Source: Alishewanella jeotgali KCTC 22429 (GTDB lineage: Bacteria; Pseudomonadota; Gammaproteobacteria; Enterobacterales; Alteromonadaceae). Taken from it: a stretch of 64,000 bases of DNA. Positions 1 through 64,000 of the stretch are shown here, piece after piece. The notes beneath the pieces were generated by a model, which saw only the letters and a list, made by a program, of their open reading frames with translations, searched no databases and was not told the origin of the DNA. Made by a program: the position numbers and the translations under genes. Location of the stretch: positions 1 through 64,000 of the forward strand of contig NZ_AHTH01000009.1 in NCBI RefSeq assembly GCF_000245735.1, written 5' to 3'. The first letter of the stretch is position 1. Each line of letters starts with the position of its first letter.

Positions 1-2
1 TG

Positions 3-32
3 AAAAATGCCAGTCAATTGACTGGCATTTTT
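3..32. terminator. Bidirectional rho-independent terminator after the first TonB receptor
   Basis: A perfect inverted repeat (arms AAATGCCAGTC and GACTGGCATTT around AATT) is flanked by A and T runs, so it can terminate on either strand. It lies 16 bp beyond the stop codon of the minus-strand TonB receptor and should end that transcript. It may also serve a plus-strand gene outside the window. Confidence 0.85.
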
Positions 33-47
33 GATAGCAACTAATAA

Positions 48-3000
48 TTAGAAGCGGTAGCTCACACCCATTTTCAGTCTCCAGGTAGAGAACTGGTTGT
101 AGAACTTATCATAATTATTGGTATTGCTGGTCACGTTACCATAAACGTACTGGCCAGTTGTTGGGTTGATAGCGAAGTCAACCAACTGGATAGTACCAAA
201 ATCACTACCATAGACACGACCTTTTGAACTGTCTAACAGGTTCAGGAAGTTAGCGATAGTAAAGTAGAAAGTACCTTTATGACCCTCTAACAACCCTGGG
301 ATCTCCTGACGGAAGTTTAAGTCCAGAGTAGTGACCCACGGCGTAGTATGAGAACCCCGAGGTGCATAACCACCAGCATACTTATCCAAACCCAGCGCAT
401 TGATGGTATTGAAGAAGCTGGTGCGTGCAGCATCACTTAGGAACACAACGTTCGGATCGTTAGCTGTTGGAATATATACCAGTAACGCATTCGAAGTAGT
501 ACCCGGACTTAGCAGGTTATATGGGTTACCAAAACCTGTGCTGGTATTGAAAGTATTGTTATTACCATTCAGGAAGTAGGTAATTGGCTTACCTGAGCGA
601 CGCTCATAGAACATGTTCACATTGGTCTTATAGCCAGCAAAGAACTCATGCTCGTAGCCAAAATTAACCACAAAGCGATGCTCGGTTTCGAAAGCTGAAC
701 GACCAACCACGGCTTCGTTACGGTTGATAGTGGTATTAAAGCCATAGTTACTGGTTGCAGTTGAACTGGTGCTGGTATGGGAATCAGTGATGTCCTGATT
801 GGTATAAGAGGTAGTTACCCGAATACCGTTATCCCATGCCTTGCTCAGCATAGTGCTGAAAATTTTAGAACGCCCCTCTTTATCTGCATTAGTTAACATC
901 AAATCTCTTGGCGCCGCAGCGTTATATATAATACGCTGACCATCAGCCGTAAATCTTGACTCACGTCCAGTTAAACTTGCGTCAACCCAGAATGCAGTAT
1001 TTTCAGGCTTCTTATACATAAATTCCGTGGTCCACATTACATCATCAGCAATGTACGGAATATTAATCATATAGTCAGCTGCTAACTGGAAGCGCCAATC
1101 AGATGGCATCTTAAAGTTAGGATCAGTGAAGTTGGTATCGGCGAATACGGCTGAATTAGCAACTGCATCTTTAAACGCCTGCGGGACATCTTTGATATCT
1201 ACATTGTTTAGAGCAGAAGCCAATGGGCTGCTTGACGGGTTACGTACATCAAATTGTGCACGGCCAACACCAGGATTTGAGTAAGCGTTTGAAATCCAAA
1301 CAGTCGGCTGACCGCCTGAGAAACGACCAATACCACCACGAACTGTTAAATCGTCAGCGGCATCCCACTTAAAGCCAAAACGTGGCAGGAAAATATCCAG
1401 CCCATCCAGGTTCTCAGTGTTATCAAAGCCCGTGCGAGTCTTTGCTTGTTGGTTAAATACCGGGCGATCGTTTGAGGCCAGCATTTCATAGCGCAGACCG
1501 ATATCAATTTGCAGGCTATCAGTTACAAACCACTGATCGTGTACATATAAGGCGTGCTCATCCCGCACAAACTCAGCTGCAGCATCAGCTGGATTCAGGC
1601 TGGTTGCATTCTGATAGATCAGGCGTGAAGCACGACGCGCCTCAAAATCAGCCAAGCTGTCAAAAGTATATGAACCTTTAGTGTTCTGTAAGAACATATT
1701 AAAGATATCCAGACGCTTGAACTGATACCCGAAACTCAGGTTATGGTCACCCAACAGGTAGTCAGCATCGATCGCAACAATAGTCGATTTTTTGTTCAAC
1801 TCATTGGAGTGACGGGAGAAGTCAGAACCTAGACCAATGTTACTTGAGCCCACACCGATATTAACAGTGATATCGCCAAAGTCACTGAATGAAGCTTGAG
1901 TAGTCGGGTTATCAATATAGGTTACACTAAACTGAGTCGAGAAGTCAGGCGTCCAGTCAGAGTAAAGCTTAAACGCGTAGTTATTTAGTTCTTCAATACG
2001 ATTGTACCAGTGTGAAGATAAACGCAGGCGGTTAGCATTCGCTGTCGTATTAGCGGTTCTGTTACCTTTATTATACTGGTAAGTGAAAGCGGCACGGTGA
2101 TCCTGGCTAATGTTCCAATCCAACTTTACCAATAACTTTTTGTCATCAGTCACAGGTGTTAAATCCCAGGTACCTGCATCGACGCCATAGACATCACGGG
2201 CAATACGACGAACTTCATTATAATGAACCAGGTTGGCAACTGAGGTGTTAGCTGCACCGCTACCAGCTGGACCCCATTCGATTGGGGTATCAGCTTCATA
2301 AAACTCGTAGGAAACGAAATAGAACAATTTATCCTGCACTACTGCACCACCAGCAGTGGCGCCATAGGTAAACTCATCAAATTGCAACGGCCGCTCAACA
2401 CGGCCTTCTTTAGGAGTGCCTGCCCACTTGTCGCTTTGCTTTTCATACATTACCGAGCCAGTGAACTTGTTAGTACCTGAACGGGTAACAGCATTAATTT
2501 TAGCGCCCTGGAAACCACTATCTTTGGCGTTAAATGGCGATACATCGATAGTAATTTGGTCGATAGCATCTAATGAAATAGGTGAACGGGTAGTTGGATA
2601 ACCGTTAGCATTCAAACCAAAATCGTCGTTCTGGGCAATACCATCGATACTGATACTGTTAAAACGCGGGTTAGTACCGGCAACCACTAACTCGCCATCT
2701 TTGGCTGTTAGAACGGCCAGAGGGTTATTCCGCACGACATCCTTGATATCACGATCGAAGCTTGGCGTATTGGCGACATCATTAGCACTGAAGTAGCTGC
2801 TGCTACCAGTATTACCGGCCAAAATAGCAGTACCGGTAACGGCGATACGCTCAACCTGTTGTGCTTCTAACTCGGCATTAATCCGGAAAGATTCGCCAAG
2901 CGAAATAAAGATATTGTTATAAACCTTAGTACCCTGCGGGCTGGTAATGGTAATGGTGTAAGGGCCACCAACACGCAAACCTGAGCTGGCAAAAGCACCG

Positions 3001-3188
3001 CTCTGGTTAGTCGTGGCGACTGAACGAGTGCCTGACGGCACGTGTAAAATTTCAACTCTGGCGTTGGCAGCAACTTCACCTGTTGCAGTAACAACGTTAC
3101 CACGAATTGCAGAAGAGGTATCAGCAAATGCCATGTTGCTTACGCCGAGTGCGAGCGTAACAGCCATCGCTAAGTGTCTAATTTTCAT
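48..3188 (-). CDS. TonB-dependent receptor, Oar-like, with N-terminal carboxypeptidase-regulatory domain
   Basis: An outer-membrane TonB-dependent receptor of 1046 residues. Residues 1-22 form a signal peptide ending AFA. Residues about 27-105 are a CarboxypepD_reg-like beta-sandwich (SSAIRGNVVTATGEV...), typical of Oar-type receptors. A plug domain follows (about 120-240), then a long beta-barrel ending in an aromatic-terminated strand (MGVSYRF). The start is supported by an AGGTGAAA ribosome-binding site just upstream on the minus strand. Oar proteins are linked to protein or peptide export and uptake; the substrate here cannot be told from sequence. It is a single-gene unit with its own terminator at 3-32. 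The call as a receptor is firm, the Oar label fairly firm, the ligand unknown. Confidence 0.9.
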   Translation of the reverse strand: MKIRHLAMAVTLALGVSNMAFADTSSAIRGNVVTATGEVAANARVEILHVPSGTRSVATTNQSGAFASSGLRVGGPYTITITSPQGTKVYNNIFISLGESFRINAELEAQQVERIAVTGTAILAGNTGSSSYFSANDVANTPSFDRDIKDVVRNNPLAVLTAKDGELVVAGTNPRFNSISIDGIAQNDDFGLNANGYPTTRSPISLDAIDQITIDVSPFNAKDSGFQGAKINAVTRSGTNKFTGSVMYEKQSDKWAGTPKEGRVERPLQFDEFTYGATAGGAVVQDKLFYFVSYEFYEADTPIEWGPAGSGAANTSVANLVHYNEVRRIARDVYGVDAGTWDLTPVTDDKKLLVKLDWNISQDHRAAFTYQYNKGNRTANTTANANRLRLSSHWYNRIEELNNYAFKLYSDWTPDFSTQFSVTYIDNPTTQASFSDFGDITVNIGVGSSNIGLGSDFSRHSNELNKKSTIVAIDADYLLGDHNLSFGYQFKRLDIFNMFLQNTKGSYTFDSLADFEARRASRLIYQNATSLNPADAAAEFVRDEHALYVHDQWFVTDSLQIDIGLRYEMLASNDRPVFNQQAKTRTGFDNTENLDGLDIFLPRFGFKWDAADDLTVRGGIGRFSGGQPTVWISNAYSNPGVGRAQFDVRNPSSSPLASALNNVDIKDVPQAFKDAVANSAVFADTNFTDPNFKMPSDWRFQLAADYMINIPYIADDVMWTTEFMYKKPENTAFWVDASLTGRESRFTADGQRIIYNAAAPRDLMLTNADKEGRSKIFSTMLSKAWDNGIRVTTSYTNQDITDSHTSTSSTATSNYGFNTTINRNEAVVGRSAFETEHRFVVNFGYEHEFFAGYKTNVNMFYERRSGKPITYFLNGNNNTFNTSTGFGNPYNLLSPGTTSNALLVYIPTANDPNVVFLSDAARTSFFNTINALGLDKYAGGYAPRGSHTTPWVTTLDLNFRQEIPGLLEGHKGTFYFTIANFLNLLDSSKGRVYGSDFGTIQLVDFAINPTTGQYVYGNVTSNTNNYDKFYNQFSTWRLKMGVSYRF

Positions 3189-3562
3189 ATCGTTTTCACC
3201 TGGTAGTTGTGGGTTATGCTAAATCCGATTTAGTTTTTTGCACAGATAGTGTTCAATCGGGTATCCAAGCCTAAACGAAGATTATTTCACTTTCGTTACA
3301 GATACCAAATTATAGGAACTTATCTATAGTTATACTGTCAAAGGGCGTTCCCGTCATATTAGTGTAACATGTCTAATTTCTGATGCGAACAATAGCGCAG
3401 AAAATCAACGAAAAAAGTTCCATTTAATTTTATATTTTCTCACATCCCCCTCCCCTTTCCGCCACTTTGCAGACATAATCAGCTAGCCTGCCTGACCAAA
3501 GCTGGATCTTCTGCCCTCGACTGGCTATGCTGTTTGACCTTTTCGTTATAACGGGAACAGCA
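3189..3562. other. Divergent intergenic region between TonB receptor and secreted phosphatase-fold gene
   Basis: This AT-rich stretch must hold the promoters of both divergent genes. On the minus strand there is a TATAAT hexamer (3314-3309) and a TTGACA hexamer (3341-3336), but they are 21 bp apart, too far for a normal sigma70 pair, so I do not call a promoter. No RNA gene or repeat is evident. Confidence 0.4.
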
Positions 3563-4747
3563 ATGCTTCAACGCTTAATAGCCAAACTTTGGGTTGGCTT
3601 TTTTTTACTTAATAGTCAGGTGCTTATGGCTACGCAGCAAATCACTGTCGCTACCTTTAATGTCAGTATGGAAGCCGAGAACTACCTACCGCGAGGCGAA
3701 AGAGGCAGCAGCCAGATCTTGGTTGATATTCTGGCCAACGGCGACCACCCTCAGGTGAAAAATATTGCTGCCATTATTCAGCGGGTGCGGCCAGACATCC
3801 TGCTATTAAATGAATTTGACTATATTGCCGATCCGAAACAAGGTATCGAAGCCTTTATCAAAAACTATCTTAATCAACCACAAGCCGGCAGCCAGCCGAT
3901 TGATTACCCCTACTACTATTACAATACGGTCAATACTGGCCAACCCAGCCCGTTTGACCTGGATAATGATGGCACGGCGACAGGTGTAGGTGCCGATGCC
4001 TGGGGCTATGGCTTTTATCCGGGTCAGTACGGCATGGTGTTGCTGTCAAAATATCCGATCCAGAGCGAGCAGATCCGCACTTTCCAGCATTTTAAATGGC
4101 GTGACATGCCAGGACATAAAGTCACGTTAAAAGCTGACGGCTCCCCCTGGTATAGTGCCGAAGCCTGGCAACAACTGCCGCTGTCTTCAAAAGCCCATTG
4201 GGATATCCCGGTACTGATCAACGGTATCAGTGTACACCTGCTGACCAGCCATCCGACACCGCCGGTGTTTGACGGCCCGGAAAACCGCAACGGCAAACGC
4301 AATCATGATGAGATCCGATTCTGGGTAGATTATCTGCAACCAGCGCAAGCAGGTTATATCTATGATGACCGGGGCACAACAGGTGGTCTGGCCGCCGGTA
4401 GCCGCTTTGTGATTGTCGGTGATCTGAACGCCTCAGCGGAAGGAGAAGGCGATGCCATTCATAGCGGCATCTTGAGTTTGGTGCAGCATCCGCTGGTAAA
4501 CGGTAGCTTTGTCCCGACCAGTATCGGCGGCGCCGAACATAGCCCGGATCGTCCACACGCGGCCAGTCATACCGCCAGTTGGCGGATGCGGGCAGACTAT
4601 GTGCTGCCATCGAAGCAAGGCTTGAAGATTAAAGAAGGTGGAGTCTTCTGGCCGGCAAAAGCCGATGCCGACTATCCGTTAGTCGGCGCCCGTGATGCCA
4701 GCTCAGATCACCGGCTAGTTTGGCTAACCCTGCAGCTCACCGATTAG
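3563..4747 (+). CDS. Secreted endonuclease/exonuclease/phosphatase-family protein
   Basis: A protein of about 394 residues with the endonuclease/exonuclease/phosphatase (DNase I-like) fold. Visible motifs are the N-terminal TFNVSME strand, DILLLNEFDY (metal-binding Glu), VIVGDLNASAEG (GDLN motif) and a C-terminal SSDHRLVWL (catalytic Asp-His). I chose the ATG at 3563 because it gives a clean signal peptide (MLQRLIAKLWVGFFLLNSQVLMA); an in-frame ATG at 3527 would add 12 residues without improving it. It is probably exported to the periplasm or outside. The family cleaves phosphodiesters (nucleic acids, phospholipids, inositol phosphates), and similar proteins occur near phosphate-scavenging genes, but nothing nearby narrows the substrate. 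Confidence 0.8.
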   Translation: MLQRLIAKLWVGFFLLNSQVLMATQQITVATFNVSMEAENYLPRGERGSSQILVDILANGDHPQVKNIAAIIQRVRPDILLLNEFDYIADPKQGIEAFIKNYLNQPQAGSQPIDYPYYYYNTVNTGQPSPFDLDNDGTATGVGADAWGYGFYPGQYGMVLLSKYPIQSEQIRTFQHFKWRDMPGHKVTLKADGSPWYSAEAWQQLPLSSKAHWDIPVLINGISVHLLTSHPTPPVFDGPENRNGKRNHDEIRFWVDYLQPAQAGYIYDDRGTTGGLAAGSRFVIVGDLNASAEGEGDAIHSGILSLVQHPLVNGSFVPTSIGGAEHSPDRPHAASHTASWRMRADYVLPSKQGLKIKEGGVFWPAKADADYPLVGARDASSDHRLVWLTLQLTD

Positions 4748-4767
4748 CGCTTTAGCGCTTAATCGGT
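4739..4767. terminator. Hairpin shared by two convergent 3' ends
   Basis: An inverted repeat with arms ACCGATTAGCGC and GCGCTTAATCGGT (one bulged base, loop TTTA) spans the stop codons of both convergent genes (TAG at 4745-4747 on plus, TAA at 4754-4752 on minus). There is no T-run, so it may protect or process 3' ends rather than act as a classical terminator. Confidence 0.55.
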
Positions 4768-5828
4768 TGCACATGTACCGTGACCTCTTCCCGGTCATGG
4801 TACAGATGCCGCGCCTGCAGTTGGTATCGGAATCCCGCATCCTGCAACTGTTGCTCAAACGCAGCCAGCACTTCTTTTACCGTCTCGTAGCGTCTTTTCA
4901 TCGGTAGTTTCAGGTTAAAGATGGATTCCTGACACCAGCCCTGAATTAACCACTCCGCAATGCGCGCGGCAACGCGCTGCGGCTGCTCAATCATATCGCA
5001 AACCAACCAGTACACATTTTTCTTGGCGGGGACAAATTTGAAACCGTCCACCATCAGATGCTTCACCTGCCCCGTTCCCATTAGCGACTCAGCCATCGGA
5101 CCATTGTCGATAGCGGTAACCATCATACTGCGTTTTACCAACTGATAGGTCCAGCCACCAGGACAAGCACCTAAATCCACCGCTTGCATTCCTGGCGCGA
5201 GCCGGGTTTCCCATTCATCTTTCGGGATAAAGGTGATAAAGGCTTCTTCCAGCTTCAAAGTACTGCGACTGGGCGCTTCTGCAGGAAACTTCAGCCGCAT
5301 AATACCGTTTTCCAGCGCAGAGTTATTCTCCGGGTAAGACAATCCGAGGTAGCCGCTAGTGCCGCTTAACAAAAACAAGTGCAACACCGGCGCACGTTTG
5401 TGTTCTTTTTGCAGCATCACCCCAGCCTGACGCAAGGACTGGCGCAGTGGCACGGTCAGCTTGCGTGCAAGTGTCGATAACGTCTTGCCATCGTTCGTAT
5501 CGGGGAATTCCACCCGCAAGCTACCACAGCCGCTAAGTTCTTCCGCCAGTGCGGCCTGCAGTACGGGTGCGATCCGATCCTGAGCTGGCAGTTCCAGTTC
5601 GCCGCTTAGTAGCAATAACCACTGCCGGATAAAGATAAAGTGCTGAAAATCGAAATCGCGGTAAAAGCGCTGTAACGCTTCACTGTCATAGGCCTCAAAG
5701 ATCACAAAGGCGCTATTGGCTTTCAGTTTGCAAAAACCAAACACCGCAAAGGCTGCGGCCTGATCTTGCAGCTCAGCCGCCGCTTCTTTTTCAAAACCAG
5801 CCCGGCAATATACTAATAATTGTTTCAT
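4752..5828 (-). CDS. rlmM: 23S rRNA (cytidine-2498-2'-O)-methyltransferase RlmM
   Basis: RlmM methylates the 2'-OH of C2498 in 23S rRNA using S-adenosylmethionine. The 358-residue protein has an N-terminal THUMP-like region (to about 170) and a Rossmann methyltransferase domain with the SAM-binding motif VDLGACPGGWTYQL near residue 220. The K-D-K-E catalytic set typical of 2'-O-methyltransferases appears intact (Lys in FIPKDEW, Asp in VCDMIEQP, Lys in NLKLPMKRR, Glu in REEVTVHV). Length matches E. coli RlmM. The gene starts one base after the stop of the DUF423 gene, preceded by GAGAG. The order gcvA-ygdD-rlmM is the same as in enterobacteria, apart from one inserted hydrolase gene. Confidence 0.95.
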   Translation of the reverse strand: MKQLLVYCRAGFEKEAAAELQDQAAAFAVFGFCKLKANSAFVIFEAYDSEALQRFYRDFDFQHFIFIRQWLLLLSGELELPAQDRIAPVLQAALAEELSGCGSLRVEFPDTNDGKTLSTLARKLTVPLRQSLRQAGVMLQKEHKRAPVLHLFLLSGTSGYLGLSYPENNSALENGIMRLKFPAEAPSRSTLKLEEAFITFIPKDEWETRLAPGMQAVDLGACPGGWTYQLVKRSMMVTAIDNGPMAESLMGTGQVKHLMVDGFKFVPAKKNVYWLVCDMIEQPQRVAARIAEWLIQGWCQESIFNLKLPMKRRYETVKEVLAAFEQQLQDAGFRYQLQARHLYHDREEVTVHVQPIKR

Positions 5829-5829
5829 C

Positions 5830-6222
5830 TTACTCTCTATGCCAGCTTGTCTGGCGCCAGCTTGCGATGGCCAGAAGCAGCCAACCTAAAATAAAGCTCT
5901 GGCCACCCAGCGGGGCCAAAGCCGAAAAATGTAGCGGCAAGGCAAAAACGCCGCTTAGCAGTGTCCAACAAAACAGCCAGACACCCAGATGCCAACACAG
6001 TCTGACGGCCAATAACAGCTTCGTCGGCTGCCAGATATTTAACAGCAGCAAACCTAAAGCATGTAATGCCAACATGGCTAAAGCAGCCAATACCCGCCCG
6101 GTCGCCAGCTCCGTTAAGCTGCTTTGCCATAAATGCATCAGTGCTGCCGCAAGCGCCACTACTGCGCCGCCGTATAAAGCTGCCAGACTAGTACTTAACT
6201 TTAGCCAGAATTGCATCAACAC
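5830..6222 (-). CDS. ygdD: DUF423 family inner-membrane protein (YgdD-like)
   Basis: A 130-residue hydrophobic protein with about four predicted membrane helices (AALYGGAVVALAAALMHLW, VLAALAMLALHALGLLLL, LCWHLGVWLFCWTLLSGVFA, SFILGWLLLAIASW). The GGQSFILGWLLLA segment near the C-terminus is characteristic of the DUF423/YgdD family. The 5' end overlaps the 3' end of the upstream hydrolase gene by 35 bp, and the stop lies one base before rlmM, so the three are cotranscribed. Function is unknown. A second ATG two codons in is an equally possible start. Confidence 0.88.
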   Translation of the reverse strand: MLMQFWLKLSTSLAALYGGAVVALAAALMHLWQSSLTELATGRVLAALAMLALHALGLLLLNIWQPTKLLLAVRLCWHLGVWLFCWTLLSGVFALPLHFSALAPLGGQSFILGWLLLAIASWRQTSWHRE

Positions 6223-6811
6223 TCCCTCGGGTAAACTCAGCGGCCTGCACTATTAATTGGAGCTGGCTCAGGCCACTACTTTTAAGTGGCTGAAAATCGT
6301 GATCCGCTGTTTTTAACCAGTGCACAGTCACCTCAGGCCAAGCTGACATCAGCGCGCTCAGTTCAGCATAGTTGCCAAAGGGGTCCCGTTCGCCCTGCAT
6401 TATAACCAGCGGCCGGCTAAGCTCAGAAAAATGCCCGGTACGCCACTGTGCTTTGCGCGGTGGATGAAACGGATAACCATAGGCAAATACCGCCCGCACT
6501 GATTCGACTGCGGGCTCAGGCATAGCAGCCAGCAGCGACCCGACCCGCCCGCCCATTGATTTACCGCCAATAAACAGCGGCAAATCGTCACCCAGCGCCT
6601 TTATCGCGGCCGCTAACTCCGGCAGCAAACTGGCAACTTTAGGCGGCGGCACCGGCTTACCGAGCTCGCGTTTACGCTGCATATAAGCAAACTCGAACAG
6701 CACCACCTCTATCTGCTGTTGCTGCAGCGCTGCGGCTAGCTGCTGCATAAAAGCACTATCACAGCCGGCGCCGGCGCCATGGCAAAGTAATAACCTGGCC
6801 ACCGCTGTCAT
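6188..6811 (-). CDS. Alpha/beta hydrolase of the TEX30/KANSL3-like family
   Basis: A 207-residue cytoplasmic alpha/beta hydrolase. The N-terminal oxyanion strand is LLLCHGAGAGCDS, the nucleophile elbow is FIGGKSMGGRVGS (Ser in GKSMGG), an acidic residue follows VIMQGERDPFG, and the catalytic His is in KTADHDFQP. This pattern and size match bacterial proteins of the dienelactone-hydrolase-like TEX30/KANSL3 family. The substrate is unknown. It is inserted between gcvA and ygdD, genes that are directly adjacent in E. coli, and overlaps ygdD by 35 bp. Confidence 0.82.
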   Translation of the reverse strand: MTAVARLLLCHGAGAGCDSAFMQQLAAALQQQQIEVVLFEFAYMQRKRELGKPVPPPKVASLLPELAAAIKALGDDLPLFIGGKSMGGRVGSLLAAMPEPAVESVRAVFAYGYPFHPPRKAQWRTGHFSELSRPLVIMQGERDPFGNYAELSALMSAWPEVTVHWLKTADHDFQPLKSSGLSQLQLIVQAAEFTRGSVDAILAKVKY

Positions 6812-6861
6812 GGTAGCACTCGCACAGCAAATGTCAGCGATACCAGAGGATTAGCTCGCAT

Positions 6862-7800
6862 TTAATCATCCATTGCCACTGCATTGGTAAATTGCTGCTC
6901 GGCAAATTCGGCCTGCTCAGCGCTGACCATATCCAGCATCCATTGTCGGAACGCTGTGATCTTGCCAAGCTCGGTTTGACTCTCGCGACACACCAGATAG
7001 TAAGAGTCTTTACTGATCAGCACATGATTAAACGGTACGATCAGCCGGCCAGAGCTAATATCTGGCCGCGCTAGTACATTATGCGCCAAGGCTACGCCCT
7101 GACCATGAATCGCCGCCTGCAGCACCATCGAGGAATGACTAAAAATCGGCCCCTGATTAACATTAAAGTTTTTAAAACCCTGGGTAGTAAACCAGGCTTT
7201 CCAGGCACGGCGTGAGCCATCATGCAGCAGGTTATGAAAACGCAGATCGGTTGGCTCTTTCAGCGGTTTGCTGCCATTTAATAACAGCGGTGAACAAACC
7301 GGTAGTAAATATTCGGTATGTAATTTATCGGCATGCAGGTTTCGCCAGTTACCGCGACCATAATAAATGGCGACATCAACATCATCGGTCAGCGAGCCTT
7401 CATCCTGATCCACGGCCTTGATCCGCACGTCGATATCCGGATGCTGCTCACTAAACTGGTTTAACCGCGGCACCAGCCACTGAATGGCAAAGCTTGGCTG
7501 CAGGCTAACGGTCAAGGATCCCTTAGCACCACGCGCCAGCAATTTTTCGGTGGCTTCGTGTAGCTGCAAAAAGATCTCTTTAATATCGAGAAAATAGCTC
7601 TGCCCTTCTTCGGTTAGCAGCAAAGAGCGGTTTTTCCGCATAAAGAGTTTCAGCCCCAGATGATCTTCCAGTGCTTTGATCTGGTGACTAATCGCCGCCT
7701 GAGTCACATACAGCTCTTCGGCCGCCTTGGTAAAACTTAGATGCCGGGCAGCAGTTTCAAAAGCTTTTAATGCATTAAGCGGCGGTAAACGGCGGGCCAT
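6862..7800 (-). CDS. gcvA: LysR-type regulator GcvA (glycine cleavage regulator)
   Basis: GcvA is a LysR-family activator/repressor of the glycine cleavage operon. The protein (312 residues) starts RRLPPLNALKAFETAARHLSF and carries the winged helix-turn-helix at about 10-65 (FTKAAEELYVTQAAISHQIKALEDHLGLKLF), followed by a periplasmic-binding-like effector domain. Many GcvA-specific stretches are present, for example LLLTEEGQSYFLDIKEIF, YGRGNWRNL, LLPVCSPLLLNG and GPIFSHSSMVLQAAIHGQGVALAHNV. Its position upstream of ygdD and rlmM is the conserved GcvA context. No gcv operon lies in the window. Confidence 0.93.
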   Translation of the reverse strand: MARRLPPLNALKAFETAARHLSFTKAAEELYVTQAAISHQIKALEDHLGLKLFMRKNRSLLLTEEGQSYFLDIKEIFLQLHEATEKLLARGAKGSLTVSLQPSFAIQWLVPRLNQFSEQHPDIDVRIKAVDQDEGSLTDDVDVAIYYGRGNWRNLHADKLHTEYLLPVCSPLLLNGSKPLKEPTDLRFHNLLHDGSRRAWKAWFTTQGFKNFNVNQGPIFSHSSMVLQAAIHGQGVALAHNVLARPDISSGRLIVPFNHVLISKDSYYLVCRESQTELGKITAFRQWMLDMVSAEQAEFAEQQFTNAVAMDD

Positions 7801-7829
7801 AAGTCTCCGAAACGGGCGTAATACAGCGC

Positions 7830-8102
7830 TTAGTTAGCAGGTGGCGTATAGCCATCAAGCTGCACATCCTGCCCCTGGAACAAAAAGGCTTCCATCTGCT
7901 GCTCTAACAACTTGCGATGCTCAACATTCATCATATTCAGCTTTTTCTCGTTAATCAGCATCACCTGTTTTGCTTGCCACTGTGCCCAGGCTTCTTTGCT
8001 GATGTTGTCGAAAATTTTCTTACCCAGATCGCCCGGGTAGAACTGGAAATCCAATCCCGGCGCCTCTTTTTGCAGAAATTGGCAAAATACGGTACGGCTC
8101 AT
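7830..8102 (-). CDS. yggX: Probable Fe(2+)-trafficking / oxidative damage protection protein YggX
   Basis: A 90-residue protein of the YggX family, which takes part in iron trafficking and protection of Fe-S clusters from oxidation. The conserved start [41 protein letters not shown] contains the single family cysteine. The gene overlaps mutY by an ATGA start/stop junction, so translation is coupled. This pairing with MutY, itself an Fe-S enzyme, is conserved in gammaproteobacteria. Confidence 0.95.
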
Positions 8103-9187
8103 AATTTTTCCTTGCTTAGACTTAATGCAGCCAGCTGCTGCAGCAGGTTTTTTGCCGGGGCTGACAACCCCAGCTCAGGTATGGCGCTTATTGTATACCA
8201 GAGCGCGGCAGATTGCTCCTCTACCCGCGTCGGCAAGCTGGAAAGTTGCAGCCAAAGTGGATTGATCCATAAATGAAAATGGCTGAAGGTATGCCGAAAG
8301 GTCGCCAGTTCCGTTTGTTGTCGCACCGCCAGGCCCTGCAGCGCGATAAATTGCTCGCGCTCTGCGGCACTGGCAAATTCCAGAAAACCATATAAGCCGC
8401 CCCATAAGCCACTAGCCGGACGCGGCTTTAGCAACACCTGATCGGCTGCGGTTAACAGTAGCCAAAAACTTTGCTGCTCAGGTAAGGCTTTCTTTGGTTT
8501 TTTACCCGGATAACCTTGCTGCTCGCCCTTTAACGCCGCCTGACAATGCCGGGCCAGCGGACACTCGGCACAGCGCGGTTTACTGCGGCTGCAAAGCGAG
8601 GCGCCCAAATCCATCATCGCCTGATTAAACTGCTGAACTGTATCCTTAGGCGTATAGCGCTCTGCGAGTTGCCATAGCTGCTGCTCGACCTTTTTCTCGC
8701 CCGGCCAGCCGCTTACTGCGGCAAAACGACTCAGCACCCGCTTGCAGTTACCATCTAAAATCGGGTAGTGCTGTCCCAGCGACAACGACAGAATAGCGCC
8801 GGCGGTAGAACGCCCGACACCGGGCAGCGCCAATACTTGTGAAAATTCGGTTGGAAATTCGCCCTGATGCAGTTCGACGATCTGCCGTGCCGCCTGATGT
8901 AAATTACGCGCCCGCGCATAATAGCCAAGACCAGTCCAGTAGTGCAGCACCTCGTCGATTTGCGCAGCAGCCAGGGTTTTAACGTCCGGGAAACGGGCGA
9001 AAAAACGCTGAAAATAGGGTATTACTGTCACCACCTGAGTCTGCTGTAACATTACCTCCGAGAGCCAGGTTTTATAGGGGCTGGGCTGTTGCTGCCAGGG
9101 TAAATCTTTGCGGCCATGTTGCTGGTACCATGCTACCAACTGCTCACTAAACCAGGTATCAGTTTGCAAAAATACGACTCCTGCCAT
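8099..9187 (-). CDS. mutY: Adenine DNA glycosylase MutY
   Basis: MutY removes adenine mispaired with 8-oxoguanine or G. The 362-residue protein has the catalytic Glu in [12 protein letters not shown], the helix-hairpin-helix [12 protein letters not shown], the catalytic Asp in [12 protein letters not shown], and a 4Fe-4S cluster loop of C-X6-C-X2-C-X5-C spacing ([17 protein letters not shown]). The C-terminal 130 residues form the NUDIX-like 8-oxoG recognition domain. It is the first gene of a mutY-yggX operon. Its start codon lies only 10 bp from a palindromic repeat (9198-9251), so its 5' leader or promoter is likely to run through that repeat. Confidence 0.96.
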
Positions 9188-9197
9188 TGAAAAGTAC

Positions 9198-9251
9198 TAG
9201 GGCGTGTTGACGTTTGCTGCTTGTTTTTGCAGAAAACGTCAACACGCCCTA
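9198..9251. repeat. Short TA-flanked palindromic element (miniature copy of the 22844 element)
   Basis: Between flanking TA dinucleotides sits a hairpin with left arm GGGCGTGTTGACGTTT and a complementary right arm ending CAACACGCCC. The first 33 bases of the left side (9200-9232) are identical to the left end of the 269-bp element at 22844-23112, and the last 16 bases match that element's right end. It therefore looks like an internally deleted copy of the same mobile repeat. It sits in the divergent mutY/trmB promoter region. Confidence 0.75.
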
Positions 9252-9330
9252 ATTGTACCAGAGCCCGAGGTTGAGCTTGCTACCGTTTCCAAGGATAATA
9301 GCCAACTTATTTTTCAGATTGGAGCTTTGC

Positions 9331-10065
9331 ATGACCAACCAGGCCACACCGCCAAACGACCATCAGCCGGATGATGCCAGTACGCAACCTTATTTACGGC
9401 GGATCCGCTCTTTCGTCTTGCGTGAAGGCCGCTTAACCAAGGGCCAACAACTGGCGCTGGAAAATCACTGGTCAAGCTATGGCGTAGATTATCAGCCAGC
9501 ATTACTGGATCTGGACCAGCTGTTTGGCCGTAGCGCCCCGCGGGTACTGGAAATTGGCTTTGGTATGGGCAAATCGCTGGTAGCGATGGCAAAAGCGGCA
9601 CCGGAACAGGATTTTATCGGTATTGAGGTGCATAAACCGGGCGTTGGCGCCTGCTTATCCGAAGCCGTTGCGCAGGGCGTAAGCAATCTGAAAGTGTTTG
9701 AACATGATGCGGTTGAAGTGTTAGCCGAGATGATCCCAGAGCAAAGCCTGGATACAGTGCAACTGTTTTTCCCGGATCCCTGGCACAAAAAGCGCCATCA
9801 TAAAAGACGTATCGTGCAGCCAGACTTTGTGCAGGCACTGCGCAGTAAATTAAAGATCGGTGGTGTCTTTCATATGGCGACCGATTGGGAAAACTATGCC
9901 GAGCATATGCTGGAAGTAATGCAAGCTGCCGAAGGTTTTCAGAACTTATCCGCCGACAACACCTATGTCGAACGTCCGGAGCACCGGCCTTTGACCAAAT
10001 TCGAACAACGCGGCCAGCGCTTGGGCCACGGTGTCTGGGATCTGATGTTTAAAAGGATAAGTTAA
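9331..10065 (+). CDS. trmB: tRNA (guanine-N7)-methyltransferase TrmB
   Basis: TrmB makes m7G46 in tRNA from S-adenosylmethionine. I place the start at the ATG at 9331, preceded by GGAG, giving 244 residues ([12 protein letters not shown]...); a longer frame from 9253 would add 26 non-conserved residues. Motifs: [12 protein letters not shown] (SAM-binding loop), [11 protein letters not shown], and the family signature [15 protein letters not shown]. Its stop codon overlaps the rsmC start (TAATG), so the two methyltransferases are translationally coupled. Upstream is the short palindromic repeat at 9198-9251. Confidence 0.95.
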
Positions 10066-11072
10066 TGCTTGCTAACAGCAGTCAGCTGATTTTACGTAAC
10101 CTGGACGATTTACAGGGCCCGGTATTATTTGTCGAGCCAGAAGCCGACCAACTGGCCCGCCAGTTACCGGCACTGGGGCAAATCAGCTGCTTTACCACTG
10201 ATGCCGCCGTTAAACAGCAGTGGCAGCAAGCCGGAGCCGAGGTTTACTTTAGCGCTACGCCAGCCTTTAGCCAGCAGTTTGCCACCGCAGTGCTGTTTTA
10301 TCCCAAGAGTAAAGAATTACTGGCCGATAATCTGGCCCGTATCGCCAGTGCGCTGCAGCCTGATGCCCAGCTCTATGTGGTAGGTGATAATAAAGGCGGT
10401 ATTAAAAGCCTGGTTAATCACGCCGAGAAGCTGGGGTTACATGCGCATAAACTGGATAACGCCAAGCACTGCCTGTGGTTTTCACTCACAGGCGATCTCA
10501 GTCAACTCAAACCCGGCGCCATCAGTCAGTTTAACATTCAGCATAAGGGGCATAACCTGACAATCTGTTCGCTGCCCGGGGTATTTAATCATGGCAAGCT
10601 GGATACCGGCACGGCGCTGTTATTGCAGTACCTGGATCATATCCAGGATGGCAAGGTGCTGGACTTCGCCTGCGGCGCCGGCATTATCGGCGCCGCACTA
10701 AAACAGCAGGCGCCAGGCATTGAGCTGTATTGCTCGGATATCAGCGCTTTGGCTATCGCTGCTACTAACGCCACCTTACAGGCTAACCAACTGAGTGGTC
10801 AGGTTATTGCCGCTGATGGTTTGCCAGCACAGCCGCAGCTGTTTAAGCATATTGTCAGCAATCCACCCTTTCACACCGGCATTAAAACCGACTACAGTAT
10901 CAGTGAAGCCTTTATTGCCCAAAGCGCGGCGCGGCTGCAATCTGGTGGTACCTTAACCCTGGTCGCCAATAATCATCTCGCCTACCAACAATTGCTGGAG
11001 CAGGCCTTTGGTAAGGTAAATATTCTGGCCAAAGCCAATGGTTTTGTGATTTATCAGGCAATTAAAAAATAA
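10065..11072 (+). CDS. rsmC: 16S rRNA (guanine-1207-N2)-methyltransferase RsmC
   Basis: RsmC methylates N2 of G1207 in 16S rRNA. The 335-residue protein has the family's duplicated architecture: an inactive N-terminal methyltransferase-like half (to about 155) and an active C-terminal half with VLDFACGAGIIGAAL (SAM-binding) and the base-amino methyltransferase motif NPPFHTGI. The start codon shares its A with the last base of the trmB stop, and AAGGA lies about 10 bases upstream. Confidence 0.94.
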   Translation: MLANSSQLILRNLDDLQGPVLFVEPEADQLARQLPALGQISCFTTDAAVKQQWQQAGAEVYFSATPAFSQQFATAVLFYPKSKELLADNLARIASALQPDAQLYVVGDNKGGIKSLVNHAEKLGLHAHKLDNAKHCLWFSLTGDLSQLKPGAISQFNIQHKGHNLTICSLPGVFNHGKLDTGTALLLQYLDHIQDGKVLDFACGAGIIGAALKQQAPGIELYCSDISALAIAATNATLQANQLSGQVIAADGLPAQPQLFKHIVSNPPFHTGIKTDYSISEAFIAQSAARLQSGGTLTLVANNHLAYQQLLEQAFGKVNILAKANGFVIYQAIKK

Positions 11073-11073
11073 C

Positions 11074-11388
11074 ATGTTGCAACGACCGCTTCTCACTCTC
11101 TTATTGTTAAGCAGCAGCTTTTTCTCTTTCGAAGCTGTTGCCTTAGAATGCTTACAGGCTCCCGAGCGAACGCGGGCCTGCCCCCACAAACTCTACCGTT
11201 CTATCCAGCTACCGGGCGCAGAGCAATCGAGCTTGCATTGTATATGTGTGGCAGACTTCGCGCCCCTACTTGCGCCCCCTGAGTCACCAGAGCAAAGATT
11301 GGCACAACTGCGATTGCGGCAAAAACTCGAAGAGCATTTACAACAGGATATCGAGCCAATACTGCAAATTTTAAGGCGAAGTAACTAG
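11074..11388 (+). CDS. Small exported cysteine-containing protein, unknown function
   Basis: A 104-residue protein I do not recognise. It begins with a clear signal peptide (MLQRPLLTLLLLSSSFFSFEAVA, cleavage after AVA). The mature part has four cysteines in the first half (ECLQ, RACPH, HCICV), compatible with two disulfides, and a helical, charged C-terminus (EQRLAQLRLRQKLEEHLQQDIEPIL). The ATG lies one base after the rsmC stop, so it is very likely the last gene of the trmB-rsmC operon. The strong signal peptide and tight spacing support a real gene. Confidence 0.65.
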   Translation: MLQRPLLTLLLLSSSFFSFEAVALECLQAPERTRACPHKLYRSIQLPGAEQSSLHCICVADFAPLLAPPESPEQRLAQLRLRQKLEEHLQQDIEPILQILRRSN

Positions 11389-11543
11389 AGCATCAGATAG
11401 TTTAAAAATCGACACCAGCGAGAGCCAAACAAGCTGAAACTCGATTTAATCGCTTGCTATTCCTTTATATTACTTTGCAAATGCCATTAAGTTGTTTAGC
11501 ATCGATAGTGTGACGACGACAAATTAGGATTTGCCAACACACC

Positions 11544-13199
11544 ATGGTAGGCCAATACCGCACTACATCCATGAAAAGCGCCTTGATCTGGCTAGTCATG
11601 CTTATCTGTAGCCTAACCTTGGCTTTAGCCTTGATACTTGCTAATTTCTTTGACTTTTCCCGCCAGTACAAACAAGTACAGCAGCAACTCTCTGCGATAA
11701 TGGATATTATTGCTATAAATGCGGAATCAACGTTAAAAACAAATAACCGTTTTCGTGAAGAACAACGACTTAGTGCTCTAAGCGCCATCCCGATAATAAA
11801 GAATGTTCATCTTTATCAATATATTGAGCAGACTAATGAATTAGTTTTCTTCGTCAGTTACAACAGCAAGGACACTGGGCCTTGGCCACAACAGATTGAA
11901 CGTATCGTTACACTGAGCCAGAACACAGAGCCTTTTAAACACCAGTCAGGCCAAGATACCCTGGAGTTTAGCAGAGCGGTAAGGGTTGATGGAGAACTAC
12001 TCGGTTATATATACCTGCGTGCAAGCCTGGCAGAATTACAACAGTCACAGCGAACGCAGGCACTGTTAAATCTGCTTATTGCCATACTGGCACTTGCAGT
12101 CAGTTATTTACTGGTTTTACAACTGCAACGACGTTTCACTGGCCCGATAAATGTGTTATTGGAACTTGTTCACAGAGTAGCGCGGGAGAAAGATTATTGT
12201 GTCCGAGCACCAGCAGCACCGCTACATGAACTGAATCTATTAAGCAGGGCTTTCAATACCATGATGGACCGAATTGAGAGTCAGCTACGTAAACGAGAAA
12301 TCGCTGAACAAGAAATAAAACAGCTAAATCAAAGCCTCGAGCAGAAAATTATTGAAAGGACCGAAGCATTACGCGAATCTAATCAGGAACTGCTAAATAC
12401 TCTGGCAACCTTACATCAGTACCAAAACCAAATTGTTGAAACGGAAAAAATGGCAAGCCTGGGACAAATGGTTGCAGGCATAGCTCATGAGGTTAACACC
12501 CCAATTGGTCTTGGCGTAACGGCATCCACTTTACTCCAGGATAAAGTAAGTGAAATAGAGAGTGCCTTCGAACAAAAAACCCTCACTTCCAGCCAATTAG
12601 CCCGGTTTCTAAATGACAGCAAAGAAAATCTGGGTATCATTTATCGAAATCTAGAGCGTGCAGCCGGTCTCATTAGTAGCTTCAAACAAGTAGCAGTTGA
12701 TCAATCCAATGAAAATCAGAGGCAATTTAATATGCTGCAACTGATTAACGAGGTATTGCTGTCACTGCGTCCTAACCTGAAAAAAACGCAACATCATTTG
12801 CAAATCGATTGTCCTGCGGACTTAACGCTAAATAGCAAGCCCGGCCCTATCAACCAGATCCTCATTAATCTAATTATGAATAGTCTCTTACATGCCTTTG
12901 ATGAAGGGCAACAAGGCACTATTGTCATCAAAGTGGAGATGAAACAAAACCGATGTTTACTGCACTACTCCGATAATGGTAAAGGTGTACCAGAGCAGAT
13001 CCGCAAAAAAATCTTCGACCCATTCGTAACAACCAGGCGTGGCGAGGGCGGCAGCGGCTTGGGTATGCACCTAGTGTATAATTTAGTTTCTCAGGCATTG
13101 AATGGCAAAATTAAACTGGAGAGCAGCTTGGGAGCTGGGATACAAATTGATATTGATTTCCCGGTCAACAGCAACGTCAACGATAAAGTTAATCTCTAG
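11544..13199 (+). CDS. Membrane sensor histidine kinase with HAMP domain, orphan
   Basis: A 551-residue sensor kinase. Two membrane helices (about 14-34 and 175-195) flank a periplasmic domain of about 140 residues; a HAMP domain (about 195-250) and a coiled coil (about 255-300) follow. The dimerisation/phosphoacceptor helix carries His in GIAHEVNTPIG. The ATP-binding domain has N box NQILINLIMNSLLHAF, G1 SDNGKGVP, F box IFDPFVTTRRG and G2 GSGLGMHLVYNLV. This NTPIG type with a long insert after the H box is common in marine gammaproteobacteria. No dedicated response regulator is adjacent; the next gene on the same strand is arcA, after its own promoter. A second ATG at 11571 is an alternative start; neither has a clear ribosome-binding site. 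Confidence 0.88.
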   Translation: MVGQYRTTSMKSALIWLVMLICSLTLALALILANFFDFSRQYKQVQQQLSAIMDIIAINAESTLKTNNRFREEQRLSALSAIPIIKNVHLYQYIEQTNELVFFVSYNSKDTGPWPQQIERIVTLSQNTEPFKHQSGQDTLEFSRAVRVDGELLGYIYLRASLAELQQSQRTQALLNLLIAILALAVSYLLVLQLQRRFTGPINVLLELVHRVAREKDYCVRAPAAPLHELNLLSRAFNTMMDRIESQLRKREIAEQEIKQLNQSLEQKIIERTEALRESNQELLNTLATLHQYQNQIVETEKMASLGQMVAGIAHEVNTPIGLGVTASTLLQDKVSEIESAFEQKTLTSSQLARFLNDSKENLGIIYRNLERAAGLISSFKQVAVDQSNENQRQFNMLQLINEVLLSLRPNLKKTQHHLQIDCPADLTLNSKPGPINQILINLIMNSLLHAFDEGQQGTIVIKVEMKQNRCLLHYSDNGKGVPEQIRKKIFDPFVTTRRGEGGSGLGMHLVYNLVSQALNGKIKLESSLGAGIQIDIDFPVNSNVNDKVNL

Positions 13200-13240
13200 C
13201 TATCAGACTGCAAAACCCAGCCTTTAATTAGAGTCACCTA

Positions 13241-13287
13241 AATTGTTAACAAAAATCTTGTTAACAATTGCTGCGATAGCTTATAAT
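13241..13287 (+). promoter_or_regulatory. arcA promoter overlapped by a double TTGTTAACAA palindrome
   Basis: Two copies of the palindrome TTGTTAACAA, extended to 12-bp arms AATTGTTAACAA / TTGTTAACAATT, are separated by 5 bp (13241-13269). A TATAAT hexamer follows at 13282-13287, and a TTGTTA hexamer at 13258-13263 gives an 18-bp spacer, so the palindrome covers the -35 element. GTTAA repeats are the core of known ArcA boxes, though these copies are 15 bp apart rather than the usual 10-11 bp. Autoregulation by ArcA or control by another dimeric regulator is an inference. Confidence 0.6.
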
Positions 13288-13372
13288 TACAGCTACTTTG
13301 CTACCTGTACCTCTTGTTGAGCTACAGAGACCGAACGAACTTCTTACAACTCCCAAAAAAGGTTTTACTCCA

Positions 13373-14080
13373 ATGCAAACACCCGTGATTCTGGTCGTAG
13401 AAGATGAGGAAGTTACCAGGTTAAATCTGGTCAATTTGTTCCAGGGAGAAGGATATCATGTAATTGAAGCCGTAAATGGCGATGAAATGTATCAACAACT
13501 GGAGAACAATCCGGTCCATTTAGTTGTTATGGACATCAACTTGCCAGGGAAGAATGGCTTAATTCTGGCGCGTGAATTACGTCAAAAGCAGAATATTGGC
13601 CTGATTTTTCTGACTGGACGAGATAATGAAGTTGACCGCATTTTAGGTTTGGAAATAGGCGCAGATGATTACCTTACTAAACCTGTGAATCCACGGGAAT
13701 TAACGATCCGTGCTCGCAATCTGTTAAATCGCACTGTCGCACAACCTGCAGTTGAAGAACACAAGAGTGTTGTTCGTTTCAATGGTTGGACACTGGATGA
13801 GAATAGCCGCAACCTCACTTCTCCATCAGGCATGGCTCGTCGTTTACCAAAGGGTGAATACCGTGCATTGCGTTTAATGCTGGATACTCCAGGTAAAATT
13901 TTTACCCGTGAGCAGTTAATCCGTCATATGACAGGACGCGATTTAAGACCAAACGACAGGACTGTTGATGTAACTATCCGACGTATTCGTAAACACTTTG
14001 AATCAGATGTCGATAGTCCGGAATTAATCAGCACTATTCATGGTGAAGGTTATCGCTTTGTTGGAAAACTAGAGAAGTAA
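13373..14080 (+). CDS. arcA: Aerobic respiration response regulator ArcA
   Basis: ArcA is the OmpR/PhoB-family regulator of respiratory and TCA-cycle genes under low oxygen. I use the ATG at 13373, where the protein reads [19 protein letters not shown] like E. coli ArcA, giving 235 residues; a frame from 13298 adds 25 unrelated residues. The receiver has the acidic pair EDEE, phosphoacceptor Asp in [12 protein letters not shown], Thr in [11 protein letters not shown] and Lys in [21 protein letters not shown]. The C-terminal winged helix (about 130-235) includes TFTREQL-like [33 protein letters not shown]. It ends exactly where the convergent arcB gene ends. Confidence 0.97.
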
Positions 14081-16381
14081 CTAATTCCGCTCTAGATACT
14101 GCTGCAGAGTAGCCAAATGCTGCTCTGCAGTATCTTTCAAATCTAAAAGCTGCTGCTTTATGGTTTGCCAATCTGGATCTTGTTCCTCGATCTGTTTAGT
14201 ATTTTGCATTACCCAATTCAAACCAATCGAAGCAGCCGCCCCCTTTAGCTTATGTGCGATGCTCTGTAATTCTTCTGCTTGGTGTAATGCCGCGGCTTCT
14301 AACATTTGCTCGATATAATCTGGTAAAAGCTTCGCGAATAAGCGACTACTTCTCTCCAATCCTGTCTTGCCGAGGCTCTGTAAATACATCTTTAACACCT
14401 CTTCATCTAACACAGCAAAGCGGTTTACAGCGGTGATATCCGTGTTTCCAGCTACGACACCGCGCTGCATTTTTACCGCACTTGGGGAGAAAATTTCAGC
14501 TAGCAATTGATCAAGTTTTTCTGTGTTTAACGGTTTACTTAAGACACCATCTAGTCTTATGTCACCCAATGTCTGTTGAGCTTTACGGACATTCGCACTC
14601 AGCATCACTATCGGTAGTGCCGCAAGACGCGGGTCAGACCGGATATAACCCGCTATTTGTTCACCGTTAAGATCTGGTAGTTGCATGTCCAGCAGCACCA
14701 AGTCAAGATCATCCTCTGTTTCAAGTAACGCCAATGCGTCCTCACCCGTTTCTGCATGGATTACTGTATGCCCGCGTTGTTCCAGTAATGCAATCGCGAT
14801 ATCCGCATTAAGTGGTACATCTTCAACGAGTAGAATGGTCAGCGGTGGACAACTAATAGGCGAAATTTGCTCGGGAGCCTGAGCGAACACGACGGGTAAT
14901 CGAATACTGAATGTGCTACCTGCTCCTGGCAAGCTGCTTACCTGAATGTGACCTGACATAGCCTCAACCAATGAGCGAGACACCGATAAGCCAATTCCAG
15001 AACCGACGATACTCATGCGTTGACCATCTTTTGATTTGTAATACAGATCGAAGATTCGCGGCAGATCATGTTCAGCGATACCAATGCCGCTATCAATCAC
15101 CTCAAGTAATAATTGTTCGGGCTGCAGCACGCAGCGTAGTTGCACCTGACCCTGCTTGGTAAACTTCACCGCATTACTTAGTAAGTTCCAGAGCACTTGC
15201 CTTAGCCTAGTGGTATCTAGCAGTAAGTAACTGTCTATCATACCTTTTTTTTCTATTTCGAATGTCAGGCCTTTTTGCTCACAAATTAGCTGCGCAAAAT
15301 TAGCTATATCATCAAGGAAATTTTGCAAGTTGACACTTTGGTAAACAATATCGAGTTCATGACGATCAATTTTGTCTAAATCTATAATATCATTAAAAAT
15401 ATTACCCAAAGTTTCAGCGCTGCTAAAAATAGTATTAGCCCAACTTGCTTGCTCAGACCCTAAGTTACTACTCAGCAATCTTCGGCTTAAGCCAACAATA
15501 CCATTTAGCGGTGTCCGTAGTTCGTGGCTGAGCGTTGCGATAAACTGTCCTTTATCATGATACGCTTTTTCCAAAGCTTGTTCGGCCAGTTTCCGGGATG
15601 TGATATCCCGGCCAAATCCGAGTAACCCGATATAACGATTTTGACGGTCGAAAAAGGGCAAATGACGCATTTCAAACCACAGAATACTACCGTCAAGCTT
15701 TTCGAATTTCACATCAAGTGTTAACTCAGTTTCAGGTGCCGCTTGTCCATACTCTGACAATATGGCCGCTTGCCTGCTGTTTTTATCGTAAAGACGGGTG
15801 AGATCCTTACCCAACAAAGCAGACATCGGCAGTTCCATAATACTTTCAAACATTTTATTACAACTCGCGAGCAAGCCTTTCTCATCTCGGTAATAAAATA
15901 GATCTGGCGAGCTGTCTACAATGGATCGGATTAGCAAACTTTGCTCAGCTAATTCTTGTTCGGTTTTACGACGCTCTGAAATTTCTTTACGTAATTCTTC
16001 GATAGCTCGTCGCTTCGCTTGGAACGCGCGTTTTCGCTCCTCAATCTCGTAGTTCAACTGCCGGATACTTTCTTGCATAGACTGATTTAAATGCTGCTCA
16101 GACTGAGCAGAATTCTGTAAAAATGTCAAAGCTGCGTCTAATTTTAGGATAAGGTAGAAAACTACTAGTACTGCAACTGCAAAAGATGGCACTGTATAAA
16201 TAAGCAGCAACTGTAACTCGTGTAAAATCACCTCACGATCGAGTACCGCTGTATAGCCCAGATAGCTTAGTAATACCAACGCAGCCATCAACAGTACCAG
16301 CACCACACCCAACTGCCAGCTTCCCCATTGCCGGATCCTACCAGCAAAGGCACTCACCCTTGGGTGTACCGGATTCTGCAT
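14081..16381 (-). CDS. arcB: Hybrid sensor kinase ArcB (tripartite)
   Basis: ArcB senses the redox state of the quinone pool and phosphorylates ArcA. The 766-residue protein (E. coli 778) has two N-terminal membrane helices (about 22-42 and 57-77), a coiled coil, a PAS domain (about 150-265), the kinase core with His in FIATLSHELRTPLNGIVGLSRRLL, ATP-binding motifs NLLSNAVKFTKQG, IDSGIGI and GSGIGLSVSR, a receiver with Asp in LVLLDMQLPDLNG, and a C-terminal HPt with His in IAHKLKGAAASIG. In the PAS domain the Cys of the LASCNKMF stretch aligns with E. coli Cys180, but the position of Cys241 holds Trp (ILWFEMR against KACFEIR). Its stop codon abuts that of arcA on the opposite strand. Confidence 0.95.
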   Translation of the reverse strand: MQNPVHPRVSAFAGRIRQWGSWQLGVVLVLLMAALVLLSYLGYTAVLDREVILHELQLLLIYTVPSFAVAVLVVFYLILKLDAALTFLQNSAQSEQHLNQSMQESIRQLNYEIEERKRAFQAKRRAIEELRKEISERRKTEQELAEQSLLIRSIVDSSPDLFYYRDEKGLLASCNKMFESIMELPMSALLGKDLTRLYDKNSRQAAILSEYGQAAPETELTLDVKFEKLDGSILWFEMRHLPFFDRQNRYIGLLGFGRDITSRKLAEQALEKAYHDKGQFIATLSHELRTPLNGIVGLSRRLLSSNLGSEQASWANTIFSSAETLGNIFNDIIDLDKIDRHELDIVYQSVNLQNFLDDIANFAQLICEQKGLTFEIEKKGMIDSYLLLDTTRLRQVLWNLLSNAVKFTKQGQVQLRCVLQPEQLLLEVIDSGIGIAEHDLPRIFDLYYKSKDGQRMSIVGSGIGLSVSRSLVEAMSGHIQVSSLPGAGSTFSIRLPVVFAQAPEQISPISCPPLTILLVEDVPLNADIAIALLEQRGHTVIHAETGEDALALLETEDDLDLVLLDMQLPDLNGEQIAGYIRSDPRLAALPIVMLSANVRKAQQTLGDIRLDGVLSKPLNTEKLDQLLAEIFSPSAVKMQRGVVAGNTDITAVNRFAVLDEEVLKMYLQSLGKTGLERSSRLFAKLLPDYIEQMLEAAALHQAEELQSIAHKLKGAAASIGLNWVMQNTKQIEEQDPDWQTIKQQLLDLKDTAEQHLATLQQYLERN

Positions 16382-16949
16382 AATCTGTCTTTCCTGCTAT
16401 ATTTAACAAGCAATTGCCCGAGCCAATTGCTTTTCACGACTGCATGCGGCCTGATGGTTGATTCAACCTAAAAAGAAAAATTTTCCATATTTCAGTGCTA
16501 GATTAACGGTAAAGACGAACTTTGCCAATGATGCTGAAAAAAAGCTCCAAACTTCTAGCATCAGAGAAAAGCACACTTAGCATAATTATTAAATATCAGT
16601 TGCCTATGCTTTTGTTTCATTACTGCTCTAGGACAAGGTGCATCACCAAATCTGATCTGCATCCTTAGATTACTGAAAATTATTAACCGCAACGGAGAAA
16701 AAATACTGATACCGGTTAAAATAGCGCTTTATCAGGACAGACGACACTTGCAATTTAGTCTAAATCTCGGTATACCTGATACCCTCTATAAGTATAGACG
16801 GCTAAAACCTTCGAGTTAAAGACCGCACCACGTTAACCTCTGAGAGACAACCTGGTTTTTGCTTTCAGCAGTAGCACAGACAACAACAAGAATAATAATT
16901 CAAATAATATTAATAATTATTTATTTCAGGATAAGTTTGGAGGCGTGTC
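16382..16949. other. Long intergenic region between arcB and gltB
   Basis: A 568-bp AT-rich region. It contains an inverted repeat at 16408-16432 (AAGCAATTG / CAATTGCTT, 7-base loop) just upstream of arcB, a second at 16529-16563 (TGATGCT / AGCATCA), and a weak possible promoter for gltB around 16750 (TTGCAA, 17-bp spacer, TATACC). The gltB start has the ribosome-binding site GGAGG. I see no RNA gene or riboswitch that I recognise. Confidence 0.4.
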
Positions 16950-22836
<5,887 letters not shown>

Positions 22837-22843
22837 TTGACAC

Positions 22844-23112
22844 TAGGGCGTGTTGACGTTTGCTGCTTGTTTTTGCAGCTGTTTGGCTGGTGTTTATACA
22901 AGGCAGAGCTTGTGATGTGTAGTTATTCTACATGAACAAGCGATAACGCAGTAGAAACGCCAGCCAAACGCTGCCCGAAGGGTTCACGCTGGCGGCGCTT
23001 TGCTCTTTGTCACTCGTCACTTATTTAGAATAACTAAACTGCGCTCCTCGTTTCGCGATCAAAGCGCCGCCAGTGTGAACAAAATCTAAGCAGCAAACGT
23101 CAACACGCCCTA
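22844..23112. mobile_element. MITE-like element: 23-bp terminal inverted repeats, TA flanks, two internal hairpins
   Basis: A 269-bp non-coding element. Perfect 23-bp terminal inverted repeats (22846-22868 and 23088-23110, starting GGGCGTGTTGACGTTTGCTG) are flanked by TA on both sides, as expected for a TA target duplication. Inside are two further imperfect palindromes: GTTTGGCTGGTGTTT (22881-22895) against AAACGCCAGCCAAAC (22955-22969), and GTTCACGCTGGCGGCGCTTT (from 22982) against its complement ending at 23080 (one mismatch over 21 bp). No open reading frame of note is present, so it would need a transposase in trans. A 54-bp relative sits at 9198-9251 and a decayed left end near 33462. 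Confidence 0.75.
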
Positions 23113-23124
23113 ACTACCCCGCTT

Positions 23125-23150
23125 AATGCCCGCTTATCGCGGGCATTTTT
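23125..23150 (+). terminator. Rho-independent terminator of gltBD
   Basis: A perfect 9-bp stem (AATGCCCGC / GCGGGCATT, loop TTATC) is followed by a T-run. It lies beyond the mobile repeat, which suggests that the repeat inserted between gltD and its original terminator and is now transcribed as part of the gltBD 3' untranslated region. Confidence 0.85.
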
Positions 23151-23197
23151 ATATCCTGCCCACGCGGTGGCGGCGACAAAAAATCTGCAACGGCTGC

Positions 23198-23226
23198 TTG
23201 ACAGTCTGCAGCTGCCGTCATATAAC
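23198..23226 (+). promoter_or_regulatory. Sigma70-type promoter of the peptide-utilisation locus
   Basis: TTGACA at 23198-23203 and TATAAC at 23221-23226 are separated by exactly 17 bp, a near-consensus pair. It lies after the gltBD terminator and 365 bp upstream of the TonB receptor start, so the transcript would have a long leader containing a small reading frame and hairpins. Two TTTCGAA repeats follow shortly downstream and could be an operator. Confidence 0.6.
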
Positions 23227-23323
23227 TGGTATCAGATGGCGAAAAAGACATCTGCGTGAGTTTCGAATCATAACTTTCGAACAGACAACTTAGATATAAA
23301 ACTTACATACAAGAAGTAGCGAT

Positions 23324-23398
23324 ATGTTAAAAAAAGCAATCCAGCTTAGCTCATATCACTACTCGTCATACTACCTCTCTGAGTGGTTTAACGAGTAG
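23324..23398 (+). CDS. Possible 24-residue leader peptide, Ser/Tyr-rich
   Basis: An ATG-initiated reading frame in the leader of the TonB receptor transcript encodes 24 residues, ending LSSYHYSSYYLSEWFNE. It contains four Tyr plus Trp, Phe and His among its last 14 residues. A weak AGAAG ribosome-binding site lies 8 bases upstream. The end of the frame, including the stop codon, is one arm of a perfect 8-bp inverted repeat (CTACTCGT at 23359-23366, ACGAGTAG at 23391-23398). That layout resembles attenuator leaders, but the codons do not include Arg or Asp, the expected products of the downstream enzymes. It may be chance; conservation would decide. Confidence 0.3.
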   Translation: MLKKAIQLSSYHYSSYYLSEWFNE

Positions 23399-23508
23399 AA
23401 ACGTAACAGGTTGATGCGTCACTGATTATTTTCGGTGCTGCGCTACCTGCTTTTCTATTTGTTTGACCCAAAAACCAAATAACAATCATAAAGCAAAAAT
23501 GAAGCTCC

Positions 23509-23567
23509 AGGCGGCTTCACAGCATCTTGCTATGCATTCTCTGATGCATAGAGCTGTGCGGCTGCCT
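23509..23567 (+). promoter_or_regulatory. Large RNA hairpin in the 5' leader of the TonB receptor
   Basis: Three stacked helices pair across this 59-nt stretch: CTATGCAT with ATGCATAG (6-base loop), CACAGC with GCTGTG after an asymmetric bulge, and AGGCGGC with GCTGCCT (one G-U pair). It ends 23 bases before the receptor ATG and has no T-run, so it is not a terminator. It may control translation or mRNA stability, or bind a ligand or protein. I do not recognise a known riboswitch class. Confidence 0.5.
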
Positions 23568-23590
23568 GCTTATCCAAAGAAGGTGTAACC

Positions 23591-26560
23591 ATGAAACGCT
23601 ATGCTCCTCTCTCACTGGCTATTGCTACCGCTTTAGCTATGGCAGTACCAGCTGCTGCCCAGCAAACTACCGAACCAACTGACGAAGCAAAAAGTCTGGA
23701 GCGGATCGCCGTAACCGGCTCGCGCATTAAAGGCGTTGATCTAGAAGGGGCGCAGCCGCTGGTAGTTTTGTCGGCCGAAGATATTAAAAATTCCGGCGCC
23801 GGCTCCCTCTATGAATTACTGAAGGATCTTGGTCAGCTCCGGGGCGGTAACGGCACCTTCTCTACCTCAGAAAGTGGTGCCACCTCAACCGCGACGCCAG
23901 CCGGTCAGGCTGCAGCATCATTACGTGGCTTAGGCCCGGCTTCAACCCTGACCCTGATTAATGGTCGTCGCGTTGCCGCTTCCTCTTTTGCGGCCGGTAC
24001 GCAAAACTTTGTCGACATTAACAGTATTCCGATTGCTGCTATTGAGCGCATCGAAATTCTGGCCACCGGCGCCTCGGCTATTTATGGTGCCGATGCGGTC
24101 GCTGGTGTAATAAACTACATTCTGAAAAAAGATTATGACAAGGCCGAAGTCAATCTGTCCTATGCCAATAGCACCGCATCCAGTGACGAAGGCACAGCCA
24201 ACCTGAATCTGATCTGGGGCCAGCAGGTGGCAGGTGGCAACCTTACCCTGTTTGCCGATCTGGTTGATCGTAAAGCCTTCCGTGCCGCAGACCGCGACTT
24301 TACCCGGACGCCGATTTTACAAAGCAACTATTCTTATCTGCCAAAAGGCACACCGAATATTTACTATTTCTCGACCCGCAGCGGCGATGAAATTGCGACA
24401 CCGGGCTGTCCGACACCACTGGTGACTACTGAATTTGGTGAGCAGATCTGCGCCTATTATCCGAATGAAGATGATGTGCTGCGCAGCCCCATTAAGAGCG
24501 CGTCAGCCGGTTTAATGTTTAATAAAGACTTAAACGCTAACCTGAACTGGCAAACCGATCTGTTCTATACCCGTACCAAATCTACCGCGGTATCCAGCCC
24601 GGCGCCGATTAACCAGCTAAACGATGCCGAAGGTGCCTGGGTGCCGGAAAATGCGCTGGATATCTTTCCCGGTACCACCCGCGATAATGACTTTATCTAT
24701 TTTGGCAACGAGCGCATCTATATCGATCCCTTTTTCTCTCCCACTGGCCGCCGGCTTTGGGGCTTCCAGTTCGACGCCCGCTTTACCGAGCCGCGCACCG
24801 TGGAAGTTACCACTGAAGCGCTGCGACTGGTATCGGCGCTATCCGGTACTTACCGCGACTGGGATTGGGAAAGCGCCGTGCTGGTGTCGCGCTCTAAGTC
24901 GACTCAGGAAGCCGTAGCCGGTATTTATAATCGCTATAAATATCATGCTGCTATCGCCGGTGAGCTCTGCTCAGATGGCAGTATCGCCAGCCGCAGCGGC
25001 AATACGCTTAGCTGTGCCACTGGCACTAATCTGGTCGGTTTTTATAATCCATTTTTACAAAATGATGCCACGAATGACGCCAGACTGGTGCTGGCACAAG
25101 AAGTGCCAACCCGTGATGGTTTAAGTACCCTTTATGGTTGGGATGCGCGGATTAGCGGCGATCTGTTCGAATTCAGGGACAGTTTTGTCAGGGCAGCCTT
25201 TGGTGCTGAACTAAGACGCGAAAAAATCACCGACGAGCCATCCGAAAACGCCCAGGCCCGCTTCGATAATGGCTATCTGGTCGATGTCTTTGGTTTTGGC
25301 TCCAGCTTATCCAGCGCCAGTCGCAATCAGGCAGCGGTGTTTGGTGAGTTCTATGTGCCTCTGACCAGCCAGTTAGAAATGCTGGCAGCCGGCCGTTACG
25401 ACCACTACAACGACTTTGGTGGCACCTTTAATCCAAAGATCGGCTTTACCTACCGGCCTACCGATGAGCTGGTACTGCGCGCTTCCTGGGCCAGCTCGTT
25501 CCGCGCGCCCTCTTTAACCCAGGCCGGGGTAAAGCTTCGTACCACTACCGCTCGCTATGATTGTTCGGCTAATGACGTGGTAAACCAGTTTTACTGTGGC
25601 GGCCAGGGCGGTACCGGCAGTCTGAACGTACTGGAACTGGGTAACCCTGAGTTAAAAGCCGAAACCTCAGAATCGGTCAGTGTCGGTTTTGGCTGGAGCC
25701 CAAGCCGCAATACTACGGTGACCGTAGACTACTGGCAATTTGATCATAAGAAACTGGTCGATACCGATATGACCGCTGCTTTGGCACGCAGTATTACTGA
25801 CGTGAGTCAGCGTCACTGCGGTTTGGTGCCTGAAGGGGCCACTGGTATCGCGCTGAATCCGGATCTGGCCGTTGGCCGTGACCGCTTTAATATCTGTCAG
25901 GTACTGGATAGCGAGGGCCGTAACCTGACCAATCCGAATGCCAATATGCAGCAAATTCTGACCAATTGGGTCAACAGCACGCCAGCACGGGTTACCAGCT
26001 TGCCGTTATTCCGCGACCATGTGATCCTGCTGGAAAACGTTGGCCGGCAGCAAGTTAAGGGTATTGATACCCGTATCAGCCATACCTTTGACTTAACACA
26101 GGGACGGCTGGGGCTAGATCTGGACTGGACCCATTATCTGTCGTTTGAACGCAACAAAGCCGGCTCAGATGAGATTGAGTCGCTGGTAGGCACTTATCGC
26201 TATCCGCGCAATATCGCCAATCTGCGGCTGTCCTGGCGGGCAGAGGATTTCTTCACCGGCTTAGGTCTGAGCTATACCGCATCCTATGCCGATGATATCA
26301 GCCGCCTGCGTAGCCGTAATATTATTGAAATGGAAGATCTGGGTGTGCTGGATGACAACGGTGAGCGCAAAGTCGCCGCCTGGACCACAGTACGCGGCTA
26401 TGTTGGCTACGACTTTAAAAACGCCACTGTCAGCTTTAATATCGACAACCTGTTCGACCGCGACCCGCCACGGGTTTATGGTTCAAGCCGGGGCTTCGAT
26501 TCCATCAATCACAATGCACTGGGCCGTAACTATCGGTTATCCTTTAGCTACTTCTTCTAA
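23591..26560 (+). CDS. TonB-dependent receptor of the isoaspartyl-peptide locus
   Basis: A 989-residue outer-membrane receptor. Residues 1-23 are a signal peptide (ending AAAQQ), followed by a short linker with a TonB-box-like LERIAVTGSRI segment at about 37-47, a plug domain (about 50-170; LRGLGPASTLTLINGRR, FVDINSIPIAAIERIEILATGASAIYGADAVAGVINYIL) and a 22-strand-type barrel with the C-terminal aromatic strand NYRLSFSYFF. It leads an apparent operon with a YfcC permease, IadA and a cyanophycinase-like peptidase, which suggests that its substrate is a peptide such as a beta-Asp-Arg oligomer or cyanophycin fragment (inference from context). The ATG has AAGAAGG nearby upstream. Confidence 0.92.
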   Translation: MKRYAPLSLAIATALAMAVPAAAQQTTEPTDEAKSLERIAVTGSRIKGVDLEGAQPLVVLSAEDIKNSGAGSLYELLKDLGQLRGGNGTFSTSESGATSTATPAGQAAASLRGLGPASTLTLINGRRVAASSFAAGTQNFVDINSIPIAAIERIEILATGASAIYGADAVAGVINYILKKDYDKAEVNLSYANSTASSDEGTANLNLIWGQQVAGGNLTLFADLVDRKAFRAADRDFTRTPILQSNYSYLPKGTPNIYYFSTRSGDEIATPGCPTPLVTTEFGEQICAYYPNEDDVLRSPIKSASAGLMFNKDLNANLNWQTDLFYTRTKSTAVSSPAPINQLNDAEGAWVPENALDIFPGTTRDNDFIYFGNERIYIDPFFSPTGRRLWGFQFDARFTEPRTVEVTTEALRLVSALSGTYRDWDWESAVLVSRSKSTQEAVAGIYNRYKYHAAIAGELCSDGSIASRSGNTLSCATGTNLVGFYNPFLQNDATNDARLVLAQEVPTRDGLSTLYGWDARISGDLFEFRDSFVRAAFGAELRREKITDEPSENAQARFDNGYLVDVFGFGSSLSSASRNQAAVFGEFYVPLTSQLEMLAAGRYDHYNDFGGTFNPKIGFTYRPTDELVLRASWASSFRAPSLTQAGVKLRTTTARYDCSANDVVNQFYCGGQGGTGSLNVLELGNPELKAETSESVSVGFGWSPSRNTTVTVDYWQFDHKKLVDTDMTAALARSITDVSQRHCGLVPEGATGIALNPDLAVGRDRFNICQVLDSEGRNLTNPNANMQQILTNWVNSTPARVTSLPLFRDHVILLENVGRQQVKGIDTRISHTFDLTQGRLGLDLDWTHYLSFERNKAGSDEIESLVGTYRYPRNIANLRLSWRAEDFFTGLGLSYTASYADDISRLRSRNIIEMEDLGVLDDNGERKVAAWTTVRGYVGYDFKNATVSFNIDNLFDRDPPRVYGSSRGFDSINHNALGRNYRLSFSYFF

Positions 26561-26610
26561 ACCCAGGGCTGCCGGCCACTGCCGGCAGCCTGTGCACACA
26601 GGTTAGTTGT

Positions 26611-28095
26611 ATGACACCATCAACCAAACAACCGGCACAGATGCCGGATGCCTTTGTCATCCTGTTTTTCGTGATGATTTTGGCAGCACTGGCATCTTAT
26701 CTGATCCCGGCTGGCAGCTTTAGCCTGACGGAATTGCCAGCCGCAACCGAGGGCGCGGTAAAAGCTAAGGGCAAACTCGATCCGCAAAGTTTTCAGTTTG
26801 CGTCCGAGCAGCAACAAGGTGTACCGCTGTTTGCTGAAGGCGGCGGTATCGGCTTTTTTAACTATGCCTTTGAAGGCCTGGTTTCCGGCAATAAATGGGG
26901 CTCTGCCGTCGGAGTGGTAGCCTTTATTCTGTTAACCGGTGGTGCCTTTGGCATCATTATGAAAACCGGCGCTATCCATAATGGCATAGTGGCGCTGATC
27001 GAAAAAACCCGGCGTACCGAGTTTTTGTTTATCCCGCTGATGTTCGCGCTGTTCTCGCTTGGCGGCGCGGTCTTTGGCATGGGGGAAGAAGCTATCGCCT
27101 TTTGTATCATCCTGCTGCCGCTGATGCTGGCACTGGGCTATGATGCGATCACGACCGTGCTGGTGACCTATGTCGCCACCCAGATCGGTTTTGCTACCTC
27201 CTGGATGAACCCCTTTAATGTGGCCATCGCGCAGGGTATTGCCGAGATCCCGCTGTTATCAGGCGCTGAGTTACGCTATGGCATGTGGGCGGTATTTACG
27301 CTGTTCGGCATCATTTATACCATGCGCTATGCCGCCCGCATTAAAGCCACACCGGAAAGCTCATTGAGTTTTGCTACTGATCAGCGGTTACGGCAGCAGC
27401 AAAGTAGCAGCGTGCAACACCGCTATAACGGTCTGGACAGCCTGATCCTGCTGCTGTTTTTTGCCGGACTGTGCTGGATTATCTGGGGTGTGACTCAGCG
27501 CGAGTACTATATTCCGGAGATTGCCAGTCAGTTTTTCACCATAGGGGTGGTCATTGGCATAGTGGCGGTACTGGGTAACAGAATGCGCGTTAACGAAGTA
27601 GCCGATGGCTTTAAACAAGGTGCGGCCGAATTGTTGCCGGCAGCACTGATTGTTGGCATGGCTAAGGGTATAGTGCTGATCCTCGGTGGTGATAATGCCG
27701 AACAACCCTCAGTACTCAATACGCTGCTGTTTTACTCCGGGCAGGCACTGGGCGATTTTCCGGCCTGGTTATCTGCCTGGTTGATGCTGGTTTTACAATC
27801 TATTTTTAATTTCTTTGTCGCTTCCGGCTCCGGCCAGGCCGCGCTAACCATGCCACTGATTGCCCCGCTCTCCGATATGCTTGGCTTATCACGCCAAATC
27901 GCCGTACTGGCATTTCAGCTCGGTGATGGCCTAACCAACTGCATTATCCCCACCTCCGCCGCCTTGATTGGCTGCCTGGGTGTCGTCAGAGTGGACTGGA
28001 GTGTCTGGCTGAAATTTGCCTGGAAATTACAACTGTGGCTATTTGCGCTGGCGTCGGCTTTTATGCTGCTGGCGGTGGCGATTAATTACCAATAA
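26611..28095 (+). CDS. YfcC-family inner-membrane permease (first copy)
   Basis: A 494-residue integral membrane protein of the YfcC / C4-dicarboxylate-carrier-like family, with about twelve hydrophobic helices. Characteristic stretches are PDAFVILFFVMILAALASYLIPAGSF at the N-terminus, FGMGEEAIAFCIILLPLMLALGYD, ATSWMNPFNVAIAQGIAEIPL, and FFVASGSGQAALTMPLIAPLSDMLGLSRQIAVLAFQLGDGLTNCIIPTSA. Family members are poorly characterised and often lie beside peptidases or arginine/ornithine genes. Here, between a TonB receptor and IadA, it is likely to carry the dipeptide, or Asp or Arg, across the inner membrane (inference). It ends 10 bp before the IadA start. Confidence 0.88.
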   Translation: MTPSTKQPAQMPDAFVILFFVMILAALASYLIPAGSFSLTELPAATEGAVKAKGKLDPQSFQFASEQQQGVPLFAEGGGIGFFNYAFEGLVSGNKWGSAVGVVAFILLTGGAFGIIMKTGAIHNGIVALIEKTRRTEFLFIPLMFALFSLGGAVFGMGEEAIAFCIILLPLMLALGYDAITTVLVTYVATQIGFATSWMNPFNVAIAQGIAEIPLLSGAELRYGMWAVFTLFGIIYTMRYAARIKATPESSLSFATDQRLRQQQSSSVQHRYNGLDSLILLLFFAGLCWIIWGVTQREYYIPEIASQFFTIGVVIGIVAVLGNRMRVNEVADGFKQGAAELLPAALIVGMAKGIVLILGGDNAEQPSVLNTLLFYSGQALGDFPAWLSAWLMLVLQSIFNFFVASGSGQAALTMPLIAPLSDMLGLSRQIAVLAFQLGDGLTNCIIPTSAALIGCLGVVRVDWSVWLKFAWKLQLWLFALASAFMLLAVAINYQ

Positions 28096-28105
28096 TGAGG
28101 TTATC

Positions 28106-29311
28106 TTGGAACAGATTATTCTGATTAAGGGCGCACAACTCTATGCCCCTACTGCGCTTGGCACTAAGGATCTGCTGCTGGCCGGTAATACGATAGCGGC
28201 GATTGCCGATAATTTAATACTTAATGATACCAACTTACCGATCTCGGTGATCGATGGCAGCGGCAAGTTACTGGTGCCTGGCTTTGTCGACTCGCTGGTG
28301 CATTATATCGGCGGCGGTGGTGAGGGTGGCTTTGCTACCCGTACCCCGGAAATGCAGCTGACCGATGCCACTTTAGCCGGCGTGACTACCGCCATTGGCG
28401 TGTTGGGTACCGATGCCACTACCCGTACCCTAAGCAACTTGCTGGCGAAGGCGCATGCGTTAGACATCGAGGGCATCAGTACCTATTGCCACACCGGCTC
28501 TTATGAGATCCCGTGCCGGACGCTGACCGGCAACATTACCGACGATCTGATCCTGATTGATAAAATTATCGGTGTCGGTGAAATTGCCATTAGCGACCAC
28601 CGTTCGTCACAACCTACGATCAGCGAAATCCGCAAGGTTGCCGCTGCCGCCCGGGTTGGCGGTATGCTGGCAGGTAAAGGCGGCGTGGTCAGTGTGCATG
28701 TCGGCAGCGGCAACAGCTTACTGCAACCGCTGTTTGATGCGGTAGCCGGCACCGAGCTAAGCTTAAGCCAATTTTACCCGACCCATATCAACCGCAACGA
28801 AGCCTTGTTTAACGCTGGTCTGGAGTTTGCGCGCGCCGGCGGTGTCATTGATTTTACTACCAGCACCACCGCCTACGATTTGCAGCATGGCGAAGTGGCC
28901 GCCGCCGCCGCCGTTGCCCGGGCCCTGGCTGCCGGTATCAGCCCAATGCAATTAACCATGAGCTCGGATGGCAATGCCAGTCTGCCGATTTTTAGCCCGG
29001 ATGGTCGTTTACTCGGTCTGGAAGTCGGTGCAGTGCGTAGCCTGCATCATTCACTGCAAAGCGCCGTGCTGGAATTTCAGGTGCCACTCAGTGCCGCCCT
29101 GACCACGGTCACCCAGGCACCGGCGCAGGTTTTGGGCCTAAAACAAAAAGGCCAGCTTGCAGTTGGCAAAGATGCTGATATGCTGCTGCTCAATAGCCAT
29201 GATCTGAGTATCGACACCGTGATCGCCAAAGGCCGCTGCCTGGTAAAGGACGGCCGGCCACAGGTGTATGGCACCTTCGAAAAACCGCAGCAATTCGCAA
29301 CAGGAGGTTAG
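28106..29311 (+). CDS. iadA: Isoaspartyl dipeptidase (beta-aspartyl-peptidase, amidohydrolase) IadA
   Basis: IadA hydrolyses beta-aspartyl dipeptides such as beta-Asp-Arg. I choose a TTG start at 28106, preceded by TGAGG with a 5-base gap, giving 401 residues (E. coli about 390); no ATG or GTG sits at a better place. The sequence follows E. coli IadA closely: GGGGEGG, TRTPEMQLTDATLAGVTT, GSYEIPCRTLTGNITDD, ISDHRSSQP, FYPTHINRN and MSSDGNAS. Metal ligands His66, His198, His227 and Asp288 are present, but the first His of the HxH pair is Leu64 and the bridging Lys (E. coli Lys162) is Glu159. That set resembles single-metal amidohydrolases such as NagA. The stop abuts the next ATG. Confidence 0.93.
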   Translation: MEQIILIKGAQLYAPTALGTKDLLLAGNTIAAIADNLILNDTNLPISVIDGSGKLLVPGFVDSLVHYIGGGGEGGFATRTPEMQLTDATLAGVTTAIGVLGTDATTRTLSNLLAKAHALDIEGISTYCHTGSYEIPCRTLTGNITDDLILIDKIIGVGEIAISDHRSSQPTISEIRKVAAAARVGGMLAGKGGVVSVHVGSGNSLLQPLFDAVAGTELSLSQFYPTHINRNEALFNAGLEFARAGGVIDFTTSTTAYDLQHGEVAAAAAVARALAAGISPMQLTMSSDGNASLPIFSPDGRLLGLEVGAVRSLHHSLQSAVLEFQVPLSAALTTVTQAPAQVLGLKQKGQLAVGKDADMLLLNSHDLSIDTVIAKGRCLVKDGRPQVYGTFEKPQQFATGG

Positions 29312-31264
29312 ATGCGTCTTTCCTGCATAAAGCTGCTGCTTTTTAGCAGCCTGGTTGGCCTGGCAGTACCGGGCGCACTGGCGGTTGAGCCGCAGCCGGA
29401 ACCTGCTCAGACAGAACAGCCGTTGGCAGCCGCCGATGCAGCGACGCCGGCTGTTGAGCCTGAACCCAGCATTCTGGATATCGCCAGCACGCCTGCTCAA
29501 GTCCTACCGCAGCCTGAATACGACCTGATGTTAATGGGCGGAGGCCTTGCCACCTGTAGCTCAATGTCAAACCGCAGCTGTCTGGAACAAACCCAGTTCA
29601 GCGCCCTGGCAAAAACCGGTAATCTGTATTGGTTACAACAGAGTCTGCTGCAAAATTTCGCTGCCGCGGAAGTTTTCAGCGCTGAGCGTAAAACTCTGCA
29701 GCAACAGTTGGTGCAGCTGTTTAATCAACTTGCTGCTGAGCATACTGCGCTGCTAACCGAACAACAGTTGGTCGAGCTGTGGCGGGCGGCTCCGGCCACA
29801 GAGCAAGCGCCGGATGGTGAAACCCTGTGGCAACAGCTGTCTGAGCGTGAGTTAAATGTCGTCTTCGATTATCTGGAAGTGCCGACCCTGAGCAGTGATG
29901 GCAAGTACCGGTTAACTGAACACGTTGATTTAGCAAAGACTCAGGATCAGCACTCGGCTGAACTGTACCGTGAGTTTGTGCGTCTGGCGGCAATGAAAGC
30001 CAGCAACAAAGGGCGCAGTGCGCCAAAACTGCTCATGGTGACCGCCTCATCACGGGATCCCTTTGCTGCGGTGGATTTTTATCTGGATGCCTTTCGCCAG
30101 GCTGGCGCAGAGGTAGAGTGGCTACCGCTAACCGCTGCCTTGCAGGCGGCGATGCAGGCGCAAAATTGTCAGGCGCTGCCGCAATTTTTGGCGGACATCC
30201 ATGGTAGCTACCGCCGTGAACAGGTTTATGCGGATCTTTACGCCCTTAAGCTGCAGGCCTGTCAGGCAGGCAGTAAAGCCCTGGTTGCAAAAATTGCTGC
30301 GGCTGATGGCATTTTCTTTAATGGCGGTGATCAAAGTCTGACCTATCAGGCGCTGCGCTTTACGGACGGCTCTGCCAGCCCGGAGCTGACCGCAATCTTC
30401 AGTGCCGTTGCCAAGAAGCAGCTGCTGGTTGGTGGCACCAGCGCTGGTACCGCAGTGATGAGCGGCAATCAGTGGCTGGCACCTCAGCTGGCAGCGGTAC
30501 CGATGATTTCCAACGGCGACAGCTATCATGCCTTACAATATGGCGCGGTAGCGGGCCCTGCGCCCTGGCCGGGTTGTCGCAAAGAAAACCGCTGCCCGGA
30601 TAATTTAAGTGAGCGCCAGCTTACCTACACCGCGGCCGGTGGCCTGGGATTATTCCCGCTCGGTGTGCTGGATACCCATTTTGCCGAGCGCGGCCGTCAG
30701 GCCCGGCTCTTAGTGCTACAGCAGGCAACGCAAACCAGACTGGCTTTTGGTGTTGATGAAGCCAGTGCCATGCTGGTGGATTTAGGCCACTATGCCACAG
30801 GGCTGGTGCAAATGGCTGCCCGCGGCGCCGGTGAGGTCTATGTCAGCGAGTTACAGTCAGAGTCGAGCAAAGCGCAGTTACTGGCGCACACCTATACCCT
30901 GACAGCGGGCGATACGTTAGTCTGGCAAGCGGAAGCCTTGCCCCAGGCTGAGACTTTAACCCCGGCTAAGTCCTCGCCCCAGGCTGAGAATGTGCCCCAA
31001 CAGGTAACACTAACGCTGGTGCCCGCCGCCGCTAAAACGCCGCTCACCGAGCAGGCCGAGCCGCTGCATAGCAAGAGCCCGCTATTTAGCCGCGATCACT
31101 ACCGTAGCCTGAGCCGTTCACTGTGCCGCAGCAACTTTCACAGTGCCACCGTCAGTGAGCCACCTTATCTGATCCGGCTGAGTAAAGACGGCGCTTGCAG
31201 TGCCGATGCCGAAGGTAACCTCAGTTATCGCCAGCAGCTACGCATTATCAGTCCGGCTGAATAA
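29312..31264 (+). CDS. Exported cyanophycinase-like serine peptidase (family S51)
   Basis: Cyanophycinase cuts multi-L-arginyl-poly-L-aspartate into beta-Asp-Arg dipeptides. This 650-residue protein has a signal peptide (1-24, ending GALA), an acidic Pro/Glu linker (to about 55), an N-terminal extension, and an S51 core at about 235-510. Core motifs are FFNGGDQSLT (338-341), GGTSAGTAVMS with nucleophile Ser377, VLDTHFAERGRQARL with His456, and FGVDEASA with Glu483, the Ser-His-Glu set of the family. The C-terminal 140 residues carry a short repeat (PQAETLTPAKSSPQAENVPQ) and a further domain. The ATG follows AGGAGG directly after the IadA stop. It is about twice the length of cytoplasmic CphB and fits an extracellular CphE-type enzyme. 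Activity on cyanophycin itself is inferred from motifs and neighbours. Confidence 0.87.
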   Translation: MRLSCIKLLLFSSLVGLAVPGALAVEPQPEPAQTEQPLAAADAATPAVEPEPSILDIASTPAQVLPQPEYDLMLMGGGLATCSSMSNRSCLEQTQFSALAKTGNLYWLQQSLLQNFAAAEVFSAERKTLQQQLVQLFNQLAAEHTALLTEQQLVELWRAAPATEQAPDGETLWQQLSERELNVVFDYLEVPTLSSDGKYRLTEHVDLAKTQDQHSAELYREFVRLAAMKASNKGRSAPKLLMVTASSRDPFAAVDFYLDAFRQAGAEVEWLPLTAALQAAMQAQNCQALPQFLADIHGSYRREQVYADLYALKLQACQAGSKALVAKIAAADGIFFNGGDQSLTYQALRFTDGSASPELTAIFSAVAKKQLLVGGTSAGTAVMSGNQWLAPQLAAVPMISNGDSYHALQYGAVAGPAPWPGCRKENRCPDNLSERQLTYTAAGGLGLFPLGVLDTHFAERGRQARLLVLQQATQTRLAFGVDEASAMLVDLGHYATGLVQMAARGAGEVYVSELQSESSKAQLLAHTYTLTAGDTLVWQAEALPQAETLTPAKSSPQAENVPQQVTLTLVPAAAKTPLTEQAEPLHSKSPLFSRDHYRSLSRSLCRSNFHSATVSEPPYLIRLSKDGACSADAEGNLSYRQQLRIISPAE

Positions 31265-31278
31265 CCGCCACTAAACCG

Positions 31279-31308
31279 GTCGCCCTGCTGCCTTTAGCGC
31301 AGGGCGAC
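31279..31308. terminator. Hairpin after the cyanophycinase-like gene
   Basis: A perfect 10-bp stem (GTCGCCCTGC / GCAGGGCGAC, 10-base loop) lies 14 bp past the stop codon and before the convergent gene. There is no T-run on either side, so it is at best a weak terminator or a 3'-end stabiliser. Confidence 0.5.
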
Positions 31309-31344
31309 TGCACCGCTTGCCAATTCCCACACCTGCAGCAACAG

Positions 31345-33417
31345 CTACTTTAACACCTGAAACAGATTACTGTGTTGATCGGTCCAGCGCACCTCGGGTC
31401 TTAGTGGTGTTGGCCAGGGCCGACTGGCTTGCCGGATGCTGTCTTGTTGTAAAAAACGCTGATTGCGGCTTAGCAGTACCCATTCGGTCGCCGCCGGATT
31501 ATCGGCATCGGCTGGCGTCGGGATAAAGACCGCATCCAGCCCCAGCGCCACAGCCTGATTACGTAACACACTACTGAGATCCAGATAGTTATTCGAAATA
31601 TGCACAGCCAGCACGCCATCAGGCAACAAATGCTGCCAATACAATGCCAGCGCCTCTGTCGTTAACAGATGCTGCGGAATGGCATCACTGCTAAAAGCAT
31701 CTAACACCAGCAGATCAAATTGCTGACTGCCCTGGTCTGCCAGTTGCTGCTGCAGCAGCTGTCTGGCATCGCCCAGCTGCAAGCGAATTTCCGCCGGGCT
31801 CTGCGCCAGATAACTAAAATGCTGCCGGGCAGCCTCGATCACCGCCGGATTAATTTCATAAAACTGCAGCAGATCGCCGCTGCGACCATAGGCCGCCAAA
31901 GCGCCAGCGCCCAAGCCCACCAACCCCAGATGACGCCGGCTCAGCTGGCTGCTGCTACGTGTCGGATCGGCCGGTAAAAAGTGTGTTATTGCCAACGCTA
32001 CCCCAGTACCAGGCCGATAGTAGCTCAGCGGTTGCATGGCTTTACTCTCGTCCAGATACTGCGCACCGTGGCTGGTGGTGCCATCTATTAGTTGGCGCTG
32101 CCAGTGCCCGTTTAGCTCGACATCGCGCACAATCAGACTACCGTAAAAATTCCGGCTGCTGCTGATATCCTGGCGCCCCAGCTGCTGTTCAATCAGCAAA
32201 AAACTGCCAATAAAGATCCCACCTGCCAATAACGCCGTTGCCGTCTGCCACACCGCCTGTCGGCGCCAATTATGCAGCGTCACCAGCCAGAGGATCGCCA
32301 ATAGCACCAGCGGAAACTCCCAGTAACGACTAAACAGCAACGGCGCCAGTAGATTAATCAACAGGCCGCCCAGCACCCCGCCGGCAGCCAACAACAGATA
32401 AAATGCCGTTAACTGCTCACGGGACGGCTTGCTGCGGGCCAGCTCACCATGACAGAGCATACAACCACTAAACAGCAACATCAGATACAGCAGCAGCTGT
32501 GACAGCCAGTCAAACTGCCGGCCCAGATAAAACAGCAGTAGCGCAACAACTAAGCAGATGGCGAACAAATACAACCAGATGGCGCGCTGATACCAGCTAT
32601 CGCGGTTGAATACCAGGGTAAAACTGAGTAAGTAAAGTGCCAGCGGCACTACCCAGAGAAAGGGCACCGGCGGCACATTTTGCGTTAATTGCTGAGTTAC
32701 TGCCAACAACAGCACCACCCCGGCGGCAGATAACGCCAGATAACGACCGCTATGGCCGCGCCGCAACGTCAGTGGCGCCGCGGGCAGCAGCTTGCTCTGC
32801 GCCAGTGAGTGCCACAGCAGCACCAGAATACAGCCGCTAAACAGGATAAAACCGCCAGTCCAGTATGCTTGCTGCTGCGGTAGCGCCAGATAGGGCTCGA
32901 CTAAAAACGGATAACTGAGTAAGGCCGCAAAAGAGCCCAGGTTTGACAACGCATAAAGCCGGTACGGGCTTTGCTGTGGGTAACGGGCGGCAAACCAGTG
33001 CTGTACCAAAGGCGCGGTGGCGCTTAACAGCAGATAGGGTAAGCCGATCGCCAGTGCAAGATAGCTTAGAATTCCCGACAAGGGTGCAGCTTGCGGATCG
33101 GGTTTCGCATCGAGCAATAACAAACTGGCTACCGCCAGCAGCAGTAAACTGCTATGCCAGAAACGCTGCCACGTCAGATTGGCAAAGCGGCTTAGCAGGT
33201 GTGCATACAAATAACCACCAAGCAGAGCCGTTTGGAAAAACAATAATGCAGCGGTCCAGACTTGAGCGCCGCCACCAAAATACGGTAGTAGCAGCCGCGC
33301 CAGCATAGGTTGAACCAAAAACACCAGACTGGCGCTGAGCAGCACGGTCAGAGCAAATAACAAGGGCCTACTCCGCTTAAAAGGCGTCAGCCTACCCAAA
33401 GCGCGCTCTGCCAGCAA
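31345..33417 (-). CDS. Fused membrane / spermidine synthase-like protein
   Basis: A 690-residue protein of the fused MFS/spermidine synthase type. The first 420 residues hold about eleven to twelve membrane helices (RPLLFALTVLLSASLVFLVQPMLARLLLPYFGG is the family hallmark). The cytoplasmic C-terminal part (about 440-690) is a spermidine-synthase-like Rossmann domain with HLGLVGLGAGALAAYGR, an acidic FYEINP ribose-binding motif and LLVLDAFSSDAIPQHLLTTEAL. Family members are uncharacterised in most bacteria, and true aminopropyltransferase activity is unproven. It is convergent with the cyanophycinase-like gene; a link from arginine to polyamines is conceivable but only an inference. Confidence 0.82.
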   Translation of the reverse strand: MLAERALGRLTPFKRSRPLLFALTVLLSASLVFLVQPMLARLLLPYFGGGAQVWTAALLFFQTALLGGYLYAHLLSRFANLTWQRFWHSSLLLLAVASLLLLDAKPDPQAAPLSGILSYLALAIGLPYLLLSATAPLVQHWFAARYPQQSPYRLYALSNLGSFAALLSYPFLVEPYLALPQQQAYWTGGFILFSGCILVLLWHSLAQSKLLPAAPLTLRRGHSGRYLALSAAGVVLLLAVTQQLTQNVPPVPFLWVVPLALYLLSFTLVFNRDSWYQRAIWLYLFAICLVVALLLFYLGRQFDWLSQLLLYLMLLFSGCMLCHGELARSKPSREQLTAFYLLLAAGGVLGGLLINLLAPLLFSRYWEFPLVLLAILWLVTLHNWRRQAVWQTATALLAGGIFIGSFLLIEQQLGRQDISSSRNFYGSLIVRDVELNGHWQRQLIDGTTSHGAQYLDESKAMQPLSYYRPGTGVALAITHFLPADPTRSSSQLSRRHLGLVGLGAGALAAYGRSGDLLQFYEINPAVIEAARQHFSYLAQSPAEIRLQLGDARQLLQQQLADQGSQQFDLLVLDAFSSDAIPQHLLTTEALALYWQHLLPDGVLAVHISNNYLDLSSVLRNQAVALGLDAVFIPTPADADNPAATEWVLLSRNQRFLQQDSIRQASRPWPTPLRPEVRWTDQHSNLFQVLK

Positions 33418-33461
33418 GGGTTATCCGCCGCGCTGTATGCTAGTTACGGTAAATTACGCCT

Positions 33462-33496
33462 GGGCATGTTGAGGTTTGCGGATTGAATTTTTTTGC
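33462..33496 (+). repeat. Decayed left end of the TA-flanked palindromic element
   Basis: GGGCATGTTGAGGTTTGCGG here differs from the left terminal repeat at 22846 (GGGCGTGTTGACGTTTGCTG) at three positions of twenty, and a similar T-rich tract follows. I find no matching right end or TA flank nearby, so this is a solo or eroded end, or a related but distinct repeat family. Confidence 0.4.
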
Positions 33497-33676
33497 TCTG
33501 GAGCCGCAGCCTTGTCTGATTTGTCGAACCGCGCGTCATAGGTTAGACTTGCAGCGCGCTGGCCGGTAGCAGTGGCGGTATCGCTAACCTGTTAAGCCCT
33601 GACGACCTGGCTTTCAGCCCAATATTACTATAACAACACCCTCTATCGCGCCCCGGCGCACTGCTAAGGTTTATTT

Positions 33677-35122
33677 ATGGGAAAGTTTAAAGTTCCGCAC
33701 ACTCTCACGCTACTGTTTAGCATGATGGTGATTGCGATGATCGCCACCTGGATTGTTCCCCAGGGTTTCTTTGCTACCGAGACCATGGCCAACGGCCGGG
33801 CTGTGGTAGTGCCGGGCACCTTTAGTCTGGTTGACGAGCGCAGCTATCTGACACCCTGGCAATTATTAACGGCCATTCCACGGGCTTTTGCCTCCGCCCA
33901 GGATGTGATTTTCTTTGTGATGATTTTAGGCGGCGTGCTGGCAGTGGCCCGCGCAACCGGTACCGTGGATGCGCTGATTGGCCGCTTACTGGAGCGTTTT
34001 GGCTCCCGGCCACAGATGCTGATCTTTATGGTGATCTTCTGCTTTGCGATGGCATCCAGTTTTATTGGTACCGCCGGTGAATATATTCCCTTCGTATTAA
34101 TTCTGGTGGCGCTGTGCAAAGCCATGCGGCTGGATGCGATGACGGCAGTCGGTATGACGGTGGCCGGTTATGGTATTGGCTACGGCATTTCTGCGGTCAA
34201 TCCATTTACGCTGGTGATTGCCCAACAAATCGCCGATATTCCGATTTTATCCGGTTGGGAGCTGCGGGCAGCAATTTTTCTGCCCTTTGTGTTAATTGGT
34301 TTTCACCATGTCTGGAGTTATGCCAAAAAGGTCGCGCAAGACCCGAGCCAATCGATGGTAAAAGATTTGCCCTGCCCCCTGGGTGATAAGCATGCGGTCG
34401 ATTATCCGAACTTAAACTGGCGGCATCGCCTGATCCTGGGCAGCTTTGTGCTGACTATCGGTGTGGTAGCCTACAATATCCGGATGAATGGCTGGTATCT
34501 GTATGAGCTGGGTGCCGCCTTTATCGCCTGGGGCTTATTTGTGGTAGTGGTTGGCAATATCAGTACCGATACTGCCGCGAAAAAATTTATCGAGGGCGCG
34601 ATGGAGCTCACCACCACCGCAGTATTAATCGGTGTCGCGCGCGGGATTTCACTGATTTTGGAAGATGGCCAGATCCTGCATTCGCTGGTGCATGGTATGT
34701 CAATGCCGTTGTCTTTTGTCGGCGCTGAAGTGGCGGCAGTGGGTATGCTGTTTATCCAGACCTTGCTGAACTTCTTTATCCCGTCCGGCAGTGGCCAGGC
34801 TTACGTCACTATGCCACTGATGGTACCACTGAGTGATCTGCTGGAAATTCCGCGCCAGGTTGCCGTATTGGCGTATCAGTTTGGCGATGGTTTCTCTAAT
34901 ATGATTATCCCAACCAATGCGATTCTAATGGGCATTATCGGTATTGCCGGTATCCCTTACGGTCACTGGTTCCGCTTCTGTTTACCGCTGATGGTCAAAC
35001 TGATGCTGGCCTCCTCGGTGGTACTGGTATTGGCAGTGGTATTTAACTTTGGTGCTGATGTACAACCCGCCGATCTGCCATTGCAATCCAAGGTGCAGCA
35101 ACACACTGAACAGGTTAACTAG
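33677..35122 (+). CDS. YfcC-family inner-membrane permease (second copy)
   Basis: A 481-residue polytopic protein of the same family as the permease at 26611, with about twelve helices. Shared motifs: FKVPHTLTLLFSMMVIAMIATWIVPQGFF, ASSFIGTAGEYIPFVLILVALCKAMRLD, GYGISAVNPFTLVIAQQIADIPILSGWELR, and NFFIPSGSGQAYVTMPLMVPLSDLLEIPRQVAVLAYQFGDGFSNMIIPTNA. The two copies are clearly divergent paralogues. This one has its own leader, AAGG ahead of the ATG, and a strong terminator. The substrate is unknown; amino acids or dipeptides are plausible given the nearby peptide locus. Confidence 0.87.
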   Translation: MGKFKVPHTLTLLFSMMVIAMIATWIVPQGFFATETMANGRAVVVPGTFSLVDERSYLTPWQLLTAIPRAFASAQDVIFFVMILGGVLAVARATGTVDALIGRLLERFGSRPQMLIFMVIFCFAMASSFIGTAGEYIPFVLILVALCKAMRLDAMTAVGMTVAGYGIGYGISAVNPFTLVIAQQIADIPILSGWELRAAIFLPFVLIGFHHVWSYAKKVAQDPSQSMVKDLPCPLGDKHAVDYPNLNWRHRLILGSFVLTIGVVAYNIRMNGWYLYELGAAFIAWGLFVVVVGNISTDTAAKKFIEGAMELTTTAVLIGVARGISLILEDGQILHSLVHGMSMPLSFVGAEVAAVGMLFIQTLLNFFIPSGSGQAYVTMPLMVPLSDLLEIPRQVAVLAYQFGDGFSNMIIPTNAILMGIIGIAGIPYGHWFRFCLPLMVKLMLASSVVLVLAVVFNFGADVQPADLPLQSKVQQHTEQVN

Positions 35123-35137
35123 CCGCGATACCAGCAC

Positions 35138-35165
35138 AAAAAGGGCTCAATACGAGCCCTTTTTG
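35138..35165 (+). terminator. Rho-independent terminator of the second YfcC gene
   Basis: AAAAAGGGCTC and GAGCCCTTTTT pair around the loop AATAC, with a T-run on the plus strand. It starts 15 bp past the stop codon. Confidence 0.9.
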
Positions 35166-35238
35166 CTTTTAGCGTTTGCCAGTGACTTAGCTTTCTCAGT
35201 AAAGTAGCCTTAGATTTTTTTGCAGCACAGCAGGGCTT

Positions 35239-36969
35239 ATGCATCAAGCACGGCAAATTGCCGAGATTATTTTAAAGGGCTTTCGCAAACACTTTCGTCT
35301 GTTTCAGCAGGTCACGGCCCGTGCCCGGCAGCGCTTTGAGCAAGCCGACTGGCAGGCCTATCAGCAGGATAGCTCAGAGCGGATCCAGTTTTATGATTTG
35401 CGGGTCAATGAAACCATCAGCCTGCTGCGCCAGCAATTACCCGCCGAGTGTTTAAATGAACCCCTGTGGCAGCAGGTTAAGCAACACTATCTGGAATATT
35501 TGCTATTCCACCCGCAGGCAGAACTGGCAGAAACCTTTTATAACTCGGTATTTTGCCGGTTATTTGCCCGTAAATATTTTCATAACCAGAATATCTTTGT
35601 CGAATCAACCTTGGATAAGCAACATCTGCCGGCACCTATTGCCTCGGTGTACCAAAGTTATTTCCCGGCACAGGATGGCTTAAAGCAGTCGATCCGCAAT
35701 GTTATTGCCGCCTTTGGTTTTAGTACGCCCTTTATCGATCTGGAACATGATATCCGCTGTGTGCTACGCAGCTTTATCAGTCAGTCCAGTCATGGCGCTT
35801 TCCCGGTGCATCTGCTGCGGTTAGATATTCTGCACACCCCGTTTTTTCGCAATAAAGCCGCCTATCTGGTTGGCCGGGTGGTGACGCCGCAGGGCCAGCA
35901 ACCTTTTATTATTCCGTTGCTGCACGCCGAAGGTAAAGGTCTGTATCTGGATACGCTGCTTACCGATCCGGAGCAAATGAGTATTATCTTCGGCTTCTCA
36001 CGCGCCTACTTTATGGTGCAATGCCCGGTGCCCTCGGCATTGGTGCATTTTTTACGCGAATTGCTACCGCATAAAACGCTGGCAGAACTGTATGCTGCAA
36101 TAGGTCTGCATAAACAAGGTAAAACCGAGTTTTATCGCGAACTACTGACCCATCTTGAGCGCTCGCGGGATCGCTTTGTTGCTGCACCGGGGATCCGGGG
36201 CATGGTGATGATGGTGTTTACCCTGCCCTCTTTTCCTTATGTGTTTAAAGTGATTCGCGATACCTTTAGCGAAACCAAACAATTTGACCGTGCCACGGTA
36301 AAAGCCCGCTATCAACTGGTGAAACAGCACGATCGGGTCGGCCGGATGGCCGATACGCTGGAATATTCCGATGTTGCCTTACCCAAGGCACGCTTTACGC
36401 CTGAGTTATTGCAGGAGCTACAGGACAGTATCGCCGGTTCACTGCAAATTGAGGACGAGCTGGTGGTGATTAAACATCTGTATATTGAACGGCGGATGAC
36501 ACCACTCAATCTCTATCTGGAGCAGGCCTCGACTGCCGATAAAGCCAGCATTATGGATGACTACGGCACCGCCATTAAAGAAATGATTGCCGCCAATATT
36601 TTCCCCGGCGATATGCTACTGAAAAACTTTGGTGTCACCCGGCATAAAAGGGTGGTGTTCTATGATTATGACGAGGTGCAATATCTGCTGGATGTGAATT
36701 TCCGCAGCCTGCCCAAGGTCGATAGTTTTGAAGCGGCGCTGGAAGCAGAGGCAAATTGCTGGGCCGCACCCGGTGATGTGTTTCCGGAGCAAATGGCGAC
36801 CTTTGTCACACCGGGCGCCGAGATCCGCGATATGTTATTTAGTAAACATCCGGAGCTGTTGGATGCCGGCTACTGGCGACAAAAGCAGTACCGGATCCGC
36901 CAGGGCCAGGTGGAAGATATTTTCCCTTATCCGCAAGCCATGCGCTTTTGTCACCTTTATCCGGAATAA
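35239..36969 (+). CDS. aceK: Isocitrate dehydrogenase kinase/phosphatase AceK
   Basis: AceK reversibly phosphorylates isocitrate dehydrogenase and so diverts isocitrate to the glyoxylate shunt. The 576-residue length matches E. coli AceK (578). Recognisable parts are the N-terminal regulatory domain (to about 310) and the kinase/phosphatase domain with the ATP-loop region [39 protein letters not shown], and the catalytic region [26 protein letters not shown]. Unlike in enterobacteria it is not in an aceBAK operon; aceA and aceB lie 6-12 kb downstream. Confidence 0.96.
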
Positions 36970-36973
36970 CCTT

Positions 36974-37426
36974 ATGCCTTTTACTATCTGGGTCGATGCC
37001 GATGCCTGCCCGGCCGTCATTAAAGAGATCCTGTACCGCGCCGCAGAGCGTAAGCAACTGCCGCTGGTGCTGGTGGCAAATCAGCCACTACGTACCCCAC
37101 CCTCGCCCTTTATCAGCAGCCTGACGGTCAGCAAGGGTTTTGATGAAGCCGATAATGAGATTGTGCGCCGTTGTCACCAAGGCGATCTGGTGATTACCGG
37201 TGATATCCCGCTGGCGGCTGAGGTGCTGGCCAAGGGTGCGGAAGCGATTAATCCGCGCGGTGAGCGCTATGATCGCGATACCATCCGGCAGAAACTGACA
37301 ATGCGGGATTTTATGGAGACGCTACGCGCCAGTGGGGTGCAAAGTGGCGGCCCGGCAGCCTTTAGCCAGGCCGATCGTCAGGCCTTTGCTAATCAGTTAG
37401 ACCGGCTATTACAACAACTAGGCTAA
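36974..37426 (+). CDS. yaiI: YaiI/YqxD family protein (DUF188)
   Basis: A 150-residue protein of the UPF0178/DUF188 family (E. coli YaiI 152). It has the N-terminal [22 protein letters not shown] motif, the central [34 protein letters not shown], and [13 protein letters not shown], forming a PIN-like acidic pocket. The start at 36974 lies 4 bp after the aceK stop; a longer frame from 36728 would run inside aceK. Biochemical function is unknown. Confidence 0.92.
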
Positions 37427-37433
37427 ACTGACC

Positions 37434-38318
37434 TTAAAATAGTGCCTGCTGCGAGACAAAATGCTGCCGGCGTTGACTAAGCGGATCGATATAACTTAGC
37501 TGCTGTGCTAATAGCTGCAGGGGTCGGCTAAAATCACTGGTATTTTTCGGTAATAGCTCAGGATAGTAAGCATCATTTAAGATCGGCATGCCCAGACTCA
37601 GCATATGCAGCCTGAGCTGATGGGTTTTCCCCGTCAGCGGCTGCAGCTGAAACTGGCCGATATCCCCATCAACGCCGACCAGCTCGACAATAGACTGCGC
37701 ATTGGCCTCACCCGGTACAATCTGATTAATAAACCGCGGCTGGGCTTTTTCAATCCGGTTACTCAACTGCCAGCTTAACGGCGGCTGTAAGTTTGTGCTT
37801 AAGCGGGCCCGGGCCTGATAGCGCTTTACCAGTTGCCCCTGCTGAAATAGCTGGTAATAGTGTGGCCGGCTTATGCTATTACAGCTAAACAACACTAAGC
37901 CGGCAGTATCCCGATCCAGCCGGTGCAGCGGCGCTAAATCGCTGATCCCGGTATCCTCTTTCAGCCGCTGCAACAGGCATTCGTTAACAAAGTCTCCGCC
38001 CGGTGTAACCGGTAAAAAATGCGGTTTATCCGCAACCAGCAGGTGCTCGTCCTGATACAGGATCTGATGCAAAAACGGAATTTTCGGCTCTGCCGCGACT
38101 TCGCGAAAATAACAGAGCCGGCGACTGGGTAAAAAAGGCGTTTGCTCGGTAATCGCCTCACCCTGATACCAATAGACCTTGCCGTCGCGGATCCGCTGCT
38201 GCCAAAGCTCAGCCGGAATGCGCGGAAAATGAGCACACAAAAATGCCAGTACCGTCGGCCAGCCCTGATTATGCGCCGGCAAGGTAATTTCAGAAGGCTG
38301 TTTGGCAGTAATTAACAT
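37434..38318 (-). CDS. RluA-family RNA pseudouridine synthase
   Basis: A pseudouridine synthase of the RluA family, about 294 residues from the ATG at 38318. A longer frame from 38429 adds 37 residues that overlap the start of the divergent gene and look non-conserved. The catalytic motif is APLHRLDRDTAGLVLFS (Asp in HRLDRDT), preceded by YQDEHLLVADKPHFLPV and followed by LTGKTHQLRLHMLSLGMPILND. The N-terminal 90 residues are S4-like (LAFLCAHFPRIPAELWQQRIRDGKVYW). The RNA substrate cannot be told from sequence. Confidence 0.9.
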   Translation of the reverse strand: MLITAKQPSEITLPAHNQGWPTVLAFLCAHFPRIPAELWQQRIRDGKVYWYQGEAITEQTPFLPSRRLCYFREVAAEPKIPFLHQILYQDEHLLVADKPHFLPVTPGGDFVNECLLQRLKEDTGISDLAPLHRLDRDTAGLVLFSCNSISRPHYYQLFQQGQLVKRYQARARLSTNLQPPLSWQLSNRIEKAQPRFINQIVPGEANAQSIVELVGVDGDIGQFQLQPLTGKTHQLRLHMLSLGMPILNDAYYPELLPKNTSDFSRPLQLLAQQLSYIDPLSQRRQHFVSQQALF

Positions 38319-38423
38319 CACGACGTCTGGTTTAAGCCAACAAAGCAGCAAAAAGTGGCGGCAGCTTAGCATAAAAGCCGCTAGAATACGCGCCCAGACA
38401 GCCAACGCCCGGAACACCTGCCA

Positions 38424-39110
38424 ATGCATCGCAATGCTATTCTGGCGCTACGACAGCGCGAATTGCAAAAAGCCACCCGCGTTTTTAATGCCCGCGGTAG
38501 CAAGGTGCGCCGCTGCGAGCACTGCTTGCTACCCCAAGCTGACTGTATCTGTGCAGCCACGCCAGCGCCACAGGCAAAATCGGCGTTTTGCTTTATTATG
38601 TATACCGGCGAATGCTATAAGCCGAGTAATACCGGGCGCCTGATCTGCGATATTGCCGCCGATAGCCATGCCTTTGTCTGGGATCGCACCAGGCCGGATC
38701 CGGCGTTACTGGCGCTGCTGACCGACCCACGCTATGCGCCCATCGTGGTTTTTCCGACCCAATATGCCGAAGCAGAACGTTGCCTGGCCGATGCGGCAGC
38801 GCTACAGCAGGCCAGCGCCGGGCGCATGCCGCTGTTTGTGATGCTGGATGGCACCTGGCGCGAAGCGAAGAAAATGTTTAAAAGCCCTTATCTGGCTAAA
38901 TTGCCGGTGCTCGGGATCCAGCCGACGCAACAAAGTGATTATCTGCTGCGGGAAGCAGCACATTTGCATCAACTTTGTACCGCTGAAGTGGCGATTGAAG
39001 TGCTACGACTGGCTGCCGATCAACCGGCGGCAGAGCAGTTAGCGGAATACTTTCAGGTATTTCGCAATGCCTATCTAAAGGGTAAGCCGCATTTACAGCT
39101 GCCCGATTAA
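38424..39110 (+). CDS. DTW-domain protein, probable tRNA-uridine aminocarboxypropyltransferase
   Basis: A 228-residue DTW-domain protein. The family adds a 3-amino-3-carboxypropyl group to uridine in tRNA (acp3U) using S-adenosylmethionine. Visible are the cysteine cluster CEHCLLPQADCIC (zinc site) at about 32-44, the family motif MLDGTWREAKKMF (DGTW in place of DTW), and YLLREAAHLHQLCTAEVAIEVLRL. It is divergent from the pseudouridine synthase gene, so two RNA-modifying enzymes share this intergenic region. The exact tRNA target (TapT/TuaA type) is not certain. Confidence 0.86.
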   Translation: MHRNAILALRQRELQKATRVFNARGSKVRRCEHCLLPQADCICAATPAPQAKSAFCFIMYTGECYKPSNTGRLICDIAADSHAFVWDRTRPDPALLALLTDPRYAPIVVFPTQYAEAERCLADAAALQQASAGRMPLFVMLDGTWREAKKMFKSPYLAKLPVLGIQPTQQSDYLLREAAHLHQLCTAEVAIEVLRLAADQPAAEQLAEYFQVFRNAYLKGKPHLQLPD

Positions 39111-39112
39111 GG

Positions 39113-41536
39113 CTAACTGTCAGTCGCTGTCACCCGGTCCAGCCAACGGGCCTGCCACTTTGACACAGGCAGGGGTTTATCAATATGGTAACCCTGCGAC
39201 CAGAGCCCTTGCTGCTGACAAAACAGCGCCTGTGCTGCAGTCTCCACCCCTTCGGCAACCACTCTGAGATTAAGTTGCCGTGCTACAGCGATAATAGTCT
39301 CCACCATAGCGATATCATTGGCTTGATCCGGAATACCTTTGATAAAGCTCTGATCAATTTTCAGCTCTTGTACCGGTAAATTGCGAATATAGGACAGCGA
39401 CGAATAGCCGGTACCAAAATCATCAATCGCAAAGCTAATCCCCAGGGCCGTCAGTTGCAGCATCTTATCAATACTGGCTTGCAAATCATCGACCAGAATA
39501 CCTTCGGTAACCTCCAGCACCAGTGCTGCTGGTGCAAACTGATAACGCGCCAGCACCGCTTTCACATCCTCGACAAAGCTGGCATGCCGCACATGCCGCG
39601 GACTGATATTGACCGACAGGGTATAATTCAGGCCACGGCTGCGCCAGTTGGCTAACAATTCACCGGCTCTGGCCAGTACCCAGTTGTCCAATGCAATAAT
39701 CAGATCGGAGCGTTCAGCCACCGGAATAAATAATGCCGGCGAGATCAGCCCTTGCTCCGGATGCTGCCAGCGAACCAAAGCTTCAGCGCCGGCCAGCACA
39801 CCATGCTGATCGCACTGGCTTTGCAAAAACAACTGTAATTCATTCTGATCCAGTGCCTGACGCAAGGCCTTCTCAATCTGAAACGCCTGTAACGCACTCT
39901 GGCTGTCAGTGGGCCGGTAACAGGCGTAGCGATTACCACCCTGATTTTTTGCAACATGCAAGGCGGTATCAGCTTGCTGAATTAATTGCTCTGGTAACAA
40001 CAGTTCCGTTGCCTGACTAATACCAATACTTACCGACAAGACCAATTGCTCCTCGGCTACCTGCAGTGGCTGTTGTAGCTGTAATAACAGCCTTTGGGCA
40101 AGGTCTTCAACCTGTGTCAGTCCGGGATAATCAGCTGCCGGTAGCACCAGGCAAAAGTTATCCGCACCTAAATGGCTTAGAAACAGCGATGCTTGCTGCT
40201 GTAAGTGCCGGGCGAAGGTAAGTAACACCTTATTACCGTACTCAAAACCACGGGCATCATTGATAAACTTCATCCGGTCAATATTCAAAGAAAGTAAGCT
40301 GCTGCCTACGACTTGCTGGCGCAGATGCTCCAGCAACGACATCCGGTTTGGCAGGTGAGTTAACACATCGTAAAAGGCCAGAAAGTGCAGCCGTTGCTGT
40401 GCGGCCTTTTGCTCGGAAATATCGCGCTTGACACTCAGATAATGCGTTAGCCGTTCGTAGCGATCTTTAAGCGGCGTGATGGTTTGCAGTTCAGTATACT
40501 CACTTCCGTCTTTACGCCGGTTAATAAACTCCCCTGACCAGGCCTGGCCTGACTGCAAATGCTGCCACATCTGCTGATAAACAGTGTTCGCAGTTTTGCC
40601 GGCGCTTAACAGGCGTGGATTTTGGCCAATCAATTCGCTGCGGCTATAGCCGGTCAATTCAAGTAAGGACGAATTGACATAGACAATTTCTGCCTGCGGG
40701 TTAGTGATCAGGATCCCATCTTTACTCTGTTCTACCGCAGCCGATAATTTTCGTAGTTCTGCTTCATCCGCCATGCGCTGCTTGGCCATGCTCTCCAACG
40801 CTAACGTCAGCTGGCCAATTTCCGAACGCCGCTCACCGGGTGGTAGCTTTAAGGGTTTATCCGCAGAGACCTCATTTAATGCTCTGACTAACTGCTCAAC
40901 CGGTCTGGCCAGTGTCTGTTGTAAATAACGCCATAACAACACACTGGTTAATGCTAGTAACGCTAACTCAATAAGGAGCGCGCGCCAGTGATGATAGAGT
41001 GCTTCTAACCAACCACTGTGATGCTGATACTCCAGCACTAGCATCTGCCGCTGCGGCTGGCTGTATGACGAGCCTGGCGCAGTAAGTGGCAAGTAGAGTA
41101 CGTAGCGCTGCGCGCGCGGTAGGTATTGATAAGCGAGTAGTCCGCTGGCTGCAGTCTGAGTAAACAGACTTGCCGAAAACTCAGTAACCACCGTAGCAGC
41201 AGCTTGCCCGATATAGTCTGGATTATAAGCATCCAGAACCTGACCTTGTTCGCTTACTCTTAGCACCCGCAAAACGCGACGATGTGCCTGCAGCTCCGTT
41301 TTTAACTCTTCCAGTACTTCAGGTAGCTCCATTCGCAGAGCACGATTAAAAGAGGCCTGGCTTAAGCTCCCGATACTACGCAGCTCCTGCTCGCTACTCT
41401 GCAACGCCTGGCGTTGCTGCTCTTTAACCAGCGCAACGGCGGCAATCAAAACCAGCAACAGGAAAAACGCCATCAGAATAACAGTGATCCGGACCCGGAT
41501 ACTGTAGCGATTAGTTTTAAGAAGCTGAGCGATCAT
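39113..41536 (-). CDS. Membrane PAS-GGDEF-EAL protein, probable c-di-GMP phosphodiesterase
   Basis: An 807-residue signalling protein. Two membrane helices (about 17-40 and 187-207) enclose a periplasmic sensor of about 145 residues, followed by a HAMP-like segment (to about 255), a PAS/PAC domain (about 265-380), a GGDEF domain (about 385-545) and an EAL domain (about 555-800). The GGDEF signature is degenerate (HLGADNFCLVL), so cyclase activity is unlikely. The EAL motifs look complete (AEALVRW, VTEGILV, IDDFGTGYSSLSY, LKIDQSFIKG, AEGVET), so it probably hydrolyses c-di-GMP. It lies 7 bp after a periplasmic-binding lipoprotein gene, which may supply its ligand signal. Confidence 0.92.
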   Translation of the reverse strand: MIAQLLKTNRYSIRVRITVILMAFFLLLVLIAAVALVKEQQRQALQSSEQELRSIGSLSQASFNRALRMELPEVLEELKTELQAHRRVLRVLRVSEQGQVLDAYNPDYIGQAAATVVTEFSASLFTQTAASGLLAYQYLPRAQRYVLYLPLTAPGSSYSQPQRQMLVLEYQHHSGWLEALYHHWRALLIELALLALTSVLLWRYLQQTLARPVEQLVRALNEVSADKPLKLPPGERRSEIGQLTLALESMAKQRMADEAELRKLSAAVEQSKDGILITNPQAEIVYVNSSLLELTGYSRSELIGQNPRLLSAGKTANTVYQQMWQHLQSGQAWSGEFINRRKDGSEYTELQTITPLKDRYERLTHYLSVKRDISEQKAAQQRLHFLAFYDVLTHLPNRMSLLEHLRQQVVGSSLLSLNIDRMKFINDARGFEYGNKVLLTFARHLQQQASLFLSHLGADNFCLVLPAADYPGLTQVEDLAQRLLLQLQQPLQVAEEQLVLSVSIGISQATELLLPEQLIQQADTALHVAKNQGGNRYACYRPTDSQSALQAFQIEKALRQALDQNELQLFLQSQCDQHGVLAGAEALVRWQHPEQGLISPALFIPVAERSDLIIALDNWVLARAGELLANWRSRGLNYTLSVNISPRHVRHASFVEDVKAVLARYQFAPAALVLEVTEGILVDDLQASIDKMLQLTALGISFAIDDFGTGYSSLSYIRNLPVQELKIDQSFIKGIPDQANDIAMVETIIAVARQLNLRVVAEGVETAAQALFCQQQGLWSQGYHIDKPLPVSKWQARWLDRVTATDS

Positions 41537-41543
41537 GCTGTAA

Positions 41544-42470
41544 CTACCTGCACAGACCGAGATTGGCTGCTTTGTGGATATGTGCAGTGTGTAACAAGTA
41601 CTGGTTCATTCTGTCGATCACTGGTGTTAACCGCTCAGCTAACTGCTTCGGATCCTGCTCACCAGTCGGAAAGGCCATACCAGCCAGAGCCTGTTGCAAC
41701 TCTTCCGGCGATAACTGGGTGTTTCGGCTTAGTAAAGCCAGAGCAGCAGTGTCAGGTTGCTGTAACCTGGCCAGCCCCTTAGGCCAGATATCTTCCCGTA
41801 ATAAGGCGAATAGTTGTTGCCGCTGCTGCCATATCTGGCGGCGCACCACCAGAACATCGATAACTTCGCCAGGTAACTGCCGGCTATCTAACAGGACTAC
41901 TGCTCCCGCCTTCAGCAGCTGGCTAACGTAAGGTTCATAGGTAATCACCACATCGACTTCACGCTCCAGCAGCGCCTGGACATGTCGACGTGGCACCAGT
42001 GATCTGGCAGAAAATTGTCCGGCAGACCAGCCAGCCAACTCGACAGAACGCCTCAGCATATAGCCACCTAATGCCGTTTCTTCATAACCAATTTGAAAGG
42101 GATTACCGGGGTTGAAATCCGGCAGCGTCAATACCGCGTCAACACCATTAGAATAACTAAGGATGCTGGCGATACAGATATCAATGTCAGTCTCACTTTG
42201 AAAGGTTAGCGCTTCATCAAGGGTTAGCATAGCAGCATCGAGCTGACCAGTGCTTAGCAAGCGCAGTACCTGGGTTGTAGAGGGCAGCATAGTTACCTGC
42301 AACTGCTGGTTATCACCAAGCTCAAGAATACAATCAGCACAATCACGCTCGGCCAGAGCCAAATAAAGCGGCTGATAACCCAGCCAGGTGTTACCTGCTA
42401 AGTTTACCGGAGGCTGTACTGGCTGACAGCCTGTTAATAAGAGGATTGCACTTAAAAATAAAGACCGCAT
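41544..42470 (-). CDS. Periplasmic substrate-binding lipoprotein (NMT1/THI5-like)
   Basis: A binding-protein-like lipoprotein of about 308 residues. I start it at the ATG at 42470, where the sequence MRSLFLSAILLLTGCQ is a lipoprotein signal peptide with lipobox LLTGC; a frame from 42512 only adds 14 residues. The mature protein follows the NMT1/THI5-SsuA pattern (GYQPLYLALAERD, RLLSTGQLDAAMLTLDEAL, IGYEETALGGYMLRR, EREVDVVITYEPYVSQLL). No ABC permease or ATPase gene is adjacent. Instead the next gene is the GGDEF-EAL protein, so it probably acts as a ligand sensor. Confidence 0.8.
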   Translation of the reverse strand: MRSLFLSAILLLTGCQPVQPPVNLAGNTWLGYQPLYLALAERDCADCILELGDNQQLQVTMLPSTTQVLRLLSTGQLDAAMLTLDEALTFQSETDIDICIASILSYSNGVDAVLTLPDFNPGNPFQIGYEETALGGYMLRRSVELAGWSAGQFSARSLVPRRHVQALLEREVDVVITYEPYVSQLLKAGAVVLLDSRQLPGEVIDVLVVRRQIWQQRQQLFALLREDIWPKGLARLQQPDTAALALLSRNTQLSPEELQQALAGMAFPTGEQDPKQLAERLTPVIDRMNQYLLHTAHIHKAANLGLCR

Positions 42471-42631
42471 GGTTCTTTCCCACTCAAACGCCTGAGCCCG
42501 GATATCTCGCATTATACCACAGCACTAATTGGGCGCCAAACGACATTAATGACTTTACTGCGCTCGATCAATTCAGCTGTTACTTAAGCAGTCTATTCTT
42601 ACGCGAGAAAGTTGATTTAGGGAAGCACTAA

Positions 42632-42874
42632 ATGACTGATCAACAACTGATCCGCGTACTTAAAGTTGTCATGTTTAGCGGCTTTGCCATTTTTATATTT
42701 GGCCATTATTTATGGGCTTTTGCCGATTTACCGGCCAAAATGGGTATTAAAGGTATTATCATCGTCGCCGGCTGCTGTGCCTTTGGTCTGATTCTGTCGC
42801 TACCGACCAAAATTTATCTGACCATGTTGCTAATGAAATGGGAAGACGACGTCAAAAAATCCAGCAAACCCTAA
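42632..42874 (+). CDS. Small inner-membrane protein, unknown function
   Basis: An 80-residue protein with two membrane helices (VVMFSGFAIFIFGHYLWAF at about 12-30 and GIIIVAGCCAFGLILSLPTKIYL at about 41-63) and a short charged C-terminus (KWEDDVKKSSKP). GGGAAG lies about 8 bases ahead of the ATG. I do not recognise a named family. The good ribosome-binding site and plausible topology support a real gene. Confidence 0.7.
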   Translation: MTDQQLIRVLKVVMFSGFAIFIFGHYLWAFADLPAKMGIKGIIIVAGCCAFGLILSLPTKIYLTMLLMKWEDDVKKSSKP

Positions 42875-42914
42875 AACCAAAATCTACAAACTCACAGACA
42901 TTATTCATAACAGT

Positions 42915-42938
42915 AAAAAAGGGCAGCCGAAGCTGCCC
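42915..42938 (-). terminator. Rho-independent terminator of aceA
   Basis: Read on the minus strand, GGGCAGC and GCTGCCC pair around TTCG and are followed by six T. It lies 32 bp past the aceA stop codon. Confidence 0.9.
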
Positions 42939-42969
42939 AATGTCAGTTACCTGACCACGTTGCGAAAAC

Positions 42970-44562
42970 TTAGAACTGATTCATGGTGTTATGGGCACCA
43001 CCAGCTTTCAATGCGGCCTCACCAGAGAAATACTCTTTGTGATCATCGCCGATATCTGAACCCGACATGTTCTGATGCTTAACACAGGCGATGCCCTGCC
43101 GGATTTCCTTGCGCTGTACGCCAGCCACATAACCCAGCATACCGGCAGCGCCAAAGTATTCCTTGGCCAGATTGTCAGTAGACAGGGCAGCGGTATGATA
43201 AGTCGGCAGGGTGATCAGGTGGTGGAAAATCCCCGCCTCACGCGCCGCATCAGCCTGGAAGGTCTGAATCCGCTTATCGGCTTCCAACGCCAGCTCTGTC
43301 GTATCATACTCGGCGCTCATTAAGGCGGCACGATCGTACGCAGACACATCTTTACCCGCCGCTTTCCAGGCATCAAATACTTGCTGGCGGAAATTCAGTG
43401 TCCAGTTAAAGGATGGGCTGTTGTTATAAACCAACTTGGCACCTGGCACCACCTCACGGATCCGGTCAACCATCTCTTTGATCTGACCGATATGTGGCTT
43501 CTCGGTCTCAATCCACAGTAAGTCAGCACCGTTTTGTAATGAGGTAATACAATCCAATACCACCCGGTCGACACCACTGCCCGGTTTGAACTGAAACAAA
43601 CCACTGGCCAAACGCTTCGGCTTTAACAGCTTACCATTGGCTTTTACTACCACGTCACCATTGGCAATATCATCAGCACTGCTAATATAATCGCCATCCA
43701 GGAAGCTGTTATATTTATCGCCTAAATCGCCCGGCGCTTTGGTTACCGCGATTTGCTTGGTTAAACCCGCACCTAGAGAGTCAGTACGGGCAACAATAAC
43801 GCCATCATCGACGCCCAGCTCCAGGAAGGCGTAACGCACGGCATTAATTTTCGCCAGGAAATCCGCATGCGGTACTGTGACCTTGCCATCCTGGTGACCA
43901 CACTGCTTCTCATCCGAGACCTGGTTTTCAATCTGAATCGCACAGGCACCGGCTTCAATCATTTTCTTCGCCAGTAAGTAGGTGGCTTCTTCATTACCAA
44001 AGCCGGCATCAATATCGGCAATAATCGGCACCACGTGGGTTTCAAAGTTATCAATCTTGCTCTGTACCGCTGCGGCTTTGGCGCTGTCTCCGGCAGCACG
44101 GGCTGCATCCAGTTCGCGGAACAGACCGCCCAGCTCACGAGCATCGGCTTGTTTTAAAAAGGTGTATAACTCAGCAATTAGTGCCGGCACTGAGGTTTTC
44201 TCATGCATGGATTGGTCCGGCAGTGGGCCAAACTCAGAGCGCAGTGCGGCAATCATCCAGCCAGACAGATACAGGTATTTTCGCTTGGTGGTACCAAAGT
44301 GCTTTTTAATCGCAATCAGCTTTTGCTGGCCGATAAAACCATGCCAGCAACCTAATGACTGCGTGTACTGGCTGCTGTCGGCGTCATAAGCGGCCATATC
44401 GGCGCGCATCACCTTAGCGGTATATTTCGCAATATCTAAACCGGTATTAAAACGGTTTTGTAAACGCATCCGTGCCGCATACTCAGGACTGATAGCATTC
44501 CAGCCCTGGTTGCTGCCAACAACTTGCTCTAATGCGGCGATCTGATCTTGATAAGCTGTCAT
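42970..44562 (-). CDS. aceA: Isocitrate lyase AceA (long form)
   Basis: Isocitrate lyase splits isocitrate to glyoxylate and succinate, the first step of the glyoxylate shunt. At 530 residues it is the longer type found in Pseudomonas and many marine gammaproteobacteria (E. coli 434). The catalytic loop is EKQCGHQDGKVTVP (KKCGH in E. coli). Metal and substrate sites are seen in PIIADIDAGFGNEEAT, IVARTDSLGAG, LLWIETEKPHIGQI and LVYNNSPSFNW. It is divergent from a LysR regulator gene and has its own terminator. Confidence 0.97.
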   Translation of the reverse strand: MTAYQDQIAALEQVVGSNQGWNAISPEYAARMRLQNRFNTGLDIAKYTAKVMRADMAAYDADSSQYTQSLGCWHGFIGQQKLIAIKKHFGTTKRKYLYLSGWMIAALRSEFGPLPDQSMHEKTSVPALIAELYTFLKQADARELGGLFRELDAARAAGDSAKAAAVQSKIDNFETHVVPIIADIDAGFGNEEATYLLAKKMIEAGACAIQIENQVSDEKQCGHQDGKVTVPHADFLAKINAVRYAFLELGVDDGVIVARTDSLGAGLTKQIAVTKAPGDLGDKYNSFLDGDYISSADDIANGDVVVKANGKLLKPKRLASGLFQFKPGSGVDRVVLDCITSLQNGADLLWIETEKPHIGQIKEMVDRIREVVPGAKLVYNNSPSFNWTLNFRQQVFDAWKAAGKDVSAYDRAALMSAEYDTTELALEADKRIQTFQADAAREAGIFHHLITLPTYHTAALSTDNLAKEYFGAAGMLGYVAGVQRKEIRQGIACVKHQNMSGSDIGDDHKEYFSGEAALKAGGAHNTMNQF

Positions 44563-44756
44563 GGTAGTTTCCTCTTGGTTTTAACTGTAACCGCTGTGGT
44601 GTGCTTTCAATATAGTTAACAAAACAAAGATTCATAAAGCTGATTTTCATGATGCCCATCATTTTTTTAGTGAATGGCAAAAACGGCTATTGGGTTCGCT
44701 TTGCAGCAATGCTATGATTCAGCGCAATAATGTACTGACAGCTGAGCATTTCAGAT

Positions 44757-45695
44757 ATGAATATCAACAAAATGGACCTCAACCTGCTGGTTTACCTGGA
44801 TGTGCTGCTACGGGAGAAGAATGTGACCCGTGCCGCCAACCAGCTGAATATCACCCAGCCGGCGATGAGTAATGGCTTAAAACGACTGCGGGATTTACTC
44901 AACGATCCGATCCTGGTGCGCACCTCTGAGGGGATGGTGCCCACCGAGCGGGCGCGCGAATTAGCCCCTGTGGTACGCGGTGTTTTGCTAACCCTGGAAG
45001 AAACCTTACAACCGAACAAAGATTTTGAGCCGTCACAAAGTCGGCGCGTGTTCCGGATCATGGCCAGCGATTATGCGGCCTCGACGCTGATCCCAGCGCT
45101 GTTAAAAAAATTGCGGGTACAGGCGCCCTATACCAGTCTGGATATTATGACCCCGTCCGATGTGACCTTTCATGATGTGGAAAATGGCAAGGTCGATATG
45201 GCGATTAACCGCTTTGATCAATTACCGCAGTCGTTTCATCAGAAAACCGTCTGGCGCGATAGTTTTTCCTGCCTGCTAAACCGGCAAAACCCGGTGCTCT
45301 CGCACTTTAATCTGGATAGCTATCTGAAAGCGCAGCATATCTGGGTCAGTAAAACCGGCTTTGGTGTCGGCGTCGGTATGGATCCGAAAGATGTGCAAAA
45401 GCTCGGCTGGGTAGACGAAGCCCTGGCCAAACTGGGCAAACAACGCAATATCACCGTCTTTACCCGTAACTACCATGTGGCGATGCATCTGGCGGTAGGT
45501 ATTGACCTGATTGCGACGCTGCCCAGCCGCGCCGCCCGTTTATACGAAAAGGACCCGACGATGGCGATTATGGACCCACCTTTTGCCATTCCGTCAATTG
45601 AGCTGAAAATGATCTGGAGTCCTCTGCTGCATCAGGATGCCAGCCATATCTGGTTTCGCCGCCTGATCACCGAGACGGCAGATGAACTGAACTGA
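44757..45695 (+). CDS. LysR-family transcriptional regulator between aceA and aceB
   Basis: A 312-residue LysR regulator. The winged helix-turn-helix is at about 8-65 (LNLLVYLDVLLREKNVTRAANQLNITQPAMSNGLKRLRDLLNDPILVRTSEGMVPTERA), and an effector-binding domain covers about 95-300. The N-terminal pattern resembles the NodD/LinR/LeuO-like branch rather than GcvA. It is divergent from aceA and convergent with aceB, so control of the glyoxylate shunt is a reasonable inference; enterobacteria use the IclR-family repressor for this. Confidence 0.9.
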   Translation: MNINKMDLNLLVYLDVLLREKNVTRAANQLNITQPAMSNGLKRLRDLLNDPILVRTSEGMVPTERARELAPVVRGVLLTLEETLQPNKDFEPSQSRRVFRIMASDYAASTLIPALLKKLRVQAPYTSLDIMTPSDVTFHDVENGKVDMAINRFDQLPQSFHQKTVWRDSFSCLLNRQNPVLSHFNLDSYLKAQHIWVSKTGFGVGVGMDPKDVQKLGWVDEALAKLGKQRNITVFTRNYHVAMHLAVGIDLIATLPSRAARLYEKDPTMAIMDPPFAIPSIELKMIWSPLLHQDASHIWFRRLITETADELN

Positions 45696-45714
45696 AGCTG
45701 ACATCAAATTGAAA

Positions 45715-45735
45715 AAGGCGCCACAGGGGCGCCTT
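45715..45735. terminator. Bidirectional terminator between lysR and aceB
   Basis: AAGGCGCC and GGCGCCTT form an 8-bp stem with a short loop. A-runs on the left give a T-run when read from aceB on the minus strand; on the plus strand the T-run is weak, with a second T6 tract 10 bp on. Confidence 0.75.
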
Positions 45736-45765
45736 GCACATCAGGTTTTTTCAGGTCTTGTTATA

Positions 45766-47370
45766 TCAATCCAGCAGTTGATAAGCTGGCAGGGTCAGGA
45801 AGTCCACCAGTTCATCTGCTGTGGTAATGTCCAGCAATAAGGCTTTGGCGCGCTCAAAATTCTGGCTATGCCAGACCTCGGCGCCGACCTCGGCGAACAC
45901 TACTTCGGCTTCTTGCTCCAGTAAGGTAGCAAAAAATGCTTTGGTGACCAGCTGACCATTACTCAGCTGCTTACCATGTTTGATCCACTGCCAGATCGAG
46001 GTTCTGGAAATCTCCGCCGTGGCAGCGTCTTCCATCAAACCATAGATCGGCACACAACCCTTGCCGCTGATCCAGGCGGCAAGATATTGCAGCGCCACCC
46101 GGATATTGGTGCGCATCCCCTGCTCAGTGCGTTCACCATCACAAGGCGCCAGCAGATCGGCGGCGGTGACCGGCGCATCCTGCTCGCGCAGCACATGCAG
46201 TTGATTGGTTTTACCGCCAGTTAACACCTGGTCAAAGACCGCATTGGCGGTAGCAGCCAGCCCCGGATGAGCAACCCAGGTACCGTCATGGCCATTACTG
46301 GCTTCCAGCGTTTTATCGGCTGTCACCCGCTCTAAAATCGCGGCATTAGCCGCCGGATCCTTAGCCGGAATGAAAGCCGCCATACCGCCCATCGCCAGCG
46401 CACCGCGCTTATGACAGGTTTTGATCAGCAGTCGCGAGTAAGCACTTAAAAACGGCTTATTCATGGTCACGACCTGCCGATCTGGTAATACCCGATCCGG
46501 ATGGTTATTTAAGGTCTTGATATAGCTAAAAATGTAATCCCAGCGCCCACAGTTCAGTGCGGCGATATGGTCTTTCATCATATACAGGATCTCGTCCATC
46601 TCGAATACGGCTGGCAAGGTTTCGATTAGGATAGTGGCGCGGATGGTACCAGTCGCCACAGCGAACTTACGCTCGGTAAAATGGAAGATATCATCCCACC
46701 ATTTCGCTTCCAGATGGCTTTGTAATTTCGGCAGGTAATAGTACACGCCAGTACCTTTCGCCAGGCGGGTCTGATAGTTATGGTAAAAATACAGCGCAAA
46801 ATCCAAAATGCTGCCCGGAATTTGCTCACCATCCAGCTCAATATGCTTTTCCCATAAGTGCAAACCGCGGACCCTAGCAATTAATAACGCCGGCTTGTCT
46901 TTTAACGCATAGTGTTTACCGCTTTGTGGATCGGTATAGCTGATAGTGCCAAGGTTAGCATCGCGCAGGTTGATCTGACCTTCAATCACACCATCCCAGC
47001 TCGGCGTTTGAGAGTCCTCAAAATCCGCCATAAAGACTTTTACATCGGCATTCAGGGCGTTGATAATCATCTTGCGATCGACCGGACCGGTAATTTCCAC
47101 CCGGCGATCCAGCAAATCGGCTGGTAGAGGCGCAACCTGCCAGTCGCCGTCGCGGATGGCTTGGGTTTCAGGCAGAAAATCAGGTAAGGCGCCGGCATCA
47201 AATTGCGCCTGCCGCTCTGCCCGCGCCGCTAACAGGGCTTTTAACCGGGGCCGGAATAGCTGTACCAGCTCGCTGACAAATTGACAGGCCGGCTCAGTCA
47301 GGATTTGCTGATAGGCATCGCTGATCGGCGCTTTAATGGTTAAGCCGCCACGGGTAATCGCTGTTGTCAT
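45766..47370 (-). CDS. aceB: Malate synthase A AceB
   Basis: Malate synthase joins glyoxylate and acetyl-CoA to malate, the second step of the shunt. The 534-residue length matches E. coli AceB (533). Motifs: ITGPVDRKMIINALNADVKVFMADFEDSQTPSW, RPRGLHLWEKH-like IARVRGLHLWEKHI, GTIRATILIETLPAVFEMDEILY (catalytic Arg and metal Glu), GRWDYIFSYIK, and NGHDGTWVAHPGL. It is a separate transcription unit from aceA, with the LysR gene between. Confidence 0.97.
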   Translation of the reverse strand: MTTAITRGGLTIKAPISDAYQQILTEPACQFVSELVQLFRPRLKALLAARAERQAQFDAGALPDFLPETQAIRDGDWQVAPLPADLLDRRVEITGPVDRKMIINALNADVKVFMADFEDSQTPSWDGVIEGQINLRDANLGTISYTDPQSGKHYALKDKPALLIARVRGLHLWEKHIELDGEQIPGSILDFALYFYHNYQTRLAKGTGVYYYLPKLQSHLEAKWWDDIFHFTERKFAVATGTIRATILIETLPAVFEMDEILYMMKDHIAALNCGRWDYIFSYIKTLNNHPDRVLPDRQVVTMNKPFLSAYSRLLIKTCHKRGALAMGGMAAFIPAKDPAANAAILERVTADKTLEASNGHDGTWVAHPGLAATANAVFDQVLTGGKTNQLHVLREQDAPVTAADLLAPCDGERTEQGMRTNIRVALQYLAAWISGKGCVPIYGLMEDAATAEISRTSIWQWIKHGKQLSNGQLVTKAFFATLLEQEAEVVFAEVGAEVWHSQNFERAKALLLDITTADELVDFLTLPAYQLLD

Positions 47371-47560
47371 GTTGCTGCCTCTGTACTGTTTCAGTTGAAG
47401 TTACTATAAGCCGGATTTCCTCATAAAAGCCATTAATGGCGACTATGACAAGCATTCTTACAGAAAATATCAAAATCGTGGCAGCAACTATAATCTTGGC
47501 ACGGCTTATGCTTTAACATCACTACCTTAGAGGTCTTGTCAATTTTTCGTCGGAGGATGC

Positions 47561-48223
47561 ATGGAATTTGTCATGCTGTTATTAGTCTTGCTGGTAGTTA
47601 TGGTCGCCCTGGTCGCCAGCCGTTTTATTGACAATAGTAATCCATTTCAGGTGCAGGCAAAGTCAAGCTTGTTCAGTCCGGTTGAGCGCTCCTTTCTGAG
47701 CTTGCTGGAAAAAGCTGCGGCCGCTGATTACAAAATACTGAACCGGGTGAAGCTGGCCGATGTGCTGGAGGTACGGGACAGTGCTACTGACAAAACACGG
47801 CGCAGTACCCTGTTAAAATTAAATGCCAAGTATCTGGATTTTATCTTGTGTGAGCCAGAATCGATGAAAGTTATCGCTGTGGTCGATCTGGTTAATGTGC
47901 AGCACCGCGATGGTCACAAGGCAGTACCTGACTGGTTTGTCAGTGGCGCTCTGGAAGCGGCCGGTATTCCTTATCTGCGTATTGCCATTAAATCCGGTTA
48001 TACTGTGACCGAATTACAGGCTGCGCTGGCGCAAAAATTAGGCAAGCCGGCGCCTAAGGTTGAACCGACCTTAAAAGGTTTAGTGAAAAAAGGGCCAACC
48101 CGACCAATCCGCTCCTTAAAGCCCACTACCGCAACCTTGGCAGCGCCTGCCTTGAGGGCAGTACCGGCGCTTTCACACTCACAAATTAAAGCGCAGTCTA
48201 CTGCGCTGATCCAAGCTTCTTAA
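47561..48223 (+). CDS. DUF2726-domain membrane-anchored protein
   Basis: A 220-residue protein with an N-terminal membrane anchor (MEFVMLLLVLLVVMVALVASRFI) and a DUF2726 domain at about 35-165 (LFSPVERSFLSLLEKAAAADYKILNRVKLADVLEV..., YLDFILCEPESMKVIAVVDLVN). This domain is related to restriction-endonuclease-like folds and often joins topoisomerase-type zinc domains, but none is seen here. The C-terminus is basic, then Ala/Thr-rich. GGAGG precedes the ATG. Function is unknown. Confidence 0.82.
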   Translation: MEFVMLLLVLLVVMVALVASRFIDNSNPFQVQAKSSLFSPVERSFLSLLEKAAAADYKILNRVKLADVLEVRDSATDKTRRSTLLKLNAKYLDFILCEPESMKVIAVVDLVNVQHRDGHKAVPDWFVSGALEAAGIPYLRIAIKSGYTVTELQAALAQKLGKPAPKVEPTLKGLVKKGPTRPIRSLKPTTATLAAPALRAVPALSHSQIKAQSTALIQAS

Positions 48224-48258
48224 CGCACAGGAGAAATGAGTCACTCCGCGCTAAGATC

Positions 48259-48296
48259 GAATGCCGCCTGCTGCAACAGGCGGCATTCACCCTTTT
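48259..48296 (+). terminator. Rho-independent terminator after the DUF2726 gene
   Basis: A perfect 12-bp stem (GAATGCCGCCTG / CAGGCGGCATTC, loop CTGCAA) is followed after three bases by CTTTTT. Confidence 0.9.
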
Positions 48297-48438
48297 TAAA
48301 GCAGTTAGTAGTGTAATAATCCACACCAGTGTTTTTGAGCTTTGTCGAGCTGCCGAATGCCTGAAAAAAGATTATTTTCTCTAAAGTTCTCGTCTGTCCG
48401 GCCGATAAACCGATGACGTGTTGCTAACAGGAGGAAAT

Positions 48439-48633
48439 ATGAGTCAATCCGTTGGCGCTCTGGCGTCTGCCCAGGCTTTCGAAGTATTGGGTGCTGTTAT
48501 GGCCAAGAAACAACAGGACCAGCAAGCACAAATGGCCAATATGTTGGTACAAAGTGCAATGCAAACTGTAGAGCAAACTTCAGCGGCACAGCCGGTGGGG
48601 AATCTGGGTCAAAATATCAATATCTCGGTATAG
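48439..48633 (+). CDS. Small YjfB-like putative motility protein
   Basis: A 64-residue protein starting at the ATG at 48439 with AGGAGG 6 bases upstream; the frame could open at 48418 but lacks such a site. It has an Ala/Gln-rich amphipathic helix (QAFEVLGAVMAKKQQDQQAQMANMLVQSAMQTV) and ends PVGNLGQNINISV. The helix plus the terminal LGQNI-I-V motif resembles the YjfB family of putative motility proteins. It is a single gene set between two strong terminators and just before a chemoreceptor on the other strand, which is compatible with a motility link. Confidence 0.6.
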   Translation: MSQSVGALASAQAFEVLGAVMAKKQQDQQAQMANMLVQSAMQTVEQTSAAQPVGNLGQNINISV

Positions 48634-48647
48634 TCACCGACAGGTCA

Positions 48648-48686
48648 CGGCGACAGTAAGCTCAGTTTACTGTCGCCGCCCTTTTT
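48648..48686 (+). terminator. Rho-independent terminator after the YjfB-like gene
   Basis: A 12-bp stem (CGGCGACAGTAA / TTACTGTCGCCG) is followed by CCCTTTTT. The T-run reaches the last bases of the convergent chemoreceptor gene. Confidence 0.9.
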
Positions 48687-50241
48687 ACCGGCGTTTAAAG
48701 CGCACCACTAATTCGTGTAACTCGCGCGCAATATGCTGCATTTGCACTGTCGTTGCGGCTGATGCATCAGCCTGTTGCAGGCTTTGCGTGGAAAGATCGG
48801 CAATATTTACCACCTGCTGATTAACACTTTCTGCAACATGTGCCTGTTGCTCGACCGCTGTCGCCATCTGCAGCGCCATCTGGGTAATCGCATTAACCGC
48901 TTCTGAGATACCATTTAGCATTTCGGCCGTTTGCCTGACTTGCTGTAAGCCACTTTCGGCGCCTTCCGTACCCGCAGCCGCCACCCGTACCGCATTGGTC
49001 GCTCTACTACCAAGCTCATTGATAATGCTATGAATTTCTTTGGTTGAGTGCTGGGTTCGCTGTGCCAGATTACGCACTTCATCGGCCACAACTGCAAAAC
49101 CCCGTCCTTGCTCCCCGGCGCGTGCCGCCTCGATAGCCGCATTAAGTGCTAACAAATTGGTCTGCTCGGCAATTTGCTCAATCATTTGCGCCACCGAGGC
49201 AATTTTTTGGGTTTGCTCTGATACCTCTGCCACCGAGCTGGCAATCTCAGCCACCGTCTGCCGTAAATCCTCAATCACTTTGCGTGTGGTGCGGGCGGCA
49301 TCCCGTCCCAGTGCTGCCAACTCATTAGCATGCTCAGCCCGGCCCGCCGTTTCCTGCACGTGACCGGACACTTCATTGATGGTGGTGGTCATCTGATGCA
49401 TCGCCGCAGCAGTCTGATCCGTTTCCTGCTGTTGTAAACGGATTTTCTGCCGACTGGCATCGGCTTGTTGTTGCCCCAGCTCCGCTTGCCCGGCAACCGA
49501 TTTAGCCGCGTCTTCAATCCGGGTTAACACCGCCCCCAAATGCGCTTCCGAACTCATAATGCTAACTTTCAGCGCACCCAGATCCGGCTCATCATCAGTA
49601 AAGGTTAACACCGCTAATTCATGCTTAAAGGCGTTGTGTAACAGGGTCTCCAGACTATGTAACGCGCTTTTGCGACTGTAGTACGCTACCACGAAATGGC
49701 CTACCAACAAGGCCAGCAACAATACCGGGAGACCGACACCCGGCATCAGCCAGTAGCCCAGGCCGACCGCGACCAGCGTTAGCAACAGATAGGCTTTTTC
49801 GGCATTAAAATGCCAATGCCGGGTCGTATATTTTCCGGCATTAATCGCCCGGTAAAGCTTGTCAGCTCTTGCGACATTTTGCCGGCTGGGACAGGAGCGA
49901 ACCGACTCATACCCCACCACCTTACCCTGCTCAGTCACCGGCGTAACATAGGCATCGACCCAATAATAATCGCCATTTTTACTGCGGTTTTTCACCAGCC
50001 CCATCCAGGGCCTGCCGGCTTTTAAATGCTCCCACATAATTTTATAGGCCAGCGGCGGCATATCCGGATGCCGCACTATATTATGCGGTTGGCCAATCAG
50101 TTCTTCGCGGGTAAAACCACTGATTTTGACAAAGTCATCATTACAGTGCTGTATCATGCCACGTAAATCGGTGGTCGAGATCAGTTTAACATCGGGGCTA
50201 AAGGTACGTTCGTGCTGGGTGACGGGTTGATTGATACGCAT
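48685..50241 (-). CDS. PAS-containing methyl-accepting chemotaxis protein (Aer-like)
   Basis: A 518-residue chemoreceptor of the Aer type. An N-terminal PAS domain (about 15-125; [52 protein letters not shown]) is cytoplasmic. A hydrophobic hairpin (about 147-190) anchors it. The signalling domain (about 260-515) has the hairpin tip [42 protein letters not shown]. Aer proteins sense redox or energy state through FAD. There is no C-terminal CheR-binding pentapeptide. Confidence 0.93.
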
Positions 50242-50326
50242 TAGTGCTCCTGCTTGCTTAACATCCTAATATTAAGCATAGCAAGCAGGTTTATCTTAGC
50301 CAGTTAAAGTCAAATATCTAAAAAGT

Positions 50327-50671
50327 TTAAGTTTGTTTCAGATACAGAGCTGGTGCGGTGAAACGCACTCCATCCCAACCACTACACTGGAAGTTACGGA
50401 TGTTTTGATGATCTGTGCCGGTTGGCGTATCCATTACCTGCCGGTAGTACTCACCGAATAATTGCAGCGTTTGCGCTTCCGACAATTGATGTAATTGTGC
50501 AAAGGCCAGAATTTTACATGAGCCGGTGTTTTCACCAGCCTGGTTCTGCAGTTCACCATTTTGAAACGCCACAGGCGTAAAATCGTAGTGCTGATCAATC
50601 ACAGCGATAGTTTGCGCAAAGCTCAGACTATCCGGTTCAGTACTTAACTGTATAAAAAAATCATCCAGCAT
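50327..50671 (-). CDS. HopJ-family protein
   Basis: A 114-residue protein matching the HopJ family (DDFFIQLSTEPDSLSFAQTIAVIDQHYDFTPVAFQNGELQNQAGENTGSCKILAFAQLHQL, FGEYYRQV, NIRNFQCSGWDGVRF). The family was named after a Pseudomonas syringae type III effector, but it is widespread in free-living bacteria without such systems. No secretion genes are near, so an effector role is unlikely here. It is a small cytoplasmic protein of unknown function. Confidence 0.85.
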   Translation of the reverse strand: MLDDFFIQLSTEPDSLSFAQTIAVIDQHYDFTPVAFQNGELQNQAGENTGSCKILAFAQLHQLSEAQTLQLFGEYYRQVMDTPTGTDHQNIRNFQCSGWDGVRFTAPALYLKQT

Positions 50672-50770
50672 TTACACACTCCCAACCTTGGTAGCAGAAG
50701 GTGTATCTTAAAAGCCTGAACAAGTAACTGCAATGCCCTGACTCAACTGTTGCTGAATAAAAATGTAACA

Positions 50771-50805
50771 AAAACTGACGCCTGGGGTTGGTTGACGTCA
50801 GTTTT
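50771..50805 (-). terminator. Terminator of the outer-membrane barrel gene
   Basis: Arms AAAACTGACG and CGTCAGTTTT pair around a 15-base loop, with T-rich ends in both directions. It starts 13 bp past the stop codon of the minus-strand gene at 50819. Confidence 0.75.
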
Positions 50806-50818
50806 AAGTTACCAAGGT

Positions 50819-51355
50819 TTAAAACTGGTAAGAAACACCGAAGCGGAATTCATTCTTAGCATTACCGCTATTTAACGCCAGACTGCTGCGCAACGCCCAA
50901 TCCGGGCTGACATAGAAAGCAATACCGCCTGCCAGACTACCATAATTATCAGCAATGGTATGGTAGCTTGCTTCCGTAAAGAGTTGAGCTTGCGGGCTAA
51001 GTGCATGCTTTACTCCCGCACCGAAGTAAACGCCTGTCTCATCAGCATCGCCAGAGTAAGAGTCGAGGCCTGCTAACAGGTAGGTCTGACTCTGTGGTGA
51101 AAAGTCGAGTTTAAAACCTGTTAAATACCGGACTCCGACATCAATCACATTAAAATCGAAACGACCAACAGATTGCCGACTGTAATCTGCCTTTAGTACC
51201 AAAGCTGGTGCAATTTTTACGGAGCCTTCGACATAAGGACCATCTCCGGCCGCATCAGTATAACCGACACCAAGATAATTCCAGCGAGGATCCGCGGTCA
51301 CCGATAAACTTGTTGTAAGCAGTACAGCACTGACTGCGCTTAGTATTTTTTTCAT
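50819..51355 (-). CDS. Small outer-membrane beta-barrel protein
   Basis: A 178-residue exported protein with signal peptide MKKILSAVSAVLLTTSLSVTA and a mature part of alternating hydrophobic strands (LGVGYTDAAGDGPYVEGSVKI, LVLKADYSRQSVGRFDFNVIDVGVRYL, TYLLAGLDSYSG, GVYFGAGVKHAL, LFTEASYHTI, SLAGGIAFYVS, ALRSSLALNSG) ending FRFGVSYQF. That is an eight-strand barrel pattern. AAGGAG lies upstream of the ATG. No specific function can be assigned. Confidence 0.8.
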   Translation of the reverse strand: MKKILSAVSAVLLTTSLSVTADPRWNYLGVGYTDAAGDGPYVEGSVKIAPALVLKADYSRQSVGRFDFNVIDVGVRYLTGFKLDFSPQSQTYLLAGLDSYSGDADETGVYFGAGVKHALSPQAQLFTEASYHTIADNYGSLAGGIAFYVSPDWALRSSLALNSGNAKNEFRFGVSYQF

Positions 51356-51552
51356 GGTCCTACTCCTTGCTCAAAACAGCTTAACTGCTGCAACTAACAG
51401 AACAAGTTTAGAACTCACGGCTGAACCAACTCTGAATCATTCCAGCACGCCATAATATTCGATAAAATTGAACTTATCCGGCCAAGTTTTGCGCTTATCA
51501 TTCGAATCAATATCGGTTTTAATAGTACAACTAACCCAAACCGGAGTATGCC

Positions 51553-52425
51553 ATGCGTAAAATTAAACAACTTATTGCCGCGGTGACGGTATCTGATGGT
51601 GCCGGAGTGAAAATTAAACGTAGTCTGGGTCAAAGCCAGCCATTACGTCTGGATCCATTTCTCATGCTGGATTGCTTCGGCTCTGAGCAAGCAAATGATT
51701 ATATTGCCGGTTTTCCAGCCCATCCACATCGCGGATTTGAAACGGTGACCTATATGCTGGACGGTCACATGCTACACGAGGATCATCTGGGTAATAAGGG
51801 CCACCTGAAAAGTGGTGGCGTCCAGTGGATGACCGCAGGCCGTGGCATTATTCACTCAGAAATGCCACAGCAGGAATCGGGCCTAATGCGCGGTTTTCAG
51901 CTCTGGCTCAACCTGCCTGCCGCCGAGAAAATGAAGGAAGCCGCATATGTGGATATCGCACCAGAACAGATCCCCGTCGCAGAGCTTGCTCCTGGGATCA
52001 GTGCTAAAGTCATAGCCGGCGTATTACAACAGGCAACGCAACAATGGGCCGGACCGATTCAGGGATTAAGCACTGCGCCACTGTATTTTGACTTAACTGT
52101 AGCAGCAGGTAAAAGCCTGAGCATTCCGGTACCCGACGGACATAATGCGCTACTTTATCCCTTCGCAGGAGAGATTAGCGTAGCGGGCAGCAAGGTAAAA
52201 GAACATCACGCCGCTATATTGGAAACCAGTGGTACAGTCGAGTTAACAGCTATTACCGCCAGCCGGGTGCTCTTGCTCGCTGCTAAACCCATCGGCGAGC
52301 CGGTAGTGCAATATGGCCCCTTTGTGATGAATTCGGTTGACGAAATCGAACAGGCAATCCGCGATTATCAGGCCGGGCGTTTAACGTCGGGCAAAGCCGC
52401 AGAAAAGATCCAGCTGCATCAATAA
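51553..52425 (+). CDS. Pirin family protein (cupin, iron-binding)
   Basis: A 290-residue pirin. The N-terminal cupin carries the metal-binding set in HPHRGFETVTYMLDGHMLHEDHLGNKGHL and MTAGRGIIHSEMP (three His and one Glu), and the C-terminal cupin (about 170-260) is the non-metal half. Bacterial pirins have been linked to quercetinase activity or to pyruvate dehydrogenase control; the role here is not shown. It is monocistronic, with its own terminator. Confidence 0.93.
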   Translation: MRKIKQLIAAVTVSDGAGVKIKRSLGQSQPLRLDPFLMLDCFGSEQANDYIAGFPAHPHRGFETVTYMLDGHMLHEDHLGNKGHLKSGGVQWMTAGRGIIHSEMPQQESGLMRGFQLWLNLPAAEKMKEAAYVDIAPEQIPVAELAPGISAKVIAGVLQQATQQWAGPIQGLSTAPLYFDLTVAAGKSLSIPVPDGHNALLYPFAGEISVAGSKVKEHHAAILETSGTVELTAITASRVLLLAAKPIGEPVVQYGPFVMNSVDEIEQAIRDYQAGRLTSGKAAEKIQLHQ

Positions 52426-52437
52426 GACACTCAGTGC

Positions 52438-52462
52438 CGGGGTCGAAAGGCCCCGTTTTTTA
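52438..52462 (+). terminator. Rho-independent terminator of the pirin gene
   Basis: CGGGGTC, GAAA loop, GGCCCCG and a T6 run, starting 13 bp after the stop codon. Confidence 0.9.
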
Positions 52463-52542
52463 TTACTGCCATATCGCTTCAGCTCGCATCGGCGCCCGGT
52501 TTGGGTATACAATGCTGCTTTTCAATCTAACTGGATTTACTG

Positions 52543-53253
52543 ATGCAATTAATCGGTATTATCGGAGCAATGGAACCCGAAGTTGCTCTTTTGAAACAAC
52601 AAATCAGCAATGGTCGTACTGAAAAGCTGGGCGGTTATACCTTCCTGTTGGGCGAGCTGGCTGGGAAACAGGTTGTGCTGGTGCAATCAGGTATCGGCAA
52701 AGTGGCCGCAGCCGTGGCAACGACCCTGATGATTTGTCAATTTAAACCAGACTGCATCATCAATACCGGCTCTGCCGGCGGTTTCGACCCAGAGCTGAAT
52801 GTAGGTGACGTGGTAATCAGTACTGAAGTTAGACACCACGACGTTGACGTCACAGCCTTTGGTTATGAAATGGGCCAGGTACCACAAATGCCGCCCGCTT
52901 TTCTCGCTCATCCGGCTTTGGTAAGAGCAGCCGAGCAAAGTATCGCTGCTCTTGGCTTTTGTAAAACCAAGAAGGGCTTAATCGCCACGGGCGACAGCTT
53001 TATGTGCGATCCGGAGCGAATTGCTAACACCCGCAGTCTATTTCCGGCCATGCTGGCCGTAGAGATGGAAGGCGCGGCCGTTGCGCAAAGCTGCTATATG
53101 CTACAAACGCCCTTTGTGGTGATCCGTAGTCTCAGCGACATTGCAGGTAAAGAGTCGCCAGAATCCTTTGAGGCCTATCTGGAAGTGGCATCGCGCAACA
53201 GCTCCGCAATGGTACAACAGTTATTGACTACCCTTGGCGATTTAACCCTGTAA
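52543..53253 (+). CDS. mtnN: 5'-methylthioadenosine/S-adenosylhomocysteine nucleosidase MtnN
   Basis: MtnN cleaves adenine from methylthioadenosine and S-adenosylhomocysteine in methionine salvage and autoinducer-2 metabolism. The 236-residue protein starts MQLIGIIGAMEPEVALLKQ and contains the glycosylase motifs VQSGIGKVAAA, NTGSAGGFDPELNVGDVVIS, VEMEGAAVAQ (substrate-binding Met-Glu) and the catalytic Asp in IRSLSDIAGKES. Length matches E. coli MtnN (232). The next gene begins 6 bp after its stop. Confidence 0.96.
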   Translation: MQLIGIIGAMEPEVALLKQQISNGRTEKLGGYTFLLGELAGKQVVLVQSGIGKVAAAVATTLMICQFKPDCIINTGSAGGFDPELNVGDVVISTEVRHHDVDVTAFGYEMGQVPQMPPAFLAHPALVRAAEQSIAALGFCKTKKGLIATGDSFMCDPERIANTRSLFPAMLAVEMEGAAVAQSCYMLQTPFVVIRSLSDIAGKESPESFEAYLEVASRNSSAMVQQLLTTLGDLTL

Positions 53254-53259
53254 GCCGCG

Positions 53260-54204
53260 ATGGCAGACTACCTGGTGTATGCTGCAGCCTTGCTACTGGC
53301 TTCATTAGTAACGGGTTTAATACTACCCTGGCCTTTGGCGTACCATCCGCTGAGTTTCTTTGCTGCTTTTTGTCGTAAGCTGGCGCTGAAGGTTCATCCG
53401 GATTTCAGTCGCCCAGCCAGTCAACAGAGGCTGTCCGGTTTACTGGCGTTACTGCTGGTACTGGCACTGCCATTATGCTGCTGGTACGGACTCTATCTGA
53501 TGTCTTCCTGGCCGCTGCTACTGGATGCGATTGTTATACTGTGTAGTTTTAGTTGGCCTGCCAGTCGCAGCCTGGCACAAAAAATCAGTCGCAATCTGCA
53601 CAAGCAACAAGTTAGTTTGGCTCGCAGTCAGATGCAGCTATTGTTGCTGCGCGATACTCAGGCGTTGTCCGCCATGGGGCTGGCAAAAGCCTTGTTGGAA
53701 TCGTTAGCTCTGCGTTTTCAGCAGCAATTCACCGCGATAATCATCTGGTATCTGCTGGCGGGCGCACCAGGGGTATTAGTTTGCCGGCTAAGCCAGGTTG
53801 CGAGCCAACAATGGTCAACCAAGCTCGAATCTAACCAACATTTTGGTAAGGCGGCAGAGCGCTTGGCGGCGTTTTTTAACGCTCCGGCTTATTTGCTTGG
53901 CACAGCTTTATTCTGGCTACAGGGGCGACGTCAGGCGTCTGCTGCAACATTAAGAGCAGATGGTAAACCCTTTAGCTATAGCAAACGCCAATTATTGCAA
54001 CAACTAAGCCATACCCTCAGAGTCAGCTTGGGTGGTCCGGCACATTACGGCAACAAGACAGTACGCCGAGACCGCTTGCAACAGAACTACGAGCCAACTG
54101 CAGCAGATATCCACCGCTTGCTACAACTACTCGACTATCAGCTTTATACCCAGCTTTTCCTGCTAGCCGGGTTAGTTTTACTGCTCACTTTCATCTCATC
54201 CTGA
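53260..54204 (+). CDS. CobD/CbiB-like membrane protein
   Basis: A 314-residue membrane protein resembling CobD/CbiB, the adenosylcobinamide-phosphate synthase of vitamin B12 synthesis. It has several helices (YLVYAAALLLASLVTGLILPWPLAY, LSGLLALLLVLALPLCCWYGLYLM, TAIIIWYLLAGAPGVLVCRLSQVA, YQLYTQLFLLAGLVLLLTFIS) and the LAGAPGVLVCRLSQ / FFNAPAYLLGTALFW segments that parallel the family core. No other cobalamin gene is present, and the pairing with mtnN is seen in related marine bacteria. Whether it takes part in B12 synthesis is uncertain. Confidence 0.75.
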   Translation: MADYLVYAAALLLASLVTGLILPWPLAYHPLSFFAAFCRKLALKVHPDFSRPASQQRLSGLLALLLVLALPLCCWYGLYLMSSWPLLLDAIVILCSFSWPASRSLAQKISRNLHKQQVSLARSQMQLLLLRDTQALSAMGLAKALLESLALRFQQQFTAIIIWYLLAGAPGVLVCRLSQVASQQWSTKLESNQHFGKAAERLAAFFNAPAYLLGTALFWLQGRRQASAATLRADGKPFSYSKRQLLQQLSHTLRVSLGGPAHYGNKTVRRDRLQQNYEPTAADIHRLLQLLDYQLYTQLFLLAGLVLLLTFISS

Positions 54205-54324
54205 TAACAAATCAGCCCAACAGCGGACTGGACAAAACACGCCTGGGCAGTATATGTTGCAATACCTTATAACAAGGTGTAGCACTAACGATAAAAGCTA
54301 AGCTACCAGTCATAGGATAGTGCA

Positions 54325-55089
54325 TTGTTAAAGTTGCTTCTCGTCTTACTCTTACTGTTTTTTAGCCAGTTCACACTGCATGCTAAAACGGTGTTATTGC
54401 CCCTAACTCCAGAGCAAGGGCTCTCACACACTGAAGTGCGAGATCTACTTCTAGATCAACATGGCTTTTTATGGATTGCAACATCGGGCGGTATCAACCG
54501 ATTTGATGGCAATCAGGTTACTGAGTTGCATGCCAACAGCCACCGATTATCGGAAATTGCTTTTAACGATATATTGGAGGATTCGAACGGCAGGCTCTGG
54601 CTGAGTGCAGATCATACCGGGCTCTATCTTTATAATGCTGAGCAAGGGCATTTCGAACTTTTCATCTCAGCTCCGCGCGAGCCAGGGCATCCCGTCGAAT
54701 CTACAATTCTAACGTTAATTGAACGCGATACAGACCATTTGCTTTTTGTGGTTAATCAGGCCATTTACCAACTGCGAATCAGTGACAAACAGTTAGAAAA
54801 GATTTTTGACCTGGAGCAGCTGGGTTACGCAGCAGGTTGGATTCGTCATTTATTATTGGATCAGCAACAGCTCTATATTGCAGCCTTCAATGGTTTAATT
54901 CACCTTGATCTGTTAAGCGGAAAATATCAGTATTTGCCACATTTGCCTGCCGACATTACTACCCCCACTACGGAGCAACTGCACACCAAGAATTTATTGC
55001 TCACCGCTGATAAGCTCTATATCGGTACAGTTAACGGACTCTATGCTATTGCTACCAAAGCACTACACTTATTTGTAGAACAAGGGTAA
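54325..55089 (+). CDS. N-terminal fragment of the interrupted sensor: exported partial propeller
   Basis: The reading frame up to the TAA encodes 254 residues: signal peptide (1-20) and about two to three propeller blades (EVRDLLLDQHGFLWIATSGGINRFDGNQV, EDSNGRLWLSADHTGLYLYN). On its own it would be an incomplete periplasmic propeller and is unlikely to fold stably. The TTG start has AGGATA about 8 bases upstream. Confidence 0.6.
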   Translation: MLKLLLVLLLLFFSQFTLHAKTVLLPLTPEQGLSHTEVRDLLLDQHGFLWIATSGGINRFDGNQVTELHANSHRLSEIAFNDILEDSNGRLWLSADHTGLYLYNAEQGHFELFISAPREPGHPVESTILTLIERDTDHLLFVVNQAIYQLRISDKQLEKIFDLEQLGYAAGWIRHLLLDQQQLYIAAFNGLIHLDLLSGKYQYLPHLPADITTPTTEQLHTKNLLLTADKLYIGTVNGLYAIATKALHLFVEQG

Positions 55090-55134
55090 CCCTATACACC
55101 TGAGCTCGTTTTTGCAGACCGTAATATCTGGCAT

Positions 55135-58100
55135 TTGCGGCAATATCAGCAGCAACTTTACATTGCAACCGATTTAGGGCTGTTCCTCTATTCATCAGAA
55201 GCGCAGCAACAACCCGAGCTAGTGCTGTGCTTTAGCCAAAGTAATCAAATCGTTGCTGACAATACTATTATTGACCTTACTCTGGACACTAACGGTGGCT
55301 TTTGGCTAGCAACCCGGCACGACGGTGCCTACTACTGGCATCCGCAAACCGCAGCCTTTAGTAGCTGGTCGAGCCAAACTGACTACCCGTTAAGTCACGA
55401 CAATGTCACCAGTTTACTACAACAACAGCAATATCTATGGCTTGGAACTCAAAATGGCTTAAACAGGATCAAGCCAGAATCAGGAGAGGTCAAGGCGTTT
55501 TTGGTCAATCCAGAACCTTCCCGAAGTCAGCATCAGGGACGTATTGGGCATCTGGTAGCAATAGCTGATCAACTGTGGTTAGAGACTGCCGAGGGTATCC
55601 AGGGATTTTCTACCGCTAATAATACCCTGCTACCTATTTCTGCGGAACAACAAGACATCTTGGGACGCGGTGCTCATTCACTGTTTGAGTTTCAACAATC
55701 TTTGTTGTTTGTGCAACATAAAAAAATTTACCGTTACTGGCCTGATTCCAATCAGTTGCAAGAACTTAGTCAGCTCAGTGACACTCTGCCGATGGACTAT
55801 TTTGGCGATTTTCTAGGCTCAACAGATGCCGGACATAGTTTATTTTTAAGTACCTCCGATCAACTTTGGCGATACACGCCCTCGACCGAGAATCTGGAGT
55901 TAATTTATCAACATCCCTCTTACCAACCTCAACTCAATCGCTATGCCACAGTCATGCACCAGGATAGCGCCGGCTTATTATGGATAGGGATAAAAGGAGC
56001 AGGCCTTTATGCCTTTGACTCACAAACACTGGAGCATGTTTATCATTTATCAGTAGAAAACAAGTTACGCAGTGATGAGGTACTAGCGTTAACGCATGAT
56101 GAATTTGGCGATCTTTGGTTTTCCTCCCGCGAGGGCCTAGCCAGAGTGAAAACCTCGGCCCAACTGCAAGTTGAATACTTTAGTGCTGCCGACGGCTTGG
56201 CTATGCAGCACTTTAATGCACGGGCAGCGACAAAGCTTGCAGACGGCCGCCTGGCATTCGGCGGTAAAAAAGGTATCGCTCTGGTTGATCCCCGCCTGCT
56301 ACAACAAACAACACAGAATTTAAATGTTGTGATCACCGATTTTGCGGTTCTGTCCGGAGCGAGAAAGAATTTGCATGGCTACCTTAACAATAGATCTTTC
56401 GTGCTGTCAGCTGAAGATACAGGCTTGCGAATAAACTTTAGTGCCATGAATTTCCACAATAATCACAAGCTACGCTATCGTTACTGGCTTAGCGGACAAC
56501 GGCAAGATAGTTACCCTGAACAGTATGATAGCCAGGTATTGTTTCCATCCCTGGCGCCGGGTCGTTATCAATTTAATGTTATGGCGATCTCGCCATTAAC
56601 AGGTCAACAAAGTGAGCCAGCCCAGCTTTATCTTACGATTCTTCCTCCGGTCTGGCGATCCGCCCCAGCATTAATAATCTACACCGGACTAACACTGGTA
56701 ATTATTGTCATGTTCTGGCGCAGACGTCGGCAGCAGAAAAAGATATTGAGTAAAGCACACCAACAGGTGATTGCCAGTGAACAGCGCTTAAACCAAGCGT
56801 TATCCTCAGTGAATAGTGGCGCTTTCGAATGGCAAGCCGCCACCAATCTGGTTGAATCTAGTCGCTTACCAAGGATGCTCGGTACTTCAGAGCTCATGCA
56901 CCGCATCACTTTGCAGCAACATTGCTCCTTGATCCATCCGGATGACTTGGCCACTTTTGAAAAGCATTGGCAAAGAGTTATCGAGCAACCTGAATTGATG
57001 CTGGACGTCACCTACCGCATGCGTCATCAGGATGGCCAGTGGCTTTGGTTCCGTGATCGGGGGCGGGTAACTGAATTAGATAGCGATGCTAAACCATTAC
57101 GTTTACTCGGTACCTATAGCAATATCACGGAAACTAAGGCGAATGAGGAAAAAGCCAGATTGTTTGGTGAAGCCTTCCAACAAACCCGGGACTGGGTAGT
57201 TATTCTGGATACCAGGCAACGTGTATTAGCAGCTAACCAATCTTTCTGTCTGGCTTTTGGTGGTATTGAACCCTACCTGGATAGCCCCAGAGTTCATCAT
57301 CTGGGCATCAGCTTGGTCAGAAGACGTTTTTATACTCAGCTGCTAAAGACGATGCAAAAAGGCGACCATTGGCAAGGTGAAGAGCAGGTCATTACACCTG
57401 ATGGCCGAGAGCGTCCAACCTTAATTAATATTAGTGCGGTTGGTGAACAGGATGTGAGCTTTTATGTGCTGGTTTTTACTGACATCACCGCTCAAAAGGA
57501 GGCAGAAGATGAACTCCGTTATTTGGCTAACTACGATGCGCTGACAGGCTTACCTAATCGTGCCCTTCTGATGGATCGGATTCTGCACGGGATAGAAAAA
57601 GCTAAACGTGAAAAACGATCCTTGGCACTTTGTTTTCTTGATTTAGATAAGTTCAAACACATCAATGATTCATTGGGGCATGATATTGGCGATCTCATGC
57701 TCAAAGAGGTCGCCAGAAGATTAAAACTGACATTAAGAGATAGCGATACTGTAGCGCGGTTAGGCGGAGATGAATTTGTCGTCTTACTGGAGAGCTACAA
57801 AACGAATGACAATATCAGCCATGTCGCAAGAAAAATGTTGCAAGCTATCAGTGAGCCAATGCAACTTGGCAGTGAGACGGTAGCGGTGTCTCCCAGCATC
57901 GGAATTGCACTGTATCCCGATGATGCCATTAACGGTACTGAGTTAATGAAACATGCTGACGTGGCGATGTATCATGCCAAAGACGCCGGCCGCAATAACT
58001 TCCAATTTTTCATTCGCGAGATGAATGAAAAAGCGCATATGCAACTCGCCAGAGAAACCAGGCTGCGTAAAGCCATTCAGCAAAACGAATTTGTCAATTA

Positions 58101-58845
58101 TTATCAACCTATTGTCGATAGCCGAGACCAAAGCATCGTTGGCGTGGAGGTTTTGTTGCGTTGGCAAAGTAGCGATGGTTTGGTATCTCCCGCTGCATTT
58201 ATTCCGCTAGCAGAGGAGCTAAGGTTAATTGTCGAAATGACACAACAGCTACTAGAGCGAGCCTTGTATAATATGCAGCAATGGCTGCGCGCCGGTTTCC
58301 AACTCTACTTATCGGTCAACCTTACGACACAGCATTTGGAGCAACCCAAGCTAACGGAAAATGTCCTCGCATTATTAAGAAAATATCAACTCCCCGCCTG
58401 TAGTTTACGCTTTGAAATTACCGAAAGTGCGCTGATGCGCGATCAGCAAAGTGCGATCCGCACCATGCAATCACTTAGCGACGCCGGTATTAAGCTGGCG
58501 CTGGATGATTTTGGTACCGGCTACTCTTCACTGAAATACCTAAAAGAGCTGCCACTGGATGCAATTAAAATTGATCGTAGCTTTGTGCAGGACATCGGTA
58601 TCGACCATAACGACGAAACCATTATTGATGCCATGCTTAGCATGGCTGGCAGTCTCGGCCTGTATTGCGTGGCGGAAGGGGTAGAAACCGAACAGCAACT
58701 GGCGTTTTTTAATAAACGCCATTGCTATCTGATCCAGGGCTTCCTGTTTAGCAAACCCTTACCTGCCGAGGCCCTGCTGGCGTTGCTGCAATCAGAACAA
58801 TTTGCACCAGCGCCTTACAGTGAAAACGAAAACTGGCAGATTTAA
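55135..58845 (+). CDS. C-terminal fragment of the interrupted sensor: propeller-Y_Y_Y-PAS-PAS-GGDEF-EAL
   Basis: The frame after the stop, openable at a TTG at 55135, encodes 1236 residues: remaining propeller blades (to about 410), Y_Y_Y domain (about 415-500), membrane helix ALIIYTGLTLVIIVMFW (about 513-529), PAS domains (about 545-665 and 675-790), GGDEF domain with intact RLGGDEFVVLLES (about 795-955), and EAL domain (about 970-1220) with GVEVLLRW, ITESALMRD, LDDFGTGYSSLKY, IKIDRSF and AEGVETEQQ. Without the signal peptide the propeller would stay in the cytoplasm. The cyclase and phosphodiesterase motifs both look functional. Confidence 0.65.
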   Translation: MRQYQQQLYIATDLGLFLYSSEAQQQPELVLCFSQSNQIVADNTIIDLTLDTNGGFWLATRHDGAYYWHPQTAAFSSWSSQTDYPLSHDNVTSLLQQQQYLWLGTQNGLNRIKPESGEVKAFLVNPEPSRSQHQGRIGHLVAIADQLWLETAEGIQGFSTANNTLLPISAEQQDILGRGAHSLFEFQQSLLFVQHKKIYRYWPDSNQLQELSQLSDTLPMDYFGDFLGSTDAGHSLFLSTSDQLWRYTPSTENLELIYQHPSYQPQLNRYATVMHQDSAGLLWIGIKGAGLYAFDSQTLEHVYHLSVENKLRSDEVLALTHDEFGDLWFSSREGLARVKTSAQLQVEYFSAADGLAMQHFNARAATKLADGRLAFGGKKGIALVDPRLLQQTTQNLNVVITDFAVLSGARKNLHGYLNNRSFVLSAEDTGLRINFSAMNFHNNHKLRYRYWLSGQRQDSYPEQYDSQVLFPSLAPGRYQFNVMAISPLTGQQSEPAQLYLTILPPVWRSAPALIIYTGLTLVIIVMFWRRRRQQKKILSKAHQQVIASEQRLNQALSSVNSGAFEWQAATNLVESSRLPRMLGTSELMHRITLQQHCSLIHPDDLATFEKHWQRVIEQPELMLDVTYRMRHQDGQWLWFRDRGRVTELDSDAKPLRLLGTYSNITETKANEEKARLFGEAFQQTRDWVVILDTRQRVLAANQSFCLAFGGIEPYLDSPRVHHLGISLVRRRFYTQLLKTMQKGDHWQGEEQVITPDGRERPTLINISAVGEQDVSFYVLVFTDITAQKEAEDELRYLANYDALTGLPNRALLMDRILHGIEKAKREKRSLALCFLDLDKFKHINDSLGHDIGDLMLKEVARRLKLTLRDSDTVARLGGDEFVVLLESYKTNDNISHVARKMLQAISEPMQLGSETVAVSPSIGIALYPDDAINGTELMKHADVAMYHAKDAGRNNFQFFIREMNEKAHMQLARETRLRKAIQQNEFVNYYQPIVDSRDQSIVGVEVLLRWQSSDGLVSPAAFIPLAEELRLIVEMTQQLLERALYNMQQWLRAGFQLYLSVNLTTQHLEQPKLTENVLALLRKYQLPACSLRFEITESALMRDQQSAIRTMQSLSDAGIKLALDDFGTGYSSLKYLKELPLDAIKIDRSFVQDIGIDHNDETIIDAMLSMAGSLGLYCVAEGVETEQQLAFFNKRHCYLIQGFLFSKPLPAEALLALLQSEQFAPAPYSENENWQI

Positions 58846-58923
58846 ACGCTGTTTAGTCGCTGGTTCAGGCTTTTGTCACGATTCAGCGGTATACTGGCGG
58901 CTTTGTAATTCGCCGGATGCATT

Positions 58924-59772
58924 ATGGCTCCCCATCTCGTTAAAGGTGCCCTGCTGTTATTGCTGGCCGAGGCCTGTTTTGCCGGCATTGGCGCCGTAGT
59001 AAAGTTTACCAGCGCCACCGCCAGTGAAGCCCAGGTGGTGTTTTTCCGTAATTTCTTTGCCTTGCTGCTAATGCTGCCGTTTTTGTTTAAACACGGTTTT
59101 AGCCTTCTGAAAACACGGCGTTGGTATCTGCATGCCAGCCGGGCCCTGACCGGCATTATTTCGATGTACTGTTTTTTCTATGTACTGGCCCGCTTGCCAC
59201 TGGCACAGGGCATGCTGGTGCTGCTGCTTTCCCCCTTTGTGGTGCCAATCATCGCCCGCTTCTGGCTAAAAGAGCGGCCCTCGCGCATCACGCTGGCCGG
59301 CATTGTGCTCGGCTTTGCCGGCGTGGTACTGGCATTACCCACCCCGGATCCCAATCTGAATCTGATCTTACTGGTGGCGCTGGCGTCTGCGATCCTGGTC
59401 GCGGTGACCAAAACCACTATCCGCTATATGTCTGATACCGAGCCGGCGGTGCGTATCGTCTTTTATTTTTCGCTGTTAACGGCCGTGCTGTCGGCGGTGC
59501 CGGTGCCTTTTTACTGGCAGCCGCTAAATACCGAAGTCTGGCTGGCATTTTTGGGTATGGGGGTATTGGCCGCGGTGGGTCAGTTAGCGATGACCCGTGC
59601 CTATGCCATCGCGCCGGCCAGTGATATTGGCATGTGGACTTACAGCAGTGTGATCTTTGCCGGCGCCTTTGGTTACCTGTTCTGGCAGGAGCCGGTCACC
59701 ATGAGCTGGGCTGCCGGGGTGCTGGTGATTTTCTATGCTGGTTATATTACGACGCGCCAGCGCTTACTCTGA
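58924..59772 (+). CDS. EamA/DMT-family transporter
   Basis: A 282-residue drug/metabolite-type transporter with ten membrane helices and two EamA halves (about 6-140 and 150-278). Typical stretches are GALLLLLAEACFAGIGAVVKF at the N-terminus, VVFFRNFFALLLMLPFLF, LTGIISMYCFFYVLARLPLAQGMLVLLLSPFVVPI, and PASDIGMWTYSSVIFAGAFGYLFWQEPV. Substrate unknown. It has its own short leader upstream of miaB. Confidence 0.9.
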   Translation: MAPHLVKGALLLLLAEACFAGIGAVVKFTSATASEAQVVFFRNFFALLLMLPFLFKHGFSLLKTRRWYLHASRALTGIISMYCFFYVLARLPLAQGMLVLLLSPFVVPIIARFWLKERPSRITLAGIVLGFAGVVLALPTPDPNLNLILLVALASAILVAVTKTTIRYMSDTEPAVRIVFYFSLLTAVLSAVPVPFYWQPLNTEVWLAFLGMGVLAAVGQLAMTRAYAIAPASDIGMWTYSSVIFAGAFGYLFWQEPVTMSWAAGVLVIFYAGYITTRQRLL

Positions 59773-59864
59773 ATGGAATACTTTAGCGTCCCGCTCTGGT
59801 ACTGCGTCGTCAGACAGGCTAAAATACGCTCCCTTTTTTACAGGCGACAACACAGGCAAGAATA

Positions 59865-61289
59865 ATGGGTAAGAAGCTGCATATTAAAACCTGGGGCTGC
59901 CAGATGAACGAATACGATTCATCGAAAATGGCGGACCTGCTGGATGCCACACATGGCTATACGCTGACCGAAGAGGCAGAAGAGGCCGATGTGATCTTGC
60001 TGAATACCTGCTCGATTCGTGAAAAGGCTCAGGAAAAGGTGTTTCACCAGTTGGGCCGTTGGCGGCCACTGAAAGAAAAGAATCCGGAGCTGATTATCGG
60101 TGTTGGCGGCTGCGTGGCGTCACAGGAAGGCAGTGCCATCCGTGAGCGGGCCCCCTTTGTTGATATCGTATTTGGCCCGCAAACCCTGCACCGGTTACCG
60201 GAGATGATCAATGCCGTGCGCGGTGACCGCTCACCGGTAGTTGATGTCTCCTTCCCGGAAATCGAGAAATTTGACCGTCTGCCAGAGCCAAAGGCCGAAG
60301 GTCCGACTGCTTTTGTCTCCATTATGGAAGGCTGTTCGAAATACTGTACCTTCTGCGTGGTGCCCTATACCCGCGGTGAAGAAGTCAGCCGGCCACTGGA
60401 TGATGTGTTATTTGAAATTGCCCAACTGGCCCAACAAGGGGTACGTGAAGTCAATCTGCTGGGGCAGAACGTTAATGCCTATCGTGGTGCCACCCATGAT
60501 GGCGGTATTTGTCATTTCTCCGAATTACTGCGCTTAGTGGCCGCCATCGACGGTATTGACCGTATTCGTTATACCACCTCGCATCCGGTGGAATTTACTG
60601 ACGATATTATTGAAGTGTATCGTGATGTGCCGGAGCTGGTAGACCATTTACACCTGCCGGTGCAGTCTGGCTCGGATCGGATTTTAACGCTGATGAAGCG
60701 CGGTCATACCGCGCTGGAATATAAAGCGCAGATCCGTAAACTGAAGAAGATCCGCCCTCACCTCAGCATGTCATCCGATTTTATTATCGGCTTCCCCGGT
60801 GAAAGCGATGAAGATTTTCAGGCGACCATGGATCTGATCCAGGCGATTGACTTTGATATGAGCTTTAGTTTTATCTATAGCGCCCGCCCCGGTACGCCGG
60901 CCGCCGATCTGCCGGATGATGTCAGCGAAGACACCAAAAAGCAGCGCCTTTATATTCTGCAGGACCGGATTAACCAGCAGGCATTGAAAATCGCCCGTGG
61001 TATGCTGGGAACGGAGCAGCGGATCCTGGTAGAAGGACCGTCAAAAAAGAATATTATGGAGCTGACCGGCCGCACCGAAAATAACCGGGTGGTAAATTTC
61101 GAAGGCTCACCCGAGATGATTGGTCAGTTTGTTGATGTCAAAATCACCGATGTATTCAGTAACTCATTGCGTGGTACTGTATTGCGAACTGAGCAACAAA
61201 TGGAACTGCGCCGCCAGACTGCCCCGGCACAAATTCTGGCCCGGCAGCCAAAAACCGATGAGTTAGGCGTGACGGCATACGTCCCCTAA
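59865..61289 (+). CDS. miaB: tRNA-2-methylthio-N6-dimethylallyladenosine synthase MiaB
   Basis: MiaB is a radical-SAM enzyme that adds a methylthio group to i6A37 of tRNAs. The 474 residues equal E. coli MiaB. The N-terminal methylthiotransferase domain has cysteines in [24 protein letters not shown] and [10 protein letters not shown] for the auxiliary 4Fe-4S cluster; the radical-SAM motif is [17 protein letters not shown]; the C-terminal TRAM domain covers about 378-445 ([31 protein letters not shown]). It heads the conserved miaB-ybeZ-ybeY-corC-lnt block. Confidence 0.98.
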
Positions 61290-61320
61290 GCCTGCGTCTG
61301 AACCAATAGAGAGAGCCAGC

Positions 61321-62343
61321 TTGAACAGCGACAGTAGCAGTATTGAATTACAACTTGAGCCTGCCGACCACCGGCGGCTCACCTTACTCTGCGGCCCCTA
61401 TGACGATAATCTGAAGCATCTGGAACGGCGCTTACTGGTCGAGATCAGCCATCGCGCCGGCCAGATCCGCATCGACGGTCCCACAGCTAATATTGACGCC
61501 GCCGCCCTGATCCTGCGTGAGCTGTATCAGCAAACGCTGAATGGCCAGCAACAAGTGCAAGCTATCAGCCCGGAGCAGGTACATCTGACTATTAGTGAAC
61601 ACTTTGATATTCAGTATCAGGGGCAGGAAGGCACCCAGCGCGAATTTTCACTAAAAACCAAAAAAGGCTTAATCAAACCCCGCAACCCGAATCAGGCTGC
61701 CTATGTGGCAAACGTGCTGCAACATGATGTTAGTTTCGGCATTGGCCCGGCTGGTACCGGTAAAACCTATCTGGCCGTGGCCTGTGCGGTGGATGCGCTG
61801 GAAAGTGGCCAGGTCAAACGGATAGTGTTAACCCGTCCGGCGGTAGAAGCCGGCGAAAAACTGGGCTTTTTACCCGGTGATCTGGCGCAAAAAGTCGACC
61901 CTTACCTGCGCCCGCTGTACGACGCCCTGTTTGAAATGCTCGGTTTTGAAAAGGTCGAGAAATATCTGGAACGTGGCGTGATTGAAATTGCGCCGCTGGC
62001 CTATATGCGCGGCCGTACGCTAAATGATGCCTTTATTATTCTGGATGAAAGCCAGAATACCACCATCGAGCAGATGAAGATGTTTCTAACCCGCATCGGT
62101 TTTAGCGCTAAAGCCGTGATCACCGGTGATGTCACGCAGGTCGACTTGCCCCGCGGTCAGTATTCAGGCCTGAAACATGCGATTGATGTGCTCAGTGCCG
62201 TGCCGGAAATCAGCTTTAACTTCTTTAATGCCAAAGATGTGGTGCGCCATCCGATAGTGCAGCGCATTGTGATGGCCTATGAAGCCTATGAAGCGGCGCA
62301 ACCAAAAACTGAAGAGCCAGCACGTAGCGGGAGTCGCCGATGA
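61321..62343 (+). CDS. ybeZ: PhoH-family ATPase YbeZ
   Basis: A 340-residue PhoH-like ATPase. The Walker A motif is [13 protein letters not shown] (about 140-152) and Walker [12 protein letters not shown], followed by [16 protein letters not shown]. YbeZ interacts with the RNase YbeY and is tied to rRNA maturation. The start is a TTG at 61321 with GAGAG upstream. The last codons overlap the ybeY start by four bases (ATGA). Confidence 0.95.
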
Positions 62344-62801
62344 GTATTATCCTGGATTTACAACTGGCCAGCAGTGCTCAGGATCTGCCTGACACAACTC
62401 AGTTTCAAACCTGGCTGGACGCGGCCATCTTGCCGTTTCAGGAGCAGGCTGAGGTCACAATCCGGGTTGTGGATGCCGCAGAGAGCCAGCAACTGAATCT
62501 GCAATACCGCGGCAAAGACAAACCGACTAATGTGCTGAGTTTTCCGTTTCAATGCCCTCCCGGTATTGAGCTGCCGCTGCTTGGCGATCTGGTGATTTGT
62601 GCGCAAGTCGTTGCTACGGAAGCAGCTGAGCAGGGCAAGCCGCTGGCGTCACACTGGGCACATATGGTGGTGCACGGCTGCTTGCATTTATTGGGATTTG
62701 ACCATATAAATGACGCTGATGCTGAGCAGATGGAAGCAGAAGAAATTCAGATTCTGCAGCAACTTGGTATCAGCAACCCCTATTTACTGGATGAAATCTG
62801 A
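62340..62801 (+). CDS. ybeY: Endoribonuclease YbeY
   Basis: YbeY is a zinc-dependent endoribonuclease for 16S rRNA 3'-end maturation and ribosome quality control. The 153-residue protein has the metal motif [14 protein letters not shown] (three His), preceded by the [15 protein letters not shown] and LLGDLVICA family motifs. It overlaps ybeZ by 4 bp, so translation is coupled. Confidence 0.97.
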
Positions 62802-62832
62802 TGTTCAATTGTTATGGAGCTAAAGTTCACTG

Positions 62833-63702
62833 ATGAGTGACGACAATCCCCACTCTAGTCGCGGCTCTGCGTCGCGTAGCTGGTTAGAACGTATTGCCAG
62901 CATTTTTAGCGCAGAGCCACAGGATATCTCGGATCTGGAAGACATTATCAGCGAAGCCGCCGTACGCGAGCTGATTGATACCGATACCAAGAATATGTTG
63001 CAGGGTGTATTGGACGTATCCAATATGCGGGCCCGCGACATTATGATCCCCCGCTCCCAGATGGCCACGCTGGATATCGAGCAACCGCTGGCCGAAGTCC
63101 TACCCATTCTGCTGGAAAACAATCACAGCCGTTATCCGGTGGTAAATGAAGATAAAGACCATATCGAAGGCATTCTGATAGTCAAAGATCTGCTGCAGTA
63201 TGCACTGGACCTCAGCAATACCGATTGGCAGTGGCGCGATCTGGTGCGCCCGGCGGTCATCATCCCGGAAAGTAAGAAAGTCGATGCCCTGCTGCGGGAA
63301 TTCCGGCAAAAACGCTACCATATGGCAATCGTCGTGGATGAATACGGTGGCGTTTCCGGCCTGCTGACGATTGAAGATATTCTGGAGCAAATTGTCGGCG
63401 AGATTGAAGATGAGCACGACGATGAAGAAGAGCACGATATCAAGAAGATGGCTTCGCGGGTTTTTCAGGTGAGCGCTCTGACGCCACTGGATGAATTTAA
63501 CGAAACCTTTGGTACCCAGTTTGACGAGGAAGATGCCGATACCATTGGCGGTATTGTGTTGCATGCCTTTGGCCATATGCCAGCAAAGGGCGAAGCGATT
63601 ACGCTGGGCGATCTGACCTTTAAAGTCAGTAAAGCCAATAGCCGCCGCCTGATGCAGTTACAGGTGATCCGCTCGCGCCCGAGCGAAGCAGAAGGAAGCT
63701 AA
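62833..63702 (+). CDS. corC: CBS-domain protein CorC (YbeX)
   Basis: A 289-residue protein of the HlyC/CorC family, linked to magnesium/cobalt homeostasis and, as YbeX, to ribosome metabolism. It has an N-terminal helix ([11 protein letters not shown]), two CBS domains (about 70-195; [69 protein letters not shown]) and a C-terminal CorC_HlyC domain (about 205-285). The cytoplasmic short form lacks the DUF21 membrane domain. Confidence 0.96.
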
Positions 63703-63704
63703 TC

Positions 63705-64000
63705 ATCAAAGCGCTGTGGTCCCGGCCCTGGTTGGTTGCCGTCAGTTTACTGCTGGCCGGTTTAGCCAATACTCTGGCCTTCGCTCCCTATACCCTCTGG
63801 TGGTTGCCGCTATTAACGCTGGCCTGGTTTAGCGCAGCCATTGCCAACAGCACCACCCCGCGCCAGGCCGCGGGCTATGGCTTTAGCTATGGTGTCGGTT
63901 GGTTTGGGCTAGGCATCAGCTGGGTACATGTCAGTATCGACCAGTTTGGCGGTTTGCCGCTGGCTGGCAGTCTGAGTTTAATGGCGCTATTAGTCGCCTA
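63705..64000 (+). CDS. lnt: Apolipoprotein N-acyltransferase Lnt, 5' part
   Basis: Lnt adds the third acyl chain to lipoproteins in the inner membrane. The frame runs off the window after about 98 codons. The visible part matches the N-terminus of Lnt: a first membrane helix followed by ANTLAFAPYTLWWLPLLTL, then GYGFSYGVGWFGLGISWVHVSIDQFGGLPL. No ATG, GTG or TTG lies where the protein should begin. An ATC at 63705 sits 6 bases after AGGAAG and gives (M)KALWSRPWLVAVSLLL with the expected basic residues ahead of the helix; the first canonical codon, TTG at 63732, would remove them. The start is therefore uncertain. Confidence 0.85.
   Translation, partial: MKALWSRPWLVAVSLLLAGLANTLAFAPYTLWWLPLLTLAWFSAAIANSTTPRQAAGYGFSYGVGWFGLGISWVHVSIDQFGGLPLAGSLSLMALLVA

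Follow-up and report, generated by a model that had tools for sequence, protein, structure and literature searches.

A four-gene locus in the window, a 64,000-nt stretch of Alishewanella jeotgali KCTC 22429 DNA, is best explained, and we think reasonably likely to be, a cyanophycin-scavenging operon set by a 24-codon leader ORF. The basis for this explanation consists of the genes and their linkage, the predicted fold and catalytic triad of an S51 peptidase, a pattern of co-loss, a leader whose codons are under selection, the position of a hairpin, and the finding that, close to iadA, the leader stands ahead of transport genes of more than one kind; from these we infer the substrate, the transport steps, ribosome stalling, the ligand and antitermination. 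Cyanophycin is a nitrogen-storage polymer of cyanobacteria, and to our knowledge its consumers and the switch-on of its uptake are poorly known. The sequence-only reading that preceded this work missed three features described below: the leader ORF, the Leu replacing the first metal His of IadA, and the S51 pseudoenzymes.

All four genes lie on the + strand: a TonB-dependent receptor (989 aa, 23591–26560; PF00593 and PF07715, Pfam plug and barrel; a conserved neighbour), a YfcC-type permease of the DcuC family (494 aa, 26611–28095; PF03606 and NF008611, the latter at 722.7 bits against a curated cut-off of 500), the isoaspartyl dipeptidase IadA (28106–29311, with a TTG start codon at 28106) and the S51 peptidase (650 aa, 29312–31264). 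The gaps of 50, 10 and 0 bp, as well as the order and single strand proposed by the sequence-only reading, were borne out by coordinates re-read from the sequence. The candidate σ70-type promoter at 23198–23226 (+), consisting of TTGACA (23198–23203), a 17-nt spacer and TATAAC (23221–23226), could likewise be read directly, whereas a consensus promoter scan of positions 22800–23700 listed nothing promoter-like; the site went unlisted because the scan rule demands T as the last base. An ArgR-type operator upstream of the receptor was rejected, since its best matches scored about as high as shuffled sequence (mean 10.40 versus 10.21, sd 0.70). The source organism is a water bacterium.

Neighbourhood comparison showed that the gene set is conserved across many named genera, which makes its origin by chance grouping very unlikely. 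The linkage that had been expected in relatives was thus found, but the in-line order with S51 last proved uncommon: it was seen in the window and three Alishewanella relatives (L032, L034 and L035), and gene positions show it in four genomes from a different family (G446, G560, G584 and G600). No cyanophycin synthetase scored above cut-off in the window's genome or in its 30 genus mates, and this counts as support, because a scavenger is expected to lack the enzyme. The locus thereby resembles a cyanophycin utilization locus, having a cyanophycinase gene and an isoaspartyl dipeptidase gene within 5 kb, no cphA1 and a transporter nearby, with the caveat that the S51 score lies below cut-off.

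The intact Ser377-His456-Glu483 triad claimed for the S51 peptidase was confirmed in the motifs GTSAG, DTHF and VDEA, and the protein is probably exported, given an N terminus that by eye resembles a signal peptide. The predicted fold clearly belongs to a cyanophycinase and matches CphB; the protein's scores fall just under the Pfam cut-off (23.8 against 23.9) and below that of the cyanophycinase model TIGR02069 (81.2 against 126.6 bits). Among the matches listed, the triad is incomplete in 36 of 135 S51 proteins, with Ser missing from 31, His from 31 and Glu from 18. These broken proteins stay full length, with dN/dS of 0.027–0.106 in nine pairs (dS being saturated, >2, in three of them) compared to 0.034–0.243 in 12 intact pairs. 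The triad is intact in all 90 loci retaining iadA and/or yfcC, and loss of catalytic residues coincides with the absence of iadA, yfcC and the receptor gene; nine intact S51 genes, including one on a 3.8-kb contig, have neither iadA nor yfcC in their vicinity. The sample leaves out eight weak short-form matches from one search, the long-form matches in G233, G262, G303, G292, G277, G130, G248, G161, G252 and G164, and weaker short-form matches; of 140 stretches, five with only a short-form S51 scored <150 bits. The S51 gene adjoins an ArcB-like kinase gene in Rheinheimera and Arsukibacterium, which may mark a functional link, and lacks this neighbour in other groups (neighbour-gene names, namely ArcB-like, NtrC, GlnA, PyrE and Rph, were assigned by eye).

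IadA belongs to the Glu (Type I) form by alignment and scores 489.1 bits with TIGR01975, above the curated cut-off of 331.25. Its HxH metal motif reads LVH, with the Leu codon for the first metal-His position at 28295–28297. The same Leu occupies this metal-ligand position in 150 of 150 loci (107 distinct proteins), a total spanning two overlapping locus sets with repeats from the same genomes, and in 83 of 83 within one set. Solved IadAs with printed alignments have His there, so the activity of the Leu-bearing enzyme is not to be assumed from its solved relatives.

The leader ORF (23324–23398, +) encodes MLKKAIQLSSYHYSSYYLSEWFNE up to its stop codon, and the same type of peptide recurs in relatives with codons under selection across 94 distinct sequences. 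Residues A5, Y11, Y17, L18, S19 and E20 are invariant in these sequences, and the C-terminal YLSEWF(D/N)E is the most constrained part; W21 is not counted as free conservation since it was demanded by the search filter, which also prefers ATG and 24 codons and therefore makes the uniform leader length, like W21, partly a matter of construction. One leader outside the set (L192), missed by the filter and found by eye, departs at position 5. The ORF was present in 77 of 77 receptor-linked loci and in none of the 36 loci with a broken S51 (156 leaders over two overlapping locus sets, repeats included; 84 within one set). The exact DNA pattern of the leader, for which zero mismatches were allowed so that variant leaders are missed, matched 26 of 60 genomes, one copy apiece, and, beyond the order, 2 of 369 genomes of the class, both in the window's own family. 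Eight genomes from a different family without a long S51 still carry the leader; in the one that was read, it precedes a Lys/Arg/Orn-binding protein gene and iadA, and in another of the eight, G374, whose leader is 0.9 kb away from a contig end, no iadA was found. Such a leader is missing from six linked type-2 clusters. As is characteristic of arrest leaders, the ORF is short, stands in the 5′ leader of a catabolic operon and has conserved residues running to the stop codon, which suggests a regulatory leader peptide, perhaps a metabolite sensor of the TnaC/SpeFL kind. The run of Arg or Asp codons typical of HisL/TrpL-type attenuators is absent from the relatives, and the window peptide contains no Arg or Asp at all.

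A hairpin, a candidate attenuator, begins 8 nt past the leader stop (23407–23449, +; RNAfold −19.3 kcal/mol on 72 nt) and is followed by a T-rich stretch. In relatives, a hairpin usually lies within ~10 bases of the leader stop. A T-rich tail comes after the first hairpin in only 31 of the 102 distinct regions, and intrinsic terminators are therefore not the rule. A simple terminator scan listed nothing at the window's hairpin, an Rfam scan of 22800–23700 yielded no family at its gathering score, and covariation was weak, with one pair changed on both sides and equally high values in 84 of 500 shuffles.

In the proposed pathway, the exported S51 peptidase would act in the periplasm or extracellularly, cutting cyanophycin (multi-L-arginyl-poly-L-aspartate) to beta-Asp-Arg or short fragments, the receptor would take polymer pieces or oligomers across the outer membrane, YfcC would carry the dipeptide or Arg across the inner membrane, and IadA would split beta-Asp-X inside the cell. 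Expression would be governed by the leader ORF: in the likeliest version, an abundant pathway product (Arg, Asp or beta-Asp-Arg) would cause a ribosome finishing YLSEWF(D/N)E to stall on the stop codon and cover the start of the hairpin a few bases downstream, allowing RNA polymerase to pass into the receptor gene. We put forward more tentatively the broader idea that the leader is a new arrest peptide, a 24-residue nascent chain ending in YLSEWF(D/N)E that, inside the ribosome tunnel, may sense Arg, Lys or a beta-aspartyl dipeptide and command a cyanophycin and isoaspartyl peptide regulon across one order, whatever the transport machinery. Counted against the scavenging operon are the S51 scores below both curated cut-offs, the nine intact S51 genes without iadA and yfcC, the six type-2 clusters without the leader, G374 without iadA, the infrequent T-rich tail, the blank terminator scan, the weak covariation, the lack of Arg and Asp in the window peptide and the Leu of IadA.

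Some of the same observations bear on other readings of the enzymes. It seems unlikely that the operon scavenges isoaspartyl peptides of damaged protein, or other beta-linked peptides, with S51 acting as a general exo-peptidase: the S51 fold fits cyanophycinase well above dipeptidase E, GGDQ and the DxHF..R.R..RLL block are common to S51 and solved cyanophycinases, and a Lys/Arg/Orn-type binding protein elsewhere has the same leader. That reading would nevertheless accommodate the sub-threshold cyanophycinase score and, as far as the excerpted sources go, the promiscuity of an IadA from a cyanophycin cluster (PMC10206079) and the acceptance of several beta-Asp dipeptides by CpsIadA (PMC5517026). 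The broken but full-length S51 proteins with low dN/dS would fit a second, non-enzymatic role, with the neighbourhood of IadA and transport genes only partly about catalysis; the triad preserved wherever iadA and/or yfcC is retained speaks against this role, which we regard as possible but less than probable.

For the ORF itself, conservation spanning much of the peptide is what a functional small protein, either an envelope or a signalling peptide, would show. However, in all 70 regions first aligned, the ORF lies upstream of the receptor on the same strand, three copies stand before different genes in G600, the ORF is missing wherever the operon is missing, and the hairpin adjoins its stop, making a small protein improbable relative to a cis-acting leader. 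It is highly doubtful that the ORF works as a classical attenuator counting Tyr-tRNA or, with no ligand, as a simple uORF for translation coupling: all 94 sequences do have Tyr at positions 11 and 17, 91 have it at 13 and 40 at 16, but the strongest constraint falls on the terminal YLSEWF(D/N)E, needless for Tyr counting, and Tyr supply has no evident tie to the pathway.

With this locus, many culturable bacteria provide a concrete set of genes that can be tested. If ligand-sensing, its leader would add to the few natural nascent peptides that sense a ligand and provide a clean genome marker for the regulon and a possible sensor part. The S51 pseudoenzymes pose a separate question, namely why a broken, probably secreted peptidase stays under selection; a search of openly accessible literature gave no mention of cyanophycinase pseudoenzymes.

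Loci of this kind are already in print. The string YLSEWF had no occurrences in openly accessible literature; by title, none of the matches listed there concerned a leader peptide on isoaspartyl dipeptidase genes, and a search for a ribosome-stalling leader upstream of a TonB receptor in Alteromonadales gave only reinitiation work. The 'cyanophycin utilization locus' of Ben Hania et al., described in PMC10206079, likewise clusters cyanophycinase, isoaspartyl dipeptidase and a transporter in genomes without cphA1; relative to the excerpted description, the present locus differs in its TonB receptor, YfcC permease, long S51, Leu-type IadA and 24-codon leader ORF. In Citromicrobium, a TonB receptor with cyanophycin among its predicted substrates lies close to a cyanophycinase gene (PMC3400609, in excerpt), a likeness confined to one strain's neighbourhood, whereas the set described here is conserved over many genera together with IadA, YfcC and the leader. 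Because these two sources already report such loci and such a receptor, the outer-membrane step is less new than the sequence-only reading had supposed. CphB (3EN0, 7UQW) shares with S51 the fold, the Ser-His-Glu triad, GGDQ and an Arg-rich loop; S51 differs in its 650-aa length (~250 residues more than CphB within the aligned span), probable export, a large insertion that follows the first strand, Thr in place of Gln ahead of the His, and its score below the TIGR02069 cut-off. CpsIadA, a Type I IadA, similarly has Glu for the carbamylated Lys (GVGE in the window) but HAH at the first metal motif, where the linked IadAs have LxH (PMC5517026, in excerpt). Finally, the window leader matches TnaC in its 24 residues and in preceding a catabolic operon; TnaC stalls at its own stop codon, and SpeFL is a termination-arrest peptide for ornithine (PMC8429421, in excerpt). 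In contrast to both, the present peptide has no family in NCBIfam and one chance-level Pfam match (E 0.056), its ligand and stalling are putative, and it is followed by a hairpin instead of a demonstrated Rho site.

The coordinates and family matches bear out the sequence-only reading that four genes lie on a single strand, separated by 50, 10 and 0 bp. The plus strand carries, in order, the genes of a TonB-dependent receptor (TBDR; 23591-26560; PF07715 and PF00593), a YfcC permease (26611-28095; NF008611, 722.7 bits), the isoaspartyl dipeptidase IadA (ending at 29311; TIGR01975, 489.1 bits) and an S51 peptidase (29312-31264), whose family matches all fall below the cut-offs (PF03575, 23.8 bits; TIGR02069, 81.2 bits). 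In this 3.83-Mb genome, gltB and gltD precede the operon; the nearest named relatives by S51 identity are Alishewanella agri BL06 (97%) and A. aestuarii B11 (96%). The operon reading is sound with respect to its genes. The operon is mostly of a known kind, and its new part is a 24-codon leader ORF running from ATG to stop (23324-23398) upstream of the receptor gene, which opens the control of cyanophycin use to testing. A 269-bp stretch between gltD and the operon (22844-23112), delimited by perfect 24-nt inverted ends (TAGGGCGTGTTGACGTTTGCTGCT) found by eye, looks like a small mobile element, and a second YfcC-like permease gene lies nearby (33677-35122; 304 bits, below the cut-off of 500).

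S51 relatives were present in 53 of 98 genomes sampled from genus to order and in all 31 of the genus, and 140 stretches taken around the matches (up to 20 kb) gave 135 long S51 ORFs, 3 of them in stretches shorter than 15 kb. The catalytic Ser, His and Glu were all retained in 99 of these; the remaining 36 lacked at least one (Ser in 31, His in 31, Glu in 18). The stretch contained iadA and/or yfcC for 90 of the 99 intact S51 genes, and 77 of these 90 also had a TBDR akin to the window's; none of the three genes was found in the 36 stretches with a broken triad. On a quick S51 tree built without the motif columns, which warns of some long branches, 13 changes were each forced by well-supported branches; independent pairs showed linkage in the same direction in about ten cases, the opposite in none and no difference in about three (p ~0.002). 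A scan of named loci used S51 motifs spanning the catalytic His and Glu; the best 80 of 427 were kept, so that it is biased to intact, close enzymes. It gave TBDR, YfcC, IadA and leader together in 59, and another 7 had all but the TBDR; genera among these best 80 include Alishewanella, Rheinheimera, Arsukibacterium, Alkalimonas, Colwellia, Thalassotalea, Lacimicrobium, Bowmanella, Aliiglaciecola, Alteromonas, Pseudoalteromonas, Shewanella, Aliidiomarina, Idiomarina and Neiella.

The proposed linkage holds among relatives, but the proposed receptor-permease-iadA-S51 order is uncommon. In the commonest arrangement S51 diverges from the other genes; it shares a strand with IadA in 10 of 135 cases and stands last in line in 3, each closely related to the window, and, judged by positions, in four genomes of another family. 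A second kind of cluster (L080, L081, L223, L228, L237 and L240) lacks the leader ORF and consists, in line, of what ends by eye like another TonB receptor, then S51, YfcC (undetected in L240) and IadA. A. aestuarii B11, a close relative, is a natural deletion strain: at 6511-6856 of its stretch (L033) most of IadA and all of the leader, TBDR and YfcC are absent, and S51 is intact.

The broken S51 genes (for example L036 8790-10715, L053 9180-11027, L059, L060, L083-L085, L200 and L241) look unlike decaying genes, because they are full length with dN/dS of 0.027-0.106 (nine pairs, three with saturated dS). From these sequences, we regard all 36 as putative pseudo-cyanophycinases under purifying selection. 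In loci of the Rheinheimera and Arsukibacterium type (L037-L063), an ArcB-like kinase gene (by eye) lies 3' of S51 on the same strand, at a distance of 28-45 nt in eight loci measured, all with broken S51. A group of 24 S51 genes (20 broken, 4 intact; L077, L078, L197-L202, L210-L212 and others) adjoins pyrE and rph, all without iadA nearby; ntrBC, and in many cases glnA, lie within a few kb (names by eye).

Cyanophycin synthetase scored above cut-off in 4 of 60 genomes but in no member of the genus (31 genomes), as scavenging would predict. Above-cut-off iadA occurred in 24 of those 31, always adjoining an S51 gene (in one, G025, solely in the second kind of cluster). The first metal-binding His of IadA is Leu in all 150 loci counted from the S51 stretches (107 distinct proteins; window codon 28295-28297), the other ligand positions checked are retained, and solved IadAs whose alignments were viewed have His there. 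Of eight further iadA genes from the order, five encode His, including the three beside cphA, and three encode Leu; Leu thus marks an IadA subfamily and not the leader alone.

One 8-mer, part of the leader ORF, occurred in 70 of 78 receptor upstream regions versus 0.8 in shuffles. The ORF was present at all 77 TBDR-linked loci (76 by motif filter, L192 by eye) and at 7 of 13 linked loci without a window-type TBDR, the other six being type-2 clusters in which the gene directly before S51 ends like a different TBDR (by eye). It was found at none of the 36 broken-S51 loci and at one of nine unlinked intact loci, that one on a 3.8-kb contig. Of 60 genomes, 26 matched the exact DNA pattern, each with a single copy (the 23 genus members whose iadA sits at this locus, plus three more), and its reverse matched none of the 60. 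Wider exact-pattern scans gave matches in 38 of 394 order genomes and 2 of 369 class genomes, the latter two belonging to the window's family.

Eight genomes of another family carry the leader without a long S51. Seven of them have iadA 3' of it in the same orientation; G374, in which the leader is 0.9 kb from the end of its contig, yielded no iadA. In one of the eight (L278), the leader precedes a Lys/Arg/Orn-class periplasmic binding protein gene (TIGR01096, 277.8 bits against a cut-off of 256.35) and then iadA. In genome G600 the leader occurs three times: ahead of YfcC, IadA and S51 (with ~3 kb before YfcC unread), ~1.2 kb before a match to short-form S51, and before another TonB receptor. 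The leader therefore accompanies different hardware with one metabolic theme.

Translation of the leader ORF is indicated by its codon pattern: entropy at codon positions 1, 2 and 3 was 0.70, 0.57 and 1.19, and Leu18 and Ser19 were invariant yet each used six codons (94 distinct sequences), with pN/pS of 0.28 among 53 less similar sequences. A hairpin is usual 3' of the leader stop (mean z of -2.58 in the first 70 nt, 79% below -1.5, over 154 loci that count some genomes twice), compared with mean z of -0.35 and -0.41 in two control stretches. Among 102 distinct regions, 78 have their first stem (4 bp or longer) beginning within 10 nt past the stop, 74 have at least two stems and 31 have a T-rich tail. 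In eight Rheinheimera-type sequences, all 96 cells of two hairpins are paired, but variation is low and shuffles often did as well (84 of 500).

A ribosome held at the leader stop codon would mask the first part of the hairpin. The sequence does not support a leader that counts Arg or Asp codons. The leader peptide resembles termination-stalling arrest peptides in its aromatic residues and its near invariance up to the stop codon. According to PMC8429421, these include SpeFL, a termination-arrest peptide sensing ornithine, and the 24-residue TnaC, with which high Trp causes stalling at the stop codon, so that Rho is blocked.
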